Source: Bradyrhizobium oligotrophicum S58
Lineage (GTDB): Bacteria; Pseudomonadota; Alphaproteobacteria; Rhizobiales; Xanthobacteraceae
DNA length: 64,000 nucleotides
Assembly (NCBI RefSeq): GCF_000344805.1
Contig: NC_020453.1
Coordinates: forward strand, 1,736,001-1,800,000
Direction of reading: 5' to 3'
Part shown: positions 1 to 64,000 of the stretch, piece by piece
How positions within the stretch are numbered: the stretch's first letter is position 1
Layout of the letters: each line of letters begins with the position of its first letter
Made by a program: the position numbers and the translations under genes
Notes under the pieces: model-generated
Seen by the model: only the letters and a program-made list of their open reading frames with translations
What the model was told of the DNA's origin: nothing
Databases searched by the model: none

Positions 1-633
1 GCGCTGCTGATCTCAGATATTCCGCAATATCTGCGCGGTCACGTCGAGGCGGATACGCTGTTCTCTGACCCCGCGCGCATCTCGACCCTGGCCATGAAGC
101 ATCACCGCATATTGCAGGCTGCCGCAGTGGTCACGGATGTCGTTCCAGTCCGACTTGGAACGCTGGTCAGAGGGCCGAGCGGGGCGCGTGATCTCCTGAA
201 CCGCGAAGCCGTGCGCTTCGCCGGTCATCTCGTCACGATCCACAATGCGCTCGAGTTCTCCGTGCGCATTCTCCCGACCGAGCAGCCTTCGCGTCGGGTT
301 GCCCGTCCCGTTCCCAGTAGCGGCAGGGACTATCTGCGCATCCGGAGAGATGAACGATGCGGTCAGCGGCCGGCCGTCGTCGACATCACGCTGCAAGAAC
401 TTGCATCGCGGGCGGTGGCGATCCGTGAGCGGCAATCGGCATCGCGTTCGGGCGGCAGGACACCGGCGCTGGCCGAAGCCGCTTTCCTGGTCGATCGCCA
501 TGCGCTTGCGGCGTTCGACGACTGTGCCGGACGGATCGAACGGCAGATCGCCGAGAATGGCCTCGCGCTCGATATATTCGGACCTTGGCCGGCCTACAGT
601 TTCGTGGATGGCGCGCGGGAGAACCTGGGATGA
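1..633 (+). CDS. GvpF/GvpL-family gas vesicle protein, C-terminal part (start lies outside the window)
   Basis: The frame is open from base 1 to the TGA at 631-633, giving 210 visible residues. GvpF/L proteins are accessory gas vesicle proteins needed for assembly of the GvpA shell. Family signs seen here are the segment MKHHRILQAAAVV followed by VVPVRLGTL, a Glu-Phe-Ser-Val-Arg strand (EFSVRIL), and the characteristic end GPWPAYSF. The stop overlaps the ATG of the next gene (ATGA at 630-633), so the genes are translationally coupled. The missing N-terminus must lie upstream of the window. F and L paralogues cannot be told apart from this piece alone. Confidence 0.85.
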   Translation, partial: ALLISDIPQYLRGHVEADTLFSDPARISTLAMKHHRILQAAAVVTDVVPVRLGTLVRGPSGARDLLNREAVRFAGHLVTIHNALEFSVRILPTEQPSRRVARPVPSSGRDYLRIRRDERCGQRPAVVDITLQELASRAVAIRERQSASRSGGRTPALAEAAFLVDRHALAAFDDCAGRIERQIAENGLALDIFGPWPAYSFVDGARENLG

Positions 634-875
634 CGTACCGCGCCGATCTCGACTATCTCGAACCCGCGGCGTCGAGCGAGGGCTCCCTGCTCGAGTTGCT
701 CGATCACCTGCTCGACCGCGGTGTTTTGCTGTGGGGCGAATTGCGAATCTCCGTCGCCGATGTCGAACTCATCGAGGTCGGCCTCAAGCTGATGCTGGCT
801 TCGGCGCGGACCGCGGACCGCTGGCGGCAGACGACGACCCAGCGCGCCTCGATCGCCCCGGGAGATTGTCCATGA
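630..875 (+). CDS. GvpA-family minor gas vesicle protein (GvpJ/GvpM/GvpS-like)
   Basis: This 81-residue protein shows the GvpA fold pattern: LLDHLLDRGVLLWGELRISV, then VADVELIEVGLKLML, matching the helix-strand-strand-helix core of GvpA. It differs from the main GvpA of this cluster (at 2371) by a more acidic N-terminal extension and a degenerate C-terminal tail, which fits the minor paralogues GvpJ, GvpM or GvpS that are thought to nucleate or cap the vesicle. It overlaps the preceding gene by 4 bp and its TGA (873-875) overlaps the next ATG. The exact paralogue name is not resolved. Confidence 0.8.
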   Translation: MTYRADLDYLEPAASSEGSLLELLDHLLDRGVLLWGELRISVADVELIEVGLKLMLASARTADRWRQTTTQRASIAPGDCP

Positions 876-1516
876 GCAGTCCGCGTCTGATAGGCCTCCT
901 CGCGGCCGATGACGTCCCGGCCGATCTCGCCGATCAAATCATGTCTTGCGGGCCGGTTGCCGCAGCAATCCGCTTTGCACCGGCTGCTGCCTCGAGCAGC
1001 GAGAGCCTCGACCATCACGCAGCCGTCGTCGCCTGGTGCCGCCGCGCGGCGTTCCTGCCATCGCGGGCCGGCATCCCGATCTCGCCGGAGCTCCTGCAAT
1101 CCATCGCGCGATCCGCTTGGTATCACCGTTCGACCATCGAACACATCGAGGGGCGCGTCGAGATCTCGGTCGAGCTCGAGCGCCGTGACGGCGTGCGGGA
1201 TGGTGGGATTGACGGCGGCGGCCGGGCCTATCTCCGCGCGACGGCGCACGATCTCCGGGCATGCGAGGTCGGCGTCGCGACGGCGGCGAACCTGCTGGCG
1301 ATGTACAGCGAGCGGGCCGACGCCGACCTGATCGCGCGCACCGCGCCGCTTCCGGCCATCAGGCTGCGCGCGTCGGTGCTGGTCAGGAGAGCGGTCGCGC
1401 CGCGGCTGGCACGACAATTCGACAGCATGCTGAGCGCGATCAGCGACCGCCTGGTGTGCCGGGTGACCGGCCCCTGGCCGCCTTACAGCTTTTCGACGAT
1501 CCGGGAGCCCTCATGA
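872..1516 (+). CDS. GvpF/GvpL-family gas vesicle protein, second copy
   Basis: The product is 214 residues, starting at the ATG that overlaps the previous stop. The same reading frame is open further upstream, but that part is antisense or out of frame to the first two gvp genes and is not coding. Family features are the central VEISVELERRD strand, the long alanine/arginine-rich helices, and the ending VTGPWPPYSF, which mirrors the ending of the first GvpF/L gene in this window. Two GvpF/L paralogues in one cluster is usual in gram-negative gas vesicle clusters. It overlaps gvpK by 4 bp. Confidence 0.85.
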   Translation: MSSPRLIGLLAADDVPADLADQIMSCGPVAAAIRFAPAAASSSESLDHHAAVVAWCRRAAFLPSRAGIPISPELLQSIARSAWYHRSTIEHIEGRVEISVELERRDGVRDGGIDGGGRAYLRATAHDLRACEVGVATAANLLAMYSERADADLIARTAPLPAIRLRASVLVRRAVAPRLARQFDSMLSAISDRLVCRVTGPWPPYSFSTIREPS

Positions 1517-1872
1517 GCGCGAGCAGCCACAGCGAGGCGCCCGGCCTTCGTCTGCAACTCGGCGACCTCGATACCGCGCTGGCTGCGGTCTTTACCGATG
1601 CGGCTCCGAACGGATCGATCAACCTCGACCCCGACAAGATCGAGCATGACCTCGCGCGCCTCGTGCTCACCTTGATCGAATTCCTGCGACGGCTGCTCGA
1701 GCTGCAGGCGATCCGGCGCATGGAGGCGAATGAGCTTTCGGAGGATGAGGAGGAGCGCGTCGGTCTCGCGCTGATGCGGGCCGCCGCCCAGGTGAGCAGA
1801 CTCGCGCGCGAGCTGGGGGTGGATCCGCGCGAGCTGAACCTGCAGCTCGGACCGCTCGGACGGCTGCTGTGA
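1513..1872 (+). CDS. gvpK: Gas vesicle protein GvpK
   Basis: The protein is 119 residues, a normal GvpK length. The core reads INLDPDKIEHDLARLVLTLIEFLRRLLE in two adjoining pieces, followed by QAIRRMEANELSEDEEERVGLALM and a C-terminal leucine-rich tail (LNLQLGPLGRLL); the pattern of ~Leu-Ile-Glu-Phe-x-Arg-x-Leu-Leu-Glu then Gln-Ala-x-Arg-Arg-Met is diagnostic for GvpK. The start was set at 1513 because it forms an ATGA overlap with the GvpF/L stop, continuing the chain of coupled genes from base 1. GvpK is an accessory protein of vesicle assembly. Confidence 0.9.
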   Translation: MSASSHSEAPGLRLQLGDLDTALAAVFTDAAPNGSINLDPDKIEHDLARLVLTLIEFLRRLLELQAIRRMEANELSEDEEERVGLALMRAAAQVSRLARELGVDPRELNLQLGPLGRLL

Positions 1873-2370
1873 GTTGATTCAGACCCGTGTGACCGCTCCC
1901 CCTATCATATTGCACAGAGCGGAAGAGGCGGGGATGTGAGCGTCGGCTTGGAAGTTGCGCTGCACGGGAGCTGAAGCCTGCGCAACAGGCTCAGGCTGCC
2001 CATGTAGCACCGAAGTCGTGCCGAGTCCGAATGCCGCCGTTCGCCTCCGGCTCGTTCACGAGAGCCATCTCAGCGGCTCTCGACACATCCGGAGTCCTCA
2101 CGACGCGACCGCTCACCCCGAAGATTGGGCCTCGCCGCGGCCGGATTCTGTCGCCGTGCCTGGTGAGAGTCTCACGAATCCGCGTACCAAAAATTGTGCT
2201 GATCGCAAGGAACTCGTTCCTACAAACTCTGTTTGAGAGCGCTACAAAAACACGAAACACAACCTCAAAGAGAATTGATGAGTTGATAGTCGGCCGTACC
2301 AATTTTCCGGAACGCGTACTTTCCGGGGTCTGTGCCGTGCCGTCACTCTCGCAACATTGGGAAACAGAAC
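1873..2370. other. Intergenic region before gvpA, probably holding the gvpA promoter
   Basis: About 500 bases between gvpK and gvpA contain no convincing gene. The stretch near 2195-2300 is clearly richer in A and T than its surroundings, which would suit a promoter for a highly expressed shell protein gene. No canonical sigma-54 or sigma-70 pair could be placed with confidence. The open frames crossing this region have no family resemblance. Confidence 0.4.
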
Positions 2371-2583
2371 ATGGCCATCGAGAAAGCAACAGCGTCTTCA
2401 AGCCTCGCCGAAGTGATCGATCGCATCCTCGACAAGGGCGTCGTCATCGACGCCTTCGTGCGAGTCTCCCTCGTCGGCATCGAGCTGCTGTCGATCGAGC
2501 TTCGCGCCGTCGTCGCCTCGGTCGAGACGTGGCTCAAATACGCCGAAGCCATCGGCCTCGTGGCTCAGCCGATGCCGGCCTGA
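2371..2583 (+). CDS. gvpA: Major gas vesicle shell protein GvpA
   Basis: This 70-residue protein has the standard length and sequence pattern of Gvp[21 protein letters not shown], then [14 protein letters not shown], then [20 protein letters not shown]. GvpA is the amphipathic structural protein that polymerises into the ribs of the gas vesicle wall. The ATG at 2371 was chosen because homology begins there; a longer frame would add unrelated residues. The ribosome site is weak (GGGAAA about 6 bases upstream). Unusually it sits last and alone, separated from the accessory genes by about 500 bases, so it may have its own promoter. Confidence 0.92.
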
Positions 2584-2758
2584 GCCCGACACATCCGACT
2601 CCGGCCGGGCCGATCACGCGATCTGTCGTCGTGCGCCATCGGCCCGACCGGAAGTCCCAAGCCAACGATGCAAGACCATGCATCAACTCGCCGAGCCGGC
2701 TTCGTGTGACCACTCCTGACCAGCTCTCGGGTCCTCGCCACCAAGGGATTCACCGCAC

Positions 2759-4114
2759 ATGACACCATCCGAGCAACGTCGGCAGATGGCTGCCGAGATC
2801 GTCGACTTCGAAGCCCGCCGGGACGCGGCGGGTCACCTGACCGTCTACTATCCGCCGACCGGGGACGGCGGCGGTGCCTATGAGGTCGCCGGCATCAATG
2901 CGCGCTATAACAGATTGACGGCCAAGAGGCTGGCCGGCTTGATCGCAAGACAGCGCTACGATGACGCGGAGCGCGTCGCGACCGACTTCATCGCCCGAAA
3001 CACCGACTGTGCGGCGGCGTGGACCGATGTGCCGGCTGTCGAGTTCTACCTGCGCGACTGCGTGTTCAGCCGTGGGGCGAGGGGAGCTGCGCTGATCCTG
3101 CAGCGCGCGCTCGGCGTGGTGGCGGACGGCAAGGTTGGACCGGTCACGCGCGCGGCGGCGGCCGTCATCGATCCCTTGGAATTGCTGACGCAGCTGCGCC
3201 GGGCGCGCGAGCAATACGAGCGCGAGGTCGTACACCGCGACGAGCGCAGCAAATTCTGGGCGGGATTGTCGTCCCGCTGGGACAAGGCGGTCACGACCGC
3301 CAAGCAATTCTCCATCATCCCGGCGCCGGCCCCGGTGCCCGGGACCCCGACGACACCGCCGATCGTGGCGATCGACCCGAGCTCGCTGATAGGACCTGAC
3401 GCGACCGCCCCGGCGGCCGCTCCCGTCAGGAGCAGCGGCTTCCCGCCGCGGCCGGCGTTTCCTCCTCTCGTCACCAACCGGCAGCGGGAGGCACTGTTCG
3501 GCCGCTATGACTATGTGCGCGCACCGCAGCCGGGAAATCCCGAGGCAATCCGGATCCTTGGCAGCTGGGAGCGCGACAACATCGTCGAGGTGCCGATTCC
3601 GCAGCTGGCCAAGGCGCTTGGCGCCAAGGCGCCGGCCGCCATCAGATTCCACCGGCTCGCGGCTCGCCAGCTGCAGACATTGTGGGAGGAGTGGGAGGCC
3701 GCCGGCCTTCTTAGCCGCATTTATTCTTTTGACGGCGGGTTCGTGGCCCGGCTCGTGCGCGGCAGCCGCAGCGTCCTGAGCAACCACGCCTTTGGCAGCG
3801 CCTTCGATGTCAACCAGGCCTTCAATCCCTTCGGGCAGCGGCCGGCATCGAACGGTCGCAGAGGGTCGGTCCGCGACCTCGTGCCGATCGCGAACCGCAA
3901 CGGGTTCTACTGGGGAGGCCACTATCAAAGCCGGAAGGACGGCATGCATTTCGAAATCGCGGTCCTGCAGCGAACGGTCGCGACGCAAATATCGCTGGCG
4001 TCAGCGCTCGCGAGCTCCGCCGCGGGCAGCATGGCGACAGACCAGATCGCGGCTCCTGCCGTCGAGTCGCCGTCATTGCCAGCCGCGACATTGCCTCCCG
4101 CGGCGTCGGTGTGA
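2759..4114 (+). CDS. Two-domain peptidoglycan-active protein: lysozyme/PG-binding-like N-terminus and M15 D,D-peptidase-like C-terminus
   Basis: The 451-residue product has an N-terminal region (about 1-175) resembling the rhizobial proteins related to glycosyl hydrolase 108/PG_binding_3: FEARRDAAGHLTVYYPP, EVAGINARYN, then ILQRALGVVADGKVGPVT, a typical peptidoglycan-binding signature. A Pro/Ala-rich linker follows (about 190-245). The C-terminal half carries the M15 metallopeptidase zinc pattern, SNHAFGSAFDVN and DGMHFEI, with YSFDGGFVARLVRGS before it. M15 enzymes cut D-Ala peptides in the wall. No signal peptide is visible, so export would need a holin-like or other route. It lies 175 bases after gvpA on the same strand. 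A prophage origin is possible but no other phage gene is near. Confidence 0.72.
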   Translation: MTPSEQRRQMAAEIVDFEARRDAAGHLTVYYPPTGDGGGAYEVAGINARYNRLTAKRLAGLIARQRYDDAERVATDFIARNTDCAAAWTDVPAVEFYLRDCVFSRGARGAALILQRALGVVADGKVGPVTRAAAAVIDPLELLTQLRRAREQYEREVVHRDERSKFWAGLSSRWDKAVTTAKQFSIIPAPAPVPGTPTTPPIVAIDPSSLIGPDATAPAAAPVRSSGFPPRPAFPPLVTNRQREALFGRYDYVRAPQPGNPEAIRILGSWERDNIVEVPIPQLAKALGAKAPAAIRFHRLAARQLQTLWEEWEAAGLLSRIYSFDGGFVARLVRGSRSVLSNHAFGSAFDVNQAFNPFGQRPASNGRRGSVRDLVPIANRNGFYWGGHYQSRKDGMHFEIAVLQRTVATQISLASALASSAAGSMATDQIAAPAVESPSLPAATLPPAASV

Positions 4115-4798
4115 GCTGTTCGTCAGCAAGGAGCGTCCGAGGCCGGACCAGCCGACATGTTTTGACTGATCACATTCATTAGCTGATTGCCGACGCACTG
4201 CCGCCTCCTTGCTGATCGGATTGCCGTGAAGCCGACCGCTCGTCGCCTCATTTGGCGCGATTGCGGCGATATGTGCCGAATTTCCTCCCGATCCGTGGCG
4301 CCACGATGTCTGCGCAACGAGGACCGCGCGCGACGCATTCGAGGCGTTCGCTCGTCCGCTGACCGTGCTCGCACCCATGCCGCTCTTGATGGTGCCGCCG
4401 ACGTGGCGATGCAGGTCGGCGCGAGGTGTGCAATCAGTGCGAGCGAATGGTGATCGTGCAATCGATGCCGTCTTGCGGTTGCCAATGATGGAGATGAGGC
4501 GCCGACCCCTGCCAGCAGGGCAGCGGGAGGGCTGACGTTCGTCTGCTAACGGTCGTCAGGAGCTTGCAGGCAAGCCTTTGCGTGCATCGCGCGCGAGCGC
4601 GTTGGAAGCGCTGGCGCTTTGCGCGCTACTTCTTTTCGCCAGAATCCTGCATCTTGCGTGCAACACTCAACATCCAATTTCAATCGCCTCGACGCCGCGA
4701 TCAGCATTCCTTTCGTTTGACATTTTTCAATTCAGTTCGCGACACATTCTGACCCTCCTGATGCGGCCGTCGTTTGTTGCGGCACGTGTTCAGGAGTT
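4115..4798. other. Intergenic region with no recognised gene
   Basis: About 680 bases. Frames on both strands have no family resemblance, no good ribosome site and arginine-rich shadow composition. The last 100 bases before the porin gene are more AT-rich and probably contain its promoter, but no clear boxes could be assigned. Confidence 0.4.
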
Positions 4799-4807
4799 GT
4801 GAGTTCG

Positions 4808-6493
4808 ATGCGTCGCGTATTTGGCGTATGCCTTTGCCTATCTACTTTCGCAGGAAGTACGACATCGGTCTGGGCGACTGATCTCGCCCTGCCTCCCCCG
4901 CTCCCTCCGCCCGACGTTTTCGCCTACAGGTGGAGTGGCTGTCATGCCGGCGCGAACGCCGGCATGGCGTGGTCACGCCAGCAGCAGAATTGGAGCCAGG
5001 TCGCCAATGCAGGCGCAGCGCCCGTTCAGCCTGTCCAGCAGCCGGTCGGCAACGCAAACAACCCGCCTGTGGTCAAGCCGCCTGTGGTTGCAAACCCCCC
5101 GCCGAACCCGCCGCCGCCGAACAACCCGGGCGGGAACAACGGCGGATGGAAGCCGCCGCACAAGCCGCCGCAGAAGCCCCCGATCTGTGAGCGCACCGAC
5201 AAGGGCTGGTGGCAGCCCGGCAAGCCGTATCACGGCGACAAGGATCACGATTGGCCGAACGACAAACCTTCCTACAATCATGATCACGACGGCGGCCATC
5301 ATTGGCCACAGGTCGGATCGAAAGGTGGCGACAACAAGTCTTCCTGGCCGTCGTACAAGAACGACAAGGATAAGGACGACAACTACAAGGACGTCAAATA
5401 TGGCGGCTTGTTCGACAAGCACCATGACGACGATCATGACAAGTCGGGCGGCTGGTCACAGCTGCATTCGAACGGCTACTCCGACAGGAGTGCCTGGCTG
5501 CACCATGGCCAGCAGGACGATCATGACAAGCCGGCCACCGGCTGGGGCGCGAAGAAGGATGACGGCTATGACAAGCCGTCGGGCTTCGGCTGGTCGAAGC
5601 AGCCGATGAAGAGTGAGCGCGACAGCTATGCCTGGCTGAAGCCGGATGACCGCAACGACGACAAGCATGGCGGTTATGGTTGGGGCGGCAAGCCGCACGA
5701 CAATGACGACGGCAAGGGCGGTTATGGCGACAAGCAGCCCGACAAGGATCACTGGCAGCAGCAGGGCGGCAACTACCATCATGGCGGATGGCCGCATCAT
5801 CCGGACAAGCCCTGGCCGCCGAAGAACCCGCCGCCGAACAACGGTGGCGGCCAGCCGAATCCGCCGCCGCAGGGCAACAATGGCAACCCGCCCCCGCAGA
5901 ATCAGCCGCCGGCTGGCGGCAACGTGGCGCCGCTGCCCGTCGCGGCCGTGCAGATTCCGACCGCCATCTCCAGCAATGGCAGCGACGTGATGGGCGGCCT
6001 GCAGCTCGGTTGCGACTATCAGATGGACCGCTTCGTCGTCGGCATCCAGGCCATGGCCGATCTCGGCATCATCAACACGTCGAGCCCGCTCGGGCCGGCG
6101 CTGACGATGAACACGCGGACCAGCAACCTCTACACCGCCACGGTGCGTGCAGGTTATCTCGTGACGCCTGAGATCCTGGCCTATGTGCGCGGTGGTGCGG
6201 CATGGACGCGAACCAATGTTTCGGTCGTCAACACCACCACCGGGCAGTCCGCCAGCGTGGCGTTCAACCGCAGCGGCTGGACGGTCGGCGCCGGCGTCGA
6301 GTGGATGTTCGCTCGCAACTGGTCGGCCTTCGCCGAATATGACTACGCCGATTTCGGCACCGCGACCGGCACGCTGCCGGGCGCCGCCGCGATCACCGGA
6401 GGGCCGAACGTCGTCAGCCAGAAGACCCAGCTCCACACCGCTCTGCTGGGCATCAACTACCGGTTCGACCTGCTCTCGCGCGCCGGCCGATAA
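4808..6493 (+). CDS. Omp25/31-like outer membrane beta-barrel protein with a large Asp/His/Lys-rich insertion in the first external loop
   Basis: The 561-residue protein starts with a signal peptide (residues 1 to about 23, ending VWA). FAYRWSGCHAGANAGMAW (about 38-55) matches the first strand of Omp25-type barrels, and GGLQLGCDYQMDRFVVGI (from about 391) matches the second; the rest of the barrel follows and ends with the aromatic strand LHTALLGINYRFDLL. Between strands 1 and 2, where the family has a short loop, there are roughly 330 residues: a Pro/Asn-rich part, a long part full of Asp, His, Lys, Gly and Trp (HDHDGG, KDKDDNYKD, HHDDDHDKSGG, DDHDKPATGW), then another Pro/Asn-rich part. Cys in strands 1 and 2 could form a bond. 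The ATG at 4808 is preferred (AGGAG 11 bases upstream); a GTG at 4799 is possible. Confidence 0.75.
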   Translation: MRRVFGVCLCLSTFAGSTTSVWATDLALPPPLPPPDVFAYRWSGCHAGANAGMAWSRQQQNWSQVANAGAAPVQPVQQPVGNANNPPVVKPPVVANPPPNPPPPNNPGGNNGGWKPPHKPPQKPPICERTDKGWWQPGKPYHGDKDHDWPNDKPSYNHDHDGGHHWPQVGSKGGDNKSSWPSYKNDKDKDDNYKDVKYGGLFDKHHDDDHDKSGGWSQLHSNGYSDRSAWLHHGQQDDHDKPATGWGAKKDDGYDKPSGFGWSKQPMKSERDSYAWLKPDDRNDDKHGGYGWGGKPHDNDDGKGGYGDKQPDKDHWQQQGGNYHHGGWPHHPDKPWPPKNPPPNNGGGQPNPPPQGNNGNPPPQNQPPAGGNVAPLPVAAVQIPTAISSNGSDVMGGLQLGCDYQMDRFVVGIQAMADLGIINTSSPLGPALTMNTRTSNLYTATVRAGYLVTPEILAYVRGGAAWTRTNVSVVNTTTGQSASVAFNRSGWTVGAGVEWMFARNWSAFAEYDYADFGTATGTLPGAAAITGGPNVVSQKTQLHTALLGINYRFDLLSRAGR

Positions 6494-6529
6494 GGGCTGC
6501 GGCGCCCGCCGCTTCTCTCTGCAGAGGAC

Positions 6530-6563
6530 AAAGGCCGCCCGGTTCGCCCGGGCGGCCTTTTTC
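6530..6563. terminator. Rho-independent terminator, probably bidirectional
   Basis: A 13-bp perfect stem (AAAGGCCGCCCGG at 6530-6542 pairing with 6548-6560) encloses a 5-base loop and is followed on the plus strand by TTTTT. It begins with AAA so it can also act on the minus strand. It lies between the convergent porin gene and chemoreceptor gene. Confidence 0.85.
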
Positions 6564-6610
6564 GTCTGACCGGCGGTCGCCGGCCGATGACCCGAATATG
6601 TGGTTGGCCG

Positions 6611-8800
6611 TCAGCTCGCACGGACCGAGGTCAGGAACTTGCCGACTTCGTCCCTCAGGCGACCACTGTCGCGCGACAGCAGCTTCGCCGCCGACAGCAC
6701 CTCGGAGGACGCGGTGCCCGTATTGCTGGCGCCGCGCTGCACATCGGTGATGTTCGACGACACCTGCTGCGTGCCCTGGGCCGCCTGCTGGACATTGCGC
6801 GAGATCTCCTGCGTCGCCGCGCCCTGCTGCTCGACCGCAGCCGCGATCGTGGCCGAGATCTCCGACAGGCGTTCGATGGTTTCGCTGATCTCGCGGATCG
6901 CGCCGACGGACTCCTGGGTGGCGGTCTGAATACCGGCGATCTGCTGGCCGATGTCCCCGGTCGCCTTCGCGGTCTGCTCGGCGAGCGCCTTGACCTCGGT
7001 GGCGACCACGGCGAAGCCGCGTCCGGCATCGCCCGCCCGTGCTGCCTCGATGGTGGCGTTGAGGGCGAGCAGGTTGGTCTGGCCGGCGATGGTGTTGATC
7101 AGCTCGACAACGTCACCGATGCGCGCCGCCGCCTTCGAGAGTTCGCCGACCCGCCCCGTGGTGGAGCGTGCCTGCGTCACGGCCTCGTTGGCCATGCGCG
7201 CGGACTGCTGGACCTGGCGGCTGATCTCGGTCACCGAGGAGGCCATCTCCTCGGTCGCGGATGCCACCGACTGCACGTTGGTCGACGCCTGCTCCGAGGC
7301 CACCGCGACAGTGGTCGCAAGCGTCTGCGCCTGCTCCGCGGTGGCGGTCAACGATCCGGCCGAGGTCTCCAGCGTGCTCGAGGCCGCCGACACGGTTTCG
7401 ACGATGCCGCCAACGGACGCCTCGAACTGATCCGCCATCTCGTTCATCGCGTGCCGCCGCTGGGCATCGGCGGCCGCCTGATCCTCGGCGCGCTGTGCGA
7501 TGCTCTGCTTCAGGTCGCCCTGCATGGCTTTCAGGGAAGTGGCGAGGGCTCCGACCTCATCTTCCTGCTCGATGGTGAGGGTCTGGTTGAAGTCGCCTTT
7601 GGCGATGCCATTGGCGAACACGGCGCAATCCCGGATCGGACGGGCAATCCCCCGTGCAGCCACCCAGATGAGGAAGATCGCAAGCGCGGTGATCAGCGTT
7701 CCGACCCCGAGCTGCCACAGCGTGTTGTTGGTCGAGCGGCCGCTGAGCGAGGCGTCGAGCTGCCGCGCCGAGGCGAGAACCACGTCGCGCGGGATCGAGA
7801 TCACGACCGACCAGGGCGTGTCGGTGAGGCCGAACGTGATCGGGGCGTAGATGTCGACGTTGGGATTGTTGGGCTCGTCGAGGACGGTGCCCTTGCCGGT
7901 GCGGACGATGGCCGCACTGTCGGTCCAGCGCGAATCAGCCTCGGCGGCCGACTTGCCGATGACGTTCTGATTGGCGCTGTCGGCGACGACGAGGCCGGTG
8001 TCGTTGAGGATCACGACCTTGCCCTTGCCGTCGAACAGCGAGGTGTTGATCTTGACCGCGAGCTTCTGCACGAAGTCGAGATTGTAGTCGGCGCCGGCGA
8101 GGCCGCGGAATTTTCCGTCGATCATGACGGGCACCGACATCGTGGCCAGGAACACCGGCTTGCCCTGGACAATGTAGGGCAGCGGTCCGAGGATGTTCTC
8201 CTTACCGGTGGTGCTCGGATTGATGTACCAGGCGCCCTTCACGAGGCCATTCTGATGGCGCTCGCTGCTGTCGTACTCGACCAGCGGCTGCACGGCGATC
8301 GCGCCGCCGGCGCTTCGCGTCCAATAAGGGAGGAAGCGGCCGGTGTTGTCGGAGCCCATCTCCTTGTTGGCCTTGAAGGCTGTGTCGTTGCCGTCGAGCC
8401 CATCGGGCTCCCAGGCCGAGTAGGTGCCGTTGAAGGCGGGATTGAGCTCCAGCACATGCCGCAGCACGGCGTTGAGCTGCGCCCGGCGGGCGCTCGTGAC
8501 GGTCCCGTTCTTGGCGTCGGCCAGGACCGCAAAGGACTGCGCCAGCGTGCGCGCCGCGTCGAACCCGACCTCCAGCTCGGCCTTGATGACGTTGGCCTCG
8601 GTGGAAGCCCGATTCATCAGGCTCTCCTTGGTCTGGCGATCGACGAGCTGCATCACCTCGTGGTTGACGTACTGGTTCATGCTCTGGGTCGAGAACAGAC
8701 CGTAGCCGATCAGGATGACGCAGGTGAGCGCGAGGCAGAAGCCCGCAATCAAGGCGATCTTGGTTTGGATGGAGCGTATTGCCGCAAAGGATAGGCGCAT
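6611..8800 (-). CDS. Methyl-accepting chemotaxis protein with periplasmic double-Cache-type sensor domain
   Basis: The 729-residue protein has a first membrane segment near residues 14-36 (IALIAGFCLALTCVILIGYG), a large periplasmic domain of the dCache type (GTYSAWEPDGLDG, a repeated PVFLATMSVPVMIDGKFRG element, VVISIP), a second membrane segment around 358-380, a HAMP domain (ARPIRDCAVFANGIAKGDF), and a cytoplasmic signalling hairpin with the tip [19 protein letters not shown]. It would sense a small molecule outside and control CheA. The ATG at 8800 is preceded by GAGAGGAC, a good ribosome site. It is divergent from the AcoR-like regulator gene. The ligand cannot be inferred. Confidence 0.9.
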   Translation of the reverse strand: MRLSFAAIRSIQTKIALIAGFCLALTCVILIGYGLFSTQSMNQYVNHEVMQLVDRQTKESLMNRASTEANVIKAELEVGFDAARTLAQSFAVLADAKNGTVTSARRAQLNAVLRHVLELNPAFNGTYSAWEPDGLDGNDTAFKANKEMGSDNTGRFLPYWTRSAGGAIAVQPLVEYDSSERHQNGLVKGAWYINPSTTGKENILGPLPYIVQGKPVFLATMSVPVMIDGKFRGLAGADYNLDFVQKLAVKINTSLFDGKGKVVILNDTGLVVADSANQNVIGKSAAEADSRWTDSAAIVRTGKGTVLDEPNNPNVDIYAPITFGLTDTPWSVVISIPRDVVLASARQLDASLSGRSTNNTLWQLGVGTLITALAIFLIWVAARGIARPIRDCAVFANGIAKGDFNQTLTIEQEDEVGALATSLKAMQGDLKQSIAQRAEDQAAADAQRRHAMNEMADQFEASVGGIVETVSAASSTLETSAGSLTATAEQAQTLATTVAVASEQASTNVQSVASATEEMASSVTEISRQVQQSARMANEAVTQARSTTGRVGELSKAAARIGDVVELINTIAGQTNLLALNATIEAARAGDAGRGFAVVATEVKALAEQTAKATGDIGQQIAGIQTATQESVGAIREISETIERLSEISATIAAAVEQQGAATQEISRNVQQAAQGTQQVSSNITDVQRGASNTGTASSEVLSAAKLLSRDSGRLRDEVGKFLTSVRAS

Positions 8801-8945
8801 GTTGTCCTCTCATGGTCGCCGTCGCGGGACCGCCGATGAAGCTCGTCCGTGCGAAGCGCATGCGGGAACCATCCGGAATTGGGATTAACGCGTTTTGAGG
8901 AATTGCCTTCGTTCGGGGGCCCTCGGTCCCGTTCGGGCGGGAGAG

Positions 8946-8963
8946 TGTCGCAGTCTTGCGACA
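8946..8963. promoter_or_regulatory. Palindromic operator upstream of the AcoR-like regulator
   Basis: The sequence TGTCGCA-GTCT-TGCGACA is a perfect inverted repeat with 7-bp arms and a 4-base spacer. It lies in the 325-bp region between the chemoreceptor and regulator genes, about 160 bases before the regulator ATG. The same arms and spacing recur at 10177-10194 before the aldehyde dehydrogenase gene, so this is probably the regulator's own binding site. Confidence 0.65.
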
Positions 8964-9125
8964 TCCCCGTAGTCATCCGGGCATCGGTATCGGTGCAATC
9001 GCCCTCACCGAGGGGAGGGCGCTTCCGATCCGCGTTCCTTGACGCCGGTCAAACTGCGGTGCTGTAGTTGCGCTAGTCTGGTCATAAGCCGCGCCAACCG
9101 CGGCAGGAAAGCCGGGAGGAGGGAG

Positions 9126-10145
9126 ATGGGGCGTTCGCCCGGGAATGCGCATTCGGATCGCGTCCTCGACGCCCTCACCAAGGGCGATGCAAAGTCCGAT
9201 GACCGGCCTGCGAGCAGCGCTGACGGCAAATCAGACAAGGGCACGCCGGCGATCTCGGCGCTGGCGGCATCATGGCGCCGCTCCGGCCATCTCCATGCGC
9301 TCGATCCCGCCACGCCGAAGCTTCCGGCCCGCCTGACGGCGGCCGAAATCGCGGACGCGCGCGTCCGGCTCGGGCGGCTGCTCGCGATCGCGCAGGCGAG
9401 CCTCGACCGGCTGTTCCTGGCGGTTGGCGGCGTCGGCTGTTCGGTGCTGCTCGCGGACGCCAGTGGCACCGTGGTCGAACGCCGCGGCGCCCGCGGCGAC
9501 GATGCCACGTTCGAATCCTGGGGGCTGTGGACCGGCGCGGTGTGGAGCGAGCGGCACGAGGGCACCAACGCCATCGGCACCTGCCTGGTCGAGAAGCGGC
9601 CGCTGACGATCGACCGCGATCAGCATTATCTCGCCCGGAACGCCCGGCTGTTCTGCACGACGGCGCCGATCTTCGACGAGCACGGCCAGCTCAGGGCTGC
9701 GCTCGACGTCTCCTCCTGCCGGACCGATCTCACCGAAGGCTTCGGCCGTCTGATCGCGACCACGGTAGCGGACGCCGCGCGGCTGATCGAGGCCGAGAAT
9801 TTCCGTCAGGCTTTTTCACATGCCCGCATCGTGCTGACGCCGGACAGCGAGCGCGAGGTCAACTCGCTGATCGCGGTCGACCGCAACGACCTCGTCATCG
9901 GCGCCACACGCGCGGCGCGCCGCGTGCTCAACCTGTCTCCGTCCGCGCTGGCGCGCCCGGTTCCGGCCGGCGACCTCATCAGGGATGCGAGCACCGAAGG
10001 CGACGACATCGACGCGGCCGAACGCGCCGTGCTGAAGCGCGCGCTCGCGCGCGCCGACGGCAACGTGTCCAAGGCCGCCAAGGAGCTCGACATGTCGCGC
10101 GCCACCTTGCATCGAAAGATGAAGCGGCTCGGGTTCGAGCGGTGA
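9126..10145 (+). CDS. AcoR-like transcriptional regulator with GAF and Fis-type helix-turn-helix, lacking the AAA+ domain
   Basis: The 339-residue product resembles the N-terminal and C-terminal parts of AcoR-type activators. A GAF-like sensor region (about 75-210) contains WGLWTGAVWSERHEGTNAIG and RNARLFCTTAPIFDEHGQL, patterns typical of acetoin/aldehyde regulators; the C-terminus is a Fis-type HTH (ERAVLKRALARADGNVSKAA, then LDMSRATLHRKMKRLGF). The central sigma-54-interacting AAA+ ATPase domain, with its GAFTGA loop and Walker motifs, is absent, so it probably works at ordinary promoters. The ATG at 9126 follows GGAGGAGGGAG. It lies directly upstream of an aldehyde dehydrogenase gene whose promoter carries a matching palindrome, so it most likely controls that gene. 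Confidence 0.82.
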   Translation: MGRSPGNAHSDRVLDALTKGDAKSDDRPASSADGKSDKGTPAISALAASWRRSGHLHALDPATPKLPARLTAAEIADARVRLGRLLAIAQASLDRLFLAVGGVGCSVLLADASGTVVERRGARGDDATFESWGLWTGAVWSERHEGTNAIGTCLVEKRPLTIDRDQHYLARNARLFCTTAPIFDEHGQLRAALDVSSCRTDLTEGFGRLIATTVADAARLIEAENFRQAFSHARIVLTPDSEREVNSLIAVDRNDLVIGATRAARRVLNLSPSALARPVPAGDLIRDASTEGDDIDAAERAVLKRALARADGNVSKAAKELDMSRATLHRKMKRLGFER

Positions 10146-10176
10146 GCGCAGGCCGATCACCAATCCGCAGCCAATC

Positions 10177-10194
10177 TGTCGCAGAACTGCGACA
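10177..10194. promoter_or_regulatory. Palindromic operator upstream of the aldehyde dehydrogenase gene
   Basis: TGTCGCA-GAAC-TGCGACA has identical 7-bp arms and spacer length to the site at 8946-8963. It is about 98 bases before the aldehyde dehydrogenase ATG and directly after the regulator gene. No sigma-54 minus 24/minus 12 pair was found between it and the gene. Confidence 0.68.
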
Positions 10195-10292
10195 CTTCCG
10201 CAGACAGGGTGATCTGGGCCTCTGGTCTCCAGAGCAGGTTTGACCGAGCCTCTCCTCAACGCCGTGTGCATCGGCGTGAATGGGAGAGACAG

Positions 10293-11810
<1,518 letters not shown>

Positions 11811-11821
11811 GGCAGGGGCGC

Positions 11822-11856
11822 CGGGCCGGTCGGGCATGAGCGCCCCGACCGGCCCG
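11822..11856. terminator. Strong hairpin after the aldehyde dehydrogenase gene
   Basis: A 13-bp perfect inverted repeat (CGGGCCGGTCGGG with its complement) with an 8-base loop starts 12 bases after the stop codon. There is no T-run, so it is a structural transcript end or RNA-protecting hairpin rather than a classic terminator. Confidence 0.55.
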
Positions 11857-12390
11857 TGCGTCGGCCAGACGCTGCGCGTCATCACGCGCGTACCTTTGGC
11901 CCTTGCGCCACGTGTTCCGACAATACCACGGCCGTCCGACGTCCGGTCACGCTGCCGGCGCCGTTGGCGAACATTCGGCCCGCATCCCCTCACGTCGCCC
12001 GGGCCGCGAGCGTCGTTGACCTCCGTTGACGATGGGGAAGGCGGCTTCCGGGCCGAAACGGTCCGGCTTGGCTGAGGCCGCCGCACCGGGTGCCCCAAGC
12101 CGCTCCGGCTTCATCGCCGGCCGTCGAGCGTCCCGCCCTGCCGCGGACGATCTCTGTAGTTTGGCGGACCTCCCGGTTAACGCGATGTTTGAGAGTTAAC
12201 GTCAGATTGAGGCGGGGGAGGCGGAGAGCCTTTTCCTGGCCGACGAAAGCCGGCCGATGGGGACCCGGCGATACCCGGCCGCATGCCGGGGCGGCGCCGG
12301 TTGTGCCAGCGCGTCGACCGGACCGGCCGTACAGGGCGGGCCATCCGGTCTGTCCGTCCTGCATTGGGATGACCGCAAGGAGGACCAGCC
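11857..12390. other. Intergenic region with no recognised gene
   Basis: About 530 bases before the PAS gene. Two GTTAAC copies occur near 12176-12200 (about 20 bases apart), a possible regulator-binding pair, but no named motif fits. No plausible gene was found on either strand. Confidence 0.35.
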
Positions 12391-12912
12391 ATGGCCCATG
12401 TTGTGAAACCGACCGGCATCGAGCACATGCTCGGCGAGGAAGACCTGATCGTCTCGAAGACCGACCGCAAGGGACGCATCACCTATGCCAACGACGTCTT
12501 CATCCGCATGGCCAGGTATAGCTATGACGAGCTCCTGGGAGCGCCCCACAGCCTGATCCGCCATCCCGAGATGCCGCGCTGCGTCTTCAAGCTGCTGTGG
12601 GACACGCTGGAGGCCAGGCGCGAGATCTTCGCCTATGTCGTCAACCTGGCCAAGGACGGTAGCCATTATTGGGTGCTTGCCCATGTGACGCCGACGCTGG
12701 ACGACCAAGGCAATATCATCGGCTACCACTCCAACCGCCGCAGGCCCGAGCGTGCTCCGATCGAGCGCCTCAAGCCGATCTACAAGACGCTGTGCGCCGA
12801 AGAGGCGTGCCACGCCAATGCCAAGGACGGCCTGCGGGCAAGTTTTGACTTGATGGTCGGGGTGATCAAACAACAAGGCGTTGAATATGATGAGTTCGTC
12901 CTCTCTCTCTAA
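12391..12912 (+). CDS. PAS-domain protein resembling the sensor half of the aerotaxis receptor Aer
   Basis: The 173-residue soluble protein is almost entirely one PAS domain. It matches the FAD-binding PAS of Aer: [21 protein letters not shown], then [36 protein letters not shown], and IIGYHS. In Aer this domain senses redox state through FAD. About 45 further residues follow and no membrane segment is present. The gene overlaps the following chemoreceptor gene by 26 bases, so the two are translated together; the PAS sensor and the signalling domain, joined in E. coli Aer, are separate proteins here. The start has GGAGGACCAGCC upstream. Confidence 0.83.
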
Positions 12913-14200
12913 GACGCAGATCGCGATCGCGGCCGCTGCGCTGCTGGCGCTCGGCGAGCTTGCCTGGCTCGTCGTCGCCGGCGCAACCCCACTCGCCGGA
13001 GGCGTGGCGCTGCTCATCGCGGTCGCGCTGCTGCTCGGTTTTTCCCTGTGGCAGTTGCGGGTGGCGGCTGCCGTGATCGCGGAGGCGGCCAAGGTCTGTC
13101 ACAGTGCGGCCAAAGGCAATCTCGAGCCGCGGGTGCTGAGCCGGCGCCAGCACGGCGACATCGGCCTGTTGCAGAAATCGATCAACGACATGCTCGACAT
13201 CACCGACGCCTTCGTGCGCGAGGCGTCGGCGTCGATGGACTATGCCAGCCGAGGCAAGCATTTCCGCAAGATCATGGCGCGAGGCCTGCCTGGCGCATTC
13301 CGCCGTTCGGCGGCGATCATCAACCAGGGCACCGACAGCCTCGGCCGCCGGGTGGTCGAGATTGCGGGTCTGGCACGGCAGTTCGGCTCGCAGCTCGATC
13401 AGATCGTCGTCAGCCTCGTCGGTGCAGCGGGGGATCTCGAGTCCGATGCCGGCCACGTCGCCACGGCCGCGACGGAAACCAGCCGCCAGACCGAGGATGT
13501 GATCGCCGCCTCTGGGCGCGCGTCGTCCAATGTTCAGACGGCGGCGGGCGCAGCTGATCAGCTCGCGTCCTCGATCGCCGAAATCGGCCGGCAGGTCTCA
13601 CGCTCCACCGAAAGCGCCGGGCGTGCGGTCAGTGAGGCCAATCGTGCCGGCGGCGAGATCCGCGAACTCGCCGATGCCGCGGTCCGGATCGGCGACGTGA
13701 TCAAGCTGATCAGCGAGATCGCCGAACAGACCAATCTGCTGGCGCTGAATGCGTCGATCGAGGCGGCGCGGGCCGGCGATGCCGGGCGCGGTTTTTCCGT
13801 CGTCGCGGCCGAGGTCAAGAGTCTTGCCGATCAGACCGCAAAGGCGACCGAAGAGATCAGCGCCAAGGTCAGCGAGATGCAGCACTCGACCTCCACGTCG
13901 GTTGCGGCGGTCGAGGCGATCGCGCGAACGATTGCCGAGATCGACGAGATCGCTTCCACCATCTCGGCCGCGGTCGAGCAGCAGGGGGCGGCGACGAAAA
14001 ACATCGCGCACAACGTTCAGGAAGCCTCGTCCGGCACGGCGCGGGTCGCGTCCAACGTCGCCGCGATCAGCAGCGCTGCCGCCGACACCGGCCGGATCGC
14101 GTCGCGGGTCAACAATGCCTCCGAGCGGGTCCATGGCCAGGTCGAGACGCTGCGTCGCGAGGTCGACCAGTTCATGAACCGGCTGATGGCGACGGGATAG
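12887..14200 (+). CDS. Methyl-accepting chemotaxis protein without periplasmic domain, partner of the Aer-like PAS protein
   Basis: The 437-residue protein has two closely spaced N-terminal membrane segments (about 10-28 and 34-55), a HAMP-like linker, and a complete signalling hairpin with tip [18 protein letters not shown] and flanking [20 protein letters not shown]. There is almost no extracytoplasmic part, so input must come from inside, consistent with the PAS protein encoded by the overlapping gene upstream. Starts at 12887 and 12890 are equivalent (two consecutive ATG codons); a TTG at 12881 is less likely. The AAGG at about 12874 serves as ribosome site. Confidence 0.88.
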
Positions 14201-14266
14201 CCGGCGCAGCATGCGGCCAGGTGCCTGCTGTGCGACCGTCGGGCACCCACGGCTGGTCTGGCGCGA

Positions 14267-14605
14267 TCAACTGGCGGCGCGCGCCGGCTTCACCGGCCCG
14301 ACATCGACCTGGATCTCGCCGCTTTCGATCTGCAGCGGGTAGGCGTGCAGCGCGTTGCGGACGAGATGGGTGACGCACTTGCCGTTCACGCCGTCGAAGC
14401 CCCATTGATGGTGCGGGCAGGTGATCGTCTTGCCGTCGAACACAGCCTCGGTCAGCGGCACGTCGGCATGCGGGCAGCGGCCACGCCAGGCTGTCAGTTC
14501 GCCGCCTCGGGGCCAGAGCAGGAGAACGCTCTTCTTGCCGACCTGGTACAGGCCCATGCCGCCTTCGGTCATGGCGCTTGTCGGACAGACTGCGGTGAAA
14601 GCCAT
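14267..14605 (-). CDS. Rieske [2Fe-2S] ferredoxin, toluene/aromatic monooxygenase TmoC-like
   Basis: The 112-residue soluble protein carries the two Rieske boxes C-P-H-A (in GRCPHADVPL) and C-P-H-H (in ITCPHHQWGFDG), 17 residues apart, which bind a [2Fe-2S] cluster through two Cys and two His. Length and layout match the ferredoxins of multicomponent mono- or dioxygenases such as TmoC. No oxygenase subunit or reductase is encoded nearby, so its partner is unknown. A TGTCGC/GCGACA inverted repeat lies about 85 bases upstream of its start. Confidence 0.85.
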   Translation of the reverse strand: MAFTAVCPTSAMTEGGMGLYQVGKKSVLLLWPRGGELTAWRGRCPHADVPLTEAVFDGKTITCPHHQWGFDGVNGKCVTHLVRNALHAYPLQIESGEIQVDVGPVKPARAAS

Positions 14606-14687
14606 CGGATCGCCTGCTGATTGATGTCGTCAGGCAGGCTCACGCAAGTTCCGGACCAGCGGAAAGCAGCAACAAGCAGCGGGTCGT

Positions 14688-14703
14688 TGTCGCAAACGCG
14701 ACA
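14688..14703. promoter_or_regulatory. Variant palindrome upstream of the Rieske gene
   Basis: TGTCGC-AAAC-GCGACA shares the outer half-sites of the operators at 8946 and 10177, but its centre is two bases shorter. It lies about 83 bases before the Rieske start on the minus strand. It may be a weaker or unrelated site because helical phasing differs. Confidence 0.35.
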
Positions 14704-14723
14704 TGGCGGTGGGTGGCGTGGTC

Positions 14724-14950
14724 CTAGTTGCGGCCGAGCGCGGCGACGAATTCCGCCTGGGGAATGAACAGGCCCTGGGCGCGCACCAGTGCCTCGAACT
14801 CCTTGTCGTCGCGATTGGCCAGGATCAGTTCGAAGAACTCGTCGAAGATCAGCACCAGGGCAGGTTCGTCTTTCCGGCCTCGATGTCGTCGGCGAAATTG
14901 ATGACGCTTGCGCCGTTCAGAACCGGATAGCCGCGTCCGGCGTTTCGGTC
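14724..14950 (-). pseudogene. Decayed gene fragment of unknown family
   Basis: Read on the minus strand, two adjacent frames look coding but are out of phase with each other: the first contains GRGYPVLNGASVINFADDIE, the second FDEFFELILANRDDKEFEAL and ends at a TAG (14724-14726). The join is near 14865-14885. No start codon with a ribosome site is present, and the fragment begins next to the terminator hairpin of the sugar operon. This suggests a frameshifted C-terminal remnant. I do not recognise the family, and a chance reading cannot be excluded. Confidence 0.35.
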
Positions 14951-14981
14951 CAAGAAGAACGCCGCCCGTGAGGGCGGCGTT
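14951..14981 (-). terminator. Terminator of the sugar transport operon
   Basis: A 10-bp stem (AACGCCGCCC with its complement, 14958-14981) with a GTGA loop is followed on the minus strand by CTTCTTG. It lies 36 bases after the stop of the binding-protein gene, the last gene of the operon. Confidence 0.75.
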
Positions 14982-15016
14982 GCCGGGAAGATTTGGGAGA
15001 AGCGAAGCGGCCGCGC

Positions 15017-15964
15017 CTATTCCTTCCGCTCGGAGGTCCAGCCCTTGTACTCGCCGACATTGTCGCGCGTGATCAGCTTGGAGGGCAGCAGCTCGACGGT
15101 GGAGGCCGGCTTCTGGCCGTTGAGGATGTTGACGCCGATCTGCACGGCGCGGCGCGCCATGAAGAACGGATCCTGCGAGGCCGAGGCTTGGATCTGCTGC
15201 GAGGCCGGATCCTTCAACGCGGCTTCGATATCGGGCGCGCCGTCGACCGCGGTGATGACGATGCCGGTGCGCTGCTGCTGGCGTGCGGCGAGATCAGTGC
15301 CGATCGCCTGGGGATCGTTGATCGCGAAGATCGCGTCGATCTTGGGGAAGCGCGTCAGATAGCCCTGGGTCACCGTGAGGCCGCCCTCGCGCGAGCCCTT
15401 GGCGTCCTGATCGCTCGACAGCACCTTGATGCCGGGAGCCTTGGCGAACACGCTCTTGCAGCCGTTGACGCGGTCGATCACCGCAGACACCTGCGGCCCG
15501 TTCTCGATGATGACGTCGCCTTTGCCGCCGAGCTTGTCGACGATGTACTGGCAGGAAATCTCGCCCGCCTGCACGTTGTTGGTCGTCACCGTGGCGTCGG
15601 CGCCTTCGGCTGCGGTATCGACCGCGACGACGAGGATGCCGGCTGCCTGGGCCTTCTTGATCGCCGGGCCGATAGCCTTCGGGTCACCCGGGTTGAGCAG
15701 GATCATGTCGACGCCCGCGGCGATGAAGTTGTCGATCTGCGTCACCTGCTTGCCGAGGTCGTATTCGAAGCCGACCGCGGTGATCTTGACGTTCGGGTTG
15801 GTCTTCTTGGCTTCGAACTCCGCGCCCTTCGACAATGCGACGAAGAACGGGTTGCCGAGCGAGCCGAGCGACACGCCGATCGATTTCAGCTCCTTGGCCG
15901 ATGACGGCGCAGAGCTCATGACAAGCGCCAGCGCGGCACCGGCAAACAAAACCGACTTCAACAT
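15017..15964 (-). CDS. Sugar ABC transporter periplasmic binding protein (RbsB/FrcB-like)
   Basis: The 315-residue protein begins with a signal peptide (MLKSVLFAGAALALVMSSAP, cleaved after about residue 22) and is a type I periplasmic binding protein of the ribose/fructose group: IGVSLGSLGNPFFVALSKGA, DMILLNPGDPKAIGPAI, VVAVDTAAEG, IFAINDPQAIGT. The ATG at 15964 is chosen because it follows GGGAGGAAACC and starts the signal peptide; an upstream in-frame start would precede it with charged residues. It is the last gene of the xylulokinase-ABC operon, so the substrate is likely a pentose, pentitol or related sugar. Confidence 0.9.
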   Translation of the reverse strand: MLKSVLFAGAALALVMSSAPSSAKELKSIGVSLGSLGNPFFVALSKGAEFEAKKTNPNVKITAVGFEYDLGKQVTQIDNFIAAGVDMILLNPGDPKAIGPAIKKAQAAGILVVAVDTAAEGADATVTTNNVQAGEISCQYIVDKLGGKGDVIIENGPQVSAVIDRVNGCKSVFAKAPGIKVLSSDQDAKGSREGGLTVTQGYLTRFPKIDAIFAINDPQAIGTDLAARQQQRTGIVITAVDGAPDIEAALKDPASQQIQASASQDPFFMARRAVQIGVNILNGQKPASTVELLPSKLITRDNVGEYKGWTSERKE

Positions 15965-16080
15965 TGGTTTCCTCCCTGGTCCTTCCTGTTCGTACTTCTT
16001 CATCGTCTCGGCACGGCGGACCAGCGGCCGTGGAAGAATGCGTTGCGGCGAAGCGCCGATGGCGCCCGCCGATGGATTTG

Positions 16081-17113
16081 TCAGGTGCGGGCCGAGCCCT
16101 GCAGCCGGTAGCGGTCGAGCGCGACGGCGCCGATGATGACGAGGCCCTTGATGACGTATTGCCAGATGTCGGACACGCCCACCAATATGAGCCCGTTCGA
16201 CAACACCGCGATGATGAGCGCGCCGACCAAGGTGCCCCAGATCGAGCCGATGCCGCCGACGAACGAGGTGCCGCCGAGAATGACGGCGGTGATCGCGTCG
16301 AGCTCGTAGGACTGGCCAAGCTGGAGGCCGTTGGCGGCATAGAGCCGCGCCGCCTGCATGCCGCCGCCGAGGCCGGCGAGCAGGCCGGACATGCCGTAGA
16401 CGAAGATCAGCACCGCCCAGACCTTGATGCCGGCGAGCCGCGCCGCGCTCTCATTGCCGCCGACCGCGTAGATGTGCACGCCGAGCACCGTGCGGCGCAG
16501 GATCAGCCAGGAGCCGAGGATCACGAGCAGCGCGATCACCGACAGCCAGGGGATCGAGACGACACCCGGAATGATCGTCAGCGAGGCATTGCCGATGAAC
16601 GCATAAGGGATCGACGGATTGAACACGGTGGTGTCGCCGCCCATCAGCCGGGCGAGGCCGCGCACGGCGGTGAGCGAGCCCAAGGTGACGATGAAGGGCG
16701 GCAGGCGTAGCAACGCGATCAGCGCGCCGTTGACGACGCCGAAGACGAGGCCCGTGAGCACCGCGGCGGGCAGCCACAGCGCGCCGAGCTCAGGCATCTT
16801 CGACAGCGTCAGGCCGGCCATCGCAGCCGCAGCGAGGATCGAGCCGACCGAGAGGTCGATGCCGCCGGTCAGGATGACGAAGGTCATGCCGGCGGCGAGC
16901 ACGGTGTTGACCGCGGCCTGCTGCAGCACGATGCCGAGATTCTGTCCGGTGAAGAAGCGGCCGTCGGCCAGAAAGTGAAAGCCGAGGCACAGGATCAGCA
17001 GCACCGGCAGCATCCCCGCGGCCCGGATCATCGTCCGGACGCGCTGCGGCTTGTTGCCGGAGGCGGCCGGCACGCCGGGCGCGGTGGCGACCTTGGCTTG
17101 AGCTTGGCTGTTG

Positions 17114-17121
<8 letters not shown>
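16081..17121 (-). CDS. Sugar ABC transporter permease (RbsC/FrcC-like)
   Basis: The 346-residue integral membrane protein has about eight to ten hydrophobic segments and the signature of the ribose-type permease family: [34 protein letters not shown], and [20 protein letters not shown]. It forms the membrane channel with the ATPase encoded just upstream, whose 3' end overlaps it by 8 bases. The ribosome site GGAG lies 7 bases before the ATG, inside the end of the ATPase gene. Confidence 0.92.
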
Positions 17122-18637
<1,516 letters not shown>

Positions 18638-18792
18638 CGTGCCTCCCAATGCACGTCCTCTTGTCACCCGCAGCTCGTTGATGTCAGGCGCGGGGTACTC
18701 ATTAAACTAGAGGCTGTCGCCGAATACAATATGGAAGAGACGCAGCCGCAACACGTCGACGCGACCGTCGGCCGCAAAGACAGCAGATCCGA

Positions 18793-20235
18793 TTATCGCG
18801 GACGATAGAGCTGACGCCAGCGTGGCTGCCGCTCGGCATAGGCGGCCGCGAGCGCCGCGTCCGGAAGGAACGTCGCCGTGCGTGCCGGCGCCGTGCAGAC
18901 GCTGGCAACCGCCTCGCCGGTGACGGCGAGCCGCGCCAGCCGCGCTGCGCCGAACGCGGCGCCGGTCTCTCCCTCCGCCAGCCGATGGATTGGAATGTTC
19001 AGCACATTGGCCAGGATCGCGAGCCAGAGATCGGAGCGCGATCCTCCGCCGATCGCATCCGCTGCCGAGATCACGAGGCCCGTGTCCGTCAGTGCATCGC
19101 GGCAATCAGCCAGCGCAAACGCAACGCCTTCGAGCACGGCCTGAACAACGGCGTTGCGATCGGTCGCGTGGCTCAGCCCGTCGAGCAGCCCGCGGGCGTT
19201 CGGATCGTCATGCGGGGTGCGTTCGCCGGCCAGATAGGGCAGGAAGCTGACCTGTGACGGCGCCGCCGGCCGCGCGCCGAGCGGCGCCAGCAGCTCGGCC
19301 TCGCTCGCCCCGAGCAGCCGGGCGATCCAGGCGAGGCACGACGCTGCCGACAGCATCGCGCCGGCCTGCAGCCACATCGCGGGGATCGCATGACAGAAAG
19401 TGTGAACGACGCGGCCCGGATTGGCGGTCACCGCCTCCGTCGGCGTGATCACCGCGCCAGATGTGCCGAGCGTGATGAACGTCGCGCCCGGTTGGATGGC
19501 GCCGATGCCGACGGCGCCCGCCGGATTGTCGCCGGCGCCGCCGGCGATGAGCGGCCGCCTGGTCATGCCCCAGCGTTCCGCCAGGTCGTTGCGCAAGCGG
19601 CCGGCGGGCGCGCAGCCTTCGACGAGCCGCGGCATCTGCACGCGCGAGAGCCCGGTGGCGGCGAGACCGTCATCCGACCAGTCCCGCCTGGCGACGTCGA
19701 GCCACAGCGAGCCGGAAGCGTCGGAGACGTCCTCGATCGCCTCGCCCGAGAGCACGAGCCTGACATACGCCTTCGGCAGCAGAACGAGGCGCGTGGCCGC
19801 GAAGATCTCAGGCTCGTGCTCGTTGATCCACACCAGCTTCGGTGCGGCGAAGCCCGGCATGGCCTTGTTGCCGGTGATCCGCCGCAGGGCAGGCCAGCGC
19901 TGTTCCAGGACAGCGCATTCGGCCGCCGAGCGGCCGTCGTTCCAGAGAATGCATGGCCGCAGCGGCGTCATGTCGGCGCCGAGCAGCACCGGGCCATGCA
20001 TCTGGCCGGACAGGCCGATGCCGTCGACCGCGGCCAACGCGCCGGCATGATCGATCTTCAGCGCATCGAGCGTCGCGAACACGGCAGCGATCCATGCGGC
20101 GGGGTCCTGCTCCGCCCAGCCCGGCTGCGGCACGTCGATGGTCAAGGCGTGGCTGCGGCTCGCAACGACGCGCTGCGCATCGTCGACGAGAACGGTCTTG
20201 ACCGCCGAGGTGCCGAGATCGATGCCAAGATACAT
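18793..20235 (-). CDS. xylB: Xylulokinase
   Basis: The 480-residue protein is a FGGY-family sugar kinase that phosphorylates D-xylulose to xylulose 5-phosphate. Motifs are YLGIDLGTSAVKTVLVDD at the N-terminus, GLSGQMHGPVLL, LWNDGRSAAEC, GGAGDNPAGAVGIG and IGGGSRSDLWLAILANVL, all matching XylB. As the first gene on the minus strand before a ribose-type ABC transporter, it indicates that the transported sugar or polyol enters metabolism as xylulose. The 155-base gap to the ATPase gene may hold a secondary promoter. Confidence 0.9.
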   Translation of the reverse strand: MYLGIDLGTSAVKTVLVDDAQRVVASRSHALTIDVPQPGWAEQDPAAWIAAVFATLDALKIDHAGALAAVDGIGLSGQMHGPVLLGADMTPLRPCILWNDGRSAAECAVLEQRWPALRRITGNKAMPGFAAPKLVWINEHEPEIFAATRLVLLPKAYVRLVLSGEAIEDVSDASGSLWLDVARRDWSDDGLAATGLSRVQMPRLVEGCAPAGRLRNDLAERWGMTRRPLIAGGAGDNPAGAVGIGAIQPGATFITLGTSGAVITPTEAVTANPGRVVHTFCHAIPAMWLQAGAMLSAASCLAWIARLLGASEAELLAPLGARPAAPSQVSFLPYLAGERTPHDDPNARGLLDGLSHATDRNAVVQAVLEGVAFALADCRDALTDTGLVISAADAIGGGSRSDLWLAILANVLNIPIHRLAEGETGAAFGAARLARLAVTGEAVASVCTAPARTATFLPDAALAAAYAERQPRWRQLYRPR

Positions 20236-20447
20236 GAGGGCTTGCTCGACGGTTCGCTGTTTCGCCTGCCGTCATCACTCTATCGTCTCGCGTGCAAAGG
20301 ATTTCATCGGCGGTGAAAGCGACGGTCGGCGAAGTCCACGGTAACCGGTCGCCGCGTGAAGTCCAGATCTCACGTTGGGTGACGCATGCAGGTGCGGAGG
20401 CTGCCGCCTCGTGGCGGAAGCCTCCGATCACCCGTCGAACGATTCGA

Positions 20448-20897
20448 TTACTGGGTTTGCCAGCGTTGCCGGCCGGAACCGTCGTCTTCCTTGATCAGAT
20501 CGACCTTCGTGCCGTCCGGTGTGCAGCTCAGATAGATGCGGCCATTGTTGACCCCGCCGACCACCAGCACGTTGTGATAGTTGCAGATCGGGGATCCGCT
20601 CACGGCAACGAACCGCCAGCGCTGCCGGCCGCTGCCGTCGTCATGCGAGAACAAATCGACCTTCTCGCCGTCAGCCGTGCAGCTCAGGAATGTCTTGCCC
20701 GGATCCGTGCCGCCCTGCACCTTGATGTTGTACACCTCGGGAAAGCCGGAGACCGGCACGATGTACCAGCGCTGGCGGCCACTCCCGTCGTCGGTGCTGA
20801 ACAGGTCGACCTTGCCACCGGATGTGCAGCTCAGCAGCGAGCGGTTCGAGGAAAGACCGCGAAGAACCTGAAAATTGTGAAAACTCTCTTCGGCCAT
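20448..20897 (-). CDS. Three-repeat beta-trefoil-like protein, function unknown
   Basis: The 149-residue protein consists of three copies of a roughly 50-residue unit, each ending in the same block: LSCT-x-x-G-x-KVDL, then DDGSGRQRW, with the last Trp at residues 44, 94 and 146. Triple internal repeats of this size with a closing aromatic residue are the hallmark of a beta-trefoil (ricin-B/fascin-like) fold, often a carbohydrate or lipid binder. There is no signal peptide or membrane segment. The ATG at 20897 follows AAGGAG by 6 bases. It is a single-gene unit between the xylB and SDR genes. Function and ligand are unknown. Confidence 0.75.
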   Translation of the reverse strand: MAEESFHNFQVLRGLSSNRSLLSCTSGGKVDLFSTDDGSGRQRWYIVPVSGFPEVYNIKVQGGTDPGKTFLSCTADGEKVDLFSHDDGSGRQRWRFVAVSGSPICNYHNVLVVGGVNNGRIYLSCTPDGTKVDLIKEDDGSGRQRWQTQ

Positions 20898-21223
20898 GAT
20901 GTGCTCCTTCAAATGAACGATTGAAACGCGACGAAGTTAGCGCCCGCAGGCGCTATGATCCGTGAAGCACTTCACAATTATACAATCCAAGGTAGTAAAC
21001 TGGATTTGAAGCCGACCGCAACTTTTCGTTAACGCATTCTCTGGAGAGCGAACCGGCAATCCGCAAACTTTCCGTGTCGATTTCACTGATCGGGAGCGGT
21101 GGAGAGAGGCCGTTCCAGTCTTGCGATCACGGCTTCGTCTCTTCCGCCGTGCTGTTGCCGGCGCGTGCCCGCGTGATAACAGATGTGAACCGTCGCTGAG
21201 CGAATTGATCACGGGAGGAACTC
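20898..21223. promoter_or_regulatory. Divergent promoter region between the trefoil gene and the SDR gene
   Basis: About 326 bases between divergent genes. The part near 20950-21035 is noticeably AT-richer than the flanks (for example ACTTCACAATTATACAATCC), as expected for promoters, but I could not assign specific boxes or an operator. Confidence 0.4.
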
Positions 21224-22036
21224 ATGCAACAGCCATCGCGGCTCGTCGAACACTACGCGCTGGTGACCGGCGCCGCGCAAGGCATCGGCAGGGCCATTGC
21301 GGTCCGTTTCGCCGAGGAAGGCGCGCATGTCGCGATCAATTTCGGCGGACCATCTCCGTCGGGGGACGAGACCTTGGCGCTGGTGCAGGCGGCGTCCGCC
21401 GCGCATGGCCATGAGCGGCGAGATCACTTCACGGTGAAGGCCGATATCGGCGTCGAGGCCGACATCGCCGACATGTTCAAAACGGTGCTGAAGCGCTGGC
21501 CGCGGCTCGACTGCCTCGTCAACAATGCCGGCTTCCAGCGGGAATCGCCGAGCGAGGCGCTCGACGTCGCGGCCTATCGCAGCATCCTCGAGGTCAACCT
21601 CAACGGAGCCGTGCTCTGCGCCCAGCATGCGCTCGCGCATTTCGTTGCGCGCGGCGGCGGCAACATCATCAATACGTCGAGCGTGCACCAGATCATCCCG
21701 AAGCCGGGCTATCTCGCTTACTCCATCAGCAAGAGCGCAATGGCGGGCCTCACCCGCACATTGGCGCTGGAGTTCGCCGGCCGCGGCATTCGCGTCAACT
21801 CGGTCGGCCCCGGCGCGGTCGATACGCCGATCAACGCGGCCTGGACCGACGATCCGGCCAAGCGCGCGGTGGTCGAATCTCACATTCCGATGGGGCGGGT
21901 TGCGAGCCCTGACGAGATCGCGGGCGTGTTCGCGTTTCTCGCATCATCCGAGGCGAGCTACATCACCGGGCAGACGATCTATGCGTGCGGCGGCATCACG
22001 CTGTTCGGCGAATTCCGTGACAGCTGGGCGAGCTAG
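21224..22036 (+). CDS. Short-chain dehydrogenase/reductase
   Basis: The 270-residue enzyme is a classical SDR: the NAD(P)-binding motif TGAAQGIG near residue 16, NNAG (in LVNNAGFQRES), catalytic Ser in INTSSVHQ and the YxxxK pair in YLAYSISKSAM, followed by RVNSVGPGAVDTPI. The C-terminal part resembles glucose 1-dehydrogenase/3-oxoacyl reductase-like members. It would oxidise or reduce an alcohol/ketone. The ribosome site GGGAGGAAC is strong. It is followed 105 bases later by an AtuA-like gene and then a GMC oxidoreductase on the same strand, so it is likely part of a catabolic unit with unknown substrate. Confidence 0.9.
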   Translation: MQQPSRLVEHYALVTGAAQGIGRAIAVRFAEEGAHVAINFGGPSPSGDETLALVQAASAAHGHERRDHFTVKADIGVEADIADMFKTVLKRWPRLDCLVNNAGFQRESPSEALDVAAYRSILEVNLNGAVLCAQHALAHFVARGGGNIINTSSVHQIIPKPGYLAYSISKSAMAGLTRTLALEFAGRGIRVNSVGPGAVDTPINAAWTDDPAKRAVVESHIPMGRVASPDEIAGVFAFLASSEASYITGQTIYACGGITLFGEFRDSWAS

Positions 22037-22141
22037 CTGCACGATCGGGCTGCTGAAGAACCGGGGCCTTGCATCTTCATTGGCAAGCGAGCGATCGGCC
22101 CGCTATCCTCCGCCTCAATCATAGCGAAGGAGGAGCGGCCC

Positions 22142-23476
22142 ATGCGGAGCATCAGGATCGGCGCCGGCGCCGGCTATTCCGGCGATCGGATCGAGCCCGC
22201 GATCGAGCTCGCCGAGAAGGGGAGCCTGAACTATCTCGTGTTCGAGTGCCTCGCCGAGCGCACCATCGCGCTGGCGCAGCAGGCCCGCATCAGGGATCCG
22301 CATTCCGGCTACGACCCGCTGCTGGCCGCGCGCATGCAGGCGGTGCTGCCGATCTGCCGCGCCAACAAGGTTCGCATCGTCACCAACATGGGCGCCGCCA
22401 ATCCCGTGGCCGCGGCCGAAGCCACTGGTAGCATCGCGCGCAAGCTTGGACTGAATGGATTGAAGATCGCGGCGGTCACCGGCGACGACGTCTTGGAGCA
22501 GCTCAAGTCGGCGGACGCCGCGCTCGATACCGGCGCGACCGTCAAAGGCCTCGGCAACCGCATCGTCTCGGCCAATGCCTATGTCGGCGCGCGCGCGATC
22601 GCCGAGGCGCTGGCGGCGGGTGCCGATGTCGTGATCACGGGACGCGCCGCCGATCCGGCGCTGTTCCTTGGACCGCTGATCCATGAATTCGGCTGGGCGA
22701 TGGATGATTGGGACCTCCTCGGGCAGGGCACCGCGGTCGGTCATCTCCTCGAATGCGCCGGCCAGATCACCGGCGGCTACTTTGCCGATCCCGGAGTCAA
22801 GGACGTGCCCGGTCTCGCCCGGCTCGGCTTCCCGATCGGCGAGGTGCGCGAGGATGGTCAGCTGATCGTCACCAAGGTCGCGGGCTCCGGCGGCTATGTC
22901 ACGCCGGCGACCGTGAAGGAGCAGCTGCTCTACGAGATCCACGATCCCGCACAATATTTTCAGCCGGACGTGGTGGCGGATTTCTCGCAAATCACCGTCG
23001 AGGAGCTTGGCCCTGATCGGGTCAGAGTGGCCGGTGGTCGCGGCAAACCCAAGACGGGATTGTTGAAGACCTCGGTCGGCTATCTCGATTCCTATGTCGG
23101 CGAAGGCCAGATCTCCTATGCCGGTCCTGGCGCGGTTGCGCGCGGACGCCTGGCGCTCGATATCGTGCGCGAGCGGCTCGCCTCGACGGGCGTCGCGGCC
23201 ACCGAGCTGCGCTGCGACCTGATCGGGCTCAACGCATTGCATGGCGACGCGCTGGCGCAAGGCGCCGAGCCTTATGAGGTGCGTGTTCGTGTCGCGGGAC
23301 GGACCGAGACGATGATCGAGGCAATCAGGATCGGAAACGAGGTCGAAACGCTCTACACCAACGGACCGGCGGGCGGCGGTGGCGCGTGGAAGTCGGCGCG
23401 CGAGGTGATCGCCGTCGCCTCATGCCTCGTTCCGGAAGACGCGGCGCAGTCCTGCGTTGGCATGCTGGTGGCCTGA
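22142..23476 (+). CDS. AtuA-like protein (DUF1446 family, acyclic terpene utilisation type)
   Basis: The 444-residue protein matches the DUF1446/AtuA family: IRIGAGAGYSGDRIEPAIEL at the N-terminus, YLVFECLAERTIAL, CRANKVRIVTNMGAANP, ADVVITGRAADPALFL and GWAMDDWDLLGQG. AtuA belongs to the citronellol/geraniol utilisation cluster of Pseudomonas but its exact reaction is unresolved, and many family members occur in other catabolic clusters. Here no AtuC/F carboxylase genes are present, so a terpene role is not supported. Ribosome site GAAGGAGGAGCGG precedes the ATG. Confidence 0.85.
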   Translation: MRSIRIGAGAGYSGDRIEPAIELAEKGSLNYLVFECLAERTIALAQQARIRDPHSGYDPLLAARMQAVLPICRANKVRIVTNMGAANPVAAAEATGSIARKLGLNGLKIAAVTGDDVLEQLKSADAALDTGATVKGLGNRIVSANAYVGARAIAEALAAGADVVITGRAADPALFLGPLIHEFGWAMDDWDLLGQGTAVGHLLECAGQITGGYFADPGVKDVPGLARLGFPIGEVREDGQLIVTKVAGSGGYVTPATVKEQLLYEIHDPAQYFQPDVVADFSQITVEELGPDRVRVAGGRGKPKTGLLKTSVGYLDSYVGEGQISYAGPGAVARGRLALDIVRERLASTGVAATELRCDLIGLNALHGDALAQGAEPYEVRVRVAGRTETMIEAIRIGNEVETLYTNGPAGGGGAWKSAREVIAVASCLVPEDAAQSCVGMLVA

Positions 23477-23553
23477 CGTTTCCAGGGCTTCACGGATCGC
23501 ATCGGCTGACGCAAGGTGGCGGTCCATGATTGCCTGGGACCAGCGAGAAACTC

Positions 23554-25104
23554 ATGTATGACGTCATCGTGGTTGGCGGCGGCTCGGCCGGAGCGGCCGT
23601 TGCTGCGCGCTTGTCCGAACAGCCCGAGAAGCGGGTCTTGCTGCTGGAGGCCGGGGCGGACTGGCGGGCCAACGATGTGCCTTGGGAGATCGCGACGCCC
23701 AATCCGATTCCGATCATCCATGATCGCGGGTTCCAGGAAAAATGGCAGTGGCCGCAACTGATGTCGCGCCGGGTGGCGGGACAGGAAATGCGCTTCTACT
23801 GGCGCGGCAAGGGGCTCGGCGGCAGCTCGATGATGAACGGCCAGATCGCGATTCGCGGCGTCGCTGATGCGTTCGACGAATGGGCGTCCAACGGCTGCAC
23901 GGGCTGGTCGGCGCGGGAGATCATGCCGCTATTCTCCGAGATCGAGGACGACATGGCTTTCGGTGATCGGGAGGGACACGGAAGCGGCGGGCCGCTGCCG
24001 GTCTATCGCGCGCCGCCCGACACATGGGGCCCGATCGATCGGGCCTTGCGCGATGCGGCGCTGGCGAGCGGCTATCCCTGGTGCGACGATCTCAACGGGG
24101 CCGATGGCGAAGGCGTTGCCTGCTATCCCATCAACAGCCGTGATGGCCGCCGCGTCTCCACGAACGAAGGCTATCTGGAGCCCGCGCGCGGACGATCGAA
24201 CCTGGAGATCCGCGGCCGTGCGCTGGTGGATCGGCTGCTGATCAGCGACGCCAGGGCCACCGGTGTACGCGTCCACTTCGAAGGCGAGGGCGTGGCAGAG
24301 ATCGCGGCGCGCGAGGTCGTGCTGTGCGCCGGCGCGATTCATAGTCCGGCGATCCTGCTGCGCTCGGGGATCGGTCCTGCAGCGGACTTACAGGCGATGG
24401 GACTCGCTGTCGCGCGTGATCTTCCGGTGGGGCGGCACTTCTTCGATCATCCGCTGTTCCGCGCCACGATCCAGCTCCGTGAGGAGCTGCGGCCGACCGA
24501 TCGCGACACGCGCCATACCAATTGCTGCGTGACCTACACGTCGGGCCTCGCCGATGGCGGCAGGCGCGACATGATCCTGATCGCGTTCAATCACCGCGGC
24601 ATCGGCGTGCCCGGCGCGATCGGCGCCGGCCTGTTCAACGCCTTCTCGCGCGGCGCGCTCAAACTCGCCTCGCCCGATCCGACCGTGGACCCCATCGTCG
24701 AGGAGAACATGCTGGCCGATCCGCGCGACATCGCGCGGATGCGGGACGCGGTGAAGCGGCTGGCGCTGATCACGCTGCAGCCGGCGCTGCGCGACATCGC
24801 CGACTGGATACGTCTCGGCGACACGGAATTCACGCTGTCGCAAGCGGCCGCGCTGCCGGATGCGGAGCTCGATGCGCTGCTGCGCCAGGTGACTGGTGAC
24901 ATCCAGCACGCCGCGGGAAGCTGTCGCATGAGCGGCTTCAATGATACTGACGGCGTGGTCAATCCGGACGGCACCGTCAAGGGCATCGCTGGCCTGCGCG
25001 TGGCGGACGCCTCGATCATGCCGTCCGATTGCCGCGCCAACACGCACTTCACGACGGTGGTGATCGGCGAGGCGATCGCACGGATGATGCGAACGGTCTC
25101 CTGA
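23554..25104 (+). CDS. GMC-family FAD-dependent oxidoreductase (choline/alcohol dehydrogenase type)
   Basis: The 516-residue flavoprotein starts MYDVIVVGGGSAGAAVAAR, the FAD-binding Rossmann motif, followed by the GMC signatures RGKGLGGSSMMNGQIAIRG and LCAGAIHSPAILLRSGIGP, and the C-terminal catalytic His region DIQHAAGSCRMS and RANTHFTTVVIGEAIA. GMC enzymes oxidise alcohols, choline or sugars and pass electrons to a quinone or oxygen. The ATG at 23554 begins the family homology. It follows the AtuA-like gene by 77 bases and ends 3 bases before the convergent ggt gene. Confidence 0.9.
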   Translation: MYDVIVVGGGSAGAAVAARLSEQPEKRVLLLEAGADWRANDVPWEIATPNPIPIIHDRGFQEKWQWPQLMSRRVAGQEMRFYWRGKGLGGSSMMNGQIAIRGVADAFDEWASNGCTGWSAREIMPLFSEIEDDMAFGDREGHGSGGPLPVYRAPPDTWGPIDRALRDAALASGYPWCDDLNGADGEGVACYPINSRDGRRVSTNEGYLEPARGRSNLEIRGRALVDRLLISDARATGVRVHFEGEGVAEIAAREVVLCAGAIHSPAILLRSGIGPAADLQAMGLAVARDLPVGRHFFDHPLFRATIQLREELRPTDRDTRHTNCCVTYTSGLADGGRRDMILIAFNHRGIGVPGAIGAGLFNAFSRGALKLASPDPTVDPIVEENMLADPRDIARMRDAVKRLALITLQPALRDIADWIRLGDTEFTLSQAAALPDAELDALLRQVTGDIQHAAGSCRMSGFNDTDGVVNPDGTVKGIAGLRVADASIMPSDCRANTHFTTVVIGEAIARMMRTVS

Positions 25105-25107
25105 GTC

Positions 25108-26787
25108 TCACGCGATCGCGAAGCGCAGGCCGGCACGGGCGCGCCCGCCGGAGATCGCGATCGGCGTGCCGTCGGCGCGCCAGCAGGCCGCGCCGGTCAT
25201 CGTGCCATCATCACCGAACGCGATCGCGTTCATGCCGCCGGCGACGACCGGCTCGCGTTTGATCATATGGCCGCGCGCGGCGAGCTCGTTCGCAACGCTG
25301 TCGGGAAAGGCCGGCTCGAGCTCGAGCACGCCGCCCTGCGTCCACAGCCGCGGCGCTTCGACGGCCTCCTGCAGCGACATGCCGTGGTCGATCAGGTTGA
25401 CCAGCGCCTGGAACGCCGACGGGAAGATGCGCAGGCCGCCGGGCAGGCCGAGCGCGTAGCGCAAGCGGCCGTCGCGCGTCGCCATCATCGGCGCCATCGA
25501 GGTGAACACGCGCTTGCCCGGCTGGATCGACAGCGCGCGGCCGGGGCGCGGATCGAAATTGTACATGTAGTTGTTGGCTGTGATGCCGGTGCCTGGGATC
25601 TGCACGCAGGCACCGAACAGGCCGTTGATGGTCTGGGTGGACGCGACGACGTTGCCTTCGGCGTCGGCCACGGTGACATGCGTGGTGTTGGCGGATTCGG
25701 TCGCGGACAGTCCTGGAGCAAAGCTCTGTGCCCGGCCCATGTCGATCTGCGCCCGCCGCTCGGCAGCGTAGGCCTTGGATGTCAGCCGCTCGACCGGTAC
25801 GTCGACGAACGCCGGATCTGCCGTCGCGACGGCGCGATCGGCAAACGCGATCTTCAACGCTTCGGCGAGCAGGTGCGCGCCGTCGGCCGAGCCGAAGCCG
25901 AGTGCACCGACATCGAAGCCTTCGAGGATGTTGAGCATCTGCACGATGTGCACGCCGCCGGAGGAGGGCGGCGGCGGGCCGATGATCTCATGGCCGCGAT
26001 AGAGCCCGCGAATCGGCGCGCGCTCGATCACCTCATAGGCTGCGAGGTCGGCGGCGTCGATCAGGCCGCCATTGTCGGCCATGTAGGCGGCCAGCGCCGC
26101 ACCAAGCGGCCCGCCATAGAGCGCGCCGGGTCCGTGTTCGGCGATCAGTCGCAGCGATGCCGCGTAGTCGGTCTGCAACACGCGTGTGCCGGCCTTGATC
26201 GGCTCGCCGCTGGGCAGGAACATCGCGGCAAGCTGCCGGTCACGCGCCAGGTCGGCAGCGACCAGCCGCACGCAGTCGTTGAGATAGGGGCTCGCGATGA
26301 AGCCGTGCTCGGCAAGCCGGATCGCCGGCGCCATCACCTCTGCCAGCGGCAGCCGGCCGTAGCGGGCCAGCGCCTCGCACCACCCCTTGAGCGCGCCCGG
26401 CACGGCAACCGCGAGCGCGCCTGCGGCATTGCGACGGCCGCGGGTTTCGCGCGCCAGTGCGATCTCGTCCGAGACCGGGTCGTACATTTCAGGCGTTGCG
26501 CGCAGCGGCGCGGTGCTCAGCCCGTCGAGCACGATATGACGGCCGTCGGCAAGGCGGATATGCGACAGGCCGCCGCCGAGAATGCCGACCATCATCGGCT
26601 CGACCACGGTCAGTGCGAACAGCGCCGCGATGGCGGCGTCGATCGCATTGCCGTCGCGCATCAGCATCTCGGCGCCGGCGCTCGAAGCAAGCGGATGGTT
26701 GGTCACTACCATGCCGCGGGAGCCTGACGCCGGCTGCTTCTCGCAGGTGAAGTCGGCGATGCGCCGGGAGCCGATCGATGACGTCAT
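25108..26787 (-). CDS. Gamma-glutamyltransferase-family protein
   Basis: The 559-residue protein has the Ntn-hydrolase pattern of GGT: ASSAGAEMLMRDGNAIDAAI at the N-terminus, PPPPSSGGVHIVQMLNILEG, the self-processing nucleophile Thr in SANTTHVTVADAEGNVV, and LGLPGGLRIFPSAFQALVNL. GGT cleaves gamma-glutamyl bonds of glutathione and similar compounds. Unlike E. coli Ggt there is no N-terminal signal peptide, so it is probably cytosolic or has a different acyl substrate. The ATG at 26787 has GGAG 6 bases upstream; a longer frame upstream is antisense to nothing useful and arginine-rich. It sits between the GMC gene and the divergent D-aminoacylase gene. Confidence 0.88.
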   Translation of the reverse strand: MTSSIGSRRIADFTCEKQPASGSRGMVVTNHPLASSAGAEMLMRDGNAIDAAIAALFALTVVEPMMVGILGGGLSHIRLADGRHIVLDGLSTAPLRATPEMYDPVSDEIALARETRGRRNAAGALAVAVPGALKGWCEALARYGRLPLAEVMAPAIRLAEHGFIASPYLNDCVRLVAADLARDRQLAAMFLPSGEPIKAGTRVLQTDYAASLRLIAEHGPGALYGGPLGAALAAYMADNGGLIDAADLAAYEVIERAPIRGLYRGHEIIGPPPPSSGGVHIVQMLNILEGFDVGALGFGSADGAHLLAEALKIAFADRAVATADPAFVDVPVERLTSKAYAAERRAQIDMGRAQSFAPGLSATESANTTHVTVADAEGNVVASTQTINGLFGACVQIPGTGITANNYMYNFDPRPGRALSIQPGKRVFTSMAPMMATRDGRLRYALGLPGGLRIFPSAFQALVNLIDHGMSLQEAVEAPRLWTQGGVLELEPAFPDSVANELAARGHMIKREPVVAGGMNAIAFGDDGTMTGAACWRADGTPIAISGGRARAGLRFAIA

Positions 26788-27008
26788 GGAGAACTCCGGG
26801 CTTGCGCGCTGGCGAGCGGTCGATGCCGCACGGCAGCTTCGATCCTGACCGATCCGATGCGCTGAGGAAAGAGGTCGCGGCCCGAACGAACTGATAAGTG
26901 TGCGCGCCATGCGTGGCGCGGAGGGCATCGATCTCCGCCGCCTCGTTTTCATCGCCGGCCATCTGTGTTAGGCCTGCGTCAGTTCCAATTTGCGAGCTTG
27001 CTGACTGT

Positions 27009-28502
27009 ATGACCCACTACGACCTGATCATTCGCGGCGGCCGCGTGCTCGACCCCGAAACGCAACTCGACGCCGTCGCGGATGTCGCCATCAAGGACGG
27101 CGCGATCGCCGCCGTCGGCGATGTCGCAGGCGCTGCGGACAAGATCATCGACGCCAGCGGACTTGCCGTGACGCCTGGCTTCATCGATCTTCACAGCCAC
27201 GGCCAGTCGCTGCCGGCCGATCGCATGCAGGCCTTCGACGGCGTCACCACGACGCTCGAGCTCGAGGTCGGCGTGCTGCCGGTGGCGCGCTGGTACGATG
27301 AGCAGGCGGCGATCGGCCGTGTGCTGAACTACGGCGCCGCCTCGGGCTGGGCCTTCGCCCGCATCGCGACCATGACCACGCAGCAGACCGCCTCCAATAT
27401 CGGCGGCATGGGCGAGGCCATGCGCGACAAGCGCTGGGTCGAGGAGGTTGCGACGGCCGCAGAGTCAGCCGAGATCGTGGAGCGGGTCCGACAGGGGCTG
27501 GACCAGGGCGGCCTCGGCATCGCCTTTCCCAACGCCTATGCGCCCGGCACCGGCGTCAAGGAGCTCTCGGAGCTGTGCAGCCTCGCCGCCCAATACGGCG
27601 CGCCGACCTACACGCACATCGCCTACATGTCGAACGTCGATCCGCGCAGTTCGGTCGACGCCTATACGCGGCTGATCGGGCTCGCCGGCTCGACCGGCGC
27701 CCACATGCACATCTGCCATTTCAACAGCACCAGCCTGCAGGACGTCGAGCGCTGCGCCGAGCTGGTGCAGACCGCGCAGGCGCAGGGCCTGAAGGTCACC
27801 ACGGAAGCCTATCCCTACGGCACCGGCTCCACCGTGGTCGGCGCCGACTTCTTCGCCGATCCCGCGTTCTGCCAACGCATGGGCACGGGCTACGACGCGA
27901 TCGAGATGGTGGCCGAGCGCCATCGTCTCGGCAGCCGCGACGAGCTGCTCGCGCGGCAGCAGGAAGATCCGGGCGCGCTGGTGCTGATTCATTTTCTCGA
28001 TGTCGCCGTCAACCAGCGCCATCGCGATCTGCTCGATGTCTCCGTGATGTTTCCGGGCGGCGCCATCGCGTCGGACGCGATGCCGTGGATCCTGTCCAAC
28101 GGCACGGGCTACACCGGCGATGCTTGGCCGCTTCCGGACGATGCGGTGTCGCATCCGCGCTCGTCCGCGACCTTCACGAAGTTTCTGCGTGAATGGGTGA
28201 TCGAACGCAAGGCGGTCCCGCTGATGGAAGGTCTCGCCAAATGCACCTTGATCCCGGCCCGGATTCTGGAACCATCAACGCCGGCGATGCGACGCAAGGG
28301 GCGGCTGCAGGCGGGCTGTGACGCCGACATCGCCGTGCTCGACCTGGCGACACTGCGCAACCGCGCCGACTTCCTCAACATGAACCGGGCGTCCGAAGGC
28401 GTCAGGCATCTCCTGGTCAACGGGGATGCCGTGATATCGGACGGTGCGCTGATCCGCGACGTCAGGCCGGGACGGCCGGTGCGCCGGCCCGTGCTGTCAT
28501 GA
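27009..28502 (+). CDS. N-acyl-D-amino-acid deacylase (D-aminoacylase) family amidohydrolase
   Basis: The 497-residue enzyme belongs to the amidohydrolase superfamily, D-aminoacylase branch. Visible metal ligands are the HxH in FIDLHSHGQSL, later His in TYTHIAYMSN and MHICHFNSTS, and the Asp in IASDAMPWIL; the C-terminal strand is VLDLATLRNRADF. These enzymes use zinc to remove acyl groups from D-amino acids or related amides. The start at 27009 matches the family N-terminus (HYDLIIRGGRVLDPETQL). Its TGA overlaps the ATG of a COG0523 metallochaperone gene, suggesting coordinated metal supply. Confidence 0.87.
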   Translation: MTHYDLIIRGGRVLDPETQLDAVADVAIKDGAIAAVGDVAGAADKIIDASGLAVTPGFIDLHSHGQSLPADRMQAFDGVTTTLELEVGVLPVARWYDEQAAIGRVLNYGAASGWAFARIATMTTQQTASNIGGMGEAMRDKRWVEEVATAAESAEIVERVRQGLDQGGLGIAFPNAYAPGTGVKELSELCSLAAQYGAPTYTHIAYMSNVDPRSSVDAYTRLIGLAGSTGAHMHICHFNSTSLQDVERCAELVQTAQAQGLKVTTEAYPYGTGSTVVGADFFADPAFCQRMGTGYDAIEMVAERHRLGSRDELLARQQEDPGALVLIHFLDVAVNQRHRDLLDVSVMFPGGAIASDAMPWILSNGTGYTGDAWPLPDDAVSHPRSSATFTKFLREWVIERKAVPLMEGLAKCTLIPARILEPSTPAMRRKGRLQAGCDADIAVLDLATLRNRADFLNMNRASEGVRHLLVNGDAVISDGALIRDVRPGRPVRRPVLS

Positions 28503-29428
28503 TCGTTCCCGTCCTGCTCGTCGCCGGCGCGCTCGGTGCCGGCAAGACGACCTTGCTCAATCATCTGCTCGCCCATCCGGACGGGCGTCGCATCGCCGCC
28601 GTCGTCAATGATTTCGGCGCCGTCGACATCGATGCGCAGTTGCTCGGCACCGTCACGGAGGAGGTGATCAGCCTGAAGAACGGCTGCATCTGCTGCTCGC
28701 TGCAGGGTGACCTCCTGCGCACGCTATCGTCGGTCATCAAGCGCGATCCGGCGCCGGATGCGATTGCGATCGAGACGTCGGGCATCTCGGACCCGGCCGA
28801 GATCATCCGCAACCTGATGGACCCCGTCATCTTCAAGGTGGCGCCGCTGGAGACGGTGGTGACGCTGGTCGATCCGCAGCGTCTGCGTGACGACCCGGAG
28901 ATCGCGCAGGATGCGCTGTGGCGGTCGCAATTGCGCGCCGCCGATTTCGTCCTGCTGACCAAGTCCGATCTGCTCGATCGCGCTACGCTCGATCAGGTCC
29001 GCGCCGTCGTCGGCCGCTTCAAGCCGCAATCGGCAATCTTCGAGATTGCGAACGGCATCGTCGCGCCTGACCTGCTGTTCAGCCGCGACATGCCCGTCGC
29101 GCGAACGCCGCCGCGCCAGATCCCCGTCACGTCAGAGCCGTTCGCCACCGTCACCTGGACGTCGCAGGCGCCGCTGTCGCTGCCGCGTTTCCAGCAGGTG
29201 ATCGGCCAGCTCGCGCCGCGCACCCTGCGCATCAAGGGCATCCTGTCGTTCACCGAGCATCCGGGACAGCCGATCCTGTTCCAGTCGGTGGCGACGCGCG
29301 GCACCTTGGCGCCTTCGCCCGTGCCGCTGGCCGAGGGCCTCACGGCGCAGCTGGTGCTGATTGGACGCGAGGGAGAGCTCGACGCGGCGGAGGTCGACAA
29401 GCTGCTTCGGGGAATCGAAGCGGCGTAG
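28499..29428 (+). CDS. COG0523 (CobW/ZNG) family GTPase, probable metallochaperone
   Basis: The 309-residue protein is a G3E GTPase: Walker A GALGAGKTT near residues 10-18, the family metal-binding CxCC motif in NGCICCSLQG, ETSGISDP, and a TKSD nucleotide-specificity motif, with a C-terminal CobW_C domain. COG0523 proteins insert or deliver metals such as zinc to client enzymes. The gene begins with ATGA overlapping the end of the D-aminoacylase gene, a zinc amidohydrolase, which makes that enzyme the likely client. No Zur box was identified. Which metal is delivered is inference. Confidence 0.9.
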   Translation: MIVPVLLVAGALGAGKTTLLNHLLAHPDGRRIAAVVNDFGAVDIDAQLLGTVTEEVISLKNGCICCSLQGDLLRTLSSVIKRDPAPDAIAIETSGISDPAEIIRNLMDPVIFKVAPLETVVTLVDPQRLRDDPEIAQDALWRSQLRAADFVLLTKSDLLDRATLDQVRAVVGRFKPQSAIFEIANGIVAPDLLFSRDMPVARTPPRQIPVTSEPFATVTWTSQAPLSLPRFQQVIGQLAPRTLRIKGILSFTEHPGQPILFQSVATRGTLAPSPVPLAEGLTAQLVLIGREGELDAAEVDKLLRGIEAA

Positions 29429-29439
29429 GGCTGCGGCGT

Positions 29440-30597
29440 TCAGCTCGCCTGGCGCAACGCGGTCGAACCAGCTTCGGCCCAGCTGCAGCGGCCGCCTCCG
29501 GCGCGCTTGGCGGCATAGAGCGCATCGTCGACCCGGCGCAGCAACGCATCGATCGTGCTGTCGGTCAGCGGCTGATCGTTGACGAGCAGGCCGGCGCTGG
29601 CCCCGATCATCACCGGAATGTCGGACAGCAGAAATGGCGCCGACAAGGCTCGAACCGCTTCCTGCGCGAGGGCGAGGGCCTCGTCGCGCCCTTGCGTGCC
29701 GCTCTTCAACGGCTTCAGCAGCATGAACTCGTCGCCGCCGAAACGCGCCGCCAATCCGGTTGGGCCGACGCAGCTCGAGAGGCGGGCTGCGACCTGGCGC
29801 AGCAGCTCGTCGCCGGCGTGGTGGCCGTGCCGGTCATTGACCGGCTTGAAGCCGTCGAGATCGATGGCGACGATCGCGACATGGCCGGGAGCGGTCTCCA
29901 GCGCGTGGAGAAAGGCGGCGCGGTTGGGCAGGTCGGTCAGGAAATCGTGGCTGGCCCGGCGCGCCAGCGCGTGCTTGGCCTCGAGCCGCTCGATGAAGGC
30001 GGTGCTGAGATGACGCGACGCTTCGCGGATCGAGAGCCAGAACAGCACCAGCATGGCGGCGCCGAGCTGATAGGGCAGTTCGGGACGCATCAGGCCACCG
30101 ATCAATGTCGGCGTGAACAGCAGGGCCGTCGTGGTGAGGACGACCCAGGGGCGGATTGCCGCGCGCGACACCATGCCGACGCAATAGGACATCGACAGGC
30201 CAAAGGCGATCCAGGCCCCCGGCGCGTCATCGAGCTGAAACGCGCGGAACGACAGGGCACCCAGCGCGAGCCCGAAGGCCGATGCGCCGGCGGCGTAGAC
30301 GTTTTCCCAGAGGATCACGTCTCTGTCCGACAGGCGTGCCGAATGTTGCTTGTAGCGCAGCAGACTCACGACGCGGCCGATCGCGTTGACGAAGATCGCG
30401 AAGGCGATCGCGATGTAGCCGGCATCGCGATGCAGGACCGCGAGCGCGACCGAGCCGGTGATCGCGGCCGCGTTGATCGACATCACCTGCGGCAGGGACG
30501 TGTAGAGGAGATCGACGAGCTCGCGCCGGATCGCCGGGTTGGGGTGGGTAAATCTTGACAGCAGCCCGTGTTCCATGGCGCCAACATGGAACATCAT
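29440..30597 (-). CDS. Membrane-bound diguanylate cyclase (GGDEF)
   Basis: The 385-residue protein has about six N-terminal hydrophobic segments (roughly residues 25-200) and a C-terminal GGDEF domain: DFLTDLPNRAAFLHAL, VAIDLDGFKPVNDRHGH, and an intact active site ARFGGDEFMLL, so it should synthesise c-di-GMP. The residues five positions before the GGDEF are not RxxD, so product inhibition through the I-site is not expected. The gene is monocistronic and lies between the convergent COG0523 gene and the J-domain gene. Start codons at 30597, 30594 or 30576 are possible; the first is kept for its nearby AGGA. Confidence 0.9.
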   Translation of the reverse strand: MMFHVGAMEHGLLSRFTHPNPAIRRELVDLLYTSLPQVMSINAAAITGSVALAVLHRDAGYIAIAFAIFVNAIGRVVSLLRYKQHSARLSDRDVILWENVYAAGASAFGLALGALSFRAFQLDDAPGAWIAFGLSMSYCVGMVSRAAIRPWVVLTTTALLFTPTLIGGLMRPELPYQLGAAMLVLFWLSIREASRHLSTAFIERLEAKHALARRASHDFLTDLPNRAAFLHALETAPGHVAIVAIDLDGFKPVNDRHGHHAGDELLRQVAARLSSCVGPTGLAARFGGDEFMLLKPLKSGTQGRDEALALAQEAVRALSAPFLLSDIPVMIGASAGLLVNDQPLTDSTIDALLRRVDDALYAAKRAGGGRCSWAEAGSTALRQAS

Positions 30598-30683
30598 TCC
30601 TAACAGTTGATGGCGGAGGTATTTCGCGTGATGAGAGACTCGCGATTACCTTAAATCTTCGTCAACGCGCGAGTGTCGAAGGT

Positions 30684-31802
30684 CTATGGAGCGCGGCTCG
30701 GATCGCTGACTGCATAGATTGGGGTCGCGGTCGACATACGCGCGGGGATCCCCGTCGCCGCGGCGACTTTCGGCGGATCAGCCTTGGGCAGCTCAGCCCT
30801 GGCTTCAGTCCTTATTTCAGCCTTGGCCTCGGCCCGAGCGTCGGCCTTGGGGGGCTCGAGCTTCAGCGGCTTGAGCGGCTGGCGTTTTGCCATCGCGTCC
30901 AGCACGGCGCGGTTGGCCTTATCCAGCCGCTTGGCGGCGGCGACATCGGCAAAGGCACGATCGAACTTGCGCATCCGATAGAATACGATGCCGCGATCGA
31001 TATAGGCCTCCTGATAGCGCGGATCGAGCTGGATCGCCGCGTCGAGATCAGTCAGCGCAGCGGCAAGATCGCCATTCTGAAACGAAGCCATGCCGCGATC
31101 ATGATAGGCCCGGGCCTCGTTCGACGTCGTGCCGCCGGGCAGCACTGCGTCAGAGCCGCACGAACCGGTCGCGCCCTGCGGACACGGCGCATGCTCCTGC
31201 TCGGCCGAATAGATCGCGTCGACCTTGCTGACGCGCAGCGGCAGCGGCTCGGCTGACGCCGACGCGTTGGCGCCCGGGGTGCTGCCGGCGGGAGCAGCAT
31301 TGGCGGTCGCCTCGCTGCCGGCGTTGGATGCCGCCTCGCCGCTTGCCGCCGTGTCCGTCGCAACCAGCGCGCTTTCGATCGGCTTGGCGGGGACCTCGTT
31401 CGGCTTGACCTTGTTGGTCGCGACCACGATCGGCTTGAGCGGCGCGACCGAGGCCGACGACATGTGCGTGAAGAGCAGGTAGCCCGTCAGTGCCACGGCG
31501 GACGCACCGGCCAGCGCCATCACACCCGATGCGACCTTGTGAACCTTGGCGACGACGGCGAGCTTGGACTCCTGCCGATGCTCGTCCTGCGCGGCGCCGA
31601 GCAGCCGGTCATAGGCCGTGCGCTGCTCCTTCTCGCCGAGAATGTCGTTGGCTCGGATGATTTGTCGAAACCGCAACGCGGCGTCTGGATCACCGGGATT
31701 GACGTCAGGATGGCTCTCCTTGACCGCTTTGCGGAAGGCGGCGCGGATTTCCTCAGCGTCATCGTCCGGAAGAGCTCCGAGCAAATCGTAAAGCGTCTTC
31801 AT
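30684..31802 (-). CDS. Membrane-anchored J-domain protein with TPR repeats
   Basis: The 372-residue protein begins with a J-domain (about 2-70) containing the HPD tripeptide in KESHPDVNPGDPD, which stimulates DnaK ATPase. One membrane segment follows near residues 95-115 (ASAVALTGYLLFTHM), then an Ala/Ser-rich linker, two or so TPR-like repeats around 230-300 (ARAYHDRGMASFQNGDLAAAL and AYIDRGIVFYRMRKFDRAFA), and a Lys/Ala/Pro-rich C-terminus. It would be anchored with the J-domain inside the cell and the TPR in the periplasm. Similar proteins occur in Bradyrhizobium; function is unknown. Confidence 0.85.
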   Translation of the reverse strand: MKTLYDLLGALPDDDAEEIRAAFRKAVKESHPDVNPGDPDAALRFRQIIRANDILGEKEQRTAYDRLLGAAQDEHRQESKLAVVAKVHKVASGVMALAGASAVALTGYLLFTHMSSASVAPLKPIVVATNKVKPNEVPAKPIESALVATDTAASGEAASNAGSEATANAAPAGSTPGANASASAEPLPLRVSKVDAIYSAEQEHAPCPQGATGSCGSDAVLPGGTTSNEARAYHDRGMASFQNGDLAAALTDLDAAIQLDPRYQEAYIDRGIVFYRMRKFDRAFADVAAAKRLDKANRAVLDAMAKRQPLKPLKLEPPKADARAEAKAEIRTEARAELPKADPPKVAAATGIPARMSTATPIYAVSDPSRAP

Positions 31803-32303
31803 CGTCGCTCTCGCTGCAGGCTTCCCTCGTCTCCGATCGAAATTCCTACGGCGAATTTACGCTGGAGCACTCGTACTAACTGTTTCCACTTGGCATGATG
31901 ATCGGTCAATCCGGCGGAAAAGTGACTGAAAATGGCGAAGTTAGCAGCCATTTCTGCCGAGTTCCGAACCATCACGCGCGTCCCTGCCTGTGGTTGTGCT
32001 TGCAATTCTTGATTGAATTGCGGCTGTGCGTCGCCTTCGGCAATGACCCGCGCCATGTTGAAGGTAAAGTTTGAAGCCTCGTTTAACGCCGCGCCTCATT
32101 CTCATCAGTTCAGGTGATATCCTCTGTCTGGTCGCCATGGTCCGCGCGGCGGTCGCGATTCCGGCAACAGGATGGCGGCCTGGATCTGGTCCGGCCACAA
32201 TCCGGCCGGCATGCCGGCGCCACCGCCCTGACCGCCGCTCCCCCGGGCCGTGATGGAGGGGGTCTGCTTGCGGAAAAGGCGGTGCGGCCGCTATACCGGC
32301 CGC
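31803..32303. promoter_or_regulatory. Divergent promoter region between the J-domain gene and the DapA-family gene
   Basis: About 500 bases with no convincing gene. The section at 31840-32030 is less GC-rich than its surroundings and probably contains promoters for both genes. No operator palindrome was found. Confidence 0.4.
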
Positions 32304-33179
32304 ATGACAGATTTTCATGGTGTGTTTCCCTACCTCGCCTCGCCGATCGGCCCGGATGGCACCATCCGGAGTGCCGTGCTGGGACGGCTCTGCGACGACC
32401 TGATCCATGCCGGCGTGCACGGCCTGACGCCGCTCGGCTCGACCGGCGAGTTCGCCTATCTCGATCGCGTCCAGCGCATGACGGTGGTGGAAGCGACGAT
32501 CGACGCCGCCCAGGGCCGCGTTCCCGTGATCGCCGGCGTCGCCTCGACCACCATCGCCGACGCCGTGGCGCAGGCGAAGGCCTATCAGGCGCGCGGCGCC
32601 GACGGCATCCTTGCGGTGCTCGAAGCCTACTTCCCGGTCAGCGACGCCGGTGTCGAAGCGTATTTCCGAGCCATTGCCGATGCGGTCGACGTGCCCGTGG
32701 TGATCTACACCAATCCGCAGTTTCAGCGTTCTGATTTGTCGCTCGACGTCATCGCACGCCTCGCCGAGCATCCGCGGATCAACTACATCAAGGATGCCTC
32801 CACCAACACCGGCCGGCTGCTGTCGATCATCAATCGCTGCGGTGACGCCATCAAGGTGTTCGCGGCGTCCTCGCACATTCCGGCCGCGGTGATGCTGATC
32901 GGCGGTCATGGCTGGATGGCCGGGCCCGCCTGCATCATCCCGCGCCAGAGCGTGGAGCTCTACAATCTCTGCCAGGCCGCGTGCTGGGACGATGCGATGC
33001 GGCTGCAGACCAGGCTGTGGCGCGTCAACGAAGCCTTCGCGCGTTTCAACCTCGCCGCCTGCATCAAGGCCGGGCTGTCGATCCAAGGCTACGACGTCGG
33101 CGACCCCGTGCCGCCGCAGGCCGCGCTGACATCAGAGCAGCGCAAGGTCGTCGAGGACGTGCTGCACAGCCTGGGGTGA
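32304..33179 (+). CDS. DapA/NanA-family class I aldolase (dihydrodipicolinate synthase-like)
   Basis: The 291-residue protein is a TIM-barrel Schiff-base aldolase: [29 protein letters not shown] (substrate-carboxylate loop), catalytic Tyr in [10 protein letters not shown] and the Schiff-base Lys in [14 protein letters not shown]. The group includes dihydrodipicolinate synthase, N-acetylneuraminate lyase and several sugar-acid or hydroxyproline-pathway aldolases/dehydratases. No lysine-synthesis genes are near and the family branch looks catabolic. The ATG at 32304 is chosen by homology; the ribosome site is poor and an in-frame start at 32250 cannot be excluded. Confidence 0.87.
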
Positions 33180-33215
33180 CCCTCAGACGGCTGCTTTGGC
33201 CCCGCTCTCTCCGTC

Positions 33216-33360
33216 GTCATTCCGGGGCAGCCCGAAGGGCTGAGCCCGGAATCCATACGCCGTGACGCCTCTGTCCGGCAGGTCCGGAGAGATCGAGCTT
33301 CCAAACCTCCGTTCGCGGCCATGGATTCCGGGCTCGCGCTTGTGCGCGCCCGGGAATGAC
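33216..33360. repeat. Bradyrhizobium-type palindromic intergenic repeat
   Basis: The element begins GTCATTCCGGGG and ends CCCGGGAATGAC, near-perfect inverted ends, and contains the 16-base core TACGCCGTGACGCCTC that recurs in the element at 40835-40939. It fills the gap between the DapA-family and CoxL-like genes. Confidence 0.7.
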
Positions 33361-33433
33361 GGCAGCGGTTGTCTCGCGCGGCAAATCCGCTAAAACCTCA
33401 TGCAATTACATTGAACTGATCAAGGATTCTCGA

Positions 33434-35764
33434 ATGAACATTCTTCCCAACAACATGCGGTTCGGTGCGGGCCAGCCCGTCAAGCGGCTGGAGGATCAGC
33501 GCCTGCTGACCGGGAAGGGGCAGTTCATCGACGACAAGCCGGAGGACGGCGCGCTGTGGCTCTACGTGCTGCGCTCGCCGCACGCCCATGCGAGGATCGT
33601 GTCCATCGATAGCGCTGCCGCGCGCGAGATCGCAGGCGTGCAGGCGATCTATACCGGTGCGGATCTCGTCGCCGACGATGTCGGCACCATCCCGACGTTG
33701 GCGATCTTCAAGCGGCCGGACGGCAAGCCGATGACGGTGCCGCCGCGCCGGTTGCTCGCGCATGAGGTCGTCCGCTTCACCGGCGAGGCCATCGCGGCCG
33801 TGGTCGCGATCTCCCGCACGATCGCGCAGGAAGCCGCCGAAGCCATCGTCGTCGATTACGAGGTGATGCCGGCCGTCGTCGATCCTGTCGAGGCGATCAA
33901 GCCCGGCGCGCCCGTGGTCTGGGCCGAGGCGCCCGACAACATCGTGGCCGCGATGAGCTACGGCGATGCCGCCAAGGTCGAAGACGCGTTCGCCAATGCG
34001 GCGCACAAGGTGTCGCTCGATATCGCGAGCCAGCGCCTGGTGCCCTCGGCGATGGAGCCGCGCTCGACCATTGCCGAGATCGAGAAGACGACCGGCCGGC
34101 TGCTGCTTTATGTACAGTCGCAGACTCCGGCCTCGACCCGCGACGTGCTGGCGGACGTGCTGAAGCGGTCGAAAGAGAGCGTGCGCGTGCTGGTCGGCGA
34201 CATCGGCGGTGGCTTCGGCCAGAAGACCAACCTCTATCCGGAGGACGGCATCGTCGCCTATGCCGCGACCAAGCTCGGCAAGAAAATCCGCTGGCGCGCC
34301 GAGCGAACCGACGAGTTCGTCGGCGGTACCCATGGCCGCGACCTCACCTCGACCGCCGAGTTCGCGCTCGATGCCAAGGGCAAGGTGCTGGCCTATCGCG
34401 TGCGTTCGATCGGCGCCACCGGCGCCTACTCGTCGGGTGCGGCCAACATCATTCCGCTGGTGCTCGGGCCGTTCGTGCAGACCGGCGTCTATGACCTGCC
34501 GCTGGTGCATTTCGAGGTGAAGACCGTGATGACGCACACCGCGCCGGTCGGCGCCTATCGCGGCGCCGGCCGTCCCGAGGCGGTGTTCATCGTCGAGCGC
34601 CTGTTCGACACGGCGGCGCGCCAGATCGGCATCGATCCGCGCACCATCCGGAAGGCGAACTACATCAAGCCGGCGCAGCTGCCCTACACCAACGCGGTCG
34701 GTCAGGTGTATGATTCCGGTGCCTTCGCGCACATGCTGGAGCGCGCCTCCAAGCTCGCCGACTGGGACGGCTTCAATGCGCGCAAGCGCGAGGCCAAGAA
34801 GCGCGGCATGCTCTATGGCCGCGGCCTGACCAGCTACATCGAATGGACCGGCGGCCGCGCCCACACCGAGAAGGTGTCGCTGCATGCGACCTCCGAGGGC
34901 CGCGTGATCCTGCATTCCGGCACCATGGCGATGGGGCAGGGCCTGCAGACCACCTACACCCAGATGATCTCCGATTCGCTCGGCATCCCGCTCGACAAGA
35001 TCGACGTCGTGCAGGGCGATACGGATCTGGCCACCGGCTTCGGCAGCGTCGGCTCGCGCTCGCTGTTCGTCGGCGGCACCGCCGTGGCGGTGTCGTCGAA
35101 CGATCTGATCACGAAGGCGCGCGAGAAGGCGTCGAACCTGCTGGAGACCGCGGTCGAGGACATCGAGTATCGCGATGGTGTCCTGACCGTCGTCGGCACC
35201 GACCGCCGCATCAGCCTGTTCGAGATCGCCGGCAAGGAGCAGGGCACCAAGCTGTCGGTCGACAGCGAGGGCGAGGTCGATGGTCCGAGCTGGCCGAACG
35301 GCACCCATGTCTGCGAGGTCGAGATCGATCCGGAGACCGGCATCAGCCGCGTCGTGCGCTACACCACCGTCGACGACGTCGGCGTCGCGGTCAATCCGAT
35401 GCTGGTGGCCGGCCAGATTCATGGCGGCGTCGCGCAGGGCATCGGCCAGGCCCTGTACGAGAACGTGTCCTATGATTCCGACGGCCAGCTCCTGACCGCG
35501 ACCTATCAGGACTACTGCATCCCGCGCGCCGACGACGTGCCGCCGATCACGGTCACGCTCGACGATTCCGCGCCCTGCAAGACCAACCCGCTCGGCGCAA
35601 AAGGCTGCGGCGAATCCGGCGCCATCGGCGGCCCGCCCTGCGTCACCAACGGCGTGATGGACGCGCTGTTCGAACTGGGGATCACCAACCTGCAGACGCC
35701 CCTGACGCCGGAAAAGGTGTGGACCGCGATCCGGGATGCCAAGGCGAAGAAGGCGGCGGCGTAG
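33434..35764 (+). CDS. Molybdenum hydroxylase large subunit (CoxL form II/xanthine dehydrogenase-like), orphan
   Basis: The 776-residue protein is the molybdopterin-cytosine-dinucleotide-binding subunit of the xanthine oxidase family. Signs are the N-terminal [19 protein letters not shown], the [14 protein letters not shown] loop, the form II active-site loop [10 protein letters not shown] (form I CO dehydrogenase has AYRCSFR), and the catalytic Glu in [15 protein letters not shown]. Such enzymes need a FAD subunit (CoxM) and a 2Fe-2S subunit (CoxS); neither is present next to it, so the partners must be elsewhere or it acts alone. The ATG at 33434 follows AAGGA. Substrate unknown; CO oxidation is unlikely from the loop. 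Confidence 0.88.
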
Positions 35765-35903
35765 GTCCGGATTACAGAGGCTCCTATCAGCGTCCTTTGG
35801 GTCCAAGCCCTTACCACAAGCACGCTGCGCTCCCCTCCCCGCAAGGGGCAGGGGAGCGCACCGGCATCGCGGCGGCAGCCCGGGTCCAACTCCTACGGGT
35901 TGC

Positions 35904-37304
35904 TCACCAGAGATGAGACAGCGATGCAGTTTGATCGCTGATCGGCAGCTCGAGCCTCACGCTGAAATCATCTGCATTGCCGACGAAGCGTAAGCGGCCG
36001 CCATGGGCCTGTGCGACCTCGTTGGCGATCGCAAGTCCGAGCCCGGAGCCGTGCGAGCCAGCGCCCTTCTGGAACGGCACCAGCAGTCCCGCCTGCGCCT
36101 CTGCCGCGATTCCCGGCCCATCATCCCAGACGACGATCGCGACACTCTCCGCTGTCCGCTCCACACTCACCATCAGCCGCGTCCGCGCCCCGTGCGCCAG
36201 CGCATTGTGGATCAGGTTGGCGAGCGCCTCGCGCAGGCTGATGGCGTCGGCGGCGATCACGACCTCGTCCTCTGACGGCACGAAGCTGATCGAAACCTCG
36301 CGGTCCAGCGTCAGCGGCACGCTCTGTGACAGCACCGACTTCGCCAGCGCATTGATGTCAGTCGCGACAAACCTTGGCGCCTGGGCGCGGTGCTGGATCA
36401 TGGCGTGATCGAGCAGCTGGCTGGTGAGGCGGGCGAGGTCGGAGAGGCGGTTGCGCAGCTGGTCGAGCGCCTTGGGGTCTTTGGTCTGGTCGGTCAGCAA
36501 CTCGACCTCCGCATCGATCGCCGCCAGCGGCGTACGCAACTGATGGGTGGCGTCGGCGATGAAGCGCTGCATCAGCGTGATGCGCTCGGACAGGCGCTGC
36601 ATGAAGCCGTCGATGGCGCCGACCAGCGCGCGCACCTCGCGCGGCGGCGTCATCGCGATCGGGCTGAGATCGTCCGGCCGGCGCTGGACGATCTCGGCCT
36701 CGATCCGCGTCAGCGGTGCAAACACCAGCCTCAGGCACAGCGCAGTCGCGACCAGCGCCAGCACGCTCATCGCCGCGATCAGGCCGATCGCCTTTGAGGC
36801 CAGGTCCCAGGTCAGCGCATCTCGCGCACGCAGCGTCTGCGCCAGCACGATCTCGCTCCAGCCGTCGCCCGGCGCGCCGTCGAGCCTGCGCGCGACGGCC
36901 GCGATGCGCACGGCCTGATCGCGATAGATGCCGTCGCGCAGCACCACGCCCTCGCGCAGGGCACTCACCGGGGCGGTGACGGCGAGATCGTCATAGCCGG
37001 CAACGACGACGCCGCGCGGATCGGTGACGCGATAGAATACGAGATCGTAGGCCGACAAGGTCGCGAACGCCGCGGCCGGCGGATCGAGCGTCACAACGCC
37101 GCCCTGCATGTAGATGTTCTCCGCGATCTGCACCGCGCCGCCGGCGAGCAGCTTGTCATAGGCATCGCGCGCGGCGGTGGCGGCGTATTGCCAGGCGGCG
37201 ACGCTGAGCACGACGGCACCCACGGCCAGGATCGCGCCGATCGCGATCAGCAGCCGCGCGCGCAGCGACGCCCTGAGGTCACGAAGCGTGGAGCTGATAG
37301 CCAA
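35904..37304 (-). CDS. Sensor histidine kinase of the TctE/QseC type
   Basis: The 466-residue kinase has membrane segments near residues 17-40 and 165-190 enclosing a periplasmic domain, a HAMP linker, and the catalytic core: H-box FIADATHQLRTPLAAIDAEV, N-box NLIHNALAHGART, and VVWDDGPGI. The H-box with ATHQLRTPLA is typical of TctE-type tricarboxylate sensors. It overlaps the response regulator gene by 26 bases. The pair is divergent from an ABC transporter operon at 38063-40781 and probably controls it. Confidence 0.9.
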   Translation of the reverse strand: MAISSTLRDLRASLRARLLIAIGAILAVGAVVLSVAAWQYAATAARDAYDKLLAGGAVQIAENIYMQGGVVTLDPPAAAFATLSAYDLVFYRVTDPRGVVVAGYDDLAVTAPVSALREGVVLRDGIYRDQAVRIAAVARRLDGAPGDGWSEIVLAQTLRARDALTWDLASKAIGLIAAMSVLALVATALCLRLVFAPLTRIEAEIVQRRPDDLSPIAMTPPREVRALVGAIDGFMQRLSERITLMQRFIADATHQLRTPLAAIDAEVELLTDQTKDPKALDQLRNRLSDLARLTSQLLDHAMIQHRAQAPRFVATDINALAKSVLSQSVPLTLDREVSISFVPSEDEVVIAADAISLREALANLIHNALAHGARTRLMVSVERTAESVAIVVWDDGPGIAAEAQAGLLVPFQKGAGSHGSGLGLAIANEVAQAHGGRLRFVGNADDFSVRLELPISDQTASLSHLW

Positions 37305-37944
37305 GGCCGCGCTCTGTCTTGATTTCCACTGACGTCGCCGCCAGCTTGCGCCGCAGCCGCGTGATGAACTGCTCGACCGCGTTGGGGCTCGGGTCCTGGT
37401 CGAAGCTGAACAGCTGCTCGACCAGCTCCTCCTTGGCGACGTAGCGTCCGGGACGCGCGGCCAAGATCTCCAGCACGGTCAGCTCGCGGCGTGTCAGGTC
37501 CAGCGGCTGGCCGGCGACGCTCGCGGTGCGCCCGGCGCGGTCGATCACCAGCGGCCCCAGGGTCAGCAGATTGTCGGACTGGCCCGCGGCGCGGCGCAGC
37601 AGCGCGCGGGCGCGCGCCTCGAGCTCGCGATAGTCGAACGGCTTGACCAGGTAGTCGTCAGCGCCGAGGTCGAGCGCGCCGATGCGATCGTCGATCGCCG
37701 AGCGCGCGGTCAGCACCAGCACCGGCGTGCGCAGGCCGCGCTTGCGCAAGTGCTTGAGCACGGCGAAACCGTCCATGTTGGGCAGCATCACGTCGAGCAC
37801 GATGAGGTCGTAGGCCTGCACCTCGATCAGCTCGCTCGCGACACGGCCGTCCTTTTCCCAGTCGACGGCGTAACCAATCCGTTCGAATCGGCTGGTCACG
37901 GCGGCGCCGATCTCGGGCGTGTCTTCCACCAGCAGGATGCGCAC
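37279..37944 (-). CDS. OmpR/TctD-type response regulator
   Basis: The 221-residue protein has a receiver domain (VRILLVEDTPEIG, phospho-acceptor Asp in LIVLDVMLPNMDGF, Thr/Lys in VLTARS and VKPFDY) and a winged-helix DNA-binding domain (LTRRELTVLEILAARPGRYV, then AVEQFITRLRRKL). The GTG at 37944 is preferred because the receiver homology starts there; upstream in-frame codons give a non-homologous N-terminus. It overlaps the kinase gene and faces the ABC operon across a 118-base region. Confidence 0.9.
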   Translation of the reverse strand: MRILLVEDTPEIGAAVTSRFERIGYAVDWEKDGRVASELIEVQAYDLIVLDVMLPNMDGFAVLKHLRKRGLRTPVLVLTARSAIDDRIGALDLGADDYLVKPFDYRELEARARALLRRAAGQSDNLLTLGPLVIDRAGRTASVAGQPLDLTRRELTVLEILAARPGRYVAKEELVEQLFSFDQDPSPNAVEQFITRLRRKLAATSVEIKTERGLGYQLHAS

Positions 37945-38062
37945 GGCGCTTCGAGGACTCCGAGTCAGGTTCGCGTCAGTCTCCTCCTCTATCACTTCGA
38001 ATAAGGGCGCCGAAGTGCACCGGGCGAAATTTCGCACTGCAATATAAAGGAGGGGAGGACGC

Positions 38063-38842
38063 ATGACCGTCCATCAATCGCAATCCCAGTTCGAGCCGCT
38101 GCTCTCGGTCGAAGGCGTGACGCTCCAGTACAAGACGCCGGACACCCTGGTCACGGCGACCTATCGCGTGGATTTCAAGGTCTTCGATGCCGACCGTTTC
38201 GTGCTGCTCGGGCCCTCCGGCTGCGGCAAGTCGACGCTGCTGAAGGCGATCGGCGGCTATTTGAAGCCGACCGAGGGCCGCATCCGCCTCAAGGGCCACG
38301 ACGTCACCGAGCCCGGTCTGGACCGCATGATGGTGTTCCAGGAGTTCGACCAGCTGCTGCCGTGGAAGACGGTGCGCGAGAACGTCGTGTTCGCGCTGAC
38401 CGCCAGCGGCCGGCTGAGCACGGCCGAGGCGCAGGAGCGCGCCAAGTCCTACATCGACAAGGTCGGCCTCACCAAGTTCATCGACTCCTATCCGCACATG
38501 CTCTCGGGCGGCATGAAGCAGCGCGTCGCGATCGCCAGGGGCATGGCGATGGAGCCGGACGTGCTGCTGATGGATGAGCCGTTCGCCGCCCTCGACGCGC
38601 TGACCCGCCGCAAGATGCAGGACGAGCTGTTGCAGCTCTGGCAGGACACCCGCTTCACCGTGCTGTTCGTGACGCATTCGATCGAGGAGGCGATCAAGAT
38701 CGGCTCGCGCATCCTGCTGCTGTCGCCGCATCCGGGGCGCGTCCGCGCCGAGCTCAACAGCGTGCCGCCGGGCACGATGGGCTCGCCCGAGCAGGTCGCG
38801 CTCGAAGGGCGCATCAACGACATGCTGTTCGGTCATCACTGA
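38063..38842 (+). CDS. ABC transporter ATP-binding protein, nitrate/sulfonate/taurine type (SsuB/TauB-like)
   Basis: The 259-residue ATPase carries Walker A GPSGCGKSTLLK, Q-loop MMVFQEFDQLLPWKTV, signature MLSGGMKQRVAIARG, Walker B VLLMDEPFAALDALT and the switch His in LFVTHSIEEA. The LPWKTV and MKQRV forms are typical of the family importing nitrate, sulfonates, taurine or thiamin precursors. The ribosome site AAGGAGGGGAGG is very strong. It is the first gene of a three-gene operon and is divergent from a two-component system. Confidence 0.93.
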   Translation: MTVHQSQSQFEPLLSVEGVTLQYKTPDTLVTATYRVDFKVFDADRFVLLGPSGCGKSTLLKAIGGYLKPTEGRIRLKGHDVTEPGLDRMMVFQEFDQLLPWKTVRENVVFALTASGRLSTAEAQERAKSYIDKVGLTKFIDSYPHMLSGGMKQRVAIARGMAMEPDVLLMDEPFAALDALTRRKMQDELLQLWQDTRFTVLFVTHSIEEAIKIGSRILLLSPHPGRVRAELNSVPPGTMGSPEQVALEGRINDMLFGHH

Positions 38843-38858
38843 GGAAGGGAGAGCAATC

Positions 38859-39725
38859 ATGAGCGAAACGCTGGCGCTGCGCCCGGAAGTCGTCAATGCA
38901 GACACGCCCCTCGGTGACATCAAGGTCGAGGCGAGCCTGTCCGTCATCGAACGCATCTATCACATCGGTGCGGTCCGCAAGGTCATCATCCTGGCCGTGC
39001 TGGCCGGGCTGTGGCAGGCCTATGGCCTGTGGCTCGGCAATCCCCTGCTGTTTCCGACCTTCACCGACACGCTCGCAGCGTTCTTCGAGAACATCGGCAA
39101 TGGCGTCATTCCGGCGCGGACGCTGGTGTCGCTGGAGACGCTCTTGATCGGCTACGGCGTCGGCATCGCGCTCGCCGCCGTGCTGACCACGATCGCGATC
39201 GGATCGCGGATCGGCGCCGACATGCTGGAGGCGCTGACCTCGATGTTCAACCCGCTGCCGGCGATCGCGCTGCTGCCGCTGGCGCTGATCTGGTTCGGGC
39301 TCGGCAAGGGCAGCATCATTTTCGTGCTGGTGCACTCGGTGCTGTGGGCGATCGCGCTCAACACCCATTCCGGCTTCCGCTCGGTGTCGAACACCTTGCG
39401 CATGGTCGGCCTGAATTACGGCCTGCGCGGGCTGAAGCTGGTGCGCTTCATCCTGATCCCCGCCGCATTCCCGGCGATCCTGACCGGCCTCAAGGTCGGC
39501 TGGGCCTTCGCCTGGCGCACCCTGATCGCGGCCGAGCTGGTGTTCGGCGTCTCCTCCGGCTCGGGCGGCCTCGGCTGGTTCATCTTCGAGAACCGCAACC
39601 AGCTGGAGACGGCGAACGTGTTCGCCGGCCTGTTCACGGTCATCATCATCGGTCTCGTGGTCGAGAACGTGGTGTTCGCCACGATCGAGCGCAAGACGGT
39701 GCGGCGCTGGGGCATGCAGCACTGA
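38859..39725 (+). CDS. ABC transporter permease, nitrate/sulfonate/taurine type
   Basis: The 288-residue membrane protein has six or so hydrophobic segments and the family EAA loop around residues 185-215 (GLRGLKLVRFILIPAAFPAI, then LTGLKVGWAFAWRTLIAAEL). It begins 16 bases after the ATPase gene with GAAGGGAGAG as ribosome site and forms the transmembrane channel. Confidence 0.92.
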   Translation: MSETLALRPEVVNADTPLGDIKVEASLSVIERIYHIGAVRKVIILAVLAGLWQAYGLWLGNPLLFPTFTDTLAAFFENIGNGVIPARTLVSLETLLIGYGVGIALAAVLTTIAIGSRIGADMLEALTSMFNPLPAIALLPLALIWFGLGKGSIIFVLVHSVLWAIALNTHSGFRSVSNTLRMVGLNYGLRGLKLVRFILIPAAFPAILTGLKVGWAFAWRTLIAAELVFGVSSGSGGLGWFIFENRNQLETANVFAGLFTVIIIGLVVENVVFATIERKTVRRWGMQH

Positions 39726-39767
39726 ATTTCGGGCTATAACCATAATCAAACGACAAGGGAGACACAC

Positions 39768-40781
39768 ATGTCCTGGAGCAAATCACTCGCAGCTGCCGCG
39801 ATCGGTTTCGCCGCGCTGCTCGGCGCGACCGCCGCGCGGGCCGAAGTCAAGGAGATCAGGCTCTCCAAGGGCTACGGCATCCTCTATCTGCCTCTGATCG
39901 TGATGGAGGATCAGAAGCTGATGGAGAAGCATGCCGAGAAGGCCGGCCTCGGTCCGTTCAAGGTGATCTGGCAGCTGCTCGACGGCGGCAACATCATCAA
40001 CGATGCGATGATGGCCGGCTCGCTCGACATCGCCGGCACCGGCGCGCCCGGCTTCATCACCTTGTGGGCCAAGGCCAAGGGCATTCCGGCAGTGGAAGTC
40101 GTCGGCGTCAGCGGCCTCAGCTCGACCTCGCTGTGGATGAACACCAACAATCCGGAGATCAAGTCGCTGAAGGACTTCAAGTCCGGTGACAAGATCGCGC
40201 TGCCGGGCATCAAGACGTCGCTGTCGGCCGTGATGCTGCAGATGATGGCGGCCCAGGAGTTCGGCAAGGAGAACTACGCCAAGCTCGATCCGATGACGGT
40301 TGGCCTGCCGCATCCCGAAGCCGTGGCAGCGCTGACCTCGGGCAAGACCGAGATCACGGCGCATTTCACCTCGCCGCCGTTCTCCTACATCGAGCTGAAG
40401 GATTCCAAGATCCGCCGCGTCGCCAATTCCGCCGACGTGCTCGGACGCCTGACGATGGACGTGGTGTTCGCGCCGAAGCGCTTCGTCGACGCCAATCCGA
40501 AGGTGGTGCAGGCCTTCCTCGACGCGCTCGACGAAGCCTGCACCTTGATCGCCAACGACAAGGCGGCCGCCGCCGAGATCTATGCCCGCACCGCCAAGGT
40601 CAAGACGACCAAGGAGGACGTGCTGGAGATGCTGCAGGACAAAGACACCTGGTTCTCCGCGACCCCCGAGGGCGTGCTCAAAATTGCCGAGTTCATGAAT
40701 GGCGTCGGCTCGATCAAGGTCAAGCCGGCGAGCTGGCAGGACATGTTCGTCACCCAGCTGCGCGACCGGAAGGGCAGCTGA
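39768..40781 (+). CDS. ABC transporter substrate-binding protein, nitrate/sulfonate/taurine type
   Basis: The 337-residue protein has a signal peptide (residues 1-24, ending ARA) and the SsuA/ThiY/NrtA-like binding fold: LSKGYGILYLPLIVMEDQKL, MMAGSLDIAGTGAPGFI, LPGIKTSLSAVMLQM, PEAVAALTSGKTEITAHFTS. Ligand is not predictable. It follows the permease by 42 bases with a CAAGGGAGAC ribosome site, and is the last gene of the operon. Confidence 0.9.
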   Translation: MSWSKSLAAAAIGFAALLGATAARAEVKEIRLSKGYGILYLPLIVMEDQKLMEKHAEKAGLGPFKVIWQLLDGGNIINDAMMAGSLDIAGTGAPGFITLWAKAKGIPAVEVVGVSGLSSTSLWMNTNNPEIKSLKDFKSGDKIALPGIKTSLSAVMLQMMAAQEFGKENYAKLDPMTVGLPHPEAVAALTSGKTEITAHFTSPPFSYIELKDSKIRRVANSADVLGRLTMDVVFAPKRFVDANPKVVQAFLDALDEACTLIANDKAAAAEIYARTAKVKTTKEDVLEMLQDKDTWFSATPEGVLKIAEFMNGVGSIKVKPASWQDMFVTQLRDRKGS

Positions 40782-40834
40782 GCCGGGCTGGACGACCGTT
40801 TCCGAAGTCCTGGCACATTGATCATGTAACCCCG

Positions 40835-40939
40835 GCTGTCATCGTCCGCGAAAGCGGACGATCCAGTACGCCGTGACGCCTCGGTGAATCTCTTCTGCCG
40901 CGGAGTACTGGGTGCCCCGCTTTCGCGGAGCATGACAGC
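40835..40939. repeat. Bradyrhizobium-type palindromic intergenic repeat, second copy
   Basis: It starts GCTGTCATCGTCCGCG and ends CATGACAGC, and includes the inner hairpin CGTCCGCGAAAGCGGACG and the core TACGCCGTGACGCCTC shared with the element at 33216-33360. It lies between convergent genes. Confidence 0.7.
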
Positions 40940-40994
40940 GGTGGGGGCGGCGAGAACTCGACACGGAAACGACGGGTTCTAAGGAAACGCTCGT

Positions 40995-42347
40995 CTAGGA
41001 GGCTTGCGGAAAGGCGATACGTACCCGCAGGCCGCCTTCAGGCGATTGCGACAGATCGAGGTGCGCGCCATGGGCGTCGGCGATCTGCTTGACGATGGCG
41101 AGGCCCAGGCCGCTGCCGCCGGTGCTGCGGCTGCGCGAGTTGTCGAGCCGGAAGAACGGCTCGAATACGGCGTTGCGTGCGTCCGCCGGAATGCCGGGAC
41201 CATCGTCGTCGATCGCGATCACGACGTCCTTCTCCGGCAGCACCCGCACCGTGCAGCGTGTCGCAAAGCGGAGCGCGTTCTCGATCAGGTTGATGAACAG
41301 CCGCCGCAGCGCCGTCGGCTCGGCAAGGACGATCAGCGGCGTATGCCCGAGCTCGGCGCTGATCTGAGCTCCGCTCTGCCGTCGGTCGTCCACGATCCCT
41401 GTCAGCAGCGCGGTGAGATCGACCGGCTGCCGCTTGATGGCCGCAAAGCCGCCGCGCGAGACCGCGAGCGCGTCCTCGAGCAGGCGGGTCATCTCGTCGA
41501 GATCGCCAGCCGCCTTGTCGCGCTGCTCGGGCTCCGGCAGACGCTCGACGCGCAGCCGCAGCCGGGTGATGTAGGTCTTGAGGTCGTGCGACACCGCGCC
41601 GAGCAGCAAGGTGCGACCGCGCACCAGCTCGGAGATCCGGGTCTGCATGTCGTTGACCGCTGAGATCAGCTTGCGGATCTCCGGCGCGCCGGCCGGTTTC
41701 ACATGCACCGCGGTGGCATCGCTGCTGAACTGGCCGAGCGATTGGCTGAGCTGGCGCAGCGGCCGCGCCTCGCGCGCGATCGCGATCACGGCGGCCATGC
41801 CGATCAGCGCGCCGAGGAGGCCGACGCCGAAGCCGGGCGGTAGTCCGAGCAGCCGCGGACCGGTGGCGCCGCTGGCTTCGAACACGACGTAATCGCGGTC
41901 GCGCAGCGACACCGCAAACCGCACGGAACGGCCGGCGTTGCGCCAATAATCGCCAAGGCGCCAGTCGCGCCAGCGCGGCACGCCGGTGCGCGACCTCAGG
42001 ACGATCACGTCGCGCGGCTGCAGCGACTGCAGGTACAAGGTCAGGAAACGTTCGGCGAGCGGGCGGCGCATCGCGTCGGCGGACGCCTCCGGGCGCTCCT
42101 GCGTCAGCGTGACCTGCAGCCTTTCGCTGTTGACCGCCTTCAGGATCAGCGGCCGCTCGGCCGGTCCCGCCTTCTCGATCAGCTGGACGATGGCGCTGAC
42201 CTGCTCGGGCACCGGAAACAGCCGACGAAAAATCTCCTCGCGCGATTCGCTCAGGAACAGCCAGCCGAGGCCGACCGCCCACAGCGCGACGAGCGCGAAC
42301 AGCACGATCGCCATCAGCCGGCCGGCGAAGCCGAGGCGCCCGAGCAC
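40995..42347 (-). CDS. Sensor histidine kinase of an OmpR/EnvZ-like pair
   Basis: The 450-residue kinase has membrane segments near residues 12-32 and 170-190, a HAMP region (REARPLRQLSQSLGQFSSDA), and an H-box GAVSHDLKTYITRLRLRVE in which the usual Pro after the HDLRT motif is replaced by Tyr. The N-box NLIENALRFATR, G1 box IDDDGPGIP, F-box FEPFFRLDNSRSRSTG and G2 box GSGLGLAIVKQI are intact. The gene is encoded 3 bases after the response regulator. Signal unknown. The HDLKTY variant also exists in related alphaproteobacterial kinases, so it is probably active. Confidence 0.9.
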   Translation of the reverse strand: MLGRLGFAGRLMAIVLFALVALWAVGLGWLFLSESREEIFRRLFPVPEQVSAIVQLIEKAGPAERPLILKAVNSERLQVTLTQERPEASADAMRRPLAERFLTLYLQSLQPRDVIVLRSRTGVPRWRDWRLGDYWRNAGRSVRFAVSLRDRDYVVFEASGATGPRLLGLPPGFGVGLLGALIGMAAVIAIAREARPLRQLSQSLGQFSSDATAVHVKPAGAPEIRKLISAVNDMQTRISELVRGRTLLLGAVSHDLKTYITRLRLRVERLPEPEQRDKAAGDLDEMTRLLEDALAVSRGGFAAIKRQPVDLTALLTGIVDDRRQSGAQISAELGHTPLIVLAEPTALRRLFINLIENALRFATRCTVRVLPEKDVVIAIDDDGPGIPADARNAVFEPFFRLDNSRSRSTGGSGLGLAIVKQIADAHGAHLDLSQSPEGGLRVRIAFPQAS

Positions 42348-42350
42348 GTC

Positions 42351-43052
42351 TCAGAGCTCCTTGACGGAGCCGGTGAAGATGTAGCCGGCGCTGCGCACGG
42401 TCTTGATCAGCTCGCCCTCGCGCTCGATCTTCTTGCGCAGCCGGCTCACCTGCACGTCGATCGTGCGGTCGAGCGGATCGGCCTGACGGCCGCGGGTCCA
42501 GTCCATCAGTTGCTCGCGCGACAGCACGCGGTTGGGGCGCGTCAGGAAGCAGCCGAGCAGCTCGAATTCGGCGCTGGTGAGCGGCAGCGGTCCGTCCTCG
42601 GCATGCGCGATCTCGCGCTTGTCGAGATCGACGGTGAGCCTTGTGTTGACGATGAAGCGGCGGTTCTCCAGCGGCGCCGGCTCGGCGCGGCGCAGGATGG
42701 CGCGGATGCGCGCCACCAGCTCGCGCGGATTGAATGGCTTCGGCAGATAGTCGTCGGCGCCCATCTCGAGCCCGACGATGCGGTCGATTTCGTCGCCCTT
42801 GGCGGTGAGCATCAGGATCGGCAGCCGCGAGGCCGCGCGCAGCCGCCGGCAGATCGACAGGCCGTCCTCGCCCGGCAGCATGATGTCGAGCACGACGAGG
42901 TCGGGATCGCCGAAGGTGGTACGGAAACGGTCGAGCGCCGCGCCGCCGTCGCCGACATCGACGCGAAAACCCTCGCGCGCGAGATGGTCGCGTAGCAGGC
43001 TGCGGATCTCGACGTCGTCCTCGATGATCAGGATGTGGGGGCGCTGGTCCAT
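42351..43052 (-). CDS. OmpR-type response regulator
   Basis: The 233-residue protein has a receiver (HILIIEDDVEIRSLLRDHL, phospho-Asp in LVVLDIMLPGEDG, LPILMLTAKG, YLPKPFNPREL) and a winged-helix domain (LTSAEFELLGCFLTRPNRVL, DVQVSRLRKKIE, RSAGYIFTG). It is the first gene of the two-gene unit with the kinase downstream. The target genes are not apparent; the small secreted protein gene at 43212 is divergent and close. Confidence 0.92.
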   Translation of the reverse strand: MDQRPHILIIEDDVEIRSLLRDHLAREGFRVDVGDGGAALDRFRTTFGDPDLVVLDIMLPGEDGLSICRRLRAASRLPILMLTAKGDEIDRIVGLEMGADDYLPKPFNPRELVARIRAILRRAEPAPLENRRFIVNTRLTVDLDKREIAHAEDGPLPLTSAEFELLGCFLTRPNRVLSREQLMDWTRGRQADPLDRTIDVQVSRLRKKIEREGELIKTVRSAGYIFTGSVKEL

Positions 43053-43211
43053 GCTGATAGCTTAAGAACACCTCGCCGTGCCGGACAACCCCGCCCCGAG
43101 CACCGTTACAAAACGTTACACCGGCGCCGCTTCCTGCAAACCGCCCGCAAACTTCGTGGGCGAGGCTCTGCGTACGCCACGAGGCGATGCAGACGTGAAC
43201 AGGAGAGTCAC

Positions 43212-43532
43212 ATGGTTTCAGTTCGAACCTCGATCGGGGCCGCGGCAATCGCCGCGATGGTGATGGCGCTGAGCGCCTCCGGCGCGCACGCCTGGACGCG
43301 CAGCGGCGGCGGCATCGGTCCGCGCGGTGGCACATGGTCGTCGTCCGCGACGGGCGGCTGTGCCGGCGGCAGCTGCAGCCGCAGCCATAGCGGCACCTAT
43401 GTGGGTCCGCGCGGCGGTGTCGTCACCAACAGCGGTCAGACGAGCTGCGCCGGCGGCAGCTGCAGCCATACCGGCACGACCACCGGACCGTATGGCGGCA
43501 CCGTCACTCGCAGCAGCACCTTCACGCGCTGA
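43212..43532 (+). CDS. Small secreted Gly/Ser/Cys-rich protein with internal repeats
   Basis: The 106-residue protein has a signal peptide (residues 1 to about 25, ending AHA) and a mature part made of repeats: GPRGG, CAGGSCS, GPRGGVV, CAGGSCSH, GPYGGTV, each CAGGSC block preceded by a Ser/Thr stretch. Four cysteines occur in two C-x4-C pairs, suggesting disulfides or metal binding outside the cell. The ribosome site AGGAGAG is good. It is divergent from an OmpR-type two-component system, which may regulate it. I do not recognise a named family. Confidence 0.7.
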   Translation: MVSVRTSIGAAAIAAMVMALSASGAHAWTRSGGGIGPRGGTWSSSATGGCAGGSCSRSHSGTYVGPRGGVVTNSGQTSCAGGSCSHTGTTTGPYGGTVTRSSTFTR

Positions 43533-43708
43533 TACGGTCGAGCGGCCGGCGCCGCGGACCTGGAGAGACCGCGAGTCGCGGGGGCGCTGCCAGGCTCGGC
43601 CGCACGCCTTTCATTTTGCCGCGATGTCGACTATCTGACCTTTCGAAGGCAGGCCGCGAGCCCGGACAAGGTTCCGCTCGCGGCCGGTCGATGAAGGGGG
43701 AGAGTTCG

Positions 43709-44320
43709 ATGCGGAGATTGCTGACCGTGCTGGCGGCGCTCATGACCTTGAGCCTGACCAATTGCGGCTACAACGCCATCCAGACCAATGACGAGCAGGT
43801 GAAGGCGGCCTGGTCCGAGGTGGTCAACCAGTATCAGCGCCGCGCCGATCTGGTGCCCAACCTCGTCAACAGCGTGAAGGGCTTTGCGCAGCAGGAGAAG
43901 GACGTGCTGCTCGGCGTCACCAATGCCCGCGCCAAGGTCGGCAGCGTCCAGGCTACGCCCGATGTCGTCAACGATCCCGCCGCGCTGCAGAAGTTCCAGG
44001 CCGCGCAGAGCGAGCTGACCGGCGCGCTGTCGCGGCTGCTGGTCGTCACCGAGAACTATCCGCAGCTGAAATCGGACGCGCTGTTCCGCGACCTGATGTC
44101 CCAGCTCGAGGGCACCGAGAACCGCATCACCGTGGCGCGCAACCGCTACATCAAGTCGGTGCAGGAATATAACGTCGGCATCCGCACCTTCCCGAACAAC
44201 CTCACGGCCATGATGTTCGGCTACAAGGAGAAGGCCAACTTCACCGTCGAGAACGAACGCGAGATCTCGGTCGCGCCGAAGGTCGACTTCAACGCGCCCG
44301 CGCCTGCACCCTCGAAATAG
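43709..44320 (+). CDS. LemA family protein
   Basis: The 203-residue protein has a lipoprotein-like signal ending LTNC and the LemA pattern: VKAAWSEVVNQYQRRADLVP, NLVNSVKGFAQQE, LSRLLVVTENYPQLKSDALF, ENRITVARNRYIKSVQEYN and FPNNLTAMMFGYK. LemA proteins are membrane-associated with a coiled N-terminal hairpin, of unclear function. The ATG at 43709 follows AAGGGGGAGAG; the in-frame ATG at 43691 is too close to a good site. It is followed by two TPM-domain genes, a common grouping. Confidence 0.9.
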   Translation: MRRLLTVLAALMTLSLTNCGYNAIQTNDEQVKAAWSEVVNQYQRRADLVPNLVNSVKGFAQQEKDVLLGVTNARAKVGSVQATPDVVNDPAALQKFQAAQSELTGALSRLLVVTENYPQLKSDALFRDLMSQLEGTENRITVARNRYIKSVQEYNVGIRTFPNNLTAMMFGYKEKANFTVENEREISVAPKVDFNAPAPAPSK

Positions 44321-44334
44321 CGGAGCGTTGCATC

Positions 44335-45234
44335 TTGCGCGCGCGCTCAGCCGTCAAGGCGCTGCTTGCGACGCTGCTCGTCTGCCTCGCCACGATGGTG
44401 TTGGCCGACGTCGCGGTGCCGCAGCTCACCGGCCGTGTCGTCGACCAGACCGGCACGCTGTCCTCGTCGGACGTCGCCAGCCTGACGCAGAAGCTCAAGG
44501 ATCTGGAGGCGCGCAAGGGCAGCCAGGTCGCGGTGCTGATCGTGCCGACCACGCAACCGGAGACGATCGAGCAGTTCTCGATCCGCGTTGCCGAGGCCTG
44601 GAAGATCGGCCGCAAGAAGGTCGACGACGGCGCGCTGCTGGTGATCGCCAAGAACGATCGCAAGTTGCGCATCGAGGTCGGCTACGGCCTCGAAGGCAGC
44701 CTCACCGACGTCACCGCGCGCCGCATCATCGACGAGGTCATCACCCCGAAGTTCCGCTCTGGCGACTTCGCCGGCGGCATCGACGCCGGCCTCGACCGCA
44801 TCATCGGCGTGATCAATGGCGAAAGCCTGCCGGTGCCGCAGCCGCAGGCGTCGCACGGCACGGATCTCGACTTCGACTCCCTGACCTCGTTCGCGCCGGT
44901 GGCGCTGTTCGGCGCGCTGGTGATCGGCGGCATCCTGCGGACGCTGCTCGGCCGTCTGATCGGATCGCTGGCGACCGGCGGCGCCATGGGCGTGCTCGCC
45001 TGGCTGATCGTGGGCTCGGCAGGTCTGGCGGCGCTGTCGGCGATCGCCGGTTTCGTCATCGCCTTCATCGCCGACAGCTTTGCCGGGATGAATACGCCGG
45101 GCACCGGCCGTCGCGGCGGCTGGTCGAGCGGCTCGTCGTCATCAGGATGGAGCAGCGGCAGCTCGAGCGATAGCGGCAGCTTCTCGGGAGGCGGCGGCAG
45201 TTTTGGTGGCGGCGGCGCCTCGGGAAGCTGGTGA
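44335..45234 (+). CDS. TPM-domain protein of the YgcG family (TTG start)
   Basis: The 299-residue protein starts with a signal peptide, a TPM domain (about 25-170) with VPQLTGRVVDQTGTLSSSDV, VLIVPTTQPETIEQFSIRVA, GALLVIAKNDRKLRIEVGYG and a transmembrane part (about 185-245), then a Gly/Ser-rich tail (SGGGGSFGGGGASGSW). The start is a TTG at 44335, 9 bases after GGAG; a later ATG would remove the signal peptide. It begins 14 bases after LemA and ends inside the next gene's possible start. Proteins of this type may act with LemA at the membrane. Confidence 0.87.
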   Translation: MRARSAVKALLATLLVCLATMVLADVAVPQLTGRVVDQTGTLSSSDVASLTQKLKDLEARKGSQVAVLIVPTTQPETIEQFSIRVAEAWKIGRKKVDDGALLVIAKNDRKLRIEVGYGLEGSLTDVTARRIIDEVITPKFRSGDFAGGIDAGLDRIIGVINGESLPVPQPQASHGTDLDFDSLTSFAPVALFGALVIGGILRTLLGRLIGSLATGGAMGVLAWLIVGSAGLAALSAIAGFVIAFIADSFAGMNTPGTGRRGGWSSGSSSSGWSSGSSSDSGSFSGGGGSFGGGGASGSW

Positions 45235-45251
45235 GGGCGGGGCGCGCGACC

Positions 45252-45749
45252 ATGGGCATCAGACGGATCAGCCGGCATCTTCTGCACTATCACTGGCAGC
45301 TGAAGCGCATCTTCACGGCCGATGTGCTTGCGCGCATCGAGCAGGCGATCAAGCATGGCGAGCGCAGCCATGCCGGCCAATTGCGCTTCGTCGTCGAAGG
45401 CGCGCTCGACGGCCGGCCGCTGTGGCGCAACCAGCCGCCGCGCGAGCGCGCGCTCGACCTGTTCTCGCATTTGCGGATCTGGGACACCGCCCACAACAAC
45501 GGCGTGCTGATCTATCTGCTGCTTGCCGACCGCGACGTCGAGATCATCGCCGATCGCGGCATCCATGCAAAAGTCGGCGCTGCGCAATGGGAGACGATCT
45601 GCCGCGCGATGGAGGCGGATTTCCGCGCCGGACGATTCGAGCAGGGCGTGATCCAAGGTGTCGCCGCCGTGTCACGCGAGCTCGCCAGGCACTATCCGCC
45701 GCATGCCGGTGGGACCAACGAACTGCCCGACGCGCCGGTGGTGCTGTAG
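45252..45749 (+). CDS. Second TPM-domain protein
   Basis: The 165-residue protein has one TPM domain without signal peptide or Gly-rich tail: HYHWQLKRIFTADVLARIEQ, LRFVVEGALDGRPLWRNQPP, RALDLFSHLRIWDTAHNNGV, LLADRDVEIIADRGI, and VIQGVAAVSRELARHYP. It is probably cytosolic. The ATG at 45252 is used, but a GTG at 45231 overlapping the YgcG-type stop is possible and would add seven residues. It is the third gene of the LemA-TPM-TPM unit. Confidence 0.88.
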   Translation: MGIRRISRHLLHYHWQLKRIFTADVLARIEQAIKHGERSHAGQLRFVVEGALDGRPLWRNQPPRERALDLFSHLRIWDTAHNNGVLIYLLLADRDVEIIADRGIHAKVGAAQWETICRAMEADFRAGRFEQGVIQGVAAVSRELARHYPPHAGGTNELPDAPVVL

Positions 45750-45786
45750 CTCACCCCGGCTCGACGTTGGTTCGCCCAGCTCTCCA

Positions 45787-45872
45787 CCCCGTCATTGCGA
45801 GCGGAGCGTAGCAATCCAGAATCTCTCCGCGGAAAGAGTCTGGATTGCTTCGCTGCGCTCGCAATGACGGGG
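45787..45872. repeat. Palindromic repeat between convergent genes
   Basis: Arms CCCCGTCATTGCGAGCG and CGCTCGCAATGACGGGG are perfect inverses, extended by GCAATCCA/TGGATTGC. The element is a known Bradyrhizobium-type repeat and lies between the TPM gene and the WYL regulator gene. Confidence 0.75.
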
Positions 45873-45892
45873 ATGGGGCGGTGGTCTGCAAT

Positions 45893-46876
45893 TCATCGCG
45901 TCGTCGCAGCGGCGCCGTACCGCTTCGACATGGCCTGCACCAGCTCGGCCATCTTCGCGCGCAGCTCGGGCGGATCGAGCACCTCGGCCTCGGCACCGAA
46001 GCGCAGCAGCTCGCCGGCGGCGTGCCAGAGCGTGGTGCCGGTCGGGATCGTCGCGATGCGCCAGCCATCTGAATCGGCGTCATCCGCGAGGCGGGTGCGC
46101 GCGCGCACATAGGGCTGGGTGAATGCCTCCAGCAGCTTCACGCCGAGCGGCGACAGCCGCACGGTCGCCTGCTTCGGGTGCAGCTCCGCTTCCAGCCGCT
46201 CGGTCGCGGCACGCCAATGCGCAGCGAGATCGAACTCCGCAGGCCGCGTGAAGGTCTCATCGGTGACGGTGCAGTCGAGAATGCGCGCGACGCGATAGGT
46301 GCGCACGCTGCGCTCGACGAGGCCGGCGAGATACCAGCTGCCGCCCTTGAGCACGAGGCCGAGCGGCGCGACGCGGCGGCGCTTCTCGGCGCGCCAGCTC
46401 TGGTAGCGGATGTCGATCAGGCGATCGGCGAGCAGCGCGTCGGCGATGGCGCGCAGATGCTGCGGCTCCTCGGCCTCGCCAAACCAGCCGGGCGCATCGA
46501 GATGGAAGCGCGCCTGCATCCGGCTGGCATTGGCACGCAGGCTCTGTGGCAGCGCCGCGACCAGCTTGGTCTGCGCCGCGCTCATCGCGCCGTCGAGGCC
46601 GAGCGCCGCGGCGGGGCCGGGCAGGCCCGCCATGAACAGCGCGTCAGTTTCGGCTGCCGATAATCCGTTGAGCCGCACGCGATAGCCGTCGAGCAGGCGG
46701 AACCCGCCCTCGGCGCCGCGCTCGGCATAGACCGGAATGCCGGCGGCCGCGAGCGCGTCGATGTCGCGATAGATCGTGCGCACCGAGACCTCGCACGCCC
46801 CGGCGAGCTCGGGCGCAGTGACCTGTCCCTTGGCCTGCAAGGTCGTGAGGATGGAGAGCAGCCGGCTCGCGCGCAT
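45893..46876 (-). CDS. YafY-type HTH/WYL transcriptional regulator
   Basis: The 327-residue protein has an N-terminal winged HTH (LLSILTTLQAKGQVTAPELA, ACEVSVRTIYRDIDAL), then a WYL domain (ADALLADRLIDIRYQSWRAE, KRRRVAPLGLVLKGGSWYLA) and a WCX-like C-terminal part. The ATG at 46876 begins the HTH; the frame is open upstream but that stretch is antisense to the GST gene. A perfect 12-bp palindrome sits between the two divergent starts and is the likely operator. Confidence 0.88.
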   Translation of the reverse strand: MRASRLLSILTTLQAKGQVTAPELAGACEVSVRTIYRDIDALAAAGIPVYAERGAEGGFRLLDGYRVRLNGLSAAETDALFMAGLPGPAAALGLDGAMSAAQTKLVAALPQSLRANASRMQARFHLDAPGWFGEAEEPQHLRAIADALLADRLIDIRYQSWRAEKRRRVAPLGLVLKGGSWYLAGLVERSVRTYRVARILDCTVTDETFTRPAEFDLAAHWRAATERLEAELHPKQATVRLSPLGVKLLEAFTQPYVRARTRLADDADSDGWRIATIPTGTTLWHAAGELLRFGAEAEVLDPPELRAKMAELVQAMSKRYGAAATTR

Positions 46877-46888
46877 GAGCTTCTTAAA

Positions 46889-46917
46889 GCATACCTGACA
46901 TCGGCTGTCAGGTATGC
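46889..46917. promoter_or_regulatory. Palindromic operator between the WYL regulator and the GST gene
   Basis: GCATACCTGACA-TCGGC-TGTCAGGTATGC has 12-bp perfect arms and a 5-base spacer. It is 13 bases before the WYL start and 47 bases before the GST start, as expected for a site controlling both. Confidence 0.8.
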
Positions 46918-46963
46918 TGTGCGACAAGCGCGGCACTGCATCCGGCAATGGGAGGAGATCATC

Positions 46964-47608
46964 ATGACCGCCGACGACAGGATCACGCTGTATTATTCGC
47001 CGCAGACCCGCGCCGCGGGGACTCGCGTCCTGCTCGAGGAGCTCGGCGCGCCCTATGATCTTGAAGTCCTCAACATGAAGGCGGGCGAGCAGCGCAAGCC
47101 GGCGTTTCTGGCCATCAATCCGCTCGGCAAGGTGCCGACGATCGGCCATCGCGGCCAGATCGTGACCGAGCAGGTTGCGATCTTCATCTATCTCGCCGAT
47201 CTGTTTCCGAGCGCTGGCTTGACGCCGGCGCTCGATGATCCCATGCGCGGGCCCTATCTGCGTTGGATTGCCTATTATGGCGCATCGTTCGAGCCGGCCG
47301 TGATCGACCATTTCATGAAGCGCGAGCCGGCCCCCGTCACGCAGTCGCCCTACGCGGATTACGACACGATGCTGAGCGCGCTCGAACAGCAGCTCGCCAA
47401 GGGGCCTTATCTGCTCGGCGAGCGCATGACGGCCGCCGACATTCTGTGGGGCATCGCCTTCAACTGGACGATGACTTTTGGCATCGTGCCGCGCAAGGAC
47501 GTGTTCACGCGCTATGCCGAGCGCATCACGCAGCGCGCTGCGTTCCAGCGTGTCACCGCCGCGGATGCCGAGATGGCCGCCCAGCACGCGGCAGCAGCCG
47601 GCGGCTGA
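46964..47608 (+). CDS. Glutathione S-transferase family protein
   Basis: The 214-residue protein has a thioredoxin-like N-terminal domain (ITLYYSPQTRAAGTRVLLEE, NPLGKVPTI, with the conserved cis-Pro, then VTEQVAIFIYLAD) and an alpha-helical C-terminal domain (MTAADILWGIAFNWTMTFGI). The substrate is unknown. The start has GGGAGGAGATC 4-8 bases upstream. It is divergent from a WYL regulator and probably induced through the palindrome between them. Confidence 0.88.
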   Translation: MTADDRITLYYSPQTRAAGTRVLLEELGAPYDLEVLNMKAGEQRKPAFLAINPLGKVPTIGHRGQIVTEQVAIFIYLADLFPSAGLTPALDDPMRGPYLRWIAYYGASFEPAVIDHFMKREPAPVTQSPYADYDTMLSALEQQLAKGPYLLGERMTAADILWGIAFNWTMTFGIVPRKDVFTRYAERITQRAAFQRVTAADAEMAAQHAAAAGG

Positions 47609-47696
47609 GCGCCGCTGCCGCCGGGCAAGCCGGATTCGTGAATGGCGGGGGCCGCACTCGCGCTGCGCCCATCGATCTGACGATATCACGACCAAG

Positions 47697-47738
47697 GTCA
47701 TTCCGGGACGAGGCCGCAAGCCTTGGCTCCGGAATGAC
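47697..47738. repeat. Short palindromic repeat
   Basis: GTCATTCCGGGACGAGGC and GCTCCGGAATGAC form a near-perfect hairpin, related to the ends of the repeat at 33216-33360. It lies between the GST gene and the membrane protein gene. Confidence 0.65.
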
Positions 47739-47943
47739 GTTGAAAGCGCAACAACTCAGCGTTGCAAAAGGCGGCCGAATTAACCCGGCCTTCAGCAAAT
47801 CCACCCTACCGAGGTGTTGATTCTCCGTAGTTTAACGGGATTTTAGCGCGCCTGCTGCACTTACCGAAGTACCGGCTCCTTTTACCGGTCTCGGTCGTCC
47901 GCGCCGGTTCACCGATCTCCGCCTCGCAACCGAAAACATCCAG

Positions 47944-49404
47944 ATGTCGCTCGCCGTTGCCAATCGCGTGACCAGCGTCCGAATGACGCCGGCCTTGCTG
48001 CATCTGTGCGTCGGCGCCGGGATCTTTCTGTTTCTGTTCATCGTCGGCGACCGTCTCTTGCACGACTCCGACACGTATTGGCACATCAAGGTCGGGCAGT
48101 GGATCATCGATCACGCTGCAATGCCCTATTCGGACATCTACTCGTTCACGCGCGCCGGCAGCCCCTGGATGTCGAACGCCTGGCTGTCGCAAGTCATATA
48201 TGCGACGGCCTATTCGCATGCCGGCTGGGCCGGCGCCGTCGCGCTGACCGCGCTTGCCGTGGCCGCCGCCCTGGTGATCTTTCTCAATCTGATCGGATCC
48301 TGTTTCGAGCCGGTCCATCGCATTCTTCTGGCGCTGCTGGCGTTCGTGGTGTCGTCACCGCATCTGCTCGCGCGACCGCACGTGCTGGCCTTGCCGATCA
48401 TGGTGGCCTGGGCCGGCGGATTGATCAGGGCCGTCGACCAGCGCTCGCCGCCGCCGTGGGTCCTGCTTCCGCTGATGGTGGTCTGGGCCAACCTGCACGG
48501 CGGCTTCGTGCTGGGCCTCGCCCTCATTGCGCCGATCGCGTTGGAGGCGCTCTGGCAGAGCAAGCATGACGAGCGCATCGCCGTCGCGACGCAATGGGGC
48601 CTGTTCGGTGTCGCCGCGCTGCTCGCAAGCTGCTGCACGCCCTATCTCCACAACACGCTGTTCGCCGCCGCGAAAATCCTGAGCCTCGGACCGGTCCTGT
48701 CGCTGGTGTCGGAATGGCGGCCGGCCGATTTCAGCAGCATTGGACCGTTCGAGCTCGCCTTGCTCGGCCTGATCGGGCTGGCCCTGTCTCGCGGCGTCGT
48801 CCTGTCGCTGCCGCGGATCGCGCTTCTGTTGCTGGTGACGCACATGGCCCTGTCGCATGTCCGATGTGTCGAGGTGTTCGCGTTTCTGGTCCCGTTGGCG
48901 ATCGCAAGGCCGTTCAGGGACCGCGCTGCTCCTGCCATCCATGCGATCGATGCCAGAGCTTCGTGGCTCGTCTCGACGCCGGCAGCGCTCGCCGTCATCG
49001 GCGGCGCGCTCGCTTTGTCGCTGGCCTATACGGCCCATCATGATTTCGTCTTCGACAGGGCCCAGGCGCCGGCGGCCGCGCTCGATGCGCTGCGGCAGCA
49101 CCAGGCCAGGCGCATCTTCAACGACTATCAGTTCGGCGGCTTCCTGATCGCGAACGATGTCCCGACCTTCATCGACAGCCGCGCCGAACTCTACGGCCAG
49201 CAGTTCATGATGAAATATCTGCGAGCCGCCGAGGGCCGCAGCCGCGACGAAGTCGCCGCTCTGCTCGACGAATTCAAGGTCGACGGCACGCTCCTCACGC
49301 CCGATCAACCCGCCGCGCAACTGCTGGACCAGATGCCGGGCTGGACCAGGCTCTATGCCGACGACTTCGCCGTCGCGCACGTCCGCGTGGCGCCGGCGAA
49401 GTGA
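47944..49404 (+). CDS. Polytopic membrane protein of unknown function
   Basis: The 486-residue protein has about ten to twelve hydrophobic segments (for example FLFLFIVGDRLL, WVLLPLMVVWANLHGGFVLG, LLLLVTHMALSHVRC) with short charged motifs (HDSDTYWHIKVGQWIIDH) near the N-terminus, and a soluble C-terminal domain (from about 385) containing FNDYQFGGFLIANDVPTFID. The overall shape recalls GT-C-type glycosyltransferases or related membrane proteins, but no catalytic motif could be identified. It is monocistronic. Confidence 0.7.
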   Translation: MSLAVANRVTSVRMTPALLHLCVGAGIFLFLFIVGDRLLHDSDTYWHIKVGQWIIDHAAMPYSDIYSFTRAGSPWMSNAWLSQVIYATAYSHAGWAGAVALTALAVAAALVIFLNLIGSCFEPVHRILLALLAFVVSSPHLLARPHVLALPIMVAWAGGLIRAVDQRSPPPWVLLPLMVVWANLHGGFVLGLALIAPIALEALWQSKHDERIAVATQWGLFGVAALLASCCTPYLHNTLFAAAKILSLGPVLSLVSEWRPADFSSIGPFELALLGLIGLALSRGVVLSLPRIALLLLVTHMALSHVRCVEVFAFLVPLAIARPFRDRAAPAIHAIDARASWLVSTPAALAVIGGALALSLAYTAHHDFVFDRAQAPAAALDALRQHQARRIFNDYQFGGFLIANDVPTFIDSRAELYGQQFMMKYLRAAEGRSRDEVAALLDEFKVDGTLLTPDQPAAQLLDQMPGWTRLYADDFAVAHVRVAPAK

Positions 49405-49414
49405 ATCAGTTTTG

Positions 49415-49451
49415 TGCATCTGGTGACAGTCCAGGACTGTCACCAGATGCA
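49415..49451. repeat. Perfect 18-bp palindrome between convergent genes
   Basis: TGCATCTGGTGACAGTCC and its exact complement are separated by a single A. It may act as a hairpin at the ends of both convergent transcripts although no T-run follows. Its centre (CAGTCCAGGACTGTCACC) recurs with one change at 54910-54927. Confidence 0.65.
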
Positions 49452-49472
49452 ATTCGGTAGTTCCGGGCTCCG

Positions 49473-50333
49473 CTAGTTCAGGCTGATCCCCGCGAGCGGC
49501 GTGCCATCGGCGCCGTTGTTGCTGATCTCGTTGTTCTTGTAGGACGAGACGGATCCCCCGCCGGTCTGCAGCACGCCGCTGGCATTGCCCTGGATCACGG
49601 AATTTCCCATGATGATGATGGCCCCGTTGCCGCTCGCCAGCACGCCGGTGCTGTTGAACTCGGAGATGAGCCGGTCGAGAAACACGCCCATGCCCGGCTT
49701 TCCGGCCGGCACCGTGGCCGATATTCCGGCATTGGTGTTCAGATTGGTCTTGGTGTTCGAGACGAGCACGCTGACCGAGTCGGTCGAGTTCGCGGTCGAG
49801 ACCGTGATGCCGAACGCGGACACCTTGAGCGTCGAGTCCGAGATCACGGCCTGCGCTGCGCTGGTCGGCGCGATTGCAATGGCGCTCTGCGAGAAATTCT
49901 CGATCGTGCAGTTCTCGACGATGAGCTTTCGGCCGGTCCGGAAATTGATGCCGTTGAGGCCGAGCGTCGTGCCGGCTCCGTTGATGCTCAAATTGCGGAG
50001 GATGACGACGTCGGCCGCGCCGGCATTGACGTTGATGCCGTTGGTCGCCGACGCCAGGATCGACGCCAACGTCCCTCCGCCATCGATCGTGATCGACTTG
50101 GTGATCGTCACCGCGCCGTAGCCGCCGGGATCCAGCACATCGATTTCGCCGCCGGCCGCGGTCTTGGATATCGCGCCAGCGAAGGTCTTGCAGGGCGCCG
50201 TACGGCTGCACGGGTTGACGTCGTCGCCGACGCCGGACACCCATGTCCGCGTCGCCTGCGCGTGCGCGCCCGTCGAGGCAAGGATCAACAGTGCGGCGCA
50301 CAAATATCCGATCGAAGAAATGAGCTTTCGCAT
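49473..50333 (-). CDS. Secreted right-handed beta-helix protein
   Basis: The 286-residue protein has a signal peptide (residues 1-25, ending AHA) and a series of short strand repeats typical of pectate-lyase-like beta helices (SITIDGGGTLASIL, NLSINGAGTTLGLNGI, NCTIENFSQSAIAIAP, SEFNSTGVLASGNGAII, SVIQGNASGVLQTGGG). No catalytic residues of a defined lyase could be recognised. It is probably secreted and may bind or cleave polysaccharide. It has no operon partner. Confidence 0.78.
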   Translation of the reverse strand: MRKLISSIGYLCAALLILASTGAHAQATRTWVSGVGDDVNPCSRTAPCKTFAGAISKTAAGGEIDVLDPGGYGAVTITKSITIDGGGTLASILASATNGINVNAGAADVVILRNLSINGAGTTLGLNGINFRTGRKLIVENCTIENFSQSAIAIAPTSAAQAVISDSTLKVSAFGITVSTANSTDSVSVLVSNTKTNLNTNAGISATVPAGKPGMGVFLDRLISEFNSTGVLASGNGAIIIMGNSVIQGNASGVLQTGGGSVSSYKNNEISNNGADGTPLAGISLN

Positions 50334-50644
50334 GAGTGCTTCCTTTGAAATGCCGAATGTGAAGAAATAGCCGACCGCAGAGTATTAGTCTATGAAAGCA
50401 ACCAGAGCGTTCATCGAAAACGGCGAGGCCAAAATAGCACAACTCGCAAGATGGAATGGCCTCCGGCCACGACGTGGTGGGAATTCATGACGGCGCGGGC
50501 AAGACCAGCCATACACATTCGGCGGGCCTCCGCCTCTCCCGTTGATTGAGTGCATCTTGATTCAATTGTCGTCATTGGCCGCGCGGCGTCATGGGCGGCC
50601 GGGGAGGGAGACGTGTCCGCATCGGTCGCGGGTCCTCGCTTGCA
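50334..50644. other. Intergenic region with no recognised gene
   Basis: About 310 bases between the beta-helix gene and the MFS gene on the same strand. The part around 50370-50460, upstream of the beta-helix gene, is less GC-rich and is probably its promoter region. Nothing else was identified. Confidence 0.35.
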
Positions 50645-51976
50645 TCACACGATCCGCGCCAGCAGCAGCGCCGTCGCGGCCGCCACCAGCGCCGGAATGG
50701 CCGCTACGACGAACAGCGTCTCGACGTCGACATGGCTCGCCAGCATCGCGCCGCCGATCAATGGTCCGACGATCGAGCCGATGCGTCCGATGCCGAGCGC
50801 CCAGCCCATGCCGGTGGCCCGGATCGCGGTCGGATAATAGGTCGCGGTCAGCGCATTCGCGGCGATCTGGCCACCGACGATGCAGAAGCCTGCGGCGAAG
50901 ATCGCGATCGTCACCAGCGCAATCGCGTGGCCGCTCACGCCGATCGCCGCCACCGCGATCGCGGCGCCGAGATAGGTGAGGGCGAGCGCGCGAAACGAGA
51001 ACCGGTCGATGATGCGGCCGAGCGCGAAGGTGCCGACCACGCCGCCGACCTGCAGCATGGCGCCGATCGCGGCCGCTGATGACACCGACACGCCGAGATC
51101 GTTCAGCACCGTCGGCAGCCAGTTCGACAGCAGATAGAGGTCGAGCAGGCTCATGAAGAACACGACCCAGAGCAGCAGCGTGGTGCCGGCGCGGCGTTCG
51201 GCAAACAGATGGGCGACCGGCAGGCCGGGAAGACGCGGCTCCGCCAACACGAAGCGGGTGTCATCAGCGGTGCGCAGCGTCGGGTCGACCTGCCGCAGCA
51301 GCGTAGCGACGTCGCGGTCACGGCCGCCCGCCAGCGCGAGATAGCGGATCGACTCCGGCAGCGAGACGGCGAGCAGCGGCGTCAGCAGCAGCGGCACCAG
51401 ACCTCCGACCAGGAACACCGCGCGCCAGCCGAAGGCGGGTATCAGTGCCGCCGCGAGCAGCCCGCCCAGCGCGGCGCCGATCGAGAAGCCGGCGAACATC
51501 GCCATCACCATGGTGGCGCGGCGCCGATGCGGCGCCAGTTCGGAGGTCAGCGCCACCGCGTTCGGCATCGCGCCGCCAAGGCCGAGACCGGTGAGGAAGC
51601 GCAACGCGATCAGCGAGGTCGCATCCTGCGCCAGCACCGTCGCCAGCGTGCCCAGGCCGAAGGCGGCAGTGGCGATCACGATGATCCGCTTGCGCCCGAC
51701 CCGGTCGGCGAGAGTCCCGAAGGCGATCGCGCCGAGCATGAGTCCGAACAGCCCGGCGCTGAACACCGGCCCGAGCGCGCCGCGTGTCAGCTTCCACTCC
51801 TGCGCCAGCGCCGGCGCGACATAGCCGATCGCCTGGGTGTCGAAGCCGTCGACGAACAGCACCGCAGCACAGATCAGGAGCACGCGGATCTGGAATTTGC
51901 CGATGGGCAGCCGGTCGATGAGCGCGGGCACGTCGATCTCGGCGAGCGACGATCCCTGCTTGCGGTCGATCTCCAT
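50645..51976 (-). CDS. MFS transporter of the aromatic acid:H+ symporter type
   Basis: The 443-residue protein has twelve hydrophobic segments and the AAHS family pattern: LFVDGFDTQAIGYVAPALAQ, FGTLADRVGRKRIIVIATAA, and LRFLTGLGLGGAMPNAVALT. Members such as PcaK import 4-hydroxybenzoate and similar acids. It is divergent from an FAD-dependent aromatic hydroxylase gene, which supports uptake of an aromatic acid. The start is at 51976 with GGACACGCGG upstream. Confidence 0.87.
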   Translation of the reverse strand: MEIDRKQGSSLAEIDVPALIDRLPIGKFQIRVLLICAAVLFVDGFDTQAIGYVAPALAQEWKLTRGALGPVFSAGLFGLMLGAIAFGTLADRVGRKRIIVIATAAFGLGTLATVLAQDATSLIALRFLTGLGLGGAMPNAVALTSELAPHRRRATMVMAMFAGFSIGAALGGLLAAALIPAFGWRAVFLVGGLVPLLLTPLLAVSLPESIRYLALAGGRDRDVATLLRQVDPTLRTADDTRFVLAEPRLPGLPVAHLFAERRAGTTLLLWVVFFMSLLDLYLLSNWLPTVLNDLGVSVSSAAAIGAMLQVGGVVGTFALGRIIDRFSFRALALTYLGAAIAVAAIGVSGHAIALVTIAIFAAGFCIVGGQIAANALTATYYPTAIRATGMGWALGIGRIGSIVGPLIGGAMLASHVDVETLFVVAAIPALVAAATALLLARIV

Positions 51977-52213
51977 CCGCGTGTCCTTCCCCTTGGGCGA
52001 TGCTGATTATGATTTTCACGAACGATCTCGCATAATGAGATGACGTTCAAGCGGAACGCGTAGCACGGAGATGCAAATGCGTTGCGGCATCAGCCCGCCG
52101 GCTGCCGCGGGGTCTTCGACCAGCCTCATTAGTTCCCGTGATATCGACTATTGACGCTCCTGCACCTGGGCTGGGAGAAAGGCCGCCGGGACTGGTAGCC
52201 GAAGAGGACCCGG

Positions 52214-53815
52214 ATGCGGAAGCAAGCAGATACGACAGCACCGGTGGTGATCGTCGGCGGAGGGCCGGTCGGCTTCGGCCTCGCGATTGATCTCGGCCTG
52301 CGCGGCATCAGATCCGTCGTCATCGAGCGCCATCTGGCGCCGGTGCCGATCCCGAAGGGGCAGAACCTCACCCAGCGCACGATGGAGCACTTCCATTTCT
52401 GGGGCGCGGAGGATGCGCTGCGCGCCTCGCGCACCATCCGTCGCGAATACGGCATCGGTGGCATGACCACCTACCGCACGCTGTTGAGCGGCATCGCCCA
52501 TGACTGGCTGCAGCGTGAGCTGGTGCGGCCATTCTACTACACCGACAATGAGCGGCTGCCGCAATATGCCACCGAGGCCGTGCTGCGGCAGCGCGCGGCC
52601 GAGATCCCGGCGATCACCACCCTGATCGGCTGGACCGCCACGGCTGTTCGCCAGGATGAGCTCGGCGCCGAGACCGACATCGTCGATGCCGACGGCAACC
52701 GTCGCACCTTGCGCTCCGATTTCGTGGTCGGCTGCGACGGCAGCCGCTCGCTGGTGCGCGAGCAGGCCGGCCTCACCCAGACCAAGTCCGATCACGACCG
52801 GCTGATGGTGCTATTGGTGTTCCGCTCGACCGGGCTGCACCAGCTGCTCGAACGCTATCCCGGCAAGTCGTTCTACAACGTGCTGCATCCGGAGCTCGAC
52901 GGCTATTGGAAGTTCTTCGGGCGCGTCGATCTCGGCACCACCTGGTTCTTCCATGCGCCGGTGCCCGCCGACACGACGCGCGACAATTTCGACTTCCAGC
53001 GCTTCCTGCACGAGGCCGCCGGCGCCGAGTTCGACGTCGCCTTCGACCATATCGGTTTCTGGGATCTCCGCTTCGCGGTCGCCGACAGCTATCGCCAGGG
53101 ACGGCTGTTCGTCGCCGGCGACGCCGCGCACAGCCATCCGCCCTATGGCGGCTATGGGATCAACAGCGGCTTCGAGGACGCGGCCAATCTGTCATGGAAG
53201 CTCGCCGCGACCCTGCAGGGCTGGGGCGGGCCGGGCCTGCTCGACAGCTACAGCGCCGAGCGCCAGCCGGTGTTCGCCTCGACGGCGCGCGATTTCATCG
53301 AGCAGTCGATCTTCGTCGATCGCGATTTCCTGCGCCGGCATGATCCGGCACGCGATCTCGCCGATTTCGAAGCTGGATGGGAGGAGCGCCGCTCCGGTGC
53401 GCGCGCCGAGGTCAACGCGTTCGAGCCGCACTACGAAGGCTCGCCTATCGTGCACGGTCCCGACGGCGCCCTCTGCAGCGCGGTCGGCCGCCACGCTTTT
53501 CCGGCGCGCGCCGGCCACCATCTCACCCCGCAGGTGCTGTCGACCGGCCGCAACGTGTACGAGGAGTTGGGCTCCGGCTTCACCCTGATCGAGCTCGGCG
53601 CCGGCGATGCCGGGATCGCCTTCGCCCGCGCGGCCTCCGATCTCGGCGTGCCGCTCAAGGTCATCAGCGATACGCCCGCGGGCGGACGCGAGAAGTATCA
53701 GGCGAAGCTGGTTCTGATCCGCCCCGATCAGTTCATCGCCTGGGTGTCGGATGGCTTGTCGGATGACCGGTCCGAGCCGGCGCGGGTCCTGCAGCGGGTG
53801 GTCGGGGCGGGGTGA
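52214..53815 (+). CDS. FAD-dependent aromatic hydroxylase (PheA/TfdB/MhpA-type monooxygenase)
   Basis: The 533-residue flavoprotein has the dinucleotide motif VVIVGGGPVGFGLAIDLG, the DG motif VGCDGSRSLVREQAGL, and the GD motif RLFVAGDAAHSHPPYGGYG followed by NSGFEDAANLSWKLA, the hallmark of class A flavin monooxygenases that hydroxylate phenolic rings with NAD(P)H and oxygen. A C-terminal thioredoxin-like domain is present (VLSTGRNVYEELGSGFTLIE and on), as in PheA/TfdB. It is divergent from an AAHS-type transporter. The substrate is unknown. Confidence 0.88.
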   Translation: MRKQADTTAPVVIVGGGPVGFGLAIDLGLRGIRSVVIERHLAPVPIPKGQNLTQRTMEHFHFWGAEDALRASRTIRREYGIGGMTTYRTLLSGIAHDWLQRELVRPFYYTDNERLPQYATEAVLRQRAAEIPAITTLIGWTATAVRQDELGAETDIVDADGNRRTLRSDFVVGCDGSRSLVREQAGLTQTKSDHDRLMVLLVFRSTGLHQLLERYPGKSFYNVLHPELDGYWKFFGRVDLGTTWFFHAPVPADTTRDNFDFQRFLHEAAGAEFDVAFDHIGFWDLRFAVADSYRQGRLFVAGDAAHSHPPYGGYGINSGFEDAANLSWKLAATLQGWGGPGLLDSYSAERQPVFASTARDFIEQSIFVDRDFLRRHDPARDLADFEAGWEERRSGARAEVNAFEPHYEGSPIVHGPDGALCSAVGRHAFPARAGHHLTPQVLSTGRNVYEELGSGFTLIELGAGDAGIAFARAASDLGVPLKVISDTPAGGREKYQAKLVLIRPDQFIAWVSDGLSDDRSEPARVLQRVVGAG

Positions 53816-53932
53816 GGACCGCCGCCTCGCTCGTATTCAGCGTCTACGGCTTTTTGCGTCTGAGGAACCTTCGTAGTCGTAGCTCGACGAGTTGCGGTCC
53901 GAATAGACAACGTTCATCGATTCGCCGTCGAC

Positions 53933-54175
53933 CTAGTTATCCAGGCCAAGCTTTGACCGAACGTGGTTCCGGAGAAGAACCTTGAGTTCAGTCATCTCAC
54001 TGAAGCTTGCGGTTGGATGAAGAAGGCGCGTCTCCGTTAGTATCCATTGCGACACTCGCGGCTCTATTGCCTTATATCGCGTCTCGCCAACAATGTACGC
54101 GTTCCAGCAATCCGAGTTCGATTGTAGCTTCTGGATTAATCTCAGCACGTCTTCTTCAATCCAATTGCAGGCCAT
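53933..54175 (-). CDS. Small hypothetical protein
   Basis: The 80-residue protein, starting at ATG 54175 (MACNWIEEDVLRLIQKL), has an evenly mixed composition (Glu, Lys, Trp, Asn) and no shadow-type bias, and lies in a region of visibly lower GC than the flanking FAD hydroxylase gene. No family was recognised and no ribosome site stands out. It may be a transferred or orphan gene. Confidence 0.4.
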   Translation of the reverse strand: MACNWIEEDVLRLIQKLQSNSDCWNAYIVGETRYKAIEPRVSQWILTETRLLHPTASFSEMTELKVLLRNHVRSKLGLDN

Positions 54176-55117
54176 CCAAACCCCCACGATTGAAATTTCA
54201 CGCGCGGCGCATCGGTCTGCGCCCCGCAATCTTCGTCTGGTTGATGTCGGCAGGGCCTTTTGACGACGAGAACACGCACACCTCGGCACTGCCTGCTGGA
54301 GTCAGTTTCGCCCTTGAATTACGGTGACCGACTGGAGTGCACTTAATAGCGCCTCAGCCGAGTCGCTTGCACCTCAATCCTCCACCTCCGTGCTCAATTG
54401 GCTGTAGTGGCGTCCAATGCTCCCCTCGATATATGTATGGGATGTTGCACTTCAAATTGGAATCCGCCCACCACCCAGTTCCATGTTTCAATTCTTGATT
54501 GTAGTGCGGGCGCGCCTAGTGTTGCCGTCGCTGACTTGGGGTAACCCAGATTTTCTTCCGACGATTTCAGGTAGTTTAGTAGCGGCCATTGCAGCCGCCG
54601 CATTGGGAATAACGATGTCTGTAACATATGCGGCCGCATTGAATGTCCTGCTGAATAGCGTCGGCTTGCATCTCCTCCGACGATCGACGCTCGATCAACT
54701 GACCTCCGCCGCCTGCAACGGGCACATGATCGAATCGGACACGAAGCCGTTGCCGGCCCCTGCCGACGATGATCCCGCCTTGGATGATCCCGTCTTGGAT
54801 GACCCCGCCTTGCGCGCCAACGCAGACGCGCACAATTTTCGCAAGGTCGCGCTGGCCGGAGAGCAGATGGAGCAGGTCACCGAAATTATCGTGTCTCACT
54901 TGAGGGGTGCAGTCCAGCACTGTCACCGTAGCCCACCCCTGGTCAGTCTTGACCACCTCTTGGCGGGTTTCCGCCGGTTAACTTTTCCGAGAAGTGATCT
55001 GTATTGATCAGCATGTTGGAGTGCGAGGGTCAAAGCTATTCCCCATCACTGGCCAGTCGCAGGCTCCATCGGTGACTGGGAGCAACGTGTTCAGGTCCGG
55101 CCCAGGGGAGTAACGTC
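54176..55117. other. Gene-poor region with low confidence frames
   Basis: About 940 bases. A frame at 54417-55007 on the plus strand is open for 196 codons and contains a hydrophobic stretch and the repeat DDPALDDPVLDDPAL, but has no ribosome site or family match; minus-strand frames in the same place (54576-54956) look equally unconvincing. The region looks like decayed or non-coding DNA. Confidence 0.3.
54910..54927. repeat. Copy of the CAGTCCAG/ACTGTCACC motif
   Basis: CAGTCCAGCACTGTCACC matches 17 of 18 bases of the palindrome centre at 49427-49444 and ends with the same GTCACCGTA as the palindrome at 58778-58804. Confidence 0.5.
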
Positions 55118-55327
55118 ATGAGCCTGTTGTCCGAGCCACTATGTCCCAAGTGCCGGAGACCCACAATCTTGGCACGTATCACGCCTGGTACGTCTGATTT
55201 TGGTATCCGAACGTTCAAATGCCCCGCCTGTGAAGAAATTCATCAGCGGGTCGTCGGATTCGTCGATCCAATGAAATCGCAAACGATCGCGGGCTGGTTG
55301 CGCGGTGAATTGGTAGCGCCGCTGTAA
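55118..55327 (+). CDS. Small zinc-ribbon protein, conserved hypothetical
   Basis: The 69-residue protein has two CxxC pairs (CPKCRRP and CPACEEI) that would bind one zinc ion, and the pattern ITPGTSDFGIRTFKCPAC followed by DPMKSQTIAGWLRGEL. Small proteins of this kind recur in Bradyrhizobium genomes. The ribosome site GGGGAGTAACGTC precedes the ATG. Function unknown. Confidence 0.72.
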   Translation: MSLLSEPLCPKCRRPTILARITPGTSDFGIRTFKCPACEEIHQRVVGFVDPMKSQTIAGWLRGELVAPL

Positions 55328-55391
55328 GGCTCCCAGTGTCGCGTGTGTTTCAAGGACGCGTCTCTGGGAACCAGAAATCCCTTAGATAGAA

Positions 55392-55775
55392 CTAGAAGAT
55401 CTGAGAGGCTAGCTCGCGGAGTATCGAGGAGATGCTGTCATAGCCATACGGCTTAGGCAGAAATCTGCTGCCCTCCGGTAAATCGGCTTCTTTGAACGCA
55501 TGATGTCCTGAAGTCGCGATGATCTTGATCGGCGGCCAGCGGCCACGCACGAAGTGCGCGAGCTTCAACCCATCCATTGATCCGGCCATCTGGATATCGG
55601 TAAAGACGACATGGATATCCGGGCGCGCTTCCAGGATAGCAATCGCCTTGTCCGCGTTGCTGGCTTCAACGACGTCGAACCCTGCGTCCGCGATCATTTC
55701 CGCCGCGTTCGTTCGGAGCAGCAATTCGTCCTCGACAACAAGGACAACGAGCCGCCTATCTGTAGAAATGGCCAT
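55392..55775 (-). CDS. Single-domain response regulator (CheY-like)
   Basis: The 127-residue protein is a lone receiver: VVLVVEDELLLRTNAAEMIA, phospho-Asp in VVFTDIQMAGSMDGLKLAH, the switch Thr in IIATSGHH, and the Lys in FLPKPYG. No output domain is present. The FTDIQM-GSMDGLKLAH block is almost identical in the receiver of the nearby hybrid at 56633-57823, so the two may share a phosphorelay. The ATG at 55775 is the probable start; a GTG at 55850 would add 25 residues of uncertain origin. Confidence 0.82.
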   Translation of the reverse strand: MAISTDRRLVVLVVEDELLLRTNAAEMIADAGFDVVEASNADKAIAILEARPDIHVVFTDIQMAGSMDGLKLAHFVRGRWPPIKIIATSGHHAFKEADLPEGSRFLPKPYGYDSISSILRELASQIF

Positions 55776-56207
55776 TATCGATGCACCTGCCGTGGAACCA
55801 AGCGATGATGGGGGCCTTCGTTCCGTGCAGAGTTGTATAATATTGCTCACTTTCCGGAAGACCGCATCACCTCCATCGCCTGGCTAAGACCGGTTGCCTC
55901 GGTCGTCTCCTGCCGCCGGCCCCGGCAACAGTGCCTGTTCCTCCGATCAGCAGAGAAGGGCTGCCCAGGTTTAGCCGCGCGTCGCATCTGTTCCGTCTGG
56001 CCGAGGGGCCTTTTCGGAAGCGAGCAACGCGTCCGCGATTCCGGGCCTTCCCAATTAGCGGGCCTCACGCGTCCAATCGGCAAGTTATTGGCAACCCAGT
56101 CGCCAACGCCGGGGGGCTGCGGAACTGGAACAACTTCTTGTTGTGGTGGTTGTCAACATGATCTCCGTGAGTAGAGAGATCGAGACGACCTGGGGCAGCA
56201 AATCAAA
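55776..56207. promoter_or_regulatory. Divergent region between the lone receiver and the small secreted protein gene
   Basis: About 430 bases. No gene with support. Frames on both strands have no family resemblance. It should contain the promoters of the two divergent genes. Confidence 0.35.
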
Positions 56208-56459
56208 ATGATCAATTCATTCGCAGCCCTCGGAACTTTCGCGCTTCTGGGAACGCTGGCAATTGCCTTGCCCGGTTTTGCACCCAAGCTCGAAGCGAGA
56301 GAGGTCGCCGTGTTAGCCAAGGGAGACCGGCTGGCAATCAGGACTGCGTCCGTCAATTGCCTGGCGCAGACATGGCCGAACTTCACCACCTCCTGTTTGC
56401 AAAATACGAGTTCAAGCCGAAAGATCGCGGAAGCTCGCTTGGTGACGGCCGACCGCTAA
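56208..56459 (+). CDS. Small secreted hypothetical protein
   Basis: The 83-residue protein has a signal peptide (about residues 1-30, MINSFAALGTFALLGTLAIA then LEAREV) and a short mature part with two cysteines (VNCLAQTWPNFTTSCLQN) and an Ala/Arg-Leu-Val-Thr end. Similar small proteins with the pattern CxAQxWPNxxxSCL occur in Bradyrhizobium genomes. The Cys pair may form a disulfide. No named family. Confidence 0.55.
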   Translation: MINSFAALGTFALLGTLAIALPGFAPKLEAREVAVLAKGDRLAIRTASVNCLAQTWPNFTTSCLQNTSSSRKIAEARLVTADR

Positions 56460-56632
56460 GGCGCCGAAAACGACCATCGTCCAGCATACGATGCTTCGTA
56501 GCGCGTCTGAAGACAACGGTCTGATAAGTGCCCACTTGCGAACTGAGGCTTCGTACGACGTCTGAACCGGCCGACGCGAACTCATGGCGATGCCGTGAAA
56601 CGCACTGTTCTTCCCTCTTTTCCAAGGTTTGC

Positions 56633-57823
56633 ATGGCCACCGATTCACCTGAAATGCCAAAAGTCCTCGTTGTCGAGGACGAAATGATGCTGCGTATGCG
56701 GGCGGTGGATATTGTGGAAGATGCCGGGTTCTCTCCCGTGCAAGCCGTCGACGCCGACCAGGCGCTCTCTATTCTCGAATCGCGCTCTGACATATCGCTC
56801 CTCTTTACCGATATTCAGATGCCCGGCAGCATGGATGGGCTGAAGCTCGCCCACGCGGTGCACGACCGCTGGCCCGCCATCAAGATCATTTTGGTTTCCG
56901 GCCAAGTTGAGCCTTCCGACGCAGATAGGCCCCAAGACAGCCGCTTCTTTGGCAAGCCGCTAAGCAATGCCCAGATGATCGCCGAACTGCAGGCGATGGT
57001 CGGTGCGGGCGCACTGACGACGATTCCAGACGCGTCTCTGTTGCCGACAGATAAGAACGGCTACAGCCCGGAGGCGATCGAACTTGAGCGAATATCCGCT
57101 CAGGAGGCCGCGCTCTCCGCAGAGAACGATAGCCTTCGCCTCTTGCTTGAGCAGGCCAATATCGATGCCAAGGCCTTGCTCACGCAGTCCTCAATCGATG
57201 CAGAGGAGCGCGATGCCGCAGACAAGTTGCAGAAGCTGATCGTGGGCGAACTCCATCATCGCATAAAGAACAATCTCGCGACCGTGAGCGCCATCGCGTC
57301 GCAAAGCTTTCGGACCACGACCAGCATCGAGCATGGGCAAAAGGCCATGGAAGGCCGGTTGCTGGCGCTATCGCGCGCGCATGATTTGCTGATGCAAGTC
57401 AGTTGGTCGAATGCCAGCCTTACCCGCACCGTGAGCGGCGCAACCGAGCCGTTCGACAGTCAGGGAAACAGACGGTTCCACTTCAATGGGCCGGATATCA
57501 AGGTGGCTTCGAGTGCCGTAATTGCCCTCGCCATGACGCTCAATGAACTTTGCACCAACACGATAAAATTTGGTGCACTATCAACCCCCGCTGGCAGCGT
57601 GGAAGTCGCTTGGAAGATAGATGAGGACAAGCAGCGGCTTTGCCTGACGTGGACGGAACGCGGAGGTCCGCCCGTTCGGCCGCCTACGCGAAGCAGCTTC
57701 GGGACGCGCATGATGCAATCCCTCGGTCAGCAGCTGCATGGCCAGGTGCAGCTTTCTTATGAACCGGCCGGTTTGATCTACTCGCTGGATGTACCGCTCA
57801 GCTCAATCATCGCGAAAGCTTGA
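56633..57823 (+). CDS. Hybrid protein: receiver domain plus HWE-family histidine kinase
   Basis: The 396-residue protein has an N-terminal receiver (VLVVEDEMMLRMRAVDIVED, phospho-Asp in LLFTDIQMPGSMDGLKLAH) and a C-terminal HisKA_2/HWE kinase: LIVGELHHRIKNNLATVSAI with the acceptor His, then ALAMTLNELCTNTIKFGALS and VAWKIDEDKQRLCLTWTERGGPPV in adjoining parts. HWE kinases are abundant in alphaproteobacteria, often in light or general stress signalling. The receiver nearly repeats that of the lone receiver at 55392. The ATG at 56633 is used; 56654 is an alternative. Confidence 0.87.
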   Translation: MATDSPEMPKVLVVEDEMMLRMRAVDIVEDAGFSPVQAVDADQALSILESRSDISLLFTDIQMPGSMDGLKLAHAVHDRWPAIKIILVSGQVEPSDADRPQDSRFFGKPLSNAQMIAELQAMVGAGALTTIPDASLLPTDKNGYSPEAIELERISAQEAALSAENDSLRLLLEQANIDAKALLTQSSIDAEERDAADKLQKLIVGELHHRIKNNLATVSAIASQSFRTTTSIEHGQKAMEGRLLALSRAHDLLMQVSWSNASLTRTVSGATEPFDSQGNRRFHFNGPDIKVASSAVIALAMTLNELCTNTIKFGALSTPAGSVEVAWKIDEDKQRLCLTWTERGGPPVRPPTRSSFGTRMMQSLGQQLHGQVQLSYEPAGLIYSLDVPLSSIIAKA

Positions 57824-57911
57824 GCCAAGTCGTCGATCCGGTTCTCAAGTATGTTGAACAGGCTCGAGAACTGAGCGCAAACGAGATCTTATCGCCTTTC
57901 GGATCAGTCAA

Positions 57912-58649
57912 ATGATAACGATTAAATTGCGCGCGCTGGTAATGACGATCCTTCTCGCAACCATTGGAGCCGCAAGCGCCAAGGCGGAGTGTGAGATCGC
58001 CGACGCCAAGCTGGAAGAAGCCATACAGCAAAATCCCAAGCTGCGTGGTCCCGCCAATAGTCAGTCGGTTCGCGATCTCAGAAGTTTGCGGGATGCCGCA
58101 TTCACGCTCCGATCCTACGGGCGTCAGGAGGACTGCGAGCGTCTTCTGGCAAACATCCGCGAATTGATAGCCGGGCCGCCGATGGGCTCGTTGGGCGGCA
58201 ATGACGAGGAAGAGGCCGATAAGCAAAACCTGGCGCGCGAGCCGAGAGTTAAACGCGGAGCGGCGCAGGGCAGTCGTGACAAGAAAGAAGCGAGGCCGCT
58301 TTCAAGGATTGATGAACTCACCCCCGGCTTGAGGACGGACGAAATGATCGGAGCGGAGGTCCGCAGCTCCGACGACAAAATTGTCGGCGAGGTTAGAAAT
58401 ATCGTTTTCGGCACCAAAGATGGCCGAGACTACGCGATCGTCGCTTCTGGCGGCTTTTTCACAACGGGTAAGGACAGCATCGTCGTGCCGATCAAATCGC
58501 TCAAAGTGACGCAGGATCGGTCGAGCTTCTTTCTTCCGATTTCCAGAGAGATCGTGAAAACTGTGCCACTCATGCCTGATCAGGACTATTCGTGGCTGTC
58601 GGATAAAAAGTGGCGCAGCCACAACGATGGGTTTTTTCAAGGACGCTGA
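57912..58649 (+). CDS. Secreted PRC-barrel domain protein
   Basis: The 245-residue protein has a signal peptide (about 1-24, ending SAKA), a helical middle part with charged residues (about 30-140), and a C-terminal PRC barrel (about 140-225): MIGAEVRSSDDKIVGEVRNI, DYAIVASGGFFTTGKDSIVV. PRC-barrel proteins often bind RNA or act in photosynthetic reaction centre assembly; a secreted form is of unknown role. The start at 57912 is the first ATG of the signal peptide. Confidence 0.75.
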   Translation: MITIKLRALVMTILLATIGAASAKAECEIADAKLEEAIQQNPKLRGPANSQSVRDLRSLRDAAFTLRSYGRQEDCERLLANIRELIAGPPMGSLGGNDEEEADKQNLAREPRVKRGAAQGSRDKKEARPLSRIDELTPGLRTDEMIGAEVRSSDDKIVGEVRNIVFGTKDGRDYAIVASGGFFTTGKDSIVVPIKSLKVTQDRSSFFLPISREIVKTVPLMPDQDYSWLSDKKWRSHNDGFFQGR

Positions 58650-58777
58650 CTACAGATGAAAAATCTGGGTTCAGACCTTTGATATTTTCGGGGTCTGCTA
58701 ACCTGGACGGCGTCCTTGCTTATTGAAAACAACGCATTTCCGCTGTCTGGCGATGTGCGGCTGGATCAGGTCAGGGA

Positions 58778-58804
58778 GAACTACGGTGACAGTCACCGTA
58801 GTTC
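58778..58804. repeat. Perfect 13-bp palindrome next to the integrase gene
   Basis: GAACTACGGTGAC and its complement are separated by one A. It lies 31 bases past the stop of the integrase gene and shares GGTGACAGT/GTCACCGTA with the palindromes at 49415-49451 and 54910-54927. It could be a terminator-like hairpin or part of a recombination site. Confidence 0.6.
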
Positions 58805-58835
58805 ATCTATATCGCCGTCTTCTTTAGCTAAGCAC

Positions 58836-59738
58836 TCAAGCGGCTAAACACCCGAGTACGTCTGCTCGCTCGAGCGTAGACCTCAGTGCCTCGTCCGACA
58901 CATGAGTATAAATCTCGGTGGTCGCAATACTCGAATGACCGAGCAGCCGTTGAACAAACCGGATGTCCACGCCGCGCTCCATCAAGAGAGTTGCAGCAGT
59001 ATGCCTGAGCATATGCGGTGTAACCCGGCGTCCGTTCTTCTGCTCATATTGACGACGCAGCGCGAGCCGCATCGATTGAGGTCTTAGTGCGGCGCCTCGG
59101 CGGTTGAGAAATAGATTTCCGGCAACACGTCTGTTCTCACGATGCCATGCCAGAAGCCCAAGGAGATCAGCTCGGAGCGAGGGATCCGATATGTAGACCA
59201 TCCGCTCCCGTGCACCCTTCCCGTATATGCGGATCGCTCCCCCATCGGCCACGACGTCCTGAATCGATATTCGGCATAACTCTCCAACCCGAATTCCCGT
59301 CGCGATCATCAATCGCGCTGCGACAAACGTGTGGGAGGCTTTAGCGCTTCCTAATTTTGGTAGGGGAAAGCTTGCCAGAAGCATCGATACCTCGGGTCGG
59401 GACAAGGATCGCGGCAATCTTTTACGCTTTGGAAGCTGGAGCTGCCATTTCGCAAAGGGATCTGTAAGGCTTCCAGTCTTGGCCAGCCGTCTTGTGAACG
59501 CCCGCAGACATGCAAATCGACGCCGGACCGTACCGAGTGCGAGCTTCCTGCGCTCAAGCAAGTCTACGAGATATGTCGCGAGCGTGTCTTCATTGATTGA
59601 AGACACAAGCGGATCTTCTCGCAGGAACCGGCCGAACTCCTTGAGGTCTGCCGTATACGCCGCGATCGTGTGCGGGGAGAGCTGCCTTTCGATAGCGCAG
59701 TATCGCAGAAATTCGTCCGCCGCATTGCTGATGCGCAT
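58836..59738 (-). CDS. Tyrosine recombinase (integrase, XerC/D-like)
   Basis: The 300-residue protein has an N-terminal SAM-like core-binding domain (YCAIERQLSPHTIAAYTADL) and a catalytic domain with all key residues: Arg in GIRVGELC, Lys in YGKGARERMV, HxxR in THMLRHTAATLL (here PHMLRH), the second His in RLLGHSSIATT and the nucleophilic Tyr in EIYTHVS. Two XerC/D proteins normally serve dimer resolution, but this one is beside a low-GC block, so it is probably the integrase of an island. The start at 59738 follows GGAGGGG; a longer frame upstream lacks support. Confidence 0.9.
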   Translation of the reverse strand: MRISNAADEFLRYCAIERQLSPHTIAAYTADLKEFGRFLREDPLVSSINEDTLATYLVDLLERRKLALGTVRRRFACLRAFTRRLAKTGSLTDPFAKWQLQLPKRKRLPRSLSRPEVSMLLASFPLPKLGSAKASHTFVAARLMIATGIRVGELCRISIQDVVADGGAIRIYGKGARERMVYISDPSLRADLLGLLAWHRENRRVAGNLFLNRRGAALRPQSMRLALRRQYEQKNGRRVTPHMLRHTAATLLMERGVDIRFVQRLLGHSSIATTEIYTHVSDEALRSTLERADVLGCLAA

Positions 59739-59862
59739 GGCACCCCTCCAACGCTCGCACCCTACATTTTGGTTCAAGACTACGTCAGCGCCGTAGGGTT
59801 GTACCGGCTAGGTTGGTTAACTGCGCGACCGCGATCCTAGCGATCGCGCCTCAGCGACGGCA

Positions 59863-59878
59863 CATAACTCGGAATTAT
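59863..59878. promoter_or_regulatory. 16-bp inverted repeat, left copy, flanking the GNAT/2OG block
   Basis: CATAACTCGGAATTAT occurs here on the plus strand, 47 bases before the GNAT ATG, and occurs again in inverted orientation at 62172-62187. It is a near-palindrome (ATAA outer arms and central CTCGGAA), so it resembles an operator for a dimeric regulator. Alternatively it marks the ends of a transferred segment. Confidence 0.5.
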
Positions 59879-59924
59879 CATCCTGAAGCACGCAATCGCA
59901 GTTGCAGAATTGGTCATTGCACCA

Positions 59925-60395
59925 ATGTCGATAGCCTACGATAGCGACGAACCGGAGCGCGTCAGCGCCTTGTTCCGAACGATTGTCGACGCACTGCCGT
60001 ACTACAATGAAAGAGCAAAGGCCTCGGCGATATCTAATTACTCCGCCGGTCGACTTCGTCAGAGTGCGTCAACAGATTCAAGCTCGATCCTTGTCGCGCG
60101 CTTCGATACTAGCCTTGTTGGATTCGCCATAAGCAATTTGGATGATGAGACGATCTGGCTGTCTTGGTTTGGCGTGGATCCTGTCTATAGAAGGCGAGGA
60201 ATTGGTGATCGGCTGCTGCAAGCGCTCGATCAACGCGCGCTCTTAACGGGAACGCACAAGCTATGGTGCGATTCACGGACTGACAATGCGGAGTCGAAGG
60301 CAATACTTGCTGGTAATGGATTCCGGCAGATTTGTACCATACCGGACCATTGGTATCGCCAGGATTTTATCCTATGGGAAAAGCGCGTCGGCTGA
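59925..60395 (+). CDS. GNAT-family N-acetyltransferase
   Basis: The 156-residue protein has the acetyl-CoA-binding pattern WLSWFGVDPVYRRRGIGDRLLQ (R/Q-x-x-G-x-G/A form) and the typical C-terminal NAESKAILAGNGF motif. It acetylates a small molecule or protein of unknown identity. The ATG at 59925 is used; an upstream TTG at 59910 would add five residues. It overlaps the next gene by 22 bases. The gene is in AT-rich DNA unlike the rest of the window. Confidence 0.85.
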   Translation: MSIAYDSDEPERVSALFRTIVDALPYYNERAKASAISNYSAGRLRQSASTDSSSILVARFDTSLVGFAISNLDDETIWLSWFGVDPVYRRRGIGDRLLQALDQRALLTGTHKLWCDSRTDNAESKAILAGNGFRQICTIPDHWYRQDFILWEKRVG

Positions 60396-61312
60396 TACTC
60401 CTGGCGCTCAAGAAGCGCGCGCTCTTGCCCATGCTAGCAACCACGGTTGCTATCATCGGCAGTATCTCTGCTGTTCTGGGAATCGTCGATGTCCATTTCG
60501 GACTTTTAGGTACATCGGCTCTAACCCTCGTGGCATTTATTCTGTCAGGGACGTTCCACTTTCGGAAGCTTGGAATCCCGCAAGTCGCGGTCGACGATGT
60601 TATCGGGCCTGCGGAGCAGCCCACTTCGTACATTTTGCATTGCCCGTGTGATATCAAGCTAGCGACAGAGGCAAGTGAACTTGCTGAAGAATGCTACTCG
60701 GGTAGTATTACAATCGAGGCGGCAACGTTCGAGCAACTCCGCGTCAAGAACTCTCTCATTCTATCGTGTTTGACGGACCTTCAGGGTCAATTTATGGGGT
60801 ATTTCGACGTCATTCCGCTGCGCGAGACATTTGGAGAGTCTCTTCTGCGAGGCAACGTCACGGAAAGTCAGATCACACATGAGGACGTTCTCTCCCCGGC
60901 GGAGATGAAAACGTGCAAGTATCTCTTTGTTTCCGGCATTGCCGCCAAGCAACCTGATTCGTACCTCGGCCGGCGCAGTGCGAGCGTTCTCGTTTGGGCG
61001 CTTCTGAAATATTTGGATAGGCATTATGGGCGTTCAAACCCTCTGGTATTTGCGCTGGCTGCGACAGAGGAAGGTGACAAGCTATTGCAGCGATTCAAAC
61101 TTCAGCTGGCGCCCGGAACATTAGCTCGACGCGATCGCTATAGACTGTATTCGCTGGCACTTTCCCACGACGAAATTATTCGGCGACTCGCGTGCGTTCC
61201 GAACTGGGAGCAGTTGTGTGATCTGCCCTGGGGCGGGAACGCGGGTAAGCAAAGGAAAATTGGACGGGGGCGGCCAGTCCTACCAGAGACTAAGGCGTTG
61301 AGCTTGGCGTAG
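60374..61312 (+). CDS. Membrane-anchored GNAT-like protein
   Basis: The 312-residue protein has two N-terminal hydrophobic segments (about 17-38 and 41-61, for example ALLPMLATTVAIIGSISAVL and FGLLGTSALTLVAFILSG) and a cytosolic part (80-300) that has the spacing of a GNAT fold: YFDVIPLRETFGESLL, YLFVSGIAAKQPDSY, VLVWALLKYLDRHY, FALAATEEGDKLLQRFKLQL. The acetyl-CoA loop is degenerate, so activity is uncertain. It overlaps the GNAT gene by 22 bases and is convergent with a 2OG oxygenase gene 14 bases away. Confidence 0.6.
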   Translation: MGKARRLILLALKKRALLPMLATTVAIIGSISAVLGIVDVHFGLLGTSALTLVAFILSGTFHFRKLGIPQVAVDDVIGPAEQPTSYILHCPCDIKLATEASELAEECYSGSITIEAATFEQLRVKNSLILSCLTDLQGQFMGYFDVIPLRETFGESLLRGNVTESQITHEDVLSPAEMKTCKYLFVSGIAAKQPDSYLGRRSASVLVWALLKYLDRHYGRSNPLVFALAATEEGDKLLQRFKLQLAPGTLARRDRYRLYSLALSHDEIIRRLACVPNWEQLCDLPWGGNAGKQRKIGRGRPVLPETKALSLA

Positions 61313-61326
61313 TGATCCGATGGCCG

Positions 61327-62193
61327 CTATTGATCGGAAATCCATTCCGAGAGACCGAAGCGCTCAGAGTTCTTCAGCACTCGTTCGCCAATGTTCACGC
61401 TTCGATTGATGTCAGATAGTCGCCAAGGGCGACATCGCGCTGGATTCATGTCGGCAAAGAAGAGGATTGACCGGCGGCTTGAGTGCGATTCAATCTTTCG
61501 AACTCGATGGTAGGCTGGGCTGATCGCTCCGGCCGTCATAAGCCACAGAATTTCACCCGCCATGACTAGAATATGTCGTCCCGAAGGCGTTACTGGCCTG
61601 AAATCGCTTCCCGATTGAAGTTCGAGGCCCGCTTCGGCGATTGACATAACCGTAAGAAGGCAACCATCCTCGTGTAAGTCATTTATAAAGTCAGCTTTCG
61701 TGAGAGATGGCCGCGAGTAGTTGAATTGAAGCAAGGACCATTTTTTGAACGAGCCGAGAAGATCTGTCTGATTGTCGTAGTTTCCAAATCGGACTGCGAG
61801 TCTTGAGGCAATGTCTTCTGCTACGCGCTCAAAGCTGTCGAAGACTGGCAGCATCGCAATGTGCAGCGAGTTTGCTAGTGTAGACAGCTTTCTCTCTGGG
61901 CTGGGTACACGGTAGCTCACCGTGAACGATTCGACCTCATCGAGGTGACTGCTCGAGGCGGAGTATTCAGTCCCGTAGGGACGATAGCCGTTATCAAGAG
62001 GAAGTCGGTCGCGAAGCTTACTTGTTAGATCGGCCTCAAAGAAGCGATCTCCGGCTTCAAAGGCCGGCTTTATGAGATCCTGGAATGCACCCGGGACTTC
62101 CAGGATCGCAAACCCCTCCCTCTCAATCTCGTCGATGCATCCGTCACTTATCGGGAGGTCGGAAGGCATGCATAATTCCGAGTTATGCTTCAT
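61327..62193 (-). CDS. 2-oxoglutarate/Fe(II)-dependent oxygenase (isopenicillin N synthase-like)
   Basis: The 288-residue protein has the Fe-binding HxD in FINDLHEDGCLLTVM, the distal His in SPAYHRVRKI, and the RxS motif of 2-oxoglutarate binding in HSSRRSILFFAD, in the order and spacing of IPNS-like oxygenases. The N-terminal domain matches DIOX_N (EIEREGFAILEVPGAFQDLI). It would hydroxylate, desaturate or cyclise a small molecule. The start at 62193 has GAGGG 8 bases upstream; a second ATG at 62169 would place the 16-bp repeat at 62172 upstream of the gene. It is convergent with the GNAT pair. Confidence 0.83.
   Translation of the reverse strand: MKHNSELCMPSDLPISDGCIDEIEREGFAILEVPGAFQDLIKPAFEAGDRFFEADLTSKLRDRLPLDNGYRPYGTEYSASSSHLDEVESFTVSYRVPSPERKLSTLANSLHIAMLPVFDSFERVAEDIASRLAVRFGNYDNQTDLLGSFKKWSLLQFNYSRPSLTKADFINDLHEDGCLLTVMSIAEAGLELQSGSDFRPVTPSGRHILVMAGEILWLMTAGAISPAYHRVRKIESHSSRRSILFFADMNPARCRPWRLSDINRSVNIGERVLKNSERFGLSEWISDQ
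62172..62187. promoter_or_regulatory. 16-bp inverted repeat, right copy
   Basis: ATAATTCCGAGTTATG, the exact reverse complement of the copy at 59863-59878. If the oxygenase gene starts at 62193 it covers its codons 3-8; if it starts at 62169 it is immediately upstream. Both copies point into the three-gene block. Confidence 0.5.
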
Positions 62194-62746
62194 TGGAATG
62201 CCCTCTATGCTATCGCCTGGAGAGCAAAAAACAATCCCTCAACCGCTAATTTAGATGACCAACCCGAGGGGCAGTGCGACCGCCCTAGATCGGCCTCGCG
62301 ATCGCCCCCATAAACCAGTAAGCCAGAATGCGCTTGTGGAATTACGGTGACGCTCCACGGCAAGGCCTTCTCTCCCTCCGTTCCTGCCCGACGGGCAATT
62401 CCCATATCCCCGTCATGCGCCAACTGCCCGTCGAGCCAGTTTGTCGCACGCGCTGGGCTTGCCACGTCGGGCAAATCACCTCGATGATCCCGGCCATCCC
62501 GTTCGCGATGAAGAGGGGCGTTTCGGCCGATCGTCACGAGGCGTAGCAGCGGGGAGCGGTGGACGTATCGGGCTTGGGGCTCTGCATCTCGCGGGCCGGC
62601 GAGCAAGTCTGGTGCGGACGGTCAAGTCGTAGGGTCCTGGCATCCCGATGCCGATGTCCCGCGCAACGCGCGCAAGCGCGTTGTCGCGAACGGTGACCAG
62701 AAAGCCCGGCGCACCGGGGAGACTACGAAGCAGCCGTAAAACCATC
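62194..62746. other. Intergenic region, no recognised gene
   Basis: About 550 bases before the structured repeat at 62747. Frames here have no family resemblance; the sequence looks like the degenerate part of a Bradyrhizobium intergenic repeat, and GC content rises back to the chromosomal level. Confidence 0.35.
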
Positions 62747-62852
62747 GCGCAGGGAAGGCCGGGTCATTCCGGCTGTACCTGTGGTTCCTGCCCCGTGCAA
62801 TTTTTCCGCACGGGGGCCACGGGCCTCAGCCGAGGCTCGGCCTTCCCTGCGC
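62747..62852. repeat. Structured intergenic repeat with nested hairpins
   Basis: Outer arms GCGCAGGGAAGGCC (62747-62760) and its complement (62839-62852) enclose an inner hairpin CCCCGTGC/GCACGGGG (62791-62815) with a T-rich loop. Elements of this shape are dispersed in Bradyrhizobium genomes. The following 315 bases to 63167 hold no recognised gene; their 3' end probably contains the promoter of the Lys/Pro-rich gene. Confidence 0.6.
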
Positions 62853-63167
62853 CCTCTGATCGAAGGAGGGGCACGACCCCCGTAAACCTCGGGCGCAATT
62901 GCGCTGCGAGACAACATTGTGCTGTCCGCCGAGCAGATCGGCGACGGCGTCACCGCCGGCCGGGATCGAACGGCTGCGTGACCCGCGCGGGGCACCGAGC
63001 GATGATTATTCGGGCACCGCTTGCCACATCTGCTCCACTTTGTCGGCGCAAATCCGCCCCGGATGAATCCCTAAAACTCAGGTAAGCCCTTCAAAAGTAA
63101 GATTTTGGCAATCAATCAAACGCTAACTAAGGTTACCAAGGGCTCAACGTCATCTGGAGACTTGAAC

Positions 63168-64000
63168 GTGAGCGAGCAAAAGGCCGAACAGACCAGCCTT
63201 GGCGTGGCCAGTGCTGAGACGGCGCCGAAGACCTCCGCGTCCCCCGACGTTACCGATAACGCCGTGCCGGCGATCGCACCGGTCGCACAGGCGATGATCT
63301 CGCCCGATCACGAAGCGCCGGCGGCCGATCGGCCCAGCTTCGACGAGAAAGCCGCGGTCATCGACGTTCCCGCCGTGGCGCCCGAGGCCAAGCCCGCGCT
63401 GGTCGTCGTAGAGGCCGCGAGGGCCGAAACCAAGTCTGAGTCCAAGCCTGAGAGCCCGCCCGCGGCGGCCAAGGTCGAGCCGGTCAAGGCTGACGTCACG
63501 AAAGCCGGGCAGGCGACGTTGGAGCCGGAGGTCGGCAAGGCGGAGCCCAAGCGGCTCGACCTGGTCAAGTCCGACAAGACCAGGTCCGACAAGGTCAAGC
63601 CGGAGACGGCCAAAGCCGAGGCGATCAAGACCGATGCGATCAAGCCCAGTGTTGCCAAGGCGGACCAGCTCAAGGCCTCTGTCGGCCAGGGCACGCCCGG
63701 CCAGAGCGTTCCCAAGCCGCCTTCGACGATCCTGGATCTGATCAGGACCGAGCCGGTCAAGTCGGAGCCGATCAAGACCGCCGTGGCGGGCGACCTCCTC
63801 AGGGTCGAAACGCCCAAGCTGTCGGCGCTGGCCACCAACGCTCCGAAGATCGGCCCGATGGCGACCACCGCGTCCAAACCCGAGGCGCCGATCAAGCCGG
63901 ACGCGCCGAGCAAGCCGGCGGCCGCCGCGAAGCCGGAGACCGTGGCGAAGACAGAGACCGTGGCCAGGCCAGAAGCTGTGGCCAAGCCAGAGGTGTCCGT
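63168..64000 (+). CDS. Lys/Pro/Ala/Glu-rich repetitive protein, N-terminal part (end outside window)
   Basis: The frame from GTG 63168 is open to the end of the window (277 codons) and is not closed by a stop. It is made of repeated short units of the type PVKAD, KPETAKAEAIK, EPIKT, AKPETVAK, with few hydrophobic or aromatic residues and no signal peptide. The composition recalls TolA- or histone H1-like linker regions. GGAGA lies 7 bases before the GTG. No fold or function can be assigned; a folded domain may follow beyond the window. Confidence 0.62.
   Translation, partial: MSEQKAEQTSLGVASAETAPKTSASPDVTDNAVPAIAPVAQAMISPDHEAPAADRPSFDEKAAVIDVPAVAPEAKPALVVVEAARAETKSESKPESPPAAAKVEPVKADVTKAGQATLEPEVGKAEPKRLDLVKSDKTRSDKVKPETAKAEAIKTDAIKPSVAKADQLKASVGQGTPGQSVPKPPSTILDLIRTEPVKSEPIKTAVAGDLLRVETPKLSALATNAPKIGPMATTASKPEAPIKPDAPSKPAAAAKPETVAKTETVARPEAVAKPEVS

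Follow-up and report, generated by a model that had tools for sequence, protein, structure and literature searches.

Integrons combine an integrase gene, an adjoining recombination site and a promoter that reads into exchangeable gene cassettes. In the Gin and Cin switches, which depend on serine recombinases, opposed coding sequences are read in turn from a fixed promoter. To our knowledge, the known invertible gene switches either exchange variants of one function (flagellins, tail fibres, or specificity subunits, for example) or toggle neighbouring genes. Invertible segments are described for phage tail fibres (PMC8987985) and for hsdS systems (PMC12324116). Invertons, for example those of gut Bacteroidota, are described as carrying short inverted repeats and inverting reversibly, with two states per population and recombinase genes often close by, and intergenic invertons often carry a promoter and switch neighbouring genes (PMC11892184). 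For the pXerC/D (pdif) modules of Acinetobacter, oppositely oriented Xer-type sites are reported between which segments invert reversibly and spread; these sites, on plasmids, consist of a 28-bp core with a 6-nt spacer and are acted on by XerC and XerD, and active pairs have the same spacer (PMC9947245).

The locus described here lies in a 64,000-nucleotide stretch (the window) of the 8.26-Mb main contig of Bradyrhizobium oligotrophicum S58 and is probably an invertible one-slot cassette platform from which one of two units is expressed. The initial annotation had observed an integrase-linked block between inverted 16-mers, and this observation was confirmed: a tyrosine recombinase gene adjoins a segment bounded by inverted copies of a near-palindrome (Table 1).

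Table 1. Features of the platform and its resident cassette (window positions; a dot marks features without a strand).
Feature	Position	Strand	Basis
XerC/D-like tyrosine recombinase, 300 aa, presumed invertase	58836..59738	-	Pfam PF00589, E 9.7e-34
Fixed left spacer, recombinase to left site	59739..59862	.	Conserved blocks inside platform groups, by eye
Left recombination site CATAACTCGGAATTAT	59863..59878	+	15-bp core 59864-59878; G167 inversion breakpoint; paired copies genus-wide
Invertible segment, 2325 bp, GC 0.527	59863..62187	.	Inverted alignment to G167
Soluble GNAT acetyltransferase, 156 aa (161 aa from TTG 59910), left-hand unit gene 1	59925..60395	+	PF00583, E 1e-13
Membrane protein with GNAT-like domain, 312 aa, left-hand unit gene 2	60374..61312	+	
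2OG-Fe(II) oxygenase, 280 aa, right-hand unit	61327..62169	-	PF03171
Right recombination site, inverted copy of left site	62172..62187	-	
Fixed right flank, directed into segment, with promoter-like motif	62188..62252	-	

Inversion of the block is well supported by comparison of assemblies from relatives of the window's strain. In G167, a related Bradyrhizobium genome, positions 59862-62187 are reversed with respect to both the window (G000) and G146, with flanks in direct orientation and ends exactly at the repeats; the window segment aligns in inverted orientation with 92.2% identity over 2326 bp between direct flanks, and that of G146 with 97.1% over 2327 bp, again inverted. The breakpoints of the inversion are the inverted 16-mers at the two ends of the segment. 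For related cassettes, the assemblies of G015 and G149 contain both orientations inside one strain. The ends of one G015 contig overlap, positions 1-21500 corresponding to the last 21.5 kb with 0 mismatches and indels only, and inside this overlap a related 1748-bp cassette is 100% identical yet inverted, with breakpoints in a 24-bp repeat. In G149, which has a variant site, contig C390 closes with 124 nt, the site among them, that are an exact repeat of the other flank (124/124), and this segment end also runs on from contig C47 on the recombinase side (110/110), so that one segment end is joined to both flanks. The G015 and G149 patterns might in part be produced by mis-assembly or by a real duplication. 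The presence of both orientations inside single strains suggests that flipping is frequent. Draft contigs of G034, G171, and G180 end exactly at the site or at the repeat end, and inversion would account for these breaks.

The exact site occurs in 28 copies, 14 per strand, in 12 of 265 Bradyrhizobium genomes; 24 copies form 12 inverted pairs and the other 4 lie at a contig end or no more than 76 nt from one, and the reversed pattern used as a control has 0 copies in the 265 genomes. The scatter over many unrelated places that the initial annotation had considered is not what this census gave. Each intact locus contains exactly one inverted pair, and the sites common to the loci are 16-24 bp long with the pattern ATAA-N7-TTAT. 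In G180 a third, unpaired copy with one mismatch was found, and in G055 and G064, where the sequence breaks before the site, there is no match genome-wide at ≤1 mismatch. The variant site was present in 0 of 45 further genome draws (G149 and G171 lie outside this draw), and 7 single site matches in viral contigs are taken as chance. The site presumably resembles E. coli dif; a host dif, GCATAA-N6-TTATGTTAA, was not found in the genome at ≤1 mismatch, and so the likeness is judged against the E. coli sequence.

The recombinase scores 197.7 bits against NCBIfam XerC (cut-off 335.15) and 186.8 bits against XerD (cut-off 329.6), i.e., below the curated score of either housekeeping protein. Against the integron-integrase model TIGR02249 it reaches 112.6 bits (cut-off 265). 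What we take, by eye, to be the catalytic R/K/HxxR/H/Y pattern is present. At E ≤ 1e-60, 17 of 195 genomes of the genus encode recombinase homologs, as do 3 of 297 of the order and 1 of 299 of the phylum, each count including the genome of the window; two distant relatives from outside the genus (G900, G911; L098, L099) lack an inverted pair in the stretch examined, and the one plasmid relative (G070, 52% identity) has no site. Among 19 distinct recombinase loci, 11 adjoin an intact inverted pair, in 5 the site lies at the end of a contig or close to it, 2 are interrupted earlier by a contig end or N gap, and 1 is without a site. Linked in this way to the sites, the platform's recombinase is the presumed invertase, and it may catalyse cassette exchange as well.

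The left-hand and right-hand units are arranged tail to tail, a layout seen in 12 of 12 oriented loci, the segment is mostly coding, and 12 of 24 inward ORFs have a start codon that lies across the end of the core. The left spacer, counted from where the recombinase alignment begins up to the repeat, extends over 112-185 bp in the 11 loci with an intact pair, and platform homology stops at about 62252 (R+66), the element edges lying just beyond the recombinase and the right flank regardless of the flanking genes. Besides the cargo of the window, GNAT plus membrane GNAT-like protein opposite a 2OG oxygenase, cassettes carry GNAT-TM opposite a methyltransferase (type B; G108), an unknown protein opposite a pentapeptide protein (G004), an AAA ATPase opposite an ATP-grasp protein, or, at the variant site of G149, SIR2-AAA opposite an oxygenase plus carbamoyltransferase. 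The unknown 379-aa protein of G004 had been considered as a PLP enzyme, an assignment dropped since there is no Pfam match (E ≤ 0.01) and no PDB sequence match. The loci of G004 and G108 are 94.7% identical over 7.1 kb (platform 95.4% left, 91.9% right), with breakpoints at the sites and unrelated cargo. Conversely, G000 and G146 have their cargo in common (100-column identities 0.85-0.98, dS 0.12-0.30), whereas dS between their recombinases is saturated, and the step in identity falls at the sites. The histories of cargo and platform are separate, and the change from one to the other is abrupt at the repeats. Homologous recombination in the flanks, instead of the recombinase, might have moved the cassettes.

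The protein encoded at 61327-62169 belongs to the 2OG-Fe(II) oxygenase superfamily by motif, Pfam match, and predicted double-stranded beta-helix fold; its model has a pLDDT of 90.2, and the closest folds are thymine-7-hydroxylase and ethylene-forming enzyme. H166, D168, H221, and R232 are invariant in 35 sequences, the first three presumably being the HxD...H iron ligands and R232 the 2OG-binding arginine. The protein encoded at 60374-61312 has a GNAT fold and is a member of the GNAT superfamily. Values of dN/dS are 0.10-0.25 for the soluble GNAT (three genomes), 0.29-0.36 for the oxygenase, and 0.04-0.36 over cargo gene pairs with computable dS. The cargo enzymes may act on a surface component or on a small molecule, and their paired families offer leads to such chemistry. 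A viral origin was rejected, queries A1 and A3 finding no relative in viral contigs. The membrane protein has no match in plasmids, and beyond its own genome only weak GNAT-domain matches were obtained for it, in 3 of 385 genomes of the class draw and in 1 of 296 of the family draw. The pattern-limited A1 scan of genome contigs gave no relative, and the A3 scan one, in a Bryobacterales MAG, where the oxygenase gene lies beside SET and carbamoyltransferase genes and no site-like pair occurs among the longest 25 of 73 inverted repeats. Membrane protein and oxygenase may also be linked in metagenomes, the matches listed for the two having 16 identical contig sizes in common (51 versus 78 distinct).

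In the right flank of the window, TTGTTT (62234-62229) and TAGCAT (62212-62207) are separated by a 16-bp spacer, and an ATG at 62193 is in frame with the oxygenase, the unit that faces this motif in the window's genome. Judged by eye, 13 of the 14 right flanks have the pattern TTGNNT, 15-16 bp, TAGNAT (12 of 13 if G015 is counted once), the exception being contig C35 of G151. This conserved inward motif sits outside the invertible segment and is a candidate promoter. A sigma-70 scan of 59700-62400 with an E. coli-type consensus did not flag it and returned 1 promoter-like site, fewer than in shuffled sequence (mean 2.0).

We propose that the recombinase recombines the two short inverted sites, upon which the segment between them would flip. 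As each unit starts at or just within a site, the fixed element of the right flank would read whichever unit faces it, the oxygenase in the window's genome and, where the segment is inverted, the pair of GNAT and membrane GNAT-like genes. Expression of the units is probably either/or, and a clonal population would comprise two mutually exclusive enzyme states. That the three genes act as one co-expressed pathway is unlikely for two opposed units that swap places. In addition, a complete cassette can be exchanged at these sites for a different one, again of two units. Whether this amounts to a new class of element, a single-slot platform on which one recombinase both swaps cassettes from a pool and flips the resident one before one fixed promoter, so that a cell makes one of two unrelated enzymes and the population hedges, is in our judgment evenly balanced. 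If so, the choice of enzyme would span acyltransferases, methyltransferases, oxygenases, and defence-type SIR2 proteins.

The platform might instead be mainly a gene-capture element resembling a single-slot integron, inversion being a by-product of cassette entry or exit with no switching function. Near-identical platforms with different cassettes, the same cassette type on different platforms, and element edges just outside the recombinase and right flank whatever the neighbours are in keeping with this; single strains with both orientations, however, suggest frequent flipping, units that lie tail to tail and start at the sites, together with a one-sided conserved inward motif, fit a switch best, and cargo dN/dS (0.04-0.36, pairs with computable dS) also speaks against it, so that we consider it somewhat unlikely. 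It is quite improbable that promoters on both fixed flanks express the units either way, inversion altering only relative level or timing: although the left spacer has conserved blocks inside platform groups, the -35/-10-like pair on the right is conserved across these groups and the left spacer, by eye, within them only, and the recombinase promoter presumably lies in the left spacer.

The initial annotation had also raised regulator boxes and a role in defence or competition. If the 16-mers were operators, one regulator could co-control the two convergent units, and a near-palindrome at the start of both would fit; but the inversion breakpoints lie within the 16-mer, exact copies in the genus occur only as inverted pairs or near contig ends, the sites adjoin a recombinase family, and no regulator gene was seen in the platform, which makes them inversion sites and this alternative extremely improbable. 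Cassettes as phase-variable anti-phage or competition modules, the pair of the window included, seem unlikely. The SIR2-AAA protein of the G149 variant-site cassette matches models of pAgo-associated SIR2, pAgo and, weakly, ThsA, and in the cassette of G1396 the AAA_16 ATPase has a match to PADLOC mad8 (E 4.4e-05); PADLOC gave no match, however, for the four proteins of the window, for GNAT-TM and methyltransferase of G108 (the sole type B pair tested), for the pentapeptide and 379-aa proteins of G004, for the 462-aa protein of G1396, or for the carbamoyltransferase of G149.

The view that no system of such composition has been described agrees with full-text literature searches, in which no such platform appeared among the matches listed (titles, abstract openings); no paper was found combining Bradyrhizobium or rhizobia with inversion and phase-variation terms, and Bradyrhizobium is unmentioned among the matches listed in one further search. 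A platform that flips from one enzyme to an unrelated one, and that accepts other pairs in their place, would connect phase variation to gene capture of the integron kind. Assignment as an integron was rejected, the recombinase scoring below the TIGR02249 cut-off and each intact locus having one inverted pair of the site and no directly oriented array of it, and the sites of 16-24 bp (ATAA-N7-TTAT) differ from the 28-bp core and 6-nt spacer of a pdif module. Like integrons, the locus has an integrase gene, a neighbouring site and a promoter-like motif directed into exchangeable cassettes, but there is one slot instead of an array, with inverted sites and two opposed units per cassette. Reversible inversion between oppositely oriented sites, and spread, are common to pdif modules and the platform; the window's platform, however, is situated on the main contig with an adjacent recombinase of its own, its sites have a centre of 7 bp, the promoter-like motif is in a fixed position, and there is a single two-unit cassette at a time. 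An invertible segment with opposed coding sequences is shared with the Gin/Cin G/C-segment and hsdS switches; those swap variants of one function, whereas here the proteins are unrelated and the recombinase is XerC/D-like. With invertons it has in common short inverted repeats, inversion and a linked recombinase, but here the genes lie inside the segment and the promoter-like motif in the flank that stays in place, and cargo can be exchanged.

Beyond its own genome (G000), the membrane GNAT-like protein of the window is encoded in 2 of 195 genomes of the genus, G146 and G167, and 20-kb stretches of these three Bradyrhizobium genomes were compared by alignment. The arrangement is identical in G000 and G146. 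In G167, the counterpart of window positions 59862-62187 is reversed (2326 bp at 92.2% identity); the DNA on the recombinase side and the right flank, i.e., the fixed DNA outside the right site, remain direct. The segment is also inverted between G146 and G167 (97.1% over 2327 bp), and their direct and inverted alignments overlap by exactly the 17-bp repeat. For the family as a whole, inversion at these sites is nearly certain, and for the window's own pair it is very likely; from its linkage we infer that the adjacent recombinase performs the flipping. The 16-mers, which the initial annotation suggested comparing with known regulator boxes, are instead the inversion sites between which the segment of G167 is reversed. 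The elements named there, i.e., the recombinase, the GNAT gene overlapping the membrane-protein gene, the 2OG oxygenase gene converging on the latter at a distance of 14 bases and the two exact inverted 16-mers, are all present, and the three genes recur together as type A cargo in G146 and G167. The GC content had been roughly put at about 43 percent, which is too low; the segment has 52.7% GC and belongs to a longer low-GC stretch that begins at about 54 kb of the window (positions 1,736,001-1,800,000 of a single-contig genome of 8.26 Mb).

The 16-mer CATAACTCSGAATTAT has 28 exact matches, 14 per strand, in 12 of 265 Bradyrhizobium genomes, and the reversed pattern, serving as control, has none in the same 265. 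The copies are not scattered over unrelated places, as the initial annotation had considered: 24 of them form 12 inverted pairs spaced 1.7-3.6 kb (two pairs being overlap copies in G015), and the other four, in G034 and G151, lie at contig ends or ≤76 nt from them. At E ≤ 1e-60, 17 of the 195 genomes of the genus, own genome included, encode a relative of the recombinase; with G015 counted once and G1396 added, 19 loci were examined. An intact inverted pair adjoins 11 of these (G000, G146 twice, G167, G004, G044, G108, G187, G047, G015, and G1396). At five more (G034, G171, G180, G151, and G149) a site lies at or near a contig end, those of G171 and G149 being variants and that of G180 differing by one base; a third copy in G180, with one mismatch, is unpaired. 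In G055 and G064 a contig end or N gap precedes any site, and a genome-wide search at up to one mismatch gave no site match. The last locus, L049 of G070, lacks an inverted site within 8 kb on the recombinase's upstream side and is possibly an empty platform or one of another kind; its recombinase is a 52% relative on plasmid NZ_CP088284 of Bradyrhizobium septentrionale. On one strand, the 24-bp form of the site is TGCGCATAA-TTCCGAG-TTATGTGC, which resembles the core of E. coli dif; no host dif with TGCGCATAA/TTATGTGC-like arms turned up when searched for directly.

By pairwise alignment, the common platform begins shortly after the recombinase stop codon, reaches 66-85 bp past the right site and is largely independent of neighbouring genes, while the cargo varies. 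Where each unit is a single gene (types B and C), the two opposed genes share 24-143 nt at their 3' ends. Of 24 inward ORFs, 12 have an ATG that straddles the core end. The GNAT-TM protein of type B is predicted to have two or three hydrophobic stretches at its C terminus; its putative assignment as a GNAT is based on a single weak Pfam match (G187, E 0.003), to whose protein the other members are similar by BLASTP. In type C, the 379-aa protein has no family match and the pentapeptide-repeat protein one predicted hydrophobic stretch. The type D ATP-grasp protein is D-Ala-D-Ala-ligase-like, and the SIR2-AAA protein of type E is a candidate phase-variable defence-type gene.

Window features, cassette types and related loci (G, Bradyrhizobium genomes; L, stretches read from genomes; C, contigs)
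Feature	Position	Content	Genomes
Recombinase	window 58836..59738 (-)	XerC/D-like	G000
Left site	window 59863-59878	inverted 16-mer	G000
GNAT	window 59925..60395 (+)		G000
Membrane GNAT-like protein	window 60374..61312 (+)		G000
2OG-Fe(II) oxygenase	window 61327..62169 (-)		G000
Right site	window 62172-62187	inverted 16-mer	G000
Left neighbours	window 56528-58649	response-regulator/HWE histidine kinase hybrid and PRC-barrel protein, same low-GC stretch; not part of platform, judged by homology	G000
Right neighbour	window 63105-63998	long low-complexity ORF, Lys/Pro/Ala-rich, runs off window end	G000
Type A		GNAT + membrane GNAT-like vs 2OG oxygenase	G000, G146, G167
Type B		GNAT-TM vs SAM methyltransferase	G146 second copy, G044, G047, G108, G187, G015; G151 (by eye, from the cassette's two ends)
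Type C		379-aa protein vs pentapeptide-repeat protein	G004
Type D	L097 6199-9805	AAA_16 ATPase (matches PADLOC mad8, E 4.4e-05) + 462-aa protein vs ATP-grasp ligase; 3.6 kb	G1396
Type E	L108 4851-11157 (C390)	SIR2-AAA protein (1242 aa, STAND-like) vs 2OG oxygenase + carbamoyltransferase; 6.3-kb invertible segment, variant site	G149
Oxygenase relative	L017 4358-7437	consecutive genes for a SET-domain protein, a 2OG oxygenase (39% to window's) and a carbamoyltransferase; no inversion site noted in L017	Bryobacterales MAG
GNAT-like domain, distant relative	L009 1468-2112	stand-alone	elsewhere in class
GNAT-like domain, distant relative	L013 1420-2520	hydrophobic C-terminal region after domain (by eye)	elsewhere in class
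Insertion	L016, about 0.36-1.8 kb right of right site	1.4 kb, relative to G146	G167

In the window's oxygenase the iron and 2OG ligands are invariant, and its model matches include thymine-7-hydroxylase and ethylene-forming enzyme. Both G149 and a Bryobacterales MAG have relatives of it next to carbamoyltransferases, a neighbourhood that suggests small-molecule tailoring by hydroxylation and then carbamoylation. The CurA GNAT-like domain and FeeM, an N-acyl amino acid synthase, are two of the many proteins that the GNAT-like domain of the membrane protein resembles. Among the protein-database matches listed, relatives of the membrane protein and of the oxygenase share 16 identical contig sizes, which suggests that the pair is old and occurs widely in metagenomes; recombinase and membrane-protein relatives share two metagenome contig sizes by eye among the matches listed (665633 and 2454).

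An either/or switch is the best explanation of the platform and, in our judgement, probable. Of the 14 right flanks aligned, 13 (12 of 13 if G015 is counted once) contain, as judged by eye, inward TTGNNT and TAGNAT hexamers 15-16 bp apart, a conservation that is partly due to shared descent of the flanks. A simple scan with an E. coli-type consensus did not flag this motif; by its conservation and position it is a putative promoter. Conserved blocks in the left spacer, between recombinase and left site, are confined to individual platform groups. A promoter in the fixed right flank would read whichever unit faces it, so that G000 and G146 would express the oxygenase and G167 the pair of acetyltransferases. 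Among type B cassettes, the two G015 copies present different units to the motif, one the methyltransferase and one GNAT-TM; the methyltransferase also faces it in G146, G044, G187, and G047, GNAT-TM faces it in G108, and the facing unit would be the one expressed. The dN/dS values of the window genes (GNAT, 0.10-0.25; membrane protein, 0.11-0.16; oxygenase, 0.29-0.36) are low in both units, which would fit the use of both states.

Some assemblies contain both orientations. The two contig ends of G015 overlap over 21.5 kb with 0 mismatches and indels only, the pattern expected of an untrimmed circular chromosome, and within this overlap the 1748-bp cassette is 100% identical between copies yet inverted, both breakpoints lying inside the 24-bp repeat. 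In the draft genome G149, which has a variant site, contig C390 ends in 124 nt, the site among them, that are an exact repeat of the flank beside the other site; contig C47, which lies on the recombinase side, runs on into the same segment end (110/110); one segment end is thus joined to both flanks. Contigs end exactly at the site in G034 and G171, where a slightly longer repeat ends in G180, and, for both contigs, 76 nt past the site in G151; judged from the assemblies, such breaks are those that a mixed population would produce.

Cassettes have probably also been exchanged between platforms. In G004 and G108 the chromosomal locus is the same, matching at 94.7% over 7.1 kb on the left, and their platforms are 95.4% identical on the left and 91.9% on the right, whereas their cargo is unrelated and the alignment breaks off and restarts at the sites. 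G000 and G146 have type A cargo in common, with dS of 0.12-0.30, and recombinases saturated at synonymous sites; identity per 100 columns is 0.53-0.77 in the recombinase and left spacer, 0.85-0.98 in the cargo, and 0.72, then 0.43, beyond the right site. The window recombinase is 88% identical to that beside the G146 methyltransferase cassette and 73% to that beside the G146 oxygenase cassette. These contrasts indicate that cassettes and platforms have different histories, and exchange is well supported as history by sequence comparison. The insertion in G167, possibly a mobile element, has a counterpart of 89% identity that lies a few kb to the right of a different cassette locus (L043).

The window platform would work like phase-variation inversion systems. 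In phage tail-fibre segments, opposed units are read from a fixed side, and the layout is similar here. With integrons it shares the swapping of cassettes at a fixed platform, but differs in integrase type and in the array. None of the literature matches listed concerns this system, a scope outside which lies the bacteria-wide survey of gene-altering inversions reportedly made by Milman et al. in 2023. The window recombinase scores under both housekeeping Xer models. Intergenic invertons of the gut often contain the promoter, according to PMC11892184, and the pXerC/D modules of Acinetobacter, as described in PMC9947245, resemble the window element in inverting between Xer-type sites.
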